Shown here: positions 1-34,790 of the stretch, in pieces
How the letters are laid out: each line of letters begins with the position of its first letter
Numbering within the stretch: position 1 is the stretch's first letter
NCBI GenBank assembly: GCA_947449695.1
Contig: CANFST010000032.1
Coordinates: forward strand, 1 to 34,790
Length of the DNA: 34,790 nucleotides
Reading direction: 5' to 3'
DNA from: Chitinophagales bacterium
GTDB taxonomy: Bacteria > Bacteroidota > Bacteroidia > Chitinophagales > CAIODY01
Notes under the pieces: model-generated
Database searches by the model: none
Told to the model about the DNA's origin: nothing
What the model saw: the letters and a program-made list of their open reading frames with translations, nothing else
Translations under genes and position numbers: made by a program

Positions 1-402
1 CATGCATTGAGCAGCAGCGGCACTTATCGGGATACTTTAGTTAATCATTTTGGCTGCGATTCGTTTATTAGTTTGCAGCTGGTAGTGAAACCAATCAGCA
101 TTACCAACAGCCAAGCCAGCATTTGTGGCAATCAGACTTATTCATTTCATCATCAGTTGCTGAATCATAGTGGGGTGTATTATGATACCTTGCAAAATTA
201 TCTGGGCTGCGATTCGTTGCTGGTATTGCATTTACAAGTGTTACCTACCACTTCATCAGTCATCAGCGAAAGTGTATGCAGCAATCGGCCTTATCATTTC
301 AATCAGTTAGTGATTGACAGCAGCGGCATATTTCATGATACTATATTGAATTATCTGGGTTGCGATTCTTTTATCACTCTGAATTTAACCATGTATCCTG
401 AA
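1..402 (+). repeat. Three tandem GCDS-type coding repeats
   Basis: The codons for GCDS recur near bases 52, 208 and 358, so the period is about 150-156 bases (50-52 residues). Each unit ends in a hydrophobic strand such as LQLVV, LHLQV or LNLTM. The first unit is cut by the window edge, so the true copy number is unknown. One diverged unit of the same type (NCDSIVTLHLQL) occurs in the minus-strand gene at 2791-3984. Confidence 0.75.
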
Positions 403-843
403 CACCCCAGAGTAACCAATGTGTTGGGTAAGCTAACCGCTTTTGGTAGTGGTTATGACCAATTGTATTGGCTGAATTGTGATACCAAAAGTTTTGTATC
501 GTCAGCCAACCCTTATGATGTGAATGAATCGGGCAATTATGCAGTGGTGGTAAAACAAGGCAATTGCAGCGATACCTCAGCCTGTATCAATGTAGATATT
601 AGTTGTTATCTGGAAGCTACACCTAACCCAGCTAAAGATGAAATGACGATAAAAATAAAATGCGGCGATAAAGCATTTCATGTGTTGCTGACGGATGTAC
701 TAGGCAGAACGCTTATGTATGATGAAATAGAAAATGTTGGGCAGTTTACCCTCTATCGCAACGGATTGTCATCGGGGATTTATTTTTTATACCTCAGCAA
801 CGAACACTTTGTGCAAATGGTGAAAAAGGTGATGTGGGAGTAA
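1..843 (+). CDS. T9SS-secreted repeat protein, C-terminal part (5' end outside window)
   Basis: The frame is open from base 1 with no convincing start, so this is the C-terminal 280 residues of a larger protein. Three units of about 51 residues each carry a Cys, an aromatic patch, SG-x-(Y/F)-x-DT, N-(Y/F/H)-x-GCDS and an alternating hydrophobic strand. The last 75 or so residues look like a type A T9SS sorting domain: a TPNPAKDEM start, a VLGR motif and a GLSSGIYFLYL strand. Proteins with this tail cross the outer membrane by the type IX system and are released or anchored at the surface. The GCDS repeat family is common in large Bacteroidota surface proteins, and its role is unknown to me. 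The stop lies 10 bases from the convergent stop of the next gene. Secretion route is well supported; function is not known. Confidence 0.85.
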   Translation, partial: HALSSSGTYRDTLVNHFGCDSFISLQLVVKPISITNSQASICGNQTYSFHHQLLNHSGVYYDTLQNYLGCDSLLVLHLQVLPTTSSVISESVCSNRPYHFNQLVIDSSGIFHDTILNYLGCDSFITLNLTMYPEHPRVTNVLGKLTAFGSGYDQLYWLNCDTKSFVSSANPYDVNESGNYAVVVKQGNCSDTSACINVDISCYLEATPNPAKDEMTIKIKCGDKAFHVLLTDVLGRTLMYDEIENVGQFTLYRNGLSSGIYFLYLSNEHFVQMVKKVMWE

Positions 844-852
844 ACGGATTGC

Positions 853-1629
853 TTATTGGCTGCTTTGCTGAATACTTTTAGTCAAATCTTTATAGATGGC
901 TTTATAGGTTGGGGTTGAAATAAACTCAATATGTTTTTTTAAAGTGTTTTTATCACCTCTGATAGCAGGGCCAGTCTGGCTTTCAGCAGCACTCATTTTT
1001 TCTAATCGTTCGAAAGTTTCTTTTAAAAGAGGTTGTAAGAGCTTAAAATCAATATGATGTTGCTGGCAGATTTCTTGTGCAATAGCCACCAAATGATTGG
1101 TGAAATTGTTGACAAATACTGCTGACACATGGAGGGCTAAACGTTGTTCATCGCCCATGAAAGTAACCCGACGGCTGATAGCGGCAGCTATTTTTTTTAT
1201 TTTATCGGCTTTGCCCGAAATGATAAGAGGTACTTCTTTCAAATCTGTATCAGTTTCTTTTTTGAGTGATTGCAATGGGTAGAGTACGCCACTTTGCCAT
1301 TTGTTATTTTCAATTGTCTTTAATGAAACAGCTGCTGCAGTATGCAGCACCAAAGGCTTTTCGTTTTTTCTAAAAGTATGTAATGCAACTGCTTTGCCTA
1401 ATTCTTTAGCAGCATCTGCAATGGCTTTATCGGGGATGGCAATTAAATAGAGAGTAGCTTTTTCAGCCTGTTTTATTTCTGTCGAGTAATTGCAATGGAA
1501 TCGGGCAGCTAATTTTTTTGCATGCTTTTCATTTGGGCTAATCACTTGTATTATCTCAAAGCCATTATCAAACAGGGCTCTGCCTAAGTGTGTAGCCATA
1601 TTGCCCGAACCGATGATAACTGTTTTCAT
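853..1629 (-). CDS. Rossmann-like / DUF2520 domain protein
   Basis: The 258-residue protein begins with a beta strand and the dinucleotide-binding glycine motif GSGNMATHLG at residues 7-16, as in F420/NADP-dependent oxidoreductases and ProC-like proteins. The C-terminal half, with the stretch LHVSAVFVNNFTNHL and a helical end, matches the DUF2520 architecture. The family is usual in Bacteroidota and has the typical length of about 250 residues. The substrate is not known; an NAD(P)-dependent reductase role is inferred from the fold. The start ATG directly precedes the glycine motif, so it is secure. The gene runs towards the T9SS gene at the left edge and is not closely coupled to its upstream neighbour. 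Confidence 0.85.
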   Translation of the reverse strand: MKTVIIGSGNMATHLGRALFDNGFEIIQVISPNEKHAKKLAARFHCNYSTEIKQAEKATLYLIAIPDKAIADAAKELGKAVALHTFRKNEKPLVLHTAAAVSLKTIENNKWQSGVLYPLQSLKKETDTDLKEVPLIISGKADKIKKIAAAISRRVTFMGDEQRLALHVSAVFVNNFTNHLVAIAQEICQQHHIDFKLLQPLLKETFERLEKMSAAESQTGPAIRGDKNTLKKHIEFISTPTYKAIYKDLTKSIQQSSQ

Positions 1630-1672
1630 GATGAATAGTTAAAGAATAAAAGATATGCTATTGAAAGATTTT

Positions 1673-2785
1673 TTACAATCTGCATCCAATATAGGTTTCG
1701 AAATATTCGGCAACACCCAGATAAGTTTTCAACTGTATGCCGCAATAAATTTGTCGCATTTTTACTTTGTTCCAACTCCATAAAACATAATTGATATGCA
1801 GGTTTTGAAACATCGATTCGCCCCCCATGCCTCTATACAGATAATAGCCAAATGCCCCCCCCATGCTCATTTTACCTAAAATAAACTCATCGCTTAAAAC
1901 AACTGCCGCCTTGTTGGCAACTGCCGATGCATTGTTGTTGGGTTCGTAAAAATTAGCATTCAGATATGCCCCACGATTATATTCATACCATACACCAACT
2001 TTCCATCGGTTGCTATAGCACCATCTTTTATCGATACTCAATAAGGCAACATAATAAGGCATTTTTGGTCCGCCATACGGAATAGTAGCACTTCGGGCAT
2101 AACCTAATTGAATAGTTAGTTTGGGTTTTGAGCTATAATTTATTGTTGGAACTGTACGAAAGTTTTTTGGTGTGCTGCTAATAAAATTTTGATAACCGAT
2201 ATGCAAAGCATATACATTTACACCCAAATTGGGGGCATTAAATTTTGCGTTGGAGTAATGTGTAAAGCTTAAATTAGTTGTGAGCATTGCTTTATTGCGT
2301 AACTCAAAACTTGCACCCAGTTTGATCTGGGTGGTTTCGTTAAGGGTTGAACTCATTACATTGTTAATAGTATCTGTAAGTCGGTTGTATTTTTTATTGA
2401 AATAAGCTAAGCCATCGGCCAGCCCGAAAAATATTTTTGTTTTAGGGGTTTGAAAAATATTAAATTGTATGCATGGAGCAATAGCAAATGCATCACCCAA
2501 ATGACTATCGTTAAAATTGACGTAAACCATCTGAACGCCACATAAAGGAAAGTGATAGACGGAGTGCCACTCTTTATTACCAAAGGGTTGGCGCAATAGC
2601 CTTATTTCAAAGCCACCAACCAATTGATTGGTGTTAGGATGAAACCGAGGGGTATGTTTAAATATTCTGGCTGCATATACATCGGCTTCTAATTTTAAGT
2701 TGCCGAGCAAGACACTTGATTGGGCAAATAATAAAACAGGTAACAGCCATAAAAATATAATGCCTACAAAATATATTTTGCGCAT
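1673..2785 (-). CDS. Acyloxyacyl hydrolase / PagL-like outer-membrane protein
   Basis: A 370-residue protein with a signal peptide ending FAQS near residue 22, followed by many amphipathic strands and ending in an aromatic/Gly-rich C-terminus, consistent with an outer-membrane barrel. Residues 176-190 read HYSNAKFNAPNLGVN, which matches the H-x-S-N and P-N-x-G core of PagL lipid A 3-O-deacylases: His176 and Ser178 as the catalytic pair and Asn186 as the conserved Asn. The position where PagL has its catalytic Glu (14 after the His) is Asn190 here, so activity may differ. The length exceeds the roughly 170 residues of PagL but suits the acyloxyacyl hydrolase family of Bacteroidota. It starts 5 bases after the stop of the upstream T9SS gene, so the two form one unit. 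Confidence 0.8.
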   Translation of the reverse strand: MRKIYFVGIIFLWLLPVLLFAQSSVLLGNLKLEADVYAARIFKHTPRFHPNTNQLVGGFEIRLLRQPFGNKEWHSVYHFPLCGVQMVYVNFNDSHLGDAFAIAPCIQFNIFQTPKTKIFFGLADGLAYFNKKYNRLTDTINNVMSSTLNETTQIKLGASFELRNKAMLTTNLSFTHYSNAKFNAPNLGVNVYALHIGYQNFISSTPKNFRTVPTINYSSKPKLTIQLGYARSATIPYGGPKMPYYVALLSIDKRWCYSNRWKVGVWYEYNRGAYLNANFYEPNNNASAVANKAAVVLSDEFILGKMSMGGAFGYYLYRGMGGESMFQNLHINYVLWSWNKVKMRQIYCGIQLKTYLGVAEYFETYIGCRL

Positions 2786-2790
2786 AAATT

Positions 2791-3984
2791 TTATTCTTTG
2801 ATAAATTTAGTAATGGCTGAATTGCCTTTGTTATCAATGATTTTAACAAAATAAATTCCATTGCTCAAACCTGAAACATCGACGATAGTTTGAAGTGAAT
2901 TTGCAGTTTGCGATTTGCAATTTACAATTCTACCAACAACATCAATTACTTCAACAGAATTAACTGATGGCTGATGACTAACCATTAATGACTGTTTACA
3001 AGGATTTGGATAGACCTGCATCATAATTGGATTTGTCAAATCGCTAATGCCAGTAGCAAAAGAAACAGAAAAAGTATCATTGCCACACAATCCGGTTGCA
3101 ATTAGCTGGGCTGTAAAGTTGCCAATAATTGGATAGGCGTTCACAGGGTTTTTATCAGTTGATATACCACCATCGCCAAATATCCACAGATAACTTGTAG
3201 CATAAGTAGAGGTATTATTAAATGTGTAAATATTTGCACTATCGGTATAAGTGAAGGCTGCTTTTGGTTTATTGTTGGTAGTAATTATTAAAGATTGTGC
3301 AGTATCAGTACAGCCATATAAATCAGTGCCAGTAACAATGTATGTAGTGGTATGGGATGGCATCACAGTATCGTTGATGCCGCCAACTGATGCAGGATTC
3401 CAGGTGTAGCTTAAAGCGCCTCCCGCGGTTAAAATTTTCATGCTTCCGCTGCATACTGAATCAATCCGAGGAAATAAAGTTACAGTAGGTTTAATAGCTA
3501 ATTGCAAATGCAAAGTCACAATGCTGTCACAATTCAAATAGTTAGAAAGTGATACTGAATAACTACCAGCTACATGATAATAATTGCCATGAAACAAGGT
3601 TGAATCACCTGGGCAAATTATTCTGTTAATTGATTTGGATGATTTTTTTCTTACCTGAAAATAGAGTTTGTTTGAAATTGCCGAATCAGGCGAAGCATTG
3701 TACTTGCCACTATAAAGAATACAAATCACTGAATCATTATTATTGAATGCGGTGCTGATAAAAGAATCAACAATGCTGTTTTGTTTGCTAATACCATTTA
3801 CAATAAAATTATATGACAATACGGTATCACCCATGGTTGGTGTGGCTTTGATGATAACTGAACTACCTGAACAAAAATTATTTAGCGATGTAGTAATATT
3901 AACTGTTGGTGTAAAAACCTGTGCATTAGTGTTGCTTGCAAAAAGGAAAAAAGAGAGCAAAAAAATCAGACTTATTTTTTTCAT
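2791..3984 (-). CDS. T9SS-exported protein with PKD-like domain
   Basis: I place the start at 3984: MKKISLIFLLSFFLFA followed by NTNAQ is a clear signal peptide, and the ATG is preceded by an A/T-rich leader. A start at 4050 would add 22 unlike residues. The 397-residue product has a unit of the CDS-type repeat (CPGDSTLFHGNYY to LHLQL), an Ig/PKD-like domain around residues 245-320 (FTYTDSANIYTFNN, WIFGDGG), and a T9SS type A sorting tail (VYPNPCKQSLMV, VVGRIV, GLSNGIYFVKI). It is predicted to be secreted and surface-associated. It is the first gene of a two-gene unit with the acyloxyacyl hydrolase. Ligand unknown. Confidence 0.87.
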   Translation of the reverse strand: MKKISLIFLLSFFLFASNTNAQVFTPTVNITTSLNNFCSGSSVIIKATPTMGDTVLSYNFIVNGISKQNSIVDSFISTAFNNNDSVICILYSGKYNASPDSAISNKLYFQVRKKSSKSINRIICPGDSTLFHGNYYHVAGSYSVSLSNYLNCDSIVTLHLQLAIKPTVTLFPRIDSVCSGSMKILTAGGALSYTWNPASVGGINDTVMPSHTTTYIVTGTDLYGCTDTAQSLIITTNNKPKAAFTYTDSANIYTFNNTSTYATSYLWIFGDGGISTDKNPVNAYPIIGNFTAQLIATGLCGNDTFSVSFATGISDLTNPIMMQVYPNPCKQSLMVSHQPSVNSVEVIDVVGRIVNCKSQTANSLQTIVDVSGLSNGIYFVKIIDNKGNSAITKFIKE

Positions 3985-4078
3985 TATTAAATTTTGAAAG
4001 CCCGAAGGTAAATAAGTTGATGTTTTAATAAAAATAACTTCAACGCTCATTTACTTTGCATTACAAATTTTGTCATCC

Positions 4079-4666
4079 ATGAACACCAAAAAAATTATCA
4101 ATTATTTTCTGCAAGGCTTGTTTATTGTTGGTCCAATCAGCCTAACTATTTTTGCATTGATATGGCTCTTCAACCGCATGGATAGTATCATTCCAGTAAG
4201 AGAGTTGATGGAAAATTTTCTGCATTTCTATATTCCAGGGTTAGGTTTTTTACTGTTTATTTCTATCATTATTTTGGTGGGTTATTTCAGCACCAATTTC
4301 TTTTTAAATAAAATAATGGGCTTGATGGAATCGCTTATCAATCGCTCAAAATTTTTGAAATTTGTGTATGGCAGCATTAAAGATTTGATAGGTGCATTTG
4401 CTGGCGAACAAAAAAGGTTTGATAAACCTGTGTTGGTTTGGATTGATAAAGCCAACGGAATTCAACGCTTAGCATTTCTTACACAAGATGATTTACACGA
4501 TATTGGTGTACCCGGAAAAGTAGCTGTGTATTGCCCTTGGAGTTATAGCTTCGCTGGGGAATTATTAATTGTACCAAAAGAAAATGTTGAAATACTCAAC
4601 GATATTACTGCTGCCGAAGCCATGAAATTTATAGTGAGTGGTGGTGTTACGAAATTGGATGATTAG
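4079..4666 (+). CDS. DUF502 family inner-membrane protein
   Basis: A 195-residue protein with two membrane segments, about residues 10-30 (GLFIVGPISLTIFALIW) and 48-70 (IPGLGFLLFISIIILVGYFS), then a soluble domain. The GP-(I/L)-x-x-T motif in the first segment, the PGLG turn, the SIKDLIGAF stretch and the PGKVAVYCPWSYSFAGELL region are characteristic of DUF502. Function of the family is not established. ATG at 4079 is chosen over an in-frame TTG at 4070. It is divergent from the T9SS gene and lies 26 bases upstream of the phospholipase-like gene, so the two may be co-transcribed. Confidence 0.87.
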   Translation: MNTKKIINYFLQGLFIVGPISLTIFALIWLFNRMDSIIPVRELMENFLHFYIPGLGFLLFISIIILVGYFSTNFFLNKIMGLMESLINRSKFLKFVYGSIKDLIGAFAGEQKRFDKPVLVWIDKANGIQRLAFLTQDDLHDIGVPGKVAVYCPWSYSFAGELLIVPKENVEILNDITAAEAMKFIVSGGVTKLDD

Positions 4667-4692
4667 AACAATGTGCAAACGACCGAATCAAA

Positions 4693-5658
4693 ATGCTAAA
4701 ACCAAAAAATATTTTTATTGCACTTGGAATCATTTCCATTTCAATATTCACTCTTCAACGCTCGATGGGCTGGGGGTTTTGGGCACATGAAAGAATAAAT
4801 AGAATGGCTGTGTTTTGTTTGCCCGAAGACATGCAATGCTTGTTCAAAGCCAACATTGAATATTTAACGCATCATGCAACTGACCCTGACAAGCGCAGAA
4901 ATGTGATGAAAGACGAAGCACCACGACATTACATTGACATTGACCATTACGGTGTTTATCCTTATGATAGTGTACCTCGAAAATGGAAAGATGCTGTGAA
5001 AAAATTATCTGAAGATACTTTGAAAGCTTATGGCATCGTGCCTTGGCATGTGGAGAAAATGACTTACAAATTGACTGAAGCATTCAAGAATAAAAACAAA
5101 AAAGAGATTCTGAAAATTGCTGCTGATTTGGGTCATTATGTGGCTGATGCTCATGTGCCATTGCACACTACTGAAAATTACAACGGGCAATTAACCAATC
5201 AGGTGGGTATTCATAATTTTTGGGAAAGCCGTGTGCCAGAGCTGCTTGGCGAACATTATGATTATTGGGTGGGCAAGGCCGAATACATTGACAAACCTTT
5301 AAAACGAATTTGGAAAATCATTTTAGAAAGTAATTCAGAAGTAGATTCGGTTTTGAAATTTGAAAAACAATTGAACGAAAGTTTTCCTGAAGACCGGAAA
5401 TATGTAATCGAAACAAAAGGTCATCAAACCATAAAAATCTATTCCGATGAATTTACAACTGCTTACAACAAATTGCTGAACAATATGGCTGAACGTCGCT
5501 TACGAAGCAGCATTCAAGATGTTGCTAATTTTTGGTACACAGCATGGGTAAATGCAGGTCAGCCTGATTTGCATAATTTGAAAGACGAAGAAACCGAACA
5601 AGAAAAATCAGATAGCACCAAAATTTTTCCATTGCAACGTAAAGGGCATGTTGATTAA
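4693..5658 (+). CDS. Zinc-dependent phospholipase C / S1-P1 nuclease-like protein
   Basis: A 321-residue protein with an N-terminal signal/anchor segment (residues 7-22). It then has WGFWAHERIN, placing a Trp and His32 at the new N-terminus as in the zinc-dependent phospholipase C fold, where the first residues ligate zinc. Further likely ligands are His61, His79, His148 and Asp152 in LGHYVADAHVPLH (148-158), and His174/Glu178 in GIHNFWESR. This pattern fits PF00882-type proteins, which include phospholipase C and related hydrolases; S1/P1 nucleases share the fold, so the substrate is uncertain. It is probably exported. Ten bases downstream lies the 23-codon helicase-start remnant, which suggests that this gene once directly preceded the helicase. 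Confidence 0.85.
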   Translation: MLKPKNIFIALGIISISIFTLQRSMGWGFWAHERINRMAVFCLPEDMQCLFKANIEYLTHHATDPDKRRNVMKDEAPRHYIDIDHYGVYPYDSVPRKWKDAVKKLSEDTLKAYGIVPWHVEKMTYKLTEAFKNKNKKEILKIAADLGHYVADAHVPLHTTENYNGQLTNQVGIHNFWESRVPELLGEHYDYWVGKAEYIDKPLKRIWKIILESNSEVDSVLKFEKQLNESFPEDRKYVIETKGHQTIKIYSDEFTTAYNKLLNNMAERRLRSSIQDVANFWYTAWVNAGQPDLHNLKDEETEQEKSDSTKIFPLQRKGHVD

Positions 5659-5667
5659 AATATTTCT

Positions 5668-5739
5668 ATGAATCTCACCGACACAAAAAAAATCAAGAAC
5701 GAATACGACAATAAATTTCAACAAGAATATCAATTGTAA
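5668..5739 (+). pseudogene. Truncated copy of the helicase gene 5' end (island left boundary)
   Basis: From ATG 5668 the sequence encodes MNLTDTKKIKNEYDNKF then QQEYQL and a stop at 5737. The first 69 bases match the start of the intact helicase at 12430-12498 with six mismatches. Five of these fall in a single six-base stretch (CAACAA here, CGTAGC there). Identity ends exactly after CAATTG; beyond it this copy runs into the 3' end of the minus-strand WYL gene, whose TGA stop (5730-5732) lies inside the remnant. The 10-base spacing from the upstream stop looks like a natural operon junction. I read it as the scar of an insertion or recombination that separated the phospholipase-like gene from the helicase. 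Confidence 0.85.
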
Positions 5740-6716
5740 TTTTCCAAAGCTGTTTTCAACTCTCTCAAAATTCTTTCTTTCAACGAATTTGGTTCAATCA
5801 CTTCTATACTTAATCCCCATCCCAAAATTTCTTTTACCAATTCATGCGACTCATGTAATTGAAAAGAAACTATCATTTCATTTTTAGAAACCTTTTCGAT
5901 TTTTTGAGTGGAATGCCAAGGAAAGTTTTGCATGTATTCCATGCAAGGTGGTTTAACTCTGAGAATTACTTGTGATGGCTTCATGTCATTATGAACAGTG
6001 ATACCAAAAGCATTTTTGAAATATTCTTTGGAAGAAAAACCTTTAGGTTGATGATAAGTTGCTTTTGGATTTACTTCTAAATTTATTATTCTATCCAACG
6101 CAAATATTTTCAATTCACCTTTTTCATCTGCCACTAAATACCATCGTTTTAAATATTCCTTAATTGCCAAAGGGCTTACTGTTCTTGACTTCAATGGTAT
6201 ATCAGTTTTTTGATTGTATTTAGAGTAGATAAAATCAACGCATTGTTTGCGCTTAATTACTTGAAATAACATTTCCAAATATTGGCTGCCATTATATTCA
6301 TTGCTTTGGTCGAAAATTAAAATTTCATCTACATCATTTTCTTTTGCTGCATTTATTCGAGCTAAAATTTTATTTACATCATCGCTAATTTTTAAGCCTG
6401 AAAATTGTTTCAACATGGCAACAGCTTCGTTTATTTTTTCGAAATCAGCATTGCTCAATTTTATTCCTGTCAATCTATAATCTGCATCAGAATATTGATA
6501 TCCAGATTTTCGGTCGTAATGAATTGGAGCTAAAAATTCAGCATTATTCCGCATTTCATCTAAATCATTTTTTAATTGGCGAATACTTACACTGATGCCC
6601 GATTTTTCAAGAATGTATTTTTGAAAATACTCTACAGTTATTTTATCATAACGCATGGTTGCAAGACACTCATCAATCAATTTGTATCTCGTTAAAGCAC
6701 TTTTATTTATTGGCAT
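5730..6716 (-). CDS. WYL-domain transcriptional regulator
   Basis: I prefer the start at 6716 (MPINKSALTRYKLIDECL), giving 328 residues; an ATG at 6776 would add 20 unlike residues. Residues 8-65 form a winged-helix-like N-terminus (RYKLIDECL, SVSIRQLKNDLDEM). The WYL domain follows with the hallmark Trp-Tyr-Leu at 192-194 in YLKRWYLVAD and a C-terminal WCX-type region. WYL proteins are ligand-responsive regulators that often sit next to and repress phage-defence operons. The gene is divergent from the AAA ATPase with fewer than 100 bases between them, so it probably controls that operon and itself. Its last codons overlap the helicase remnant, so its 3' end lies at the island boundary. Confidence 0.9.
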   Translation of the reverse strand: MPINKSALTRYKLIDECLATMRYDKITVEYFQKYILEKSGISVSIRQLKNDLDEMRNNAEFLAPIHYDRKSGYQYSDADYRLTGIKLSNADFEKINEAVAMLKQFSGLKISDDVNKILARINAAKENDVDEILIFDQSNEYNGSQYLEMLFQVIKRKQCVDFIYSKYNQKTDIPLKSRTVSPLAIKEYLKRWYLVADEKGELKIFALDRIINLEVNPKATYHQPKGFSSKEYFKNAFGITVHNDMKPSQVILRVKPPCMEYMQNFPWHSTQKIEKVSKNEMIVSFQLHESHELVKEILGWGLSIEVIEPNSLKERILRELKTALENYN

Positions 6717-6810
6717 TTTGAATATTTTTTTTGAGTGAAAATAGGTTGCACTCTGTTGGTCATTTCTTTGCAACACAAATAATTTATCACCACAAAATTA
6801 CACTTAAAAA

Positions 6811-8550
6811 ATGTCTGATAATTTAAAATACATTCAGCAAATCGTTCACAACACTGCCAATACAAGCACTTTAGAAAAGGCATTGTATCTCAATGATGAT
6901 GTTTTGCAAGCCTTAGCAAAAGAGCTTGGTAATGGAATTACACCTTTGCAGGCATTTTTGTTTTCGATGATTTTTAATAAAAACATTGAAGACTCCAACG
7001 AAAGCGTTTTAAATTTTATTGCCAATCATATCCGAACAGACAAAATGGAATTACTGCATGTGATTGCTGAGTTGGATAAATTATGTACTTACGGATTGCT
7101 GTATTTTAAAAATAATGGCAGAGGAAGAAAACACAAGCGATTAAATGAATTGGATTACATCATCACCTATTCTGTATTTGACAAACTGAACAAGGGAATT
7201 AAAATTTCGAAAAGCGAAGAGTTGAAATTATCAACTTTCAAAAAGTTGTTAGAGGAAGTTGAGGCATGCCTTTTTAAACGCCGTGAAAGAGTGATTGAAC
7301 AAGATGAATTTGAAGACCGACTTATTGAATTATTAGATAGAAATCAACACCTGCAACAAGTAAAAAACATCTATGCGCTTTATGAAAGCACTCCAACGCA
7401 GCAATTAAAAGATGTTGAAAAAATTGGTATGCAACCAGTAGCACTCGACTTGGAAGAATATAAACCAGAAGATGATTTAATTTTCACTTTGTTACTGGCT
7501 AACAATACAAAACACTCCGAAAGTTTTAATCTACATAATGTTGTAGAAGAAGCATTAGGCGATGAAACCTTTTTTAAAAGAATTTCGATGGTAATAAAAA
7601 ACAGAAGCCATATCGTGCAATCGAAAGGTTTTGTTTTTGAAATAAAACACGACATCAAACGAAAAGAAATGGAATACGAATTCACAGAAAAAGGGTTAGA
7701 CTATTTTTTGTGCGATGAAAAAAACGACATCATAAATTTTGAAAGACGTGAAATGTGCAATGAAATTACTGCACATGAAATTGCCGAAAAACCTTTGTTT
7801 TTCAACGCCTCCATGCAATCGCAATTTGATAGTGTACTGAAAATTTTATTTGACGATAATTTCGAATCCATAAAACTCAAACTAAAAACTATTTACAAAA
7901 CATCGGGTGGCATTTGCATCTTGCTTTATGGCGAACCTGGCACAGGCAAAACAGAATTTGTTTTGCAAGCCTCCCGAATCAGCCAACGCAACCTCATCAA
8001 AGTAGATATTAGTGATGCCAAATCAATGTGGTATGGTGAATCAGAAAGAAAAATAAAAAGCATTTTTTCAAATTATGCCAAATCAGTTCGTAAAGAAGAG
8101 CGAACACCAATTTTGTTTGTGAACGAAGCTGATTCTTTATTCAATAAAAGAATAAATGTGGAACGAACTATTGACCAAACTGCTAATTCTATCCAAAATA
8201 TTTTATTAGATGAATTGGAAAATTTCACTGGTATTTTGATGATTACTACCAATTTGATGCAAAATTTTGACAATGCTTTTGAACGAAGATTTTTGATGAA
8301 ATTAAAATTTGAAAAGCCTGATAAATCACAACGAGAGCTGATTTGGAAAAATAAATTGCCTGATTTAGAAGATAAATCAATTCAGAACTTAGCTGAACAA
8401 TATTCTTTTTCACCAGCAGAAATTGAAAATATTGCCAAGAAAGTGATGATTCATAATCTACTTAATAATGAAATGGATTTTCAGCAGCTCAACAAATTTT
8501 GCCAAGAAGAAAAATCTAGTCAATCAACCAAATCAATAATCGGATTTTAA
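6811..8550 (+). CDS. AAA-family ATPase with unrecognised N-terminal region
   Basis: A 579-residue protein. The C-terminal third is a classical AAA module: Walker A GEPGTGKT at 374-381, Walker B ILFVNEAD at 434-441, a sensor-1 TTN near 476, a likely arginine finger in FERR at 490-493, and a helical lid to the end. The pore-loop-like MWYGESERK stretch resembles that of FtsH/proteasomal-type AAA proteins. The first 330 residues are mostly helical and charged, and I do not recognise them; they include no visible protease, nuclease or DNA-binding motif. It heads the operon opposite the WYL regulator and is followed after 12 bases by a small membrane protein. A remodelling or sensing ATPase of an accessory system is the best inference. 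Confidence 0.85.
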   Translation: MSDNLKYIQQIVHNTANTSTLEKALYLNDDVLQALAKELGNGITPLQAFLFSMIFNKNIEDSNESVLNFIANHIRTDKMELLHVIAELDKLCTYGLLYFKNNGRGRKHKRLNELDYIITYSVFDKLNKGIKISKSEELKLSTFKKLLEEVEACLFKRRERVIEQDEFEDRLIELLDRNQHLQQVKNIYALYESTPTQQLKDVEKIGMQPVALDLEEYKPEDDLIFTLLLANNTKHSESFNLHNVVEEALGDETFFKRISMVIKNRSHIVQSKGFVFEIKHDIKRKEMEYEFTEKGLDYFLCDEKNDIINFERREMCNEITAHEIAEKPLFFNASMQSQFDSVLKILFDDNFESIKLKLKTIYKTSGGICILLYGEPGTGKTEFVLQASRISQRNLIKVDISDAKSMWYGESERKIKSIFSNYAKSVRKEERTPILFVNEADSLFNKRINVERTIDQTANSIQNILLDELENFTGILMITTNLMQNFDNAFERRFLMKLKFEKPDKSQRELIWKNKLPDLEDKSIQNLAEQYSFSPAEIENIAKKVMIHNLLNNEMDFQQLNKFCQEEKSSQSTKSIIGF

Positions 8551-8562
8551 AACAACAACAAC

Positions 8563-8799
8563 ATGAAATTTTTAAAAAATTTACTCCAGATTTTAACTTT
8601 CTTTTTCGTTTTATTTCTTGTGTTAATCGCACTTTGGAACATTTTCGATTGGTGCTATTATCTAATCGCCCGTTATTTTTTTAAAGTAGATTTTAAAAAT
8701 GCAAAGTCTGGCACTTACAATTATTCGGTTGCTGTTTTTTTGAGTGATTGGTTCAAAGAATTGGAGCATTTCAGAATTTATAAAAAGCGTTCTTTTTAA
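8563..8799 (+). CDS. Small single-pass membrane protein
   Basis: A 78-residue protein with one long hydrophobic segment at about residues 8-26 (LQILTFFFVLFLVLIALW), a short aromatic stretch, then a basic soluble tail ending in KKRSF. It starts 12 bases after the ATPase stop and ends 3 bases before the next start, so it is translated within the operon. I recognise no family. The tight packing suggests it works with the ATPase and the following unknown protein, perhaps as a membrane anchor or effector. Confidence 0.65.
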   Translation: MKFLKNLLQILTFFFVLFLVLIALWNIFDWCYYLIARYFFKVDFKNAKSGTYNYSVAVFLSDWFKELEHFRIYKKRSF

Positions 8800-8802
8800 A
8801 TT

Positions 8803-9663
8803 ATGCATATCCGACATCCAAATATGGCTATTGCAAAAAGCCATCGTGAAAATCCTTTTTTCAAATTGTTTGAAACTGATTCGAATGAAGCCATGCTGCC
8901 TATTATCAATCAACTAATAAGAAAAAATGCAAATAAAATCAACCCAAAAATATTGTGGTTTGATGAAGCAAAAAATGATTTCAGAAGTGTGATTGAATTT
9001 TGTGGCATCAAACAACATGCAAAGCAAAATGGTGTGGAATATCCTGATTTATTTGTGTTCACTAATGATGAAGAACAAAAAGATTTCGGTCGGTTTATTT
9101 TATCGGTGGGCGATGTTTTCAATTATGATACAGCCACACAAAAACAAAGTGCTACCATCATCAACGTGCAGCACTTAAAATTTTCAGATGCATTGGCTTA
9201 CATGGTGCATCAGGATTATAATCCAACCGAAATAAGAAATGCTTATCGTATGCATGCAGTGGTGTATGAATTTGAAATTAAAGTAGATGAGCAAACGCAA
9301 AAAGTGCCTGTAATTTATTTTCATTTGCGCCACACCACTTTGGTTTCAGCCATTTTGTATGAATTTGATTTCAATGTTACCCATTGGGTTTCGGTAAGAA
9401 AAGAGCATCCGAAAAATTTAATAAGTGCTACTACTTTTTTGCCTTTTCATCAGCGCAATACTTTGCAATATGCCATTATCAACTGCCCGTTTGCGCCTTA
9501 TGAATTTGGTAAACCAAAAACAAAAAAATGGATACGCCGAAAATTATTTTTCAAACCTGAAAATGTATTGCACACATTTCATGATTGGACTTTAAACAAA
9601 CCTATACAAGTCATCAATTTAAAAAACGAACCCACTTTTATTCAGGCGATAAATTATGTGTAA
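8803..9663 (+). CDS. Hypothetical protein of the AAA/WYL operon
   Basis: A 286-residue soluble protein with no signal peptide and no family I recognise. It has mixed alpha/beta composition, a run of strands in the centre (MHAVVYEFEIKVDE, VPVIYFHLRHTTLV) and a basic KPKTKKWIRRKLFF segment near the C-terminus that could contact nucleic acid or membrane. An ATG at 8824 is an alternative start. The spacing of 3 bases from the small membrane protein and the 8-base overlap with the next gene place it firmly in the operon. Possible roles as substrate adaptor or effector are speculation. Confidence 0.75.
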   Translation: MHIRHPNMAIAKSHRENPFFKLFETDSNEAMLPIINQLIRKNANKINPKILWFDEAKNDFRSVIEFCGIKQHAKQNGVEYPDLFVFTNDEEQKDFGRFILSVGDVFNYDTATQKQSATIINVQHLKFSDALAYMVHQDYNPTEIRNAYRMHAVVYEFEIKVDEQTQKVPVIYFHLRHTTLVSAILYEFDFNVTHWVSVRKEHPKNLISATTFLPFHQRNTLQYAIINCPFAPYEFGKPKTKKWIRRKLFFKPENVLHTFHDWTLNKPIQVINLKNEPTFIQAINYV

Positions 9664-10156
9664 AAACAAAACGATGCTCAATTTTAAAATAGAAAAAGCA
9701 ATCGAAACCGATGTTGAACAAATCATTCAACTATGGATTCAATTGATGCAACTGCATCAAACATTTGGCACAAGCTGTTTTTCGGGATTTGAAAAATTTC
9801 AGCAAGATTATGAAACGTTAATGCAAGCCAGAATTGTTACCAACGATAATGCTGTTTTAGTAGCAAAGGCTGATGGCAAAGTAGTTGGTTTTGTTACTGC
9901 CGAAATTTCCACTTCGGTTTTTTCGGAAAGCAACAACGAGATAATGCTTTGCAAAGTGGATGACATTATGATAGATGAAAATTTTAGGCGTCAAAAAATT
10001 GGCTATGCTTTAATTGATAATTTAAAAGATTGGGCTGCCCGATTTGATGCTTACAGCATTGAACTAAAAGTGTTTGCAAATAACAAAGAAGGTTTGTTGT
10101 TTTATAATGCTTTAGGTTTTGAAGAAACTTTTAAAACCATGCGATTGAATTTTTAA
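9656..10156 (+). CDS. GNAT-family N-acetyltransferase
   Basis: A 166-residue protein with the GNAT layout: an N-terminal IEKAIETDVEQIIQLW segment, the central strand VDDIMIDENFR, the acetyl-CoA loop RRQKIGYAL (R-x-x-x-I-G-x-A), and the C-terminal NKEGLLFYNALGFEE. The ATG at 9656 overlaps the stop of the preceding gene by 8 bases (ATGTGTAA); an in-frame ATG at 9674 would give a more typical N-terminus and may be the true start. The acceptor is unknown. Its place in the operon suggests modification of a partner protein or small molecule, but GNAT genes also occur as passengers. Confidence 0.85.
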   Translation: MCKNKTMLNFKIEKAIETDVEQIIQLWIQLMQLHQTFGTSCFSGFEKFQQDYETLMQARIVTNDNAVLVAKADGKVVGFVTAEISTSVFSESNNEIMLCKVDDIMIDENFRRQKIGYALIDNLKDWAARFDAYSIELKVFANNKEGLLFYNALGFEETFKTMRLNF

Positions 10157-10226
10157 ACAAAAAAAATCAATCAGATTAGGATATGACAAATTCGTTTTGT
10201 AGATTTAAATTTAAAAACAAAAAAAT

Positions 10227-10973
10227 ATGCCACAACACAAATTTTTAAACGTTGACTTTGGACAACCTTATCCAAACATCGCTTCAGCACAGGGTTTTGT
10301 AGCTGAAAATGCAATTTTGAAAACCACACCTTATAGGCCAGAGGTAATGATTATTGGAACATTTAACCCAGATGATGGTAATGGAGCAGACTTTTTTTAC
10401 GGCAGAAACAGAAATTATTTATGGAGAATTTTTCAAAATTTTGCAAACAATGCTAATGTATTAAATGGACCTGCTGATGGTGTTCCAGCAATAGGTCAAA
10501 TTTTTGAACTGTGCAAAAAATTCAAATTATCCTTTGCGGATTTGATAACTAAAACTAAAGCGGAAACAATAGGTTACAAAGATGATAAATTGAACCGATT
10601 GTGTAGGCAAGGATTAATTGAAAATAGTGTTCAAGAAATAGCAAAATATATTTGTGCAACTGAATCAATAAAATATGTGTATTTCACAACTAAAAATGAA
10701 AATTTAAGATGTCTTTGGCAGCTTTGGTTAAACATTGAAACATTAGTCCATGTTGAAAGAAATGATGTTGAATTCGGCTCAATTTTAACTCCAAGTGGAA
10801 TGGGTGGAGTAGATAATTTCGATGGCTTGCATAGAGCTGCAACAATTGCAAGATATTGGGTTTGGGTAAACCATCCAGCTCCACCACATATTCCACCATT
10901 CATAAATGTTGGCTACACTCATTTAAATCATGAATGGTTGATACAATGTGGTGTTAATCCAAATAACTTTTAA
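10227..10973 (+). CDS. Uracil-DNA glycosylase-superfamily-like protein
   Basis: The 248-residue protein has two motifs in the order and spacing of the UDG/Mug superfamily. Residues 42-69 hold IIGTFNP, then FFYGRNRNYLWRIF, equivalent to the G-x-N-P water-activating loop and the Y-x-x-x-x-N-x-F-W segment. Residues 187-194 hold LTPSGMGG, resembling the PNPSG DNA-intercalating loop of Mug. Between them are helices and a strand (YVYFTTKN), as in the fold. The first motif has Thr-Phe before Asn-Pro. I infer a base-excision glycosylase or relative, perhaps acting on modified foreign DNA, given the nuclease and helicase genes downstream. The start follows an A-rich leader after a 70-base gap, so it may have its own promoter. 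Confidence 0.6.
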   Translation: MPQHKFLNVDFGQPYPNIASAQGFVAENAILKTTPYRPEVMIIGTFNPDDGNGADFFYGRNRNYLWRIFQNFANNANVLNGPADGVPAIGQIFELCKKFKLSFADLITKTKAETIGYKDDKLNRLCRQGLIENSVQEIAKYICATESIKYVYFTTKNENLRCLWQLWLNIETLVHVERNDVEFGSILTPSGMGGVDNFDGLHRAATIARYWVWVNHPAPPHIPPFINVGYTHLNHEWLIQCGVNPNNF

Positions 10974-10979
10974 TTCTCA

Positions 10980-11000
10980 CAGTGCAAATACACTGCACTG
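10980..11000 (+). terminator. Perfect 7-bp hairpin between two island genes
   Basis: CAGTGCA (10980-10986) and TGCACTG (10994-11000) are perfect inverted repeats around a 7-base loop, starting 6 bases after the glycosylase-like gene's stop. The following bases are T-rich (GTTGTTGTTTTCTTTG) but not a pure T run, so it may be a weak intrinsic terminator, an attenuator or an operator for the next gene, which begins 26 bases on. Confidence 0.4.
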
Positions 11001-11026
11001 CGTTGTTGTTTTCTTTGTTGTGTAAA

Positions 11027-11368
11027 ATGAAAACGAAATTTATGGTTGAACAGGAAGTTTTAAAATACCTAAAAAGGAAATTCAAATTTGAAATCAAAAA
11101 AGACGATTTCTTTTGCGATTTATTTATCCTTGCCAAAGTCAAGAAAAACAAAACTTCAATTGTTGAGGAAGTTTTAAGGGAAACCAAACCTCAATCGGAT
11201 GGCTTATCATCAAACGAAATTGATTTGGTTTATTTTTTTATGATACTTGAACAAGATTTTAAAGTTATAATTTCCGATAAAGAATTTGGAAAAGTGAAAC
11301 AAGTAAAACACATCATTAAAATTTTAGAAAGAAAAAAACAACTACAACCAAAGGCAAGAAAATTTTAA
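11027..11368 (+). CDS. Acyl-carrier-protein-like small protein without the phosphopantetheine serine
   Basis: A 113-residue protein; the ATG at 11027 is chosen over an upstream in-frame GTG (10982) that would run through the hairpin. Residues 57-95 follow the ACP helix II-III pattern: DGLSSNEIDLVYFFMILEQD, then FKVIISDKEF and a V-K-H-I-I-K-I-L-E helix. This aligns without gaps to the ACP stretch D-S-L-D-x-V-E-x-x-M-x-L-E-E-x-F. The residue at the ACP serine position is Glu64, so 4'-phosphopantetheine attachment there is not expected; Ser61/Ser62 lie two to three residues earlier. DUF1493-type proteins are similar. I infer an ACP-fold adaptor, but the resemblance is judged by eye. Confidence 0.55.
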   Translation: MKTKFMVEQEVLKYLKRKFKFEIKKDDFFCDLFILAKVKKNKTSIVEEVLRETKPQSDGLSSNEIDLVYFFMILEQDFKVIISDKEFGKVKQVKHIIKILERKKQLQPKARKF

Positions 11369-11395
11369 GTTTGTCAAACATCATTTCTCTACATC

Positions 11396-12418
11396 ATGCC
11401 CAACAAAAAATCAAATGCTATCACCAAGCCCGATGTGAATCTATTTAAAGAACTTTCGCAACTGATTGAACAAAGCCAGCAGCAAGTAGTTTCGCAGGTT
11501 AATAGTACGCTTACTTTATTATTTTGGCAAGTAGGCAATCGTATTAACAACGAAATTTTAAAAAACAAACGAGCTGATTATGGAAAGCAAATTGTGGCGA
11601 CACTGTCGGCACAATTGGAAAAATCTTACGGCAGAAATTTTACCGAGAAGAATGTAAGACGTATGATGCAGTTTGCCGCACAATTTGCCGATTTTGAAAT
11701 TGTCGTGCCACTGGCACGACAATTAAGTTGGTCGCATTTTACAATTCTTATTCCTCTTAAAAACCAAGAAGCAAAAGTATTCTATGCTCAAAAAGCTGCA
11801 ACGGAACAACTTGGGAAAAGAGATTTACGAAAACAAATTGCAACAAAAACTTTTGAGCGAACTGCCATTGCAAATTTACAAATCGCTGCCAATCCCACTA
11901 TTGGTAATACTTTTAAAGACCCTTACTTTTTAGACTTTTTAGGATTGAAAAACACTTATCTGGAAAAAGATTTGGAGCAAGCAATTTTAAGAGAATTGGA
12001 ATCATTTATTTTAGAATTGGGAACTGGATTTGCTTTTGTTGAACGTCAAAAAAGAATGATAATTGATGGCGAAGATTTTAGTTTAGATTTATTATTTTAT
12101 CATCGCAATCTGAAACGCTTAGTGGCAGTTGAATTAAAGCTGGGCAAGTTTGAAGCCAAGCACAAAGGGCAAATGGAATTATATTTAAAATGGTTGGATA
12201 GGTATGAAAAACGAGAAGGTGAATTGCCGCCAGTTGGCTTAATCCTTTGTGCCGAAAGCAAAAGAGAGCAAATAGAATTATTAGAGATGCACAAAGATGG
12301 AATAATGGTGGCAGAATATTTAACCGAGTTGCCGCCCAAAAAAGAATTAGAAAGAAAAATACATTCCATTTTGATAGAGGCGAAAGAAAGAATGGAACGA
12401 ACTAAATTGTTAAAATAA
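11396..12418 (+). CDS. DUF1016 (YhcG-type) PD-(D/E)XK nuclease
   Basis: The 340-residue protein shows the two parts of the DUF1016 family. The N-terminal helical region has LLFWQVGNRI, YGKQIVATLS, the NFTEKNVRRMMQFA stretch and LSWSHF (110-115). The C-terminal nuclease domain has Asp231 (FSLDLLFYHR) and Glu246-x-Lys248 (VAVELKLGKF) as the PD-(D/E)XK active site. Length and motif order are typical and the site looks intact. The family is found with restriction and other defence genes and as solitary genes; its biological role is not settled. It lies 27 bases after the ACP-like gene and 11 bases before the helicase, so it is probably co-transcribed with the helicase. Confidence 0.92.
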   Translation: MPNKKSNAITKPDVNLFKELSQLIEQSQQQVVSQVNSTLTLLFWQVGNRINNEILKNKRADYGKQIVATLSAQLEKSYGRNFTEKNVRRMMQFAAQFADFEIVVPLARQLSWSHFTILIPLKNQEAKVFYAQKAATEQLGKRDLRKQIATKTFERTAIANLQIAANPTIGNTFKDPYFLDFLGLKNTYLEKDLEQAILRELESFILELGTGFAFVERQKRMIIDGEDFSLDLLFYHRNLKRLVAVELKLGKFEAKHKGQMELYLKWLDRYEKREGELPPVGLILCAESKREQIELLEMHKDGIMVAEYLTELPPKKELERKIHSILIEAKERMERTKLLK

Positions 12419-12429
12419 AAAATCAAAGA

Positions 12430-12498
12430 ATGAATCTCACCGACACAAAAAAACTCAAGAACGAATACGACAATAAATTTCGTAGCGAATATCAATTG
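12430..12498 (+). repeat. Intact member of the 69-bp helicase-start duplication
   Basis: This stretch, the first 23 codons of the helicase gene, is repeated at 5668-5736 in the same orientation with 63 of 69 bases identical. Upstream of the two ATGs I see no clear extended similarity, and downstream similarity stops abruptly after CAATTG. The pair brackets a segment of roughly 6.7 kb. Confidence 0.85.
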
Positions 12499-15400
12499 CT
12501 GAATGAGCAACAAAAGTTAGCGGTGGACACTATCGAAGGACCAGTGCTGGTTGTAGCAGGGCCGGGTACTGGTAAAACACAAATCATTGCAGCTCGAATT
12601 GCCAATATTTTAGCAAGTGGGGTGGATGCAAAACCACACAATATTTTGTGTTTGACGTACACCGATGCAGGCGCAATTGCCATGCGTAAACGCTTGTTAG
12701 ATTTCATCGGCCCTGTGGCGCACAAAGTGAATATTCACACTTTTCATGCTTTTTGTAATGATGTGATTCAAAATCATCCACAGTTTTTTTTGAAGAGAGA
12801 TAGCGAACCTGTAAGTGATTTAGAGTTGGCGGAAATCTATCATGAAATAATTGATGAATTGCCTGAAGGGCACAGCCTGCGCCGCTTGAAAGGCGAAATT
12901 TATTACGAAGCCAATCGTTTGAAATCATTGTTTTCATTAATGAAAAAAGAAGATTGGTCGGTTGAGAAAATCAATTCAGAAGTTGAAAAATACATGGCTG
13001 ATTTGCCTTTGAGAGAGGAATACATCTGCAAACGAGCAACAGGAAATTTCAAAAAAGGTGATGTAAGAACAGATAAAATTCAGGTGGAAATTGACAAAAT
13101 GAATTTACTGAAAGACGGAGCAAATTTGTTTGAAAAATTTGATGCAAAAATGAAAGCCCGAGCTCGTTATGATTATGACGATATGATTTTGTGGGTGATA
13201 AAAGCATTCAAAGAAAATCAAACTTTGTTGATGGAATATCAGGAGCGGTTTCAATATGTGTTGGTGGATGAATTTCAGGATACAAGCGGCTCACAGAAAG
13301 AAATTTTAGAATTGCTAATTGATTTTTGGGGCGAAAATGCCAACGTGTTTGTAGTGGGTGATGATGACCAAAGCATCTATGAATTTCAAGGTGCACGATT
13401 AGATAACATTGTAAATTTTTATGAAAAATTTGAAAGTACGATTAAGCCGATTGTGCTCACAAATAATTACAGAAGCACACAAAAAGTGTTGGATGCAGCC
13501 AAAGCAACGATTGATAATAATCAACAACGATTGATTCATCAAATCAAAAAAGATGGATTGGTATTGGATAAAAATTTGGTTGCTTCTAACCCAAAAATAA
13601 TTTCAGCAGAGGCGCCACAACCCAGAATTGTGGAGTATTTCAACAGCTTTCATGAAGAAGCAGATATTGTTTTGCAATTGGAAAAATTGCACCAGGCAAA
13701 TCAAAATTTAGCAGAAGTTGCTGTGTTGTATTCGCAACACAAACAAGCAGCGAACATCATCAAATTGTTGGAGAAAAAAGGAATTCCTTACAACGTAAAG
13801 AAAAAAGAAAACTTGCTGCAACTGCCATTGGTGCAGTATTTCATCATGGTGTTGGAATATTTACAAAAGGAAATTACCAAACCATTTAGTGGTGAAGAAT
13901 TGTTGTTTCACTTGATGCATTATCCTGCGTTGCAAATCAAACCGACTGATATTGCTTTGTTGAGTTGGCACATTTCACAAAAACCAAAAGCGGAAAAAAC
14001 TTTTTGGAGAATTGCGCTGGATAACTCTTTGGAATTGAGTTCGCTGAATTTGCAATCATCCAACAAAATCATTCAATTGGGAAATTGTTTGAACAAATGG
14101 TTGGGCGAAATGCAATCACTCACTTTGCCGATGTTGTTTGAAGATATTATCTATGACAGCGGAATTGTTGAACACATTTTGAATTCACCTACACGAATTT
14201 GGGATATGCAAGTGCTGAATTCCTTTTTCGATTTCATCAAAGAAGAATGCAGCAAAAAACCACGAATGCACGTGAAAGAATTTTTAGAAATGATTGATGA
14301 AATGCACGGCGAAAATTTGGAGTTGCCCATCACAAAAGTGGTGGCACAAGAAAATGGTGTGAACTTCATCACGGCTCATTCATCAAAGGGTTTGGAGTTT
14401 GAGTATGTTTATTTAATTGGTTGCACCAATGATTTTTGGGAGAAAAAACGTGGCATGAATAATCGGTTTGCGATGCCTGATAATTTAATTGGTGATGAAA
14501 AAATTAATGCCGAAGAATCGAGCAGAAGATTGTTTTATGTGGCGATTACAAGAGCGAAAAAATATTTGCAGGTTTCATATCCTGCAAAAGATGCAAAAGA
14601 AAAATTGAAGCAGGCATCGTTGTTCATTGCCGAAATTAAAGACCAATGTTTGTTTGAAAAAACCAACGTGAGTGAAGCGGAAGTGATGGAGCAAATCAAA
14701 TGGTCATTTGAGCCTGAACCGCCTGTGAATATTGAACTCTTGAAGAAAGAATTTTTAGAACAACGTTTGAAAAATTTCTCGTTGAGTGCTTCGGCGTTGA
14801 ATAAATATTTGAACTGCCCAGTGTCATTTTATTACGAAACAATTTTGCAAGTTCCATCTGCGCCAAATGATAGTATGGCGTTTGGAAATGCAGTGCATTA
14901 TGCGTTGGAAATGTTGTTTAAGGATATGCAATTGCATCCAAGTCATGAATTTGCACCAATTGAATTGGTGATAAAGAATTTTGAAAAGAGCATGTACAAG
15001 CAAGAAGAAGCATTTACTGAAAAACAATTTCCACGTCGACTAGAACTCGGCAGAAAATCTTTGACGGAATATTATAAGCATTACATCAACACATTTAACA
15101 AAACGGTGAGCATTGAAAAAATGATTACGAATATTGAAATTGATGGTGTGCCGATGAAAGGAAAAGTTGATAAAATAGAATTTGATGGTAACAACTGTAC
15201 GGTGATTGATTATAAAACGGGTAGCCCGAAACGCTCATTAACAGACAGTTTGGCGATGCCGAGCGATGAAAATCCGAAAGGCGGTGATTACTGGCGACAA
15301 ATGATTTTTTACAAATTGCTGATTGATAATTATCCGTTCAACGCTTGGAAAATGGTGGAAGGAATTTTTGATTTCATCGAAAAAAATGAAGACACCGATT

Positions 15401-15600
15401 CATTTGTGCGACACAAAGTTTTGATTACAGCTGATGATGTAAAATTTGTAAGAACGCAAATTAAAGACACTTACAGCAAAATTATGAACCACGAATTTGC
15501 ACAAGGTTGCAACGAAGAAAAATGTCAGTGGTGCAATTTCGTGAAGACGAATCGAGTAAATCGAAAACCAGAAAAAACAGATGAAGTAGTAACGATTTAA
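12430..15600 (+). CDS. UvrD/Rep-like ATP-dependent helicase with C-terminal RecB-type nuclease
   Basis: A 1056-residue SF1A helicase. It has Walker A GPGTGKTQ at 44-51, motif II VLVDEFQD at 277-284, motif III GDDDQSIYEFQGA, motif IV-like TNNYRS, motif V HSSKGLEFEYVYLIG and motif VI FYVAITRAKK from 702. The C-terminal 280 residues are a PD-(D/E)XK nuclease with VIDYKTG (Asp927, Lys929). Four Cys (796, 1027, 1032, 1035) are placed like the iron-sulfur staple of AddB and Cas4. It is thus a one-protein AddAB-like end-processing enzyme, widespread in Bacteroidota for DNA repair. Start confirmed by the duplicated 5' end. It sits directly after the DUF1016 nuclease and closes the island. Confidence 0.93.
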   Translation: MNLTDTKKLKNEYDNKFRSEYQLLNEQQKLAVDTIEGPVLVVAGPGTGKTQIIAARIANILASGVDAKPHNILCLTYTDAGAIAMRKRLLDFIGPVAHKVNIHTFHAFCNDVIQNHPQFFLKRDSEPVSDLELAEIYHEIIDELPEGHSLRRLKGEIYYEANRLKSLFSLMKKEDWSVEKINSEVEKYMADLPLREEYICKRATGNFKKGDVRTDKIQVEIDKMNLLKDGANLFEKFDAKMKARARYDYDDMILWVIKAFKENQTLLMEYQERFQYVLVDEFQDTSGSQKEILELLIDFWGENANVFVVGDDDQSIYEFQGARLDNIVNFYEKFESTIKPIVLTNNYRSTQKVLDAAKATIDNNQQRLIHQIKKDGLVLDKNLVASNPKIISAEAPQPRIVEYFNSFHEEADIVLQLEKLHQANQNLAEVAVLYSQHKQAANIIKLLEKKGIPYNVKKKENLLQLPLVQYFIMVLEYLQKEITKPFSGEELLFHLMHYPALQIKPTDIALLSWHISQKPKAEKTFWRIALDNSLELSSLNLQSSNKIIQLGNCLNKWLGEMQSLTLPMLFEDIIYDSGIVEHILNSPTRIWDMQVLNSFFDFIKEECSKKPRMHVKEFLEMIDEMHGENLELPITKVVAQENGVNFITAHSSKGLEFEYVYLIGCTNDFWEKKRGMNNRFAMPDNLIGDEKINAEESSRRLFYVAITRAKKYLQVSYPAKDAKEKLKQASLFIAEIKDQCLFEKTNVSEAEVMEQIKWSFEPEPPVNIELLKKEFLEQRLKNFSLSASALNKYLNCPVSFYYETILQVPSAPNDSMAFGNAVHYALEMLFKDMQLHPSHEFAPIELVIKNFEKSMYKQEEAFTEKQFPRRLELGRKSLTEYYKHYINTFNKTVSIEKMITNIEIDGVPMKGKVDKIEFDGNNCTVIDYKTGSPKRSLTDSLAMPSDENPKGGDYWRQMIFYKLLIDNYPFNAWKMVEGIFDFIEKNEDTDSFVRHKVLITADDVKFVRTQIKDTYSKIMNHEFAQGCNEEKCQWCNFVKTNRVNRKPEKTDEVVTI

Positions 15601-15609
15601 AAATGGAAA

Positions 15610-16101
15610 ATGAAAATAAAAAGCACAATAACCCTTTTTGTCATTACACTTTTTTTTGAATATTGCTCCACTCCACAGGGCTTTAATGGAGCTTCAAGTG
15701 ATATTGAAGATTCCAAAAAAAGAAGAATTTTTTTAGGTGAGTTTTTGTCAAAGGAAAACCCAATTATAATAAATGATTCTACAAGATTGACTTTGAAACA
15801 GATTTGGATTGAACAAACATGGAAACATGGTTCAAGTTCCAATAGCACAATTTCTCAAGAAGGATTTCAACTCTGTATAAATTCAACAGAAGAAAGTCTT
15901 AAAAAATATGACAAGGATTGGACAATAGAAAATTCATTTACCAACTCTTTAAACCCAAGCAGCAAAATTTCTTTAGTTGGAAATATTGATAGTTTAACTG
16001 CATTTAGTGATACGATAAAATATAAAATTGTAAAGGGAAGCCCTTCATTAAGCGATTCATTAATTGTGATTGGAAAGTTTATTTTAGTACGGAAGAAATA
16101 A
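15610..16101 (+). CDS. Hypothetical exported protein
   Basis: A 163-residue protein with a hydrophobic N-terminus (residues 3-18) followed by Cys19 in LFFEYCST. This could be a lipoprotein signal, although the residues just before the Cys are not a classical lipobox. The rest is polar and Ser/Asn-rich with a C-terminal strand pattern (DSLIVIGKFILVRK). It begins 9 bases after the helicase stop and may be read through from it. I recognise no family. Confidence 0.65.
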   Translation: MKIKSTITLFVITLFFEYCSTPQGFNGASSDIEDSKKRRIFLGEFLSKENPIIINDSTRLTLKQIWIEQTWKHGSSSNSTISQEGFQLCINSTEESLKKYDKDWTIENSFTNSLNPSSKISLVGNIDSLTAFSDTIKYKIVKGSPSLSDSLIVIGKFILVRKK

Positions 16102-16198
16102 AAATTTTCAACTTGTCATTTTCTTGTTGCAACTCATCGTTGGGGGAAATTTATTTTGGGAAGGTAAAAATATTGCAGCAGAGAAAAAGTCAGGAAGA

Positions 16199-17437
16199 TT
16201 AATGATATAATTTTTGTTTTGCCCTTTGCACTGCTTTGATCCGCTTCAAGCAGTCAGCCAGATGACTATTTATGATTTTTAATTCGGCTGAAGTGAGCAG
16301 TGAAATTGATTTAGAACGAATGTTTTTATTTTGCTTTGCCAATAGTAATTCGGCATTTAATTTTTTATTTTCATTTGTCGAAATTTTTGTGACATTTTTC
16401 AATTCTTTTTTAATCCGATTGCATTTTGATGAACACAATCTTACAAAATCGTTGTGTCGGTAAAGGAAAGTTTGCATTGAATTCGAAACATCTAAATATC
16501 CTTGAATCAGGCTCTGGTTCTCTTGTTTATAGCGGCGCAATTTTTTGTTTTGCTTTAAAATTTTCTTATCAATGGCTATTACCTTCAAGTGATTTTGCTG
16601 AATAAATTTAAATTGATGCAATAAGGTATCTGTTAAAAATACACCTTTTAAAAATAAGAATTGATTAGTGTAAGATTGTTGGACTTGCCAGTTTTTTTTC
16701 TGCGACTCAAGTGTTAAATCTGAATCCTGAATCTTTAATTTTCGAGCAATGATTATTTTTTTTAAAGCTTCATTACCTTTATTAGTAATGATTTGATAGT
16801 TATCGGTTCGTTGCATCAATGAATCATACGAAGCATTAAAACGGGTTACTTGGGATAGATATTCATCAGTATAGATTTTAACACTATCATTCATTAATTC
16901 GATTTGATGTAAAATTTTAATAGTGTCTTCTGGTTTTGAGTTGGCAGAAAATTTTGTGTTGTAATATTTTAAGCCAGATAAAAATCCGTCAACAGCTTTA
17001 TTGTTTGCTTTGCGGATGGTTTTATTCTTTTGTCGCTGAACATTTAATTTTTTAATATTGATTTTACAAAGTGAAATTATTTTTTTTGAAACCTGCAACA
17101 TAGCCCCGTTCTGACTTTTCAGCATCTCAAAATATTTCACGTTGTAATTGCTTTGTTCGGTTTTAAATCCTACAATCTGTTTTTTCGACCACTTCAAGCT
17201 ATCTGTGGCTTGTTGTGCTAATTGCAGTCCGATATTTAGTTGTAAGGTGTCTTTTGACTCAATCTTTCTTTGTTTCAAAAGTTCATTGAGTGCAGTATTC
17301 ATTTTTTGCTCAGCACCAAAACCAGCAAAATATTTTAACGATAATGTGTCATTTTGATGAATTGTAATAGCTGAAATGCTTTTATTGGCAAGCATTGTAA
17401 GGCACAGCATTAAAAAAAGTAAGTAGCGTTTTTTCAT
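16199..17437 (-). CDS. Hypothetical exported coiled-coil protein
   Basis: I place the start at 17437 (MKKRYLLFLMLCLTMLANKS, a signal peptide) instead of five codons upstream. The 412-residue product is very Lys/Gln/Leu-rich and almost wholly helical, with several heptad-like stretches, for example HLKVIAIDKKILKQNKKL near the middle, and a basic C-terminus. It is predicted to lie in the periplasm or on the envelope. No enzymatic motif is visible and I recognise no family. It reads away from a promoter-like box at 17469-17476 and converges on the preceding gene with a gap of about 97 bases that holds nothing obvious. Confidence 0.7.
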   Translation of the reverse strand: MKKRYLLFLMLCLTMLANKSISAITIHQNDTLSLKYFAGFGAEQKMNTALNELLKQRKIESKDTLQLNIGLQLAQQATDSLKWSKKQIVGFKTEQSNYNVKYFEMLKSQNGAMLQVSKKIISLCKINIKKLNVQRQKNKTIRKANNKAVDGFLSGLKYYNTKFSANSKPEDTIKILHQIELMNDSVKIYTDEYLSQVTRFNASYDSLMQRTDNYQIITNKGNEALKKIIIARKLKIQDSDLTLESQKKNWQVQQSYTNQFLFLKGVFLTDTLLHQFKFIQQNHLKVIAIDKKILKQNKKLRRYKQENQSLIQGYLDVSNSMQTFLYRHNDFVRLCSSKCNRIKKELKNVTKISTNENKKLNAELLLAKQNKNIRSKSISLLTSAELKIINSHLADCLKRIKAVQRAKQKLYH

Positions 17438-17468
17438 TCTTGCAAAAAGCAATTGGCAAAAAATTTAC

Positions 17469-17476
17469 CAAATGTA
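17469..17476 (-). promoter_or_regulatory. TACATTTG promoter box
   Basis: On the minus strand this reads TACATTTG, a match to the Bacteroidota -7 consensus TAnnTTTG, 31 bases upstream of the coiled-coil gene start. I see no firm -33 partner. It lies between that gene and the bshA stop, so the coiled-coil gene need not depend on bshA transcription. Confidence 0.45.
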
Positions 17477-17496
17477 AGCATACAATTTGAGAGGAA

Positions 17497-18639
17497 CTAA
17501 CACAGCGTTTTTTTAAAGTTCTTAAGTACCTCTTCATAATACTTTTCATAAACAGGTAAAATTTTACTCAACTCAAATTCTTTTGCTCTGTTTAAAGCGT
17601 TTTGTTTGAATTCTTGCAACATTAATTCATTGCTTAATAAATCAATGGCGGCATTACTCATTGATTCTACATCACCAACATTTGCCGTGAAACCTGTTAC
17701 ACCATTTACATTCACTTCGGGTAAGCCACCTGCGTTGCTGCTGATTACAGGCACCATGCAAGCCATTGCTTCTAATGCAGCTAATCCAAAGCTTTCGTAT
17801 TCGCTAGGCAATAAAAATAAATCGCACAAGGCCAGTAATTCTTCTAATGCATCTTGCTTACCCAAAAACCTAATGCTGTCGCATATTCCAAGCGTACGAC
17901 ATAATTGTTCAATATGATTTCTTTCGGGGCCATCACCCACCAACAATAATTTAGATGGAATTTTTTCTAATACGCTTTCAAAAATATACACTACATCTTC
18001 TACACGTTTTACTTTTCTGAAATTAGAGGTATGTATTAATATTTTTTCGCCATTCGGTGCAATAGCTTTTTTAAAATGTTCTTTGTTGCTTTTCTGAAAC
18101 CGCTTTAAATCAACAAAGTTGGGGATTACTTTTATTGGCTTTGTGATTTTAAAAGTATCAATCGTTTCTGTTTTTAAATTTTCTGAAACGGTTGTGATGC
18201 CATCTGATTCTTCAATTGAAAAAGCTACCAAAGGTCGAAATGCCTCATCTTTACCAACTAAAGTTATATCAGTACCATGTAATGTTGTGATATAAGGGAT
18301 GCATTTGTTTTTCGAGGCTAAAACTTTTTTTGCCATATATGCAGCTGCTGCATGTGGTATGGCATAATGAACATGCAATAAATCTAAATTTTCGTTTTCA
18401 ATTACATCAACCAATTTGCCTACTAATGCTGATTCATAGGGTGGATAATCGAACAGCGGATAATTGTTTACGGTTACTTCATGGTAAAAAATTCGTTCAT
18501 GAAATGATTCCAAACGTGCTGGCTGCTTATAAGAAATGAAATGTACTAAATGTCCTTTGTCTGCCAAAGCTTTACCTAATTCAGTTGCTACAACGCCACT
18601 TCCTCCGTAAGTCGGATAACATACAATGCCTATTTTCAT
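17497..18639 (-). CDS. bshA: N-acetyl-alpha-D-glucosaminyl L-malate synthase BshA
   Basis: A 380-residue GT4 glycosyltransferase that joins GlcNAc from UDP-GlcNAc to L-malate, the first step of bacillithiol synthesis in the cytoplasm. The N-terminal YPTYGGSGVVATELGKALA loop, LHVHYAIPHA, TTLHGTDITLVGKD and PNFVDLKRF are typical of BshA. The C-terminal donor site has the E-x7-E motif in ESFGLAALE followed by SSNAGGLPEV. Length fits the family exactly and the start is at the first beta strand. No other bacillithiol gene (bshB, bshC) is in the window. It is transcribed alone on the minus strand. Confidence 0.95.
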   Translation of the reverse strand: MKIGIVCYPTYGGSGVVATELGKALADKGHLVHFISYKQPARLESFHERIFYHEVTVNNYPLFDYPPYESALVGKLVDVIENENLDLLHVHYAIPHAAAAYMAKKVLASKNKCIPYITTLHGTDITLVGKDEAFRPLVAFSIEESDGITTVSENLKTETIDTFKITKPIKVIPNFVDLKRFQKSNKEHFKKAIAPNGEKILIHTSNFRKVKRVEDVVYIFESVLEKIPSKLLLVGDGPERNHIEQLCRTLGICDSIRFLGKQDALEELLALCDLFLLPSEYESFGLAALEAMACMVPVISSNAGGLPEVNVNGVTGFTANVGDVESMSNAAIDLLSNELMLQEFKQNALNRAKEFELSKILPVYEKYYEEVLKNFKKTLC

Positions 18640-18705
18640 CTTGTGAAATTAATGTTTGAAAATGATTTTCAACAAAACATTTTTTCAAAAGAAATGTTGC
18701 AAAAA

Positions 18706-19410
18706 TTAAAAATGATAGGCGAATCCTAAGTTGATACCCACCGAGCCATTGTTTACTTTAGGAGCAGAAAAATTACCTACTGAAGATTTAATATTATTTA
18801 AGTCAGTTAATCCAAAAATACCTTTAAAGCCAAATGTGAGTTGAAAATGTTCTGCCGCTTTAAATTGGATACCTATTGCAGCAGTGATGCCAACATCTTG
18901 TTTTACAACATAATTTTTAGCATTCAGATCAGTGGTGGTGGTGGTAACCTTGTTGCCTGATTCCGTTAAGGTAGCGGTTTGTAATAAACTGTAATTTGGG
19001 CCACCCATTACAAAGATTCCATTTCCGTCTTTGCCCGAAACTAATTTCAGCATAATTGGTATTTGGATATAAGTGCTTGAAAATTCGCCATTAATTATTC
19101 CTTTGCTGATGGTGCTGTCCTGATATTTATAGCCTTGCCCGGTGTAATTTAATTCAGCAACTATTCCAAAATGTTTTGTTAAATCAACACCTATTTGCAA
19201 GCCAATACCACCCTTAAATACATTACCGACTGAAGACAACTTATCTTTAGATTTATCTTTCGATACTGAATCAACGGTGCTCCACAATGGATTAGAACTG
19301 TTGAGCCAAACATTGTGCAATCCGCCCTGCAATCCGATAAATAAGCCTTGCGCATGAATGCTAAAAGAAAACAATAATGAAATAAGGAAACTTAAAAAAT
19401 ATTTTTTCAT
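18706..19410 (-). CDS. Outer-membrane beta-barrel (porin-family) protein
   Basis: The 234-residue protein has a signal peptide (MKKYFLSFLISLLFSFSIHA) and then alternating strands with Gly/aromatic ends: GLFIGLQGGLHNVWL, VDLTKHFGIVAELNYTGQGY, IQIPIMLKLV and FQLTFGFKGIFGLTDL, ending GSVGINLGFAYHF with the terminal Phe common to barrel proteins. This is the general Bacteroidota PorT/OmpW-like small-barrel pattern. No specific function can be assigned. Confidence 0.85.
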   Translation of the reverse strand: MKKYFLSFLISLLFSFSIHAQGLFIGLQGGLHNVWLNSSNPLWSTVDSVSKDKSKDKLSSVGNVFKGGIGLQIGVDLTKHFGIVAELNYTGQGYKYQDSTISKGIINGEFSSTYIQIPIMLKLVSGKDGNGIFVMGGPNYSLLQTATLTESGNKVTTTTTDLNAKNYVVKQDVGITAAIGIQFKAAEHFQLTFGFKGIFGLTDLNNIKSSVGNFSAPKVNNGSVGINLGFAYHF

Positions 19411-19509
19411 TCAAAAAATTTTGGTAAAATTATAACGAATAAAGTCGTGTTGGGATTTTTCAGACAAATAATTTGTGAATTTGTTATAAAAGAAAAATAA
19501 AAGACATTG

Positions 19510-20127
19510 TTATTTTTTCTTTGATTGATAATCATATTGTTGTTCAAAATGTTGCATTATCATGTTCTCGGCAGGATATTTTTTTGCATCCCATACATCT
19601 TTCAAGTTTAATCCGTTAGCTAATGCCGAAGCTTGATACATGGCAGCTCTGATAGGGTTTTTAATTGTTTTAAGTGTGCTGTAAACACTATTGCCTGTTT
19701 CTCGGTTGATTAGCAGTATCAATAGTTTGCCTTGAGTATCGTACAAATTTTTCAAAGGCAATTCAAATTTTTGTCGCAGTTCTTTTTCTTTTAACTCTAA
19801 ATATTTTCTGCGTTCATGTCGCGATAATGATGGAAGAGTCGTATTAACTTCATTTAATAATCTGCCTGCTTCTTTCACGTATGGAAAAACTACTTTGATG
19901 TTGTACTTTAATTGGTTAAAACGATAGCGCAAAGTGTCGTTGCTAAAAGTATGTGATGCTGTAATTCCTAGTGTGTTAAAATAAAAATCATATACTGTGT
20001 CACCTTTTTCAACAGTGTAAGTGATGGTATCGAATGCCCTGTTAGAGGTATGTTGTGCATGAGTTTTTGAAAAAAATAAAAATAAAATCACTAGCAAATG
20101 CCAAGATTTATTGAGATGGGCTTTCAT
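19510..20127 (-). CDS. DUF4294 family exported protein
   Basis: A 205-residue protein with a signal peptide ending at about residue 24 (FFSKTHAQ). The body matches the DUF4294 pattern known from Bacteroidota: a Tyr/Arg-rich helix (LRYRFNQLKYNIKVVFPYVK), RKYLELKEKELRQKFE, then LYDTQGKLLILLINRETGNS. Function of the family is not known. It begins 5 bases after the tyrS stop, so it is co-transcribed with tyrS. Confidence 0.85.
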   Translation of the reverse strand: MKAHLNKSWHLLVILFLFFSKTHAQHTSNRAFDTITYTVEKGDTVYDFYFNTLGITASHTFSNDTLRYRFNQLKYNIKVVFPYVKEAGRLLNEVNTTLPSLSRHERRKYLELKEKELRQKFELPLKNLYDTQGKLLILLINRETGNSVYSTLKTIKNPIRAAMYQASALANGLNLKDVWDAKKYPAENMIMQHFEQQYDYQSKKK

Positions 20128-20132
20128 TTGTT

Positions 20133-21410
20133 TTAAACTACTTTAATTAAAAAATAATTTTTTTTCCCTTTTTGAAACAGCAAATATTTTCCACCAATTA
20201 AATTATCGTTTGTAATTGATTGTTGGGTGTTAGAAATTTTTTCTTTGTTCAATGATACACCGCTAGCATCAATCATTTTTTTTGCTTCGCCTTTTGATGG
20301 AAAAATTGAAGTTGTTTCTGATAAAAGATTTACAACATTAATGCCATCTATTAAAATTTGTTTCAAAATTTCAAATTGAGGCACCCCAATAAATATTTCC
20401 TGCCATTCATTTTCATTCAATGATTTTAACGCATCAGCATCGGCATTGCCGAACAAGATTGCACTTGTTTTTTGTGCAATGCTCACATCTTCTTTTGAGT
20501 GAACTAAAGTTGTAACTTCTTTGGCTAATTCATTTTGTAACAAACGTAAATGTGCAGCTTTATAATGCTCTACAATTATATCATTGATTGTCGCCTCGTC
20601 TAAAAACGAAAAAATTTTCAGGTATTTCGCAGCGTCTTCATCGCTTGCGTTTATCCAGAATTGATAAAATTGATATGGGGTTGTCAGTTTTCTATCTAAC
20701 CATAATGCGCCACTTTCCGTTTTGCCAAATTTTGTTCCATCGGCTTTTGTAACCAATGGAGCAGTTATTAAATGTGCATCGCCGCCTTCCATTCTTCTTA
20801 TTAATTCTAATCCAGTTGTCATATTCCCCCATTGGTCACTGCCTGCCATTTGTACTCTGCAATTCTTGTTTTTCCACAACCAATAATAATCGTATCCCTG
20901 AATTAATTGGTAGGAGAATTCGGTAAATGAAATGCCATTTTCCATTCTGCTTTGTACAGAATCTTTTGCCATCATGTAGTTAACTGTAATGTGCTTACCA
21001 ATATCACGTAAAAAAGTAAACACATCCATATCTTTAAACCAATCATAATTATTTACCAATTCGGCTTTGTTACTGCCTGTTTCGAAGTCTAAATATTTTG
21101 ACAATTGTTTTTTAAATGAGGCTACATTTTCTTCTAATTTTTCAATCGATAACAAAGTTCGCTCAGTTGATTTTCCGCTTGGATCACCTATTAAACCAGT
21201 TGCTCCACCAACCAATGCAATTGGTTTATGCCCGCAGCGTTGAAAGCGCATGAGCAACATAATGGGCACAAAATTTCCAATCGTCATTGAAGATGCTGTT
21301 GGGTCAAAGCCGCAGTAGCCGCTGGTTTTATTATCAGTTAAATATTTTTCTACATCAGGTGTACATTGATGCAATTGCCCACGCCATTTTAGTTCTTCAA
21401 TAAAATTCAT
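20133..21410 (-). CDS. tyrS: Tyrosine--tRNA ligase
   Basis: A 425-residue class I aminoacyl-tRNA synthetase of the bacterial TyrRS form. GFDPTASSMTIGNFVP at residues 34-49 holds the HIGH-equivalent (TIGN), followed by GGATGLIGDPSGKSTER. The tyrosine pocket region is YQLIQGYDYYWLW and QMAGSDQWGN. KFGKT at 227-231 is the KMSKS-equivalent loop. The C-terminus is an S4-like RNA-binding domain. Length is normal and all core motifs are present. The start is supported by a promoter-like box 20 bases upstream. Confidence 0.97.
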   Translation of the reverse strand: MNFIEELKWRGQLHQCTPDVEKYLTDNKTSGYCGFDPTASSMTIGNFVPIMLLMRFQRCGHKPIALVGGATGLIGDPSGKSTERTLLSIEKLEENVASFKKQLSKYLDFETGSNKAELVNNYDWFKDMDVFTFLRDIGKHITVNYMMAKDSVQSRMENGISFTEFSYQLIQGYDYYWLWKNKNCRVQMAGSDQWGNMTTGLELIRRMEGGDAHLITAPLVTKADGTKFGKTESGALWLDRKLTTPYQFYQFWINASDEDAAKYLKIFSFLDEATINDIIVEHYKAAHLRLLQNELAKEVTTLVHSKEDVSIAQKTSAILFGNADADALKSLNENEWQEIFIGVPQFEILKQILIDGINVVNLLSETTSIFPSKGEAKKMIDASGVSLNKEKISNTQQSITNDNLIGGKYLLFQKGKKNYFLIKVV

Positions 21411-21430
21411 TCCTTAAAAAATTAGTTGTG

Positions 21431-21438
21431 CAAATGTA
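21431..21438 (-). promoter_or_regulatory. TACATTTG promoter box of tyrS
   Basis: Minus-strand TACATTTG lies 20 bases upstream of the tyrS ATG, inside the 39-base gap after the next gene's stop. A TTTTGG about 24 bases further upstream could be a -33 element but the spacing is longer than usual. Confidence 0.45.
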
Positions 21439-21449
21439 AGCACGAAAAA

Positions 21450-21980
21450 TTACACAGTTTTCCAAAACCAATAATCAGTTTGAGGGGTTGCTCCTAAAGG
21501 GAAATCGTTTGCAATATGTGTGTTTTTAAACCCCATTTTTTTATAAAATTCTTGCGCTCTTATGTTGTATTCCCATACACCTAAGTAAATTTTTTCAAAC
21601 TCCATTTTTTTTGCAATATCCAAAATGTAATCCATCAAAATCTTGGCGGCACCTGAACCATGGGCTTCTTGAGAAAAATAGAATCGTTTCAACTCAACGG
21701 ATTTGTATTTTTTTACATCATCAAAAGGTAAGTGTTTATCAGCCTTTAATCTGCAATATCCAATAGCTTTTTTATGCTGAAAAGCAATGTAAAAAAAATC
21801 GTCTTTATCGTTTAGCTCACTCATCACTTGGTGGTGATTAAAAAATAAATTTAACACATATTGCATGTCAGCTTTAGTGCAAGTTCCATTAAAAGTGTTA
21901 TAAAATGTGCTTCTGCCGAGTTCAGCAATTAATTCTGCATCATTTGATGTGGCTCGGCGAATACTGAGAGTTGAATTCAT
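21450..21980 (-). CDS. GNAT-family N-acetyltransferase (PaiA-like)
   Basis: A 176-residue acetyltransferase. It has an N-terminal IRRATSNDAELIAELG segment, the central strand VELKRFYF, the acetyl-CoA loop with GSGAAKILMD, and the C-terminal WEYNIRAQEFYKKMGF motif. The ending PLGATPQTDYWFWK is reminiscent of PaiA-type polyamine or peptide acetyltransferases, whose tail reads Q-T-D before hydrophobics. The substrate is not certain. It stands between tyrS and maeB, with 60 bases to the maeB stop. Confidence 0.88.
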   Translation of the reverse strand: MNSTLSIRRATSNDAELIAELGRSTFYNTFNGTCTKADMQYVLNLFFNHHQVMSELNDKDDFFYIAFQHKKAIGYCRLKADKHLPFDDVKKYKSVELKRFYFSQEAHGSGAAKILMDYILDIAKKMEFEKIYLGVWEYNIRAQEFYKKMGFKNTHIANDFPLGATPQTDYWFWKTV

Positions 21981-22040
21981 TTTTTATCGGGAATTTCTAT
22001 TTCAAATTATTTGCATTAAAAAAATCAGTAATCATGTGTA

Positions 22041-24341
22041 CTATTTTTCCCTTTTACGATGTTGTGCATCAACAGCCGCAATGGTAACCATGTTCACTAT
22101 TTCACGAACACTGCTGCCCAAATGCAACACATGCACAGGTTTATTTAATCCTAAAACCAATGGGCCAATGGATTCCATCGATTGCCCTAATTTTGAAACC
22201 AAATTGTAAGCAATATTTCCTGCTGCTAAATTTGGAAAGATTAGAACATTTGGTGCGCCACCAGTTGCCAAATCACTGAATGGATAATTGTCTTGCATGA
22301 TTTCTTTATCGAAAGCTACGTTGCCTTGCATTTCGCCATCCACAATCATTTCAGGATGTTTCTCTTTTAAAAGAGCAACAGCCTTACTCATTTTTTCAGC
22401 ATCATCACCTTTCGCACTTCCAAAATTACTGTAACTCAAAAATGCAATTCGTGGTGTAATATTAAATGCTCTCACAGCTGCCGAAGTCAACTCGGTAATT
22501 TCAACTAAATCATCTACCGATGGATTTGAATTTACTGTAGTATCTGCAAAAAATATCGGTCCTTTTTTAGTGATTAAAATATACATGCCTGCAATCTTTT
22601 TCACTTTTGGATGTGTGCCAATAATTTGCAATGCAGGTTTAATAGCATCCGAATAACGCCTTGTAATGCCCGTTATCATTGCATCAGCATCACCTGTTTC
22701 CACCATCATAGCACCATAATTAGTTCGGTCCTTCATCGCTTTTCGGGCTTCGTATAAATTGATGCCTTTGCGTTTTCTTTTTTCAAAAAACAAATCACCA
22801 AATAATTGGCGTTTCTTTTCTGTTGCATTTTCAAGCGTATCAATAATTTCAATTTGCTTGCTTAATTGAAAACTATTTTCTTTTAAAATGGAATGAATTT
22901 TTTGTTTGTTACCCAACAAAATTGGTGTGGCTATGCCTTCATCAAAAACAATTTGCGCAGCACGAAGTATTTTGAAATTATCAGCATCAGCCATCACAAT
23001 ACGTTGCTTATTGCGTTTTGCTTTGTTGGCTATCATCCGCATCAGCTGGTCGTTTTGACCTAATCTTGCAGAAAGTTGCGCTTCATAAGCCGCAAAATCT
23101 TTAATCGGATTTTTTGCTACGCCACTTTTCATCGCAGCTCTTGCAACAGCAGGAGCCACTGTTGACAATAATCTTGGGTCAACTGGTTTTGGAATGATAT
23201 AATTTTTCCCGAACGAAATATTTTTTTCGTTGTAAGCTACATTTACAATATCAGGCACTGGTTGTTTTGCTAACTCTGCCAAAGCCTTTACTGCGGCTAA
23301 TTTCATCGCTTCATTAATTTCAGTAGCTCTCACATCTAATGCGCCACGGAAAATATAAGGGAAGCCTAAAACATTATTCACTTGATTGTTGTAATCACTT
23401 CTGCCTGTTGCCATAATTACATCTGGTCGGGCTTTTAGGGCTTCCTCATATGTAATTTCAGGGTCAGGATTTGCCAATGCAAACACGATTGGATTTTTTG
23501 CCATCACTTTCAAATGCTTGCCAGTAATGGTGTTTCCTTTTGAAAGACCCAACATCATGTCTGCATTTTTCAGCGCATCTTCAATTGATTTTATTTTTCG
23601 TGAAGTAGCAAATTGCTTTTTGTATTGGTCTAAATCTTTTCTATCCGCAGTGATTGCGCCTTTGCTATCAAACATTACAATGTTCTCTTTCTTCGCTCCC
23701 AAAGCCACATACAGCTTGGTACAACTAATTGCCGAAGCGCCTGCACCTAACACTACAATTTTGACTTCATTGATTTTTTTACCCACTACTTCTAATGCGT
23801 TCAACAAACCAGCCGACGAAATAATAGCTGTACCATGTTGGTCATCGTGCATCACAGGAATATTCAATTCCTTTTTCAATCGCGTTTCAATTTCAAAACA
23901 TTCGGGAGCTTTTATATCCTCTAAATTCACACCACCAAAAGTGGGTTCTAAAATTTTTACAGTACGCACAAATTCGTCAACATTTTTGGTGTCGAGTTCA
24001 ATATCAAACACATCAATATCAGCGAAAATTTTGAACAACAATCCTTTGCCTTCCATCACAGGTTTGCCTGCTAATGCACCAATATCGCCCAATCCTAAAA
24101 CCGCAGTTCCATTGCTGATAACCGCTACCAGATTGCCTTTGGCAGTATATTTATAAGCATCATCGGGGGTTTTTGCAATCTCTTTGCAAGGTTCTGCCAC
24201 ACCCGGCGAATATGCCAACGATAAATCTCTTTGTGTTTTATATTCTTTTGAAGGAATGACTTCAATCTTCCCTGGTCTGCCTTTTGAATGATAATCTAAA
24301 GCGTCTTGTTTTTTTCTGTCTTGCAACTTTTGCTTTGCCAT
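22041..24341 (-). CDS. maeB: NADP-dependent malic enzyme with phosphotransacetylase-like domain
   Basis: The 766-residue protein has the MaeB two-domain layout. Residues 1 to about 430 are malic enzyme: SLAYSPGVAEPCKEI, GNGTAVLGLGDIGALAG-like loop, DDQHGTAIISSAGLLNALE, and the NAD(P) site VVLGAGASAISC. Residues from about 435 are a phosphotransacetylase-like domain (RIVMADADNFKILRAAQ, FFADTTVNSNPSVDDL, NVLIFPNLAAGNIAYNL), which in MaeB is regulatory. It converts malate to pyruvate and CO2, making NADPH. Length is typical. A promoter-like box lies 23 bases upstream. Confidence 0.95.
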   Translation of the reverse strand: MAKQKLQDRKKQDALDYHSKGRPGKIEVIPSKEYKTQRDLSLAYSPGVAEPCKEIAKTPDDAYKYTAKGNLVAVISNGTAVLGLGDIGALAGKPVMEGKGLLFKIFADIDVFDIELDTKNVDEFVRTVKILEPTFGGVNLEDIKAPECFEIETRLKKELNIPVMHDDQHGTAIISSAGLLNALEVVGKKINEVKIVVLGAGASAISCTKLYVALGAKKENIVMFDSKGAITADRKDLDQYKKQFATSRKIKSIEDALKNADMMLGLSKGNTITGKHLKVMAKNPIVFALANPDPEITYEEALKARPDVIMATGRSDYNNQVNNVLGFPYIFRGALDVRATEINEAMKLAAVKALAELAKQPVPDIVNVAYNEKNISFGKNYIIPKPVDPRLLSTVAPAVARAAMKSGVAKNPIKDFAAYEAQLSARLGQNDQLMRMIANKAKRNKQRIVMADADNFKILRAAQIVFDEGIATPILLGNKQKIHSILKENSFQLSKQIEIIDTLENATEKKRQLFGDLFFEKRKRKGINLYEARKAMKDRTNYGAMMVETGDADAMITGITRRYSDAIKPALQIIGTHPKVKKIAGMYILITKKGPIFFADTTVNSNPSVDDLVEITELTSAAVRAFNITPRIAFLSYSNFGSAKGDDAEKMSKAVALLKEKHPEMIVDGEMQGNVAFDKEIMQDNYPFSDLATGGAPNVLIFPNLAAGNIAYNLVSKLGQSMESIGPLVLGLNKPVHVLHLGSSVREIVNMVTIAAVDAQHRKREK

Positions 24342-24364
24342 ATTTTTTTAAAAAATGAGAGAAA

Positions 24365-24372
24365 CAAATGTA
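24365..24372 (-). promoter_or_regulatory. TACATTTG promoter box of maeB
   Basis: Minus-strand TACATTTG, 23 bases upstream of the maeB start. A TTTTG at 24389-24393 (minus strand) is a possible -33 element with a 16-base spacer. Confidence 0.5.
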
Positions 24373-24449
24373 GGTGAAATGACTCAAACAAAATAGAAGC
24401 AACAAATTTATTCGTTCTCAAATGTTGTTATCAGATGTATCTTTAAGAG

Positions 24450-25466
24450 CTATAAAATGTTTACTTCTCGTTCTAATTCTACATCAAATTTGTGTTTTAC
24501 ACTTTGCAAAATTTGTTCTGATAAATCAAAGATTTCTGCTCCGGTTGCACCACCATAATTCACAATTACCAAAGCTTGATGCTGATGCACACCGCAATTA
24601 CCAATAGATTTCCCCTTCCATTTACATTGCTCAATTAACCAACCAGCAGCTAATTTTATATTTCCGTTTGAAAGTGAATAATGAGAAATTTCAGGAAATC
24701 TTTTTTGTAATTCTTCAAATTTTCGAAGACTGATTTCTGGGTTTTTAAAAAAACTTCCTGCATTACCTAGTAAATCAGGATTAGGTAACTTAGAACTGCG
24801 TATATTTACTATTGCTTTTGAAATGACCTGAATACTTAAATCTTTAATATTCATTCTATCCAATTCTTGTTCAATGGCGCCATAAGAAGTTTTGAAGTGT
24901 GGCGTTTTATTTAACTTAAAGGTAACTGACGTGATTACAAATTGATTTTTGTATTTATTTTTAAAAACACTGTCTCGGTAACCAAACTCACAATCACTTG
25001 AATTAAATTGTATGACTTTTTTATCAGCAACTGAATAAGCCTCAAGTGAATGGAATACATCTTTTAATTCTACCCCATAAGCACCAATGTTTTGAATTGG
25101 TGCAGCCCCAACGCAACCTGGGATGAGTGATAAATTTTCAATACCCGCCCAATTGTTTTCAATGCAAAATAAAACCAATTGATGCCAGCCAACTCCAGCC
25201 GAAGCTTTTAAATAGACGTGCTTTTCATCTTCGTTTGTTTTTTCAATTCCCAATAATTCATTTTTGATAACTAAACCATCGAAGTTTTTAGTAAATAAGA
25301 TATTACTCCCTCCACCCACAATTAATTTATCAGCATTTGTAAATTCATTTTGGCTAAGTAAATGGGTTAACTCTTGGATTGTACTAATTTTGCTGAACCA
25401 TCTTGCGCTGCAATCAATTTTGAATGTATTAAATGGGAATAACGAAAAATTATTTTCAATTGTCAT
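24450..25466 (-). CDS. murB: UDP-N-acetylenolpyruvoylglucosamine reductase MurB
   Basis: A 338-residue FAD enzyme that reduces the enolpyruvyl group of UDP-GlcNAc to form UDP-MurNAc in peptidoglycan synthesis. I start it at 25466 (MTIENNFSLFPFNTF) and not six codons earlier. FAD-binding motifs are KLIVGGGSNILF and SLIPGCVGAAPIQNIGAYG. FGYRDSVFK carries the catalytic-region Tyr/Arg, and GNAGSFFKNP carries the proton-donor Ser. The long type I form without large gaps is seen. It is separate from any dcw cluster. Confidence 0.95.
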   Translation of the reverse strand: MTIENNFSLFPFNTFKIDCSARWFSKISTIQELTHLLSQNEFTNADKLIVGGGSNILFTKNFDGLVIKNELLGIEKTNEDEKHVYLKASAGVGWHQLVLFCIENNWAGIENLSLIPGCVGAAPIQNIGAYGVELKDVFHSLEAYSVADKKVIQFNSSDCEFGYRDSVFKNKYKNQFVITSVTFKLNKTPHFKTSYGAIEQELDRMNIKDLSIQVISKAIVNIRSSKLPNPDLLGNAGSFFKNPEISLRKFEELQKRFPEISHYSLSNGNIKLAAGWLIEQCKWKGKSIGNCGVHQHQALVIVNYGGATGAEIFDLSEQILQSVKHKFDVELEREVNIL

Positions 25467-25481
25467 AAATCCTAAAAAGAG

Positions 25482-25489
25482 CAAATGTA
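25482..25489 (-). promoter_or_regulatory. TACATTTG promoter box of murB
   Basis: Minus-strand TACATTTG, 15 bases upstream of the preferred murB start. Its position inside the longer alternative coding start supports beginning the protein at 25466. Confidence 0.4.
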
Positions 25490-25560
25490 ATGGATTGTTT
25501 ATTTGCTATAAACGGAAATAGTATATTTATCAACATGAATAAAAAAAAAGGTTAATCATT

Positions 25561-25589
25561 TTGTAAAACAATATTTTAAACTATTTTTG
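25561..25589 (+). promoter_or_regulatory. Bacteroidota-type promoter of the OmpA pair
   Basis: TTG at 25561-25563 (within TTTTG), an 18-base spacer, and TATTTTTG at 25582-25589 fit the TTTG / TAnnTTTG promoter pattern of Bacteroidota. The first OmpA-family gene starts 32 bases downstream after an A-rich leader, as expected for a highly expressed outer-membrane protein. Confidence 0.6.
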
Positions 25590-25621
25590 CCCTTCAAATA
25601 AAACAAACAATATTACCTGAA

Positions 25622-27250
25622 ATGAAATATTATTTAAAATCGTCTATTGTTGCAGTTTTTGGATTGTTATTCGCCCTTCAATCCAATGCCCAAATGCGAT
25701 ACACTTCCAATTCAATTGGATTACAATTTGGCACAACCTCACCTTATACTGATATTCGTTCTCATCAATACTTTAGAACTTTAAATACTAGCGGCAAATC
25801 AGAGTTTCAACCTTATATTGGTTTAAATGCTTTGCATATGTTTTCGCATGTGTTAGGTATTTATGCCGATGCTAATTTCGGTATTGTTCAAGGTGTAATG
25901 TCTGACCGTGATAAAAGAGGGTCGGGATATGATTATTTAACAGAAGATTATGCTTTGTATCAGCGTTTGGGTTTTCATTACCAAATATATTCAAAAACAA
26001 CATTTGCTGACGCTTCACTAAATATGTACATCAATTTTTCTAATTTGGGTTGGTTTACAAAATTGGCTAATAATAAAAATGCTCCTATGCGCAAGTGGGG
26101 TATTTATGGCTATGCAGGTGTTGGCTTGGTTACATATCATGCCGAAGTGCATTCATTGGGCGCTAGTGATGAAGCTAAGTTACAAGCAAAAGATATTTAT
26201 TATTTGCATGGTATAATGACAAATTCAACTGGTTTGTTTAAAGTAACAGATTTAGTATTCCCAACGGCTTTAGGTTTTAAATATCATTTGTCTAATGCTA
26301 TTGATTTGGGTATTGAAGCATCTTTGCGTTTTACTTCTACTGATAAATTTGATGCAGTGGTCGATAATGCACCAAGAACTTATGGTGCAAATTTTCAAGG
26401 AACTTCAACACCTTCTGGTGGAAGTACTTTAGCAACCAGTCGTTATCAAGGTTATGCATATGACAAATATGCTTTCTTAGGGTTTAAAGTTTCTTACAAA
26501 TTAGGAGATTGTAAACCAGGTAATCAAAATATTGAGTGGCATGATCCACAAGAAGCTATGATGAAAAGCATGGATGCTGAAATGGGTAAATTGAAGTCAT
26601 TATTTAATGATAGCGATAAAGATGGTGTGAGTGATGCGTTTGATAAAGAACCTAATACACCAGCAGGCGTAAGAGTTGACGGTGCAGGTCAGGCATTAGA
26701 TGTAGATGGCGATGGTGTTCCTGATTATAAAGATGATGAGCCTTTCTCTCCAAAAGGAGCATCTGTAAACGAAACTGGTGTTGCAGTTGATAGTGATAAT
26801 GATGGTGTTCCAGATGTAAAAGACTTGGAGCCGAATTCAAAATCAGGTGCATTAGTTAATTTCCGTGGTATCACAATTGGTCAACGTGATGCTGCCCCTG
26901 TTGCTGCAAAAGAAGACAAACCATTATTTATCTTCCCTTCTATTTACTTTGATTTGAGTTCAAATGAAATCAGACCTCAATACGCTGATGTGTTATCTGA
27001 TGCTGCTCGTTCTTTAATTAAATATCCAGATATAAAAATTGACATTTTTGGTAATTGTGATGTCAGAGGAAATGATGCATTGAACAACGATTTAGGTCGC
27101 AGAAGAGCTGAAGCAGTTGCAAACTATTTGAAAAAGAACTTCAATATTTCTGCTGACAGAATTAAAATTGTAGAAACATTAGGCAAACAGCATCCAATTT
27201 CAAACCAACATCGTCCTAACCGTCGTGTTGACATCTTATTAGCACAATAA
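25622..27250 (+). CDS. OmpA-family outer-membrane protein with thrombospondin type-3 repeats
   Basis: A 542-residue protein with a signal peptide (cleavage near SNAQ, residue 24) and an N-terminal beta-barrel region to about residue 300 containing SPYTDIRSHQYFRTLN. From about 330 to 420 there are calcium-binding thrombospondin type-3 repeats (DSDKDGVSDAFD, DVDGDGVPDYKD, DSDNDGVPDVKD). The C-terminal OmpA peptidoglycan-binding domain begins at about 433 (FPSIYFDLSSNEIRP, NDLGRRRAEAVANYL, NRRVDILLAQ). It should link the outer membrane to the cell wall. It is the first of two tandem paralogues sharing the promoter at 25561-25589. Confidence 0.93.
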   Translation: MKYYLKSSIVAVFGLLFALQSNAQMRYTSNSIGLQFGTTSPYTDIRSHQYFRTLNTSGKSEFQPYIGLNALHMFSHVLGIYADANFGIVQGVMSDRDKRGSGYDYLTEDYALYQRLGFHYQIYSKTTFADASLNMYINFSNLGWFTKLANNKNAPMRKWGIYGYAGVGLVTYHAEVHSLGASDEAKLQAKDIYYLHGIMTNSTGLFKVTDLVFPTALGFKYHLSNAIDLGIEASLRFTSTDKFDAVVDNAPRTYGANFQGTSTPSGGSTLATSRYQGYAYDKYAFLGFKVSYKLGDCKPGNQNIEWHDPQEAMMKSMDAEMGKLKSLFNDSDKDGVSDAFDKEPNTPAGVRVDGAGQALDVDGDGVPDYKDDEPFSPKGASVNETGVAVDSDNDGVPDVKDLEPNSKSGALVNFRGITIGQRDAAPVAAKEDKPLFIFPSIYFDLSSNEIRPQYADVLSDAARSLIKYPDIKIDIFGNCDVRGNDALNNDLGRRRAEAVANYLKKNFNISADRIKIVETLGKQHPISNQHRPNRRVDILLAQ

Positions 27251-27289
27251 TAAACTTTAAATTCAACCCAACAATCAATTAATACCAAA

Positions 27290-28816
27290 ATGAAAAAAAG
27301 TATTTTAATTATTCTTTCCGTTTTGTACTTCGGAACATCGTTTGCTCAAAGCAATCAATCTGCATCAGGTTCAGATTTGTATAAAGGATGGTCGGCAAGT
27401 TTAAACTTAGGCGTAACGCAACCCTATACTGATATTAATCAGTATGAATATTTTAAAACATTTAAAAATAAAAATGAAAATCGCCCAGCTTTGCAGATTG
27501 GTGTTAAAAAAATGTTTTCATCTGTTGTTGGCTTACAAGCTGATTTCTCTTTTGGTAGTATTTTAGGCGATACTCGTGCTGTAGGAAAATCTACTAGTGG
27601 TCGTGCTGAAAATGCAGCATACATTGCTGATTTGGCTACTGTATTTGGTGCCTCAAACGTTAAAAACGGCATCTACTTCAAAACTAATTTTTCTCAAATT
27701 TCCACTTCGTTATATTTTGATTTGAATAATTTAGGAATTTCATTATTCAACGTAAGAAAAGGATTTCTTGTGAAAAGAAGAGTTGCAATTTATTCTTATG
27801 TTGGTGTTGGGATGATTCATTTTGATTCAAAAATAAAAACCTTGAAAAATGATTCAGCCTTTACTGTCTACCAAATGGGAATTTCGGGTAAATCATATGA
27901 GGCTGTAGTACCAGTTGGAATTGGAGTTAAGTACAAAATCAATAATAAAATCAACATTGGTTTAGATTATAGAATGAACAATGTATTTACTGATAAATTA
28001 GATGGCTTTGTTTATAATGGAACTGGTCAGTGGTTACGTCAAGGAAACAATGATAAATACGGTTACTTCAGTGTTGGATTGACATACAATTTTGTTGGTT
28101 CAAATCCAGCCGCTGAAAACATTGAGTGGGTAAATCCTTTAACTGATAGAGTTGAACCAAAAATACCAACTGCTGCTGAAATATTAGCTGATGCCGATGG
28201 CGATGGTGTAGCAGACTTATTAGATAAAGAAGCAAACACACCTGCAGGATGTCGTGTTGATGGAAGTGGTAGAGCTTTAGATACAGATGGTGATGGCGTG
28301 ATTGATTGCAAAGATCGCGAACGTTTATCTCCTGCTGGATACCCAGTTGATGCTAATGGCGTTGCACAAATCCCAGATACAGACGGTGATGGTGTTTTGG
28401 ATAATGTTGATTGGGAAATTAATTCTCCAGCTGGTTGTAAAGTAGATGTACATGGAGTTTGCCCTAAAGAAGAAAAACCGGTATGGGGTGGTGCATACAA
28501 TTTACCAACTGTTTATTTTGATTTAGATAAATCAATTGTAAAAAAGGATTATATGATTGAATTACAACGTACTGCTTTGTTAATGTATGCTAACCCAACA
28601 ATGAAATTGGATATTGTTGGTAATACTGACAAACATCATTCAGATGATTATAATGATAAATTGGGTATGCGTCGTGCAAAAGCAGTAGCTGATATTTTGA
28701 TTCAACGCTTTAATGTCCCTGCTGACAGAATTAATGTGAAGTCAAACGGAAAACATATTTTGAAATCACCTAACGATGAATTGAATCGTCGTGTAGATAT
28801 TATTCCAGCTCAATAA
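27290..28816 (+). CDS. OmpA-family outer-membrane protein, tandem paralogue
   Basis: A 508-residue paralogue of the preceding gene, 39 bases downstream, with the same order: signal peptide (FGTSFAQS), barrel region with QPYTDINQYEYFKTFKNK, thrombospondin type-3 repeats at about 300-390 (DADGDGVADLLDKE, DTDGDGVIDCKD, DTDGDGVLDNVD), and an OmpA domain from about 400 (PTVYFDLDKSIVKKDY, MRRAKAVADILI, NRRVDIIPAQ). The repeats here contain Cys residues (PAGCRVD, VIDCKD, PAGCKVD, HGVCP) absent from the first copy, so disulfide or metal stabilisation may differ. A strong terminator follows. Confidence 0.93.
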   Translation: MKKSILIILSVLYFGTSFAQSNQSASGSDLYKGWSASLNLGVTQPYTDINQYEYFKTFKNKNENRPALQIGVKKMFSSVVGLQADFSFGSILGDTRAVGKSTSGRAENAAYIADLATVFGASNVKNGIYFKTNFSQISTSLYFDLNNLGISLFNVRKGFLVKRRVAIYSYVGVGMIHFDSKIKTLKNDSAFTVYQMGISGKSYEAVVPVGIGVKYKINNKINIGLDYRMNNVFTDKLDGFVYNGTGQWLRQGNNDKYGYFSVGLTYNFVGSNPAAENIEWVNPLTDRVEPKIPTAAEILADADGDGVADLLDKEANTPAGCRVDGSGRALDTDGDGVIDCKDRERLSPAGYPVDANGVAQIPDTDGDGVLDNVDWEINSPAGCKVDVHGVCPKEEKPVWGGAYNLPTVYFDLDKSIVKKDYMIELQRTALLMYANPTMKLDIVGNTDKHHSDDYNDKLGMRRAKAVADILIQRFNVPADRINVKSNGKHILKSPNDELNRRVDIIPAQ

Positions 28817-28832
28817 TTTTTATAAAAATTTT

Positions 28833-28870
28833 AAAAAGCAGCTTGCAACTAATTTTGTAAGCTGCTTTTT
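28833..28870 (+). terminator. Intrinsic terminator after the OmpA pair
   Basis: AAAAAGCAGCTT (28833-28844) pairs with AAGCTGCTTTTT (28859-28870), extended inward by GCAA/TTGT, around a short AT loop, and is followed by a T-rich tract. It lies 17 bases after the second OmpA stop and closes that operon; the symmetric A/T flanks could act in both directions. Confidence 0.85.
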
Positions 28871-28904
28871 TGTTTTTATAGAATTTTTGGACACCTTTGA
28901 ATTA

Positions 28905-28918
28905 TGTAAAGTTTTACA
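28905..28918. promoter_or_regulatory. Short palindrome, possible operator
   Basis: TGTAAA-GT-TTTACA is a perfect 6-bp inverted repeat in the 217-base gap between the terminator-flanked OmpA pair and the DUF3943 gene. The rest of the gap is AT-rich with no further structure I can support. Such a dyad could bind a dimeric regulator, but a chance match in AT-rich DNA is possible. Confidence 0.25.
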
Positions 28919-29033
28919 ATAAATGTATAACGTGGGCCATATTATTCTACTTAACTATGCAATGAGATATTTTGCTTTTTGTGCTTAGGGCAAAATTGAA
29001 GTGTAATTTGTTTAAGTAAGATAAATTTAAATT

Positions 29034-30553
29034 GTGAAACAATTCTGGATTATAGCCGTATCAATATTTTTTCCTGCAATAATCCATGCACAGGTATTTG
29101 GCAGTTTAAATAAAAATGAGTTGGCGTTTTCGCAAAGGCAAAATAGCTTTTGTAGCAAGCAATTAATTATCATGGTATCCGCCAAATCATTTCGGTTGTT
29201 TACTAATGATTCGCCATTAGTTAAAAAGAAGCACGACATCTATGGAGATTTAACCAATGATGATACGATTTACAATAGAAAATATCCACTTTGGGCTCCA
29301 GCCCTAAGAGTTGTTGGAATTAATGCTTTGATATGGTCAACTGATAAGTTTATTTTAAAAGAAGCATTTGCAGATATTAGTCCAGCAACTTGGAAATTCA
29401 ATATAAAATATGGATGGGAATGGGATAAGGATAGATTTGGAATGAATTTTATTGCACATCCTTATTCGGGAACACTTTATTATAATGCTGCTCGTTCTAA
29501 TGGCTATACTTATTTTCAATCTATCCCATTTGTTATAGGAGGTAGTTTGATGTGGGAATATTTTGGCGAAAACACTCAACCCTCTTACAACGATATTATT
29601 AATACGTCGGTAAATGGAGTTTTTTTAGGCGAAATATTTTATAGGTTAAGCACTGATATACTGGATGATAGAACCCGAGGTGCCGAAAGAATTTTTCGTG
29701 AAATTGGAGCCGCAATCGTAAGTCCATCGGCAGCATTTAATAGACTAATGCAAGGTAAAACTTGGCGTACAACTCATAAAGAAGTTTATCAAAAAGAGCC
29801 ATGCAATATTTCATTGTTTGCAGGCATTCATAAAATAAACACAGAGAAAGAATTCTTAGAAGGCACTAACAATGCTATGCTTAATTTACAAATTGACTAT
29901 GGTAATCCTTTTGAGGAAAGGCTCAGAAAACCATTTGATGTTTTTAAAATTAGAGTTGATTTGAGTTACGGTGTAGGAAGAAAATTGGTGGATAATATTG
30001 CCGGATATGGAAATTTATTTACTCGAAATCATAAGCTTTTGGTCAAGTTGATTTGTTGAGCGGAATTTTTCAATATTACGATTATTGGGATAGTAAATCA
30101 TTTGAGTTGGGTACAATTGGCTTCGGCCCTGGAATTATTTCTCGAATTAAAGTTCGCAAGGAATCAAATCTTTACACTACATTTCATTTGGCTGCAATTC
30201 CTTTAGGTGGCAGCAGCACTCGTATTGGTTCTGATACTGCCCAGTATCGAGATTATAATTATGGCGGTGGTGCTGAAGCAAAATTTGAATCGGCATTTAA
30301 TTTTAATAAAATTGCTACTATTAAATTGGATGCTTATTATTTTTGGATACATACTTATATAAGTACTAAGGGAGACAATTTTGTTGGCATTTTAAAACCT
30401 CGATTTTCAATTAAAGTCATTAAGAATGTAAGCGTAGGATTGGAAGAGTATATTTATATTAACGACCGATTTGGTGCAAATGCTTCATACATTCATAAAA
30501 CACAAACCGAACAGAAGATATTTTTGTTGCTATTTTTGGAAAATCATAAGTGA
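29034..30553 (+). pseudogene. DUF3943 outer-membrane protein, broken by a single-base frameshift
   Basis: The first frame (29034-30059, GTG start, signal peptide ending IIHAQ) holds the DUF3943 domain: NALIWSTDKFIL, HPYSGTLYYNAARSNGY, EYFGENTQPSYNDIINTSVNG and RTRGAERIFREIGA. It ends prematurely in NHKLLVKLIC. The second frame (to 30553) continues the same barrel protein from DLLSGIFQYYDYWDS through FELGTIGFGPG to the end. Adding one T to the TTTT run at 30037-30040 restores N-H-K-L-F-G-Q-V-D-L-L-S-G, which joins the two parts cleanly. Full length would be about 506 residues. The break may be a real mutation, a phase-variable tract or a sequencing slip. Function of DUF3943 is unknown. Confidence 0.85.
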
Positions 30554-30603
30554 AAGGGGCGATATAATTAGGAAGAATTAATACAGTTAAATAACTAAAA
30601 AAA

Positions 30604-31512
30604 ATGAGGAAAATATTTTTATTAGCAGTAGTTGGTTTACTTTTTAGTTGCAATGCTTTGCAAGCTCAAAGCAAAAAAAATCCTTGGACTCCACTGGATT
30701 CGCTTCATGAATATTGCTATTTATGTCACAATGAGCAACATTTAATTCGTGACCCTTATGAGCATACGAAAAAAAAGGAATGGCGATTTGTACTTTCATC
30801 GGGGGTCGTGTTGGCTACAGGCATTATTATGGGATATACTGATAAAACAAAACCTTATACTGAAGCTGAATTAGCAGGATTGGACAAAAATAAAATCAAC
30901 TCAATTGACCGAAGTGCAATAAACAACTGGTCGCCTGCCACTTCAACTGCAAGTGATGCTATGCTTGTGGGTATTTCGTTAATACCTATTATGTTTTTTT
31001 CTGAAAATCATACTAAAAAGGACATTAAATCATTAATCGTATTATCGTTGGAAACTTTTGCATTTAATTATGGGTTAACTAATATCGTAAAAACAACAGT
31101 AAATCGTCCTCGACCTTATGTTTATAACACTTCATTGCCACCATCAACAAGAACAGATGCCGAATCGAGATTATCATTTTATTCGGGGCATACATCTCAA
31201 ACTGCAGCTGCTACTTTTTTATTTGCAAAGGTGATGAGCGATTATCATCCTAATATGAGGTTGGGGTTAAAAACAGGGATATGGATTTTTGCAGCCACCA
31301 TACCTGCATTGGAGGCTTACTTTAGAGTGAAAGGTGGAAAACATTATCCAACTGATGTAATGACTGGGTATGCTTTGGGTGCTTTTAGTGGATGGATAAT
31401 TCCTGAATTGCATAGAGGCTTCCATTTTAAAAAGGCTAAAAAAAGCAATTTTAATGTTGGTTTTGTTCCTATTGGTAATGGGATGCAAATGGTGATGGGA
31501 TTATCCTTTTAG
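30604..31512 (+). CDS. PAP2-superfamily phosphatase
   Basis: A 302-residue protein with an N-terminal signal or lipoprotein-type sequence (Cys16) and several hydrophobic helices. The three acid-phosphatase motifs are complete: K-x6-RP at Lys163-Arg170-Pro171, SGH at 194-196, and R-x5-H-x3-D at Arg241, His247 and Asp251. PAP2 enzymes dephosphorylate lipid phosphates such as undecaprenyl pyrophosphate or phosphatidic acid at the periplasmic face. An unusual CYLCH (38-42) fits the heme c motif CxxCH just after the signal region. It follows the DUF3943 gene after 50 bases, and an in-frame tail of a second PAP2 gene follows its stop. Confidence 0.9.
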   Translation: MRKIFLLAVVGLLFSCNALQAQSKKNPWTPLDSLHEYCYLCHNEQHLIRDPYEHTKKKEWRFVLSSGVVLATGIIMGYTDKTKPYTEAELAGLDKNKINSIDRSAINNWSPATSTASDAMLVGISLIPIMFFSENHTKKDIKSLIVLSLETFAFNYGLTNIVKTTVNRPRPYVYNTSLPPSTRTDAESRLSFYSGHTSQTAAATFLFAKVMSDYHPNMRLGLKTGIWIFAATIPALEAYFRVKGGKHYPTDVMTGYALGAFSGWIIPELHRGFHFKKAKKSNFNVGFVPIGNGMQMVMGLSF

Positions 31513-31668
31513 GGGTTTGATAGAACTGAAAATGCACAACCCAACCCGTCAATAGTATTTAATAAGCATTGGGCAAGTGATGTGATCATGGGTGCTGCTA
31601 TTGGCTATTGTCTCGGCAAAGTGGTGGTGAATAGCGGAATTATCCATTTCAAAAAAAATGAAGAATAA
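31513..31668 (+). pseudogene. Remnant C-terminus of a second PAP2 phosphatase
   Basis: Directly after the TAG of the PAP2 gene and in the same frame, 51 open codons end at TAA 31666-31668. They include KHWASDVIMGAAIGYCLGK, the typical last motif (H-x3-D) and final helix of PAP2 enzymes, preceded by a partial S-I-V-F-N. No start, first motif or second motif is present, so it cannot be a working enzyme. It looks like the remains of a tandem PAP2 paralogue whose 5' part was lost. Confidence 0.75.
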
Positions 31669-31699
31669 AATCATTGATTAGCATTTAAAATTTTAAACA

Positions 31700-32380
31700 A
31701 TGAAGGAAAAGAAAGTACTTTTAATAGATACCTCAACAAAAAATTGCAGCGTTGCTATTGCTAATGGTGAAATCGTTTTGTTTCAACAATTATCAGCAGA
31801 TGGATTTAATCATGCGGCTATTTTACCAGCATTGGTGAAAGAAAATTTGATAAAAATAAATCTTGAGTTAAATCAAATTGATGCCATTGCAATAAGCATC
31901 GGACCTGGTTCGTACACTGGATTAAGGGTAGGATTGAGTTTTGCAAAAGCTTTATGTACAGCACTAAAAATACCTTTGATTACGGTTTCAACTTTAGAAA
32001 TGATGGCAAGCGCAATGGTTCAAAATTTCAAATCTGAGAATGCGGTTTATATCCCATTATTAGATGCAAGAAGAATGGAGGTATATGCAGCAGCGTATAA
32101 TAATGATTTAGAAATTGTTGAAGAACCAAAAGCGATGATTGTGGATGCAAAAAGTTGGAACGAATTAATTGATCTAAATTACAAAATTATTTTTGGAGGA
32201 CCAGGTATTGCAAAAACAAAAACAGTATTAAATCACCCAAAAATATTTTTTTTGGAGGAAGATATTTGTGAAGCTAAATATTTAAATGACTTAGCAGTTA
32301 AAAAATATAATAAACAACAATTTGCCGACTTAGCTTACTCAGAACCATTTTACTTAAAACAATTCAACGAAAGGGTTTAA
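31700..32380 (+). CDS. tsaB: tRNA threonylcarbamoyladenosine biosynthesis protein TsaB
   Basis: A 226-residue ASKHA-fold protein. The N-terminal VLLIDTSTKNCSVAIANG strand-turn and the stretch AISIGPGSYTGLRVGLSFAKAL at about 64-86 are the TsaB signature. TsaB is the non-catalytic partner of TsaD in making t6A at position 37 of ANN-decoding tRNAs and is usually essential. The length is typical. It converges on the HAD gene with 4 bases between the stops. Confidence 0.95.
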   Translation: MKEKKVLLIDTSTKNCSVAIANGEIVLFQQLSADGFNHAAILPALVKENLIKINLELNQIDAIAISIGPGSYTGLRVGLSFAKALCTALKIPLITVSTLEMMASAMVQNFKSENAVYIPLLDARRMEVYAAAYNNDLEIVEEPKAMIVDAKSWNELIDLNYKIIFGGPGIAKTKTVLNHPKIFFLEEDICEAKYLNDLAVKKYNKQQFADLAYSEPFYLKQFNERV

Positions 32381-32384
32381 TCTT

Positions 32385-33086
32385 TTACAGCAATTGTATT
32401 AATTCTCTTAAGGATTTTATTTCCATTGTTACGGGCACATGATGTTCATATTCTAAAGTGTTGAATAAAACCCTGTCCATGCCTGCATTTAAAGCGCCTT
32501 GCATATCTGCAAATGGATTATCGCCAATCATCAAACTATTGTTGGCATTAGCTCCGCTTCGCTGAAATGCCACATCGAAAATTTTCTTTTCAGGTTTGTT
32601 AGCTCCCGATTCTTCACTTGTGATTATTTCTTTGAAATACTTATCCAATCCGCAATTGGCCAGCTTTTTATATTGCACTTCCACAAATCCGTTGGTGATA
32701 ATGTGCAACTGATATTTTTGATGAATATGTTGAATTAAATCCATCGCACCATCAAACAATAATGTTTGAGTAGGCAGTATTTTTAAATATTCATCCGATA
32801 GTTGCTTTGCTAATTCAAAATCGTGAATGTCAAATTCCTGTAACGTAAAAAGAAAACGATTCACTCTTACTTCGGCTCTTGAAATCAAGCCTTTTTCTAG
32901 TTGTTCCCACAAAGTTCTATTGTGATAACTATAATGTTTTTTGAAAAGTTCTTTGTCAATATTTTTATCTGTGAAATGAAAGTTGTCATAAATCTGAAAC
33001 ATGGTTTGAGCCGAGTTGGCTTCAAAATCCCACAGTGTATGGTCTAGGTCGAAAAAAAGGTGTTCGTATTTTTCTTTGTTTAGCAT
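32385..33086 (-). CDS. YjjG-family HAD hydrolase (pyrimidine 5'-nucleotidase)
   Basis: I place the start at 33086, directly before MLNKEKYEHLFFDLDHTLWD; a longer frame to 33185 would overlap the upstream gene and add 33 unlike residues. The 233-residue protein has the HAD motifs in order: FDLDHTLWD (nucleophile Asp and Asp+2), IITNG, the Lys of NKPEKKIF, and MIGDNPFADMQGA. The helical cap and overall pattern fit the YjjG/YfnB noncanonical pyrimidine nucleotidase group, which removes abnormal nucleotides; substrate is inferred. It is 25 bases downstream of the TIR-MurD gene and could be co-transcribed with it. Confidence 0.87.
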   Translation of the reverse strand: MLNKEKYEHLFFDLDHTLWDFEANSAQTMFQIYDNFHFTDKNIDKELFKKHYSYHNRTLWEQLEKGLISRAEVRVNRFLFTLQEFDIHDFELAKQLSDEYLKILPTQTLLFDGAMDLIQHIHQKYQLHIITNGFVEVQYKKLANCGLDKYFKEIITSEESGANKPEKKIFDVAFQRSGANANNSLMIGDNPFADMQGALNAGMDRVLFNTLEYEHHVPVTMEIKSLRELIQLL

Positions 33087-33111
33087 TTTCAAAAGTAGGA
33101 AAAGAAATTCT

Positions 33112-34305
33112 CTATAATTTTTTAACTTCAATTTTAAACGCATTGCCTCTTTCAACGTAGTTGCTAAACAAATCAAAGCTAGCACATGCTGGAGAAAGAA
33201 GCACTAAATCACCTTCTTTAGATATTCTTTTTGCTTCTCTTACAGCTTCTTTCATATCAGTAAAGTTTTTTATTTTCGGATATTCATGTTTAAAGTAAGT
33301 TTGAATTTTTTTGTTGTCGATACCAAGTGTAATTATGCCCTTAACTTTTTGCTTAACTAAATCCTTCAAAACTGAATAATCATTTCCCTTGTCTAATCCT
33401 CCTGCAATCCAAATAATTGGTTGCGCAATACTTTCAAGAGCATACCAAGTTGAATTTATGTTTGTTGCTTTACTGTCATTAATATAATTAACTCCATTTA
33501 TTTGAGCGACAAATTCCATACGATGTTCTAATGAATTAAAATCAGATAAAGACTCTTTTATAATTTCATTTCGAACATTTATTTTTTTAGCTGAAAATAC
33601 ACCTTGGTCTTTTAAAACTTCATTCGATAATAGCTTTAGGAGTTTGTCGCTAATATTATTAGGGATTTCCAATTCTAATTTAATACTACCTTCTTCAATC
33701 CTATTGATTTTGAGTTCTGACTTTGGAATTTCTAAAAGAGAAGAAATTGCATTCAAAAATTTATTCTTCCTGTTCTCATCGAATGCTTCGTAATTACCCC
33801 TTAAACTAACTTCAATAGAGATTTTTTTTTGAATTTTTTTATTCATTTTCATTTCTTCTAATCCTGAATTTAAATTATTATTTGTTGAAATTGCAGTTGG
33901 TATTTGTTTCAAAGATTTCTTATGAAGATTTTCAAGTCTTAGCCATTTTTTATTTTTTAAAAAATAATTGCTTTTAGTAAATTCAGTATTCGCTTTTGGC
34001 AATAGAATAGGAATTACGAGTTTACTATTATCCTCATTTTCATTCACTAAGGCTCTTGATATTTCTTCTTCAAACCATTTTTTAGGTGTATGTTCACCGA
34101 TGAAAATAATATAATGTTTTGATGACATCATTCCTTGAGCCATTGCGGTTTGGAAATTTTCTCCAACAGCAATGTTCCATTTGTCAAACCAAACAGAAAT
34201 TTTATTTTCTTTCAAATATTTGGCAACAACTTCAACTGATGAAGAGTCTCTGTCGTCATGACTTAAAAAAACATCAAACCTAGCTTTTTTTAGATTTTTT
34301 CTCAT
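33112..34305 (-). CDS. TIR domain fused to MurD C-terminal ligase domain
   Basis: A 397-residue protein with three parts. Residues 8-140 are a TIR domain: FDVFLSHDDRD, SVWFDKWNIAVGEN, IIFIGEHTP and KWFEEEISRAL, where Glu81, four residues after Trp77, is the likely NADase glutamate. Residues 163-240 are a small alpha/beta domain (EVSLRGNYEAFDE, RIEEGSIKLELEIP) like adaptor modules of bacterial NACHT and TIR proteins. Residues about 243-397 match the MurD C-terminal domain: ESLSDFNSLEHRMEFV, NDSKATN, AGGLDKGNDYS, LLSPACASFDLF. MurD's N-terminal and P-loop domains are absent, so it is not a ligase by itself. Likely D-Glu contacts (Thr281, Lys306, Ser376, Tyr383) remain. Sensor, decoy, or chance fusion. 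Confidence 0.85.
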   Translation of the reverse strand: MRKNLKKARFDVFLSHDDRDSSSVEVVAKYLKENKISVWFDKWNIAVGENFQTAMAQGMMSSKHYIIFIGEHTPKKWFEEEISRALVNENEDNSKLVIPILLPKANTEFTKSNYFLKNKKWLRLENLHKKSLKQIPTAISTNNNLNSGLEEMKMNKKIQKKISIEVSLRGNYEAFDENRKNKFLNAISSLLEIPKSELKINRIEEGSIKLELEIPNNISDKLLKLLSNEVLKDQGVFSAKKINVRNEIIKESLSDFNSLEHRMEFVAQINGVNYINDSKATNINSTWYALESIAQPIIWIAGGLDKGNDYSVLKDLVKQKVKGIITLGIDNKKIQTYFKHEYPKIKNFTDMKEAVREAKRISKEGDLVLLSPACASFDLFSNYVERGNAFKIEVKKL

Positions 34306-34349
34306 TTAGTATTTTGAATTGAAAATATTAATTTACTGACTTATGTAGT

Positions 34350-34357
34350 CAAATGTA
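34350..34357 (-). promoter_or_regulatory. TACATTTG promoter box of the TIR-MurD gene
   Basis: Minus-strand TACATTTG, 45 bases upstream of the fusion gene's ATG, in the 121-base divergent gap with the peptidase gene. It suggests the fusion gene has its own promoter and is expressed. No clear -33 partner. Confidence 0.4.
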
Positions 34358-34426
34358 ATCAGCAATATTTTGATTTTCATTTTCTTCACCACACTTTTCT
34401 TACATTCGCTTTCTAATTTTTTCACA

Positions 34427-34790
34427 ATGCAAAAATATTTTTCGCTGCTCATCGGCAGTTTCATTATTTCATCGTGTATGAACAATAAAAACATCGAACA
34501 CAAACCCATTGCGGTTACTTATCCAGCCACTGAAAAAGGAAATGTGGTGGATGATTATTTCGGAACTAAAATCGCTGAACCTTATCGTTGGTTGGAATAC
34601 GACACAGCTGAAAATGTAAAGAATTGGGTGAACGAAGAAAATAAATGCACTGAAAATTATTTATCGCAAGTTCCTTTCCGTAGCAAGATTCATCAGCGTT
34701 TGGAAGAAATCTGGAACTATCCTAAATTTTCTTCGCCATTCAAAAAGGGTGATTATTTTTTCTTTTATAAAAATGATGGTTTGCAAAATC
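34427..34790 (+). CDS. Prolyl oligopeptidase (S9 family) lipoprotein, N-terminal part
   Basis: The frame from ATG 34427 stays open to the window end (121 codons). A lipoprotein signal (MQKYFSLLIGSFIISSC, Cys17) precedes the N-terminal segment typical of S9A prolyl oligopeptidases: VVDDYFGTKIAEPYRWLEYD (D-P-Y-R-W-L-E type), VKNWVNEENKCTENYL, then KGDYFFFYKNDGLQN entering the beta-propeller. The catalytic domain is outside the window. It is divergent from the TIR-MurD gene. Confidence 0.9.
   Translation, partial: MQKYFSLLIGSFIISSCMNNKNIEHKPIAVTYPATEKGNVVDDYFGTKIAEPYRWLEYDTAENVKNWVNEENKCTENYLSQVPFRSKIHQRLEEIWNYPKFSSPFKKGDYFFFYKNDGLQN

Follow-up and report, generated by a model that had tools for sequence, protein, structure and literature searches.

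Organization of the locus

The window, by which we mean the whole analysed stretch of 34,790 nucleotides, stems from a Bacteroidota-type bacterium. Towards its end, a HAD hydrolase gene and a truncated S9 prolyl oligopeptidase gene (5' part) enclose an intact gene coding for a protein of 397 residues (Table 1). A Pfam scan of this single ORF identified, in this order and all above the curated cut-offs, the domains TIR_2, TRADD-like_N (residues 178-236), and Mur_ligase_C (residues 261-374). The borders of these domains are exact, and the internal join coincides with one of them and keeps the reading frame. A first-pass annotation, made from the letters alone, had reported one uninterrupted frame exactly at this position, consisting of a TIR domain with an intact catalytic glutamate, an adaptor-like domain, and the C-terminal domain of the cell-wall ligase MurD without the UDP-binding and the P-loop domain; the results given below confirm that this fusion within a single gene is real. 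The full-length AF2 model reached a pTM of 0.42, and a Foldseek search with it was dominated by MurD and silent on the arrangement of the domains. The linker between TIR and TRADD-N is predicted to be disordered, as judged from its low pLDDT values.

Table 1. Features of the fusion gene and its surroundings. Positions refer to the window, residue numbers to the fusion protein.
Feature	Position	Strand	Evidence
HAD hydrolase, conserved neighbour	32385..33089	-	95% identical in G002; Pfam HAD_2
Insert holding only the fusion gene	33100..34383	.	Homology of congener flanks stops at both edges
TIR-TRADD-N-MurD-C fusion gene, complete, 397 aa	33112..34305	-	ORF list; Pfam; NCBIfam
MurD C-terminal (glutamate-ligase) domain, complete, residues 238-397	33115..33594	-	Pfam, NCBIfam, residue alignment
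MurD-part segment 323-367, diverged beyond any compared true MurD	33205..33339	-	64% changed vs 31-56% in 26 control MurDs
TRADD-N-like RRM-fold adaptor, about residues 159-237	33595..33831	-	PF20694; L015 alignment; AF2 topology; uS motif (PMC8195603)
Low-confidence linker TIR/TRADD-N, about residues 105-160	33826..33993	-	pLDDT mostly <50
TIR domain, residues 12-126	33925..34272	-	PF13676, E 3.4e-20 (Pfam scan); AbTIR match in PDB
Glu81 codon, predicted catalytic Glu of TIR NADase	34063..34065	-	Alignment to 16 TIR relatives and AbTIR
S9 prolyl oligopeptidase, 5' part, conserved neighbour, cut by contig end	34427..34790	+	97% identical to G002

The TIR domain

No other gene of the genome matches TIR_2. 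In structure-based alignments, which comprised trimmed fragments, Glu81 falls into the column of the conserved catalytic glutamate, as seen both for the TIR relatives and for the solved structures of AbTIR and BtTIR. These two single-protein bacterial TIR NADases are the best solved relatives of this part; they have the same fold and the same catalytic glutamate, but their TIR domains are joined to regions other than TRADD-N and MurD-C. With the TIR fold and the glutamate in place, the domain is predicted to cleave NAD+. An assignment to the Thoeris system was rejected: the ThsB_TIR profile gave 15.9 bits, which is below its cut-off of 21.2, and the neighbours of the fusion gene are the HAD hydrolase and the S9 peptidase rather than a ThsA gene.

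A TRADD-N domain in the middle of the protein

The adaptor-like domain could be identified as TRADD-N, as PF20694 (TRADD-like_N) matched with 24.6 bits in the protein scan (cut-off 23.7) and with 27.7 bits in the genome scan. In the AF2 model, which was computed from a two-sequence alignment, residues 150-245 form with moderate confidence (mean pLDDT 68) the succession strand-helix-strand-strand-helix-strand; this beta-alpha-beta-beta-alpha-beta order is the RRM-like order of TRADD-N. Foldseek matches of the middle domain were weak, none having an E-value below 0.001; several were RRM or ferredoxin-like, and the human TRADD-N structure 1f3v occurred at rank 29 with a weak E-value of 0.07. At the beta2-beta3 turn, where a tiny residue followed by serine (uS motif) is conserved in TRADD-N (PMC8195603), the fusion possesses Gly206-Ser207. 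Profile match, RRM-like fold, GS motif, and the position following an effector and preceding a C-terminal domain of another type all indicate membership in this family.

According to the survey of Kaur, Iyer, Burroughs, and Aravind (2021; PMC8195603), TRADD-N is a bridge between an N-terminal effector, TIR being among these, and a C-terminal sensor; it was proposed to keep the flanking domains inactive until a signal comes, and a role in immunity or cell death was predicted for the whole bacterial family. The C-terminal partners listed there are pentapeptide, TPR, HEAT, STAND, caspase, PAS, GUN4, bDLD3, and HTH; Mur ligases are absent from the text of the survey (PMC8195603). The fusion has the plan of the bacterial TRADD-N conflict proteins (effector, TRADD-N, other C-terminal domain), their GS motif, and their sporadic distribution, but its C-terminal partner, the glutamate-ligase domain of MurD, is unlike the listed ones (PMC8195603), and the fusion gene lacks an adjacent STAND or caspase partner. 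Thus, MurD-C is new as a TRADD-N partner with respect to the published list, whereas the TRADD-N effector plan itself was already known. The location of MurD-C on the C-terminal side of TRADD-N agrees with the sensor position of the published plan (PMC8195603); one of the two models of the first-pass annotation had proposed the domain as a decoy or sensor.

Outside the fusion, TRADD-N was matched once in 299 genomes of the order, namely in an EAD11-TRADD-N-pentapeptide protein (locus L015 of genome G288, 1123-2583), which scored just under the Pfam cut-off. It shares the middle domain and the GS motif with the fusion, but possesses the adaptor EAD11 in place of TIR and pentapeptide repeats in place of MurD-C. 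In 395 genomes of the phylum, no TRADD-N match besides the fusion gene was found.

The MurD part: retained residues and uneven divergence

Mur_ligase_C was matched with an E-value of 2e-15. Positions 283-440 of the NCBIfam murD model, which has 441 positions, correspond to residues 238-395 (E 1e-55), which confirms that the C-terminal domain is complete; as the model was matched only from position 283, it also confirms the absence of the UDP-binding domain 1 and the P-loop domain 2. Due to these two missing domains, the match stays below the whole-protein cut-off of the model. Thr281, Lys306, Ser376, and Tyr383 are equivalent to Thr321, Lys348, Ser415, and Phe422 of E. coli MurD, and by this alignment the list of D-Glu residues proposed beforehand is correct. 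In addition, His261, Arg262, Asp277, and Lys279 are kept (His301, Arg302, Asp317, and Lys319 in E. coli MurD). We take all of these residues to have the roles in D-Glu and nucleotide binding that are established for MurD. In comparison with this enzyme (UDP-N-acetylmuramoyl-L-alanine:D-glutamate ligase), the fusion retains the whole of domain 3 with the D-Glu site and the other ligand positions, but it lacks domains 1 and 2, and its segment 323-367 is atypical. Without the P-loop and the UDP-binding domain, it cannot act as a ligase.

The MurD part differs from the consensus of the family's MurDs at 54 of 152 sites. Of 38 columns without variation among 26 MurDs from other families, only two are affected by these changes (hypergeometric p 1e-6), and one of the two reflects a peculiarity of the family, as the fusion agrees there with the other MurDs. 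Among the columns invariant in all MurDs, one out of 35 is lost in the fusion, which is as few as in working MurDs of like divergence. The changes are unevenly distributed: 19% of the sites are altered in residues 246-292 and 64% in residues 323-367, giving a ratio of 3.4, compared to 0.8-2.1 in 26 true MurDs, where the two segments were picked after the pattern had been seen and the comparison comprises one fusion sequence. Judged from these sequences, the uneven divergence suggests that constraint shifted after the domain had left MurD and that the pocket was kept; as the segments were chosen post hoc and the sequence is a single one, this reading is suggestive and not a proof. Part of the constraint on MurD-C may predate the fusion.

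Origin of the MurD part

In a tree of 31 MurD C-domains, which was based on the columns of the MurD part and from which two other long branches were left out, the fusion clusters with the six MurDs of its own family (support 97/89), and its branch is long (0.89 changes per site). A position as sister to the genus alone was not rejected (AU p 0.38); due to the long branches, the exact position is unsure. The search for an intact murD recommended by the first-pass annotation was successful: a complete copy is situated beside ftsW on a different contig of this genome. When compared to this gene, 11 of 32 fourfold sites of the MurD part agree, which means that synonymous sites are saturated and that the MurD part is consequently no recent copy. 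The strong conservation of residues 246-292 raised the question of gene conversion by the host murD, which was rejected because agreement in this segment is limited to 4 of 12 fourfold sites. Scoring the best first-look candidates in 299 genomes of the order gave no other genome with a second MurD-C at an E-value of 1e-10. The window also contains a complete murB gene (24450-25484), located between a malic enzyme and an OmpA-family protein.

The genomic slot

On the HAD side, homology to the congeners ends at 33099 (G002) or 33107 (G001), and on the peptidase side homology to G001 ends at 34384; hence, a 1.28-kb insert carries just the fusion gene. In the closest congener, G002, the HAD and the S9 genes are direct neighbours and the slot is empty. 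In congener G001, the slot (L019, 395-1431) is occupied by two small HTH genes of the Cro/C1-type and a small lipoprotein-like gene, which identifies it as a site of gene turnover. The fusion gene is accessory cargo in this variable slot, and there are no defence genes among its neighbours. The GC3 values of the TIR, TRADD-N, and MurD parts are 0.21, 0.24, and 0.19; those of the listed host genes range from 0.21 to 0.38, with most neighbours at 0.26-0.38, 3 of 16 near 0.21-0.22, and the genome's own murD at 0.32. Due to this uniformity across the three parts, the joins seem to have existed before the gene reached the slot.

These findings bear on two less favourable explanations. According to the second model of the first-pass annotation, a redundant copy of murD at this place received a TIR gene by insertion. 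The descent of the MurD part from the host family would fit, but no remnant of an N-terminal murD part exists upstream, the slot of the congeners is empty or contains other genes and never a second murD, no other genome among the 299 of the order had a second MurD-C at an E-value of 1e-10 when the best candidates were scored, and all three parts have the same low GC3. Taken together with the saturated synonymous sites, these observations speak against a recent event that involved a local copy of murD, and we regard this model as highly improbable.

We consider it even less credible that the assembly artificially joined two sequences. The genome is a draft of 99 contigs with an estimated contamination of 4%, and 485 bp separate the fusion gene from a contig end at which the assembly is interrupted by strain variation. 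However, both flanks are natural neighbours in the congeners, such that an artefact would need several exact joins, including one that preserves the reading frame just where two domains meet; moreover, the composition is uniform across the joins. The contig end itself (34508-34790) and positions 13251-13533 of contig C70, which belongs to the same genome (G000), are 95.4% identical over 283 bp of the same S9 gene, and this overlap of contig ends points to co-existing strains in the sample.

Search for further examples

The first-pass annotation had suggested searching databases for the same combination of TIR and MurD-C, and none of our searches gave a second copy; the TIR-TRADD-N-MurD-C architecture is known from one example. 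A pattern scan of 84,980 species genomes and of viral contigs, which requires near-exact matches of eight residues and would miss distant homologues, found no close relative of the TIR and TRADD-N parts or of the MurD part. Plasmids contained only true MurDs and TIRs, with no record covering 80% of the query; phages had unrelated TIR genes and no copy of the fusion architecture; and in the phylum and the class (395 genomes each), the matches were confined to TIR.

A single example, which is missing from both congeners, would fit a chance chimera without function, i.e. a TIR-TRADD-N gene that took up a murD tail by recombination and whose decay is still to come. On the other hand, the open frame and the key residues are intact despite the saturation of synonymous sites relative to the host murD, the domain borders are exact, and the site pattern is unlike that of true MurDs. 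The arguments based on the frame, the residues, and the borders would be weakened if the tail had been captured late, from a MurD lineage that is not sampled. On balance, we regard a chimera of this kind as unlikely.

Proposed function: a gated TIR effector

The intact gene with its TIR domain, TRADD-N domain, and MurD tail most likely represents a new type of trigger for a known kind of immune protein. The explanation that we prefer, with a probability of roughly 40%, is a single-gene immune-type effector whose TIR domain is gated through TRADD-N by a captured MurD-C sensor; it is the best reading because of the effector-switch-sensor plan, the intact sites, and the location in an accessory slot, and it has become more specific by the identification of the middle domain as TRADD-N. 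The TIR domain would be a dormant NAD+-consuming enzyme, and TRADD-N would act as a switch or bridge keeping it inactive. MurD-C, in which the D-Glu and nucleotide pocket of MurD is preserved, would be the captured sensor. Altered binding at this pocket or domain, be it of a cell-wall precursor, a nucleotide, or a partner, might be caused, for instance, by a phage or a toxin disturbing peptidoglycan synthesis. It would reconfigure TRADD-N, allowing the TIR domains to assemble and to deplete NAD+, and the cell would be stopped or killed. The further-reaching idea that part of the cell's own MurD serves to monitor the synthesis of wall precursors, or attacks on it, and that the cell kills itself upon disturbance is tentative. 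Several points count against the preferred reading: isolated domain 3 of MurD may bind D-Glu or nucleotide too weakly for sensing, part of the constraint on this domain may be older than the fusion, defence genes are absent from the neighbourhood, and the searches gave a single example, from which conservation of the architecture cannot be judged.

The MurD domain could alternatively be an integrated decoy, mimicking the host MurD as the target of a protein with which a phage or a rival bacterium attacks peptidoglycan synthesis; binding of this protein would trigger TIR. MurD-C occupies the C-terminal sensor position also required here, its origin from the host family is as expected for a decoy of a host enzyme, and one of its segments evolves fast. 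However, the ligand pocket was kept while much else changed, and a narrow literature search gave no phage protein targeting MurD; we consider a decoy rather unlikely. As the pocket and not the whole surface is retained, sensing of a ligand or nucleotide is somewhat favoured over a pure protein decoy. Quite unlikely, in our opinion, is a guard or targeting function, in which MurD-C would dock on the other domains of MurD, on a Mur complex, or on a Mur partner, and a disturbance would free TIR: a conserved domain 3 from the enzyme of the host's own family would suit this purpose, but segment 323-367 is strongly changed.

Enzymes that make wall precursors are targets of several phage lysis proteins, and an immune sensor monitoring this pathway is not known to us. 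If the preferred reading of a gated effector is true, the link from a TIR effector via TRADD-N to a MurD domain would provide a direct and testable case of a sensor for wall synthesis, and the variable C-terminal slot of TRADD-N proteins could take up domains of housekeeping enzymes as sensors or decoys.

Just upstream of the fusion gene, at positions 34330-34352, a short inverted repeat, TGACT-N5-AGTCA, was observed, which could be an operator.
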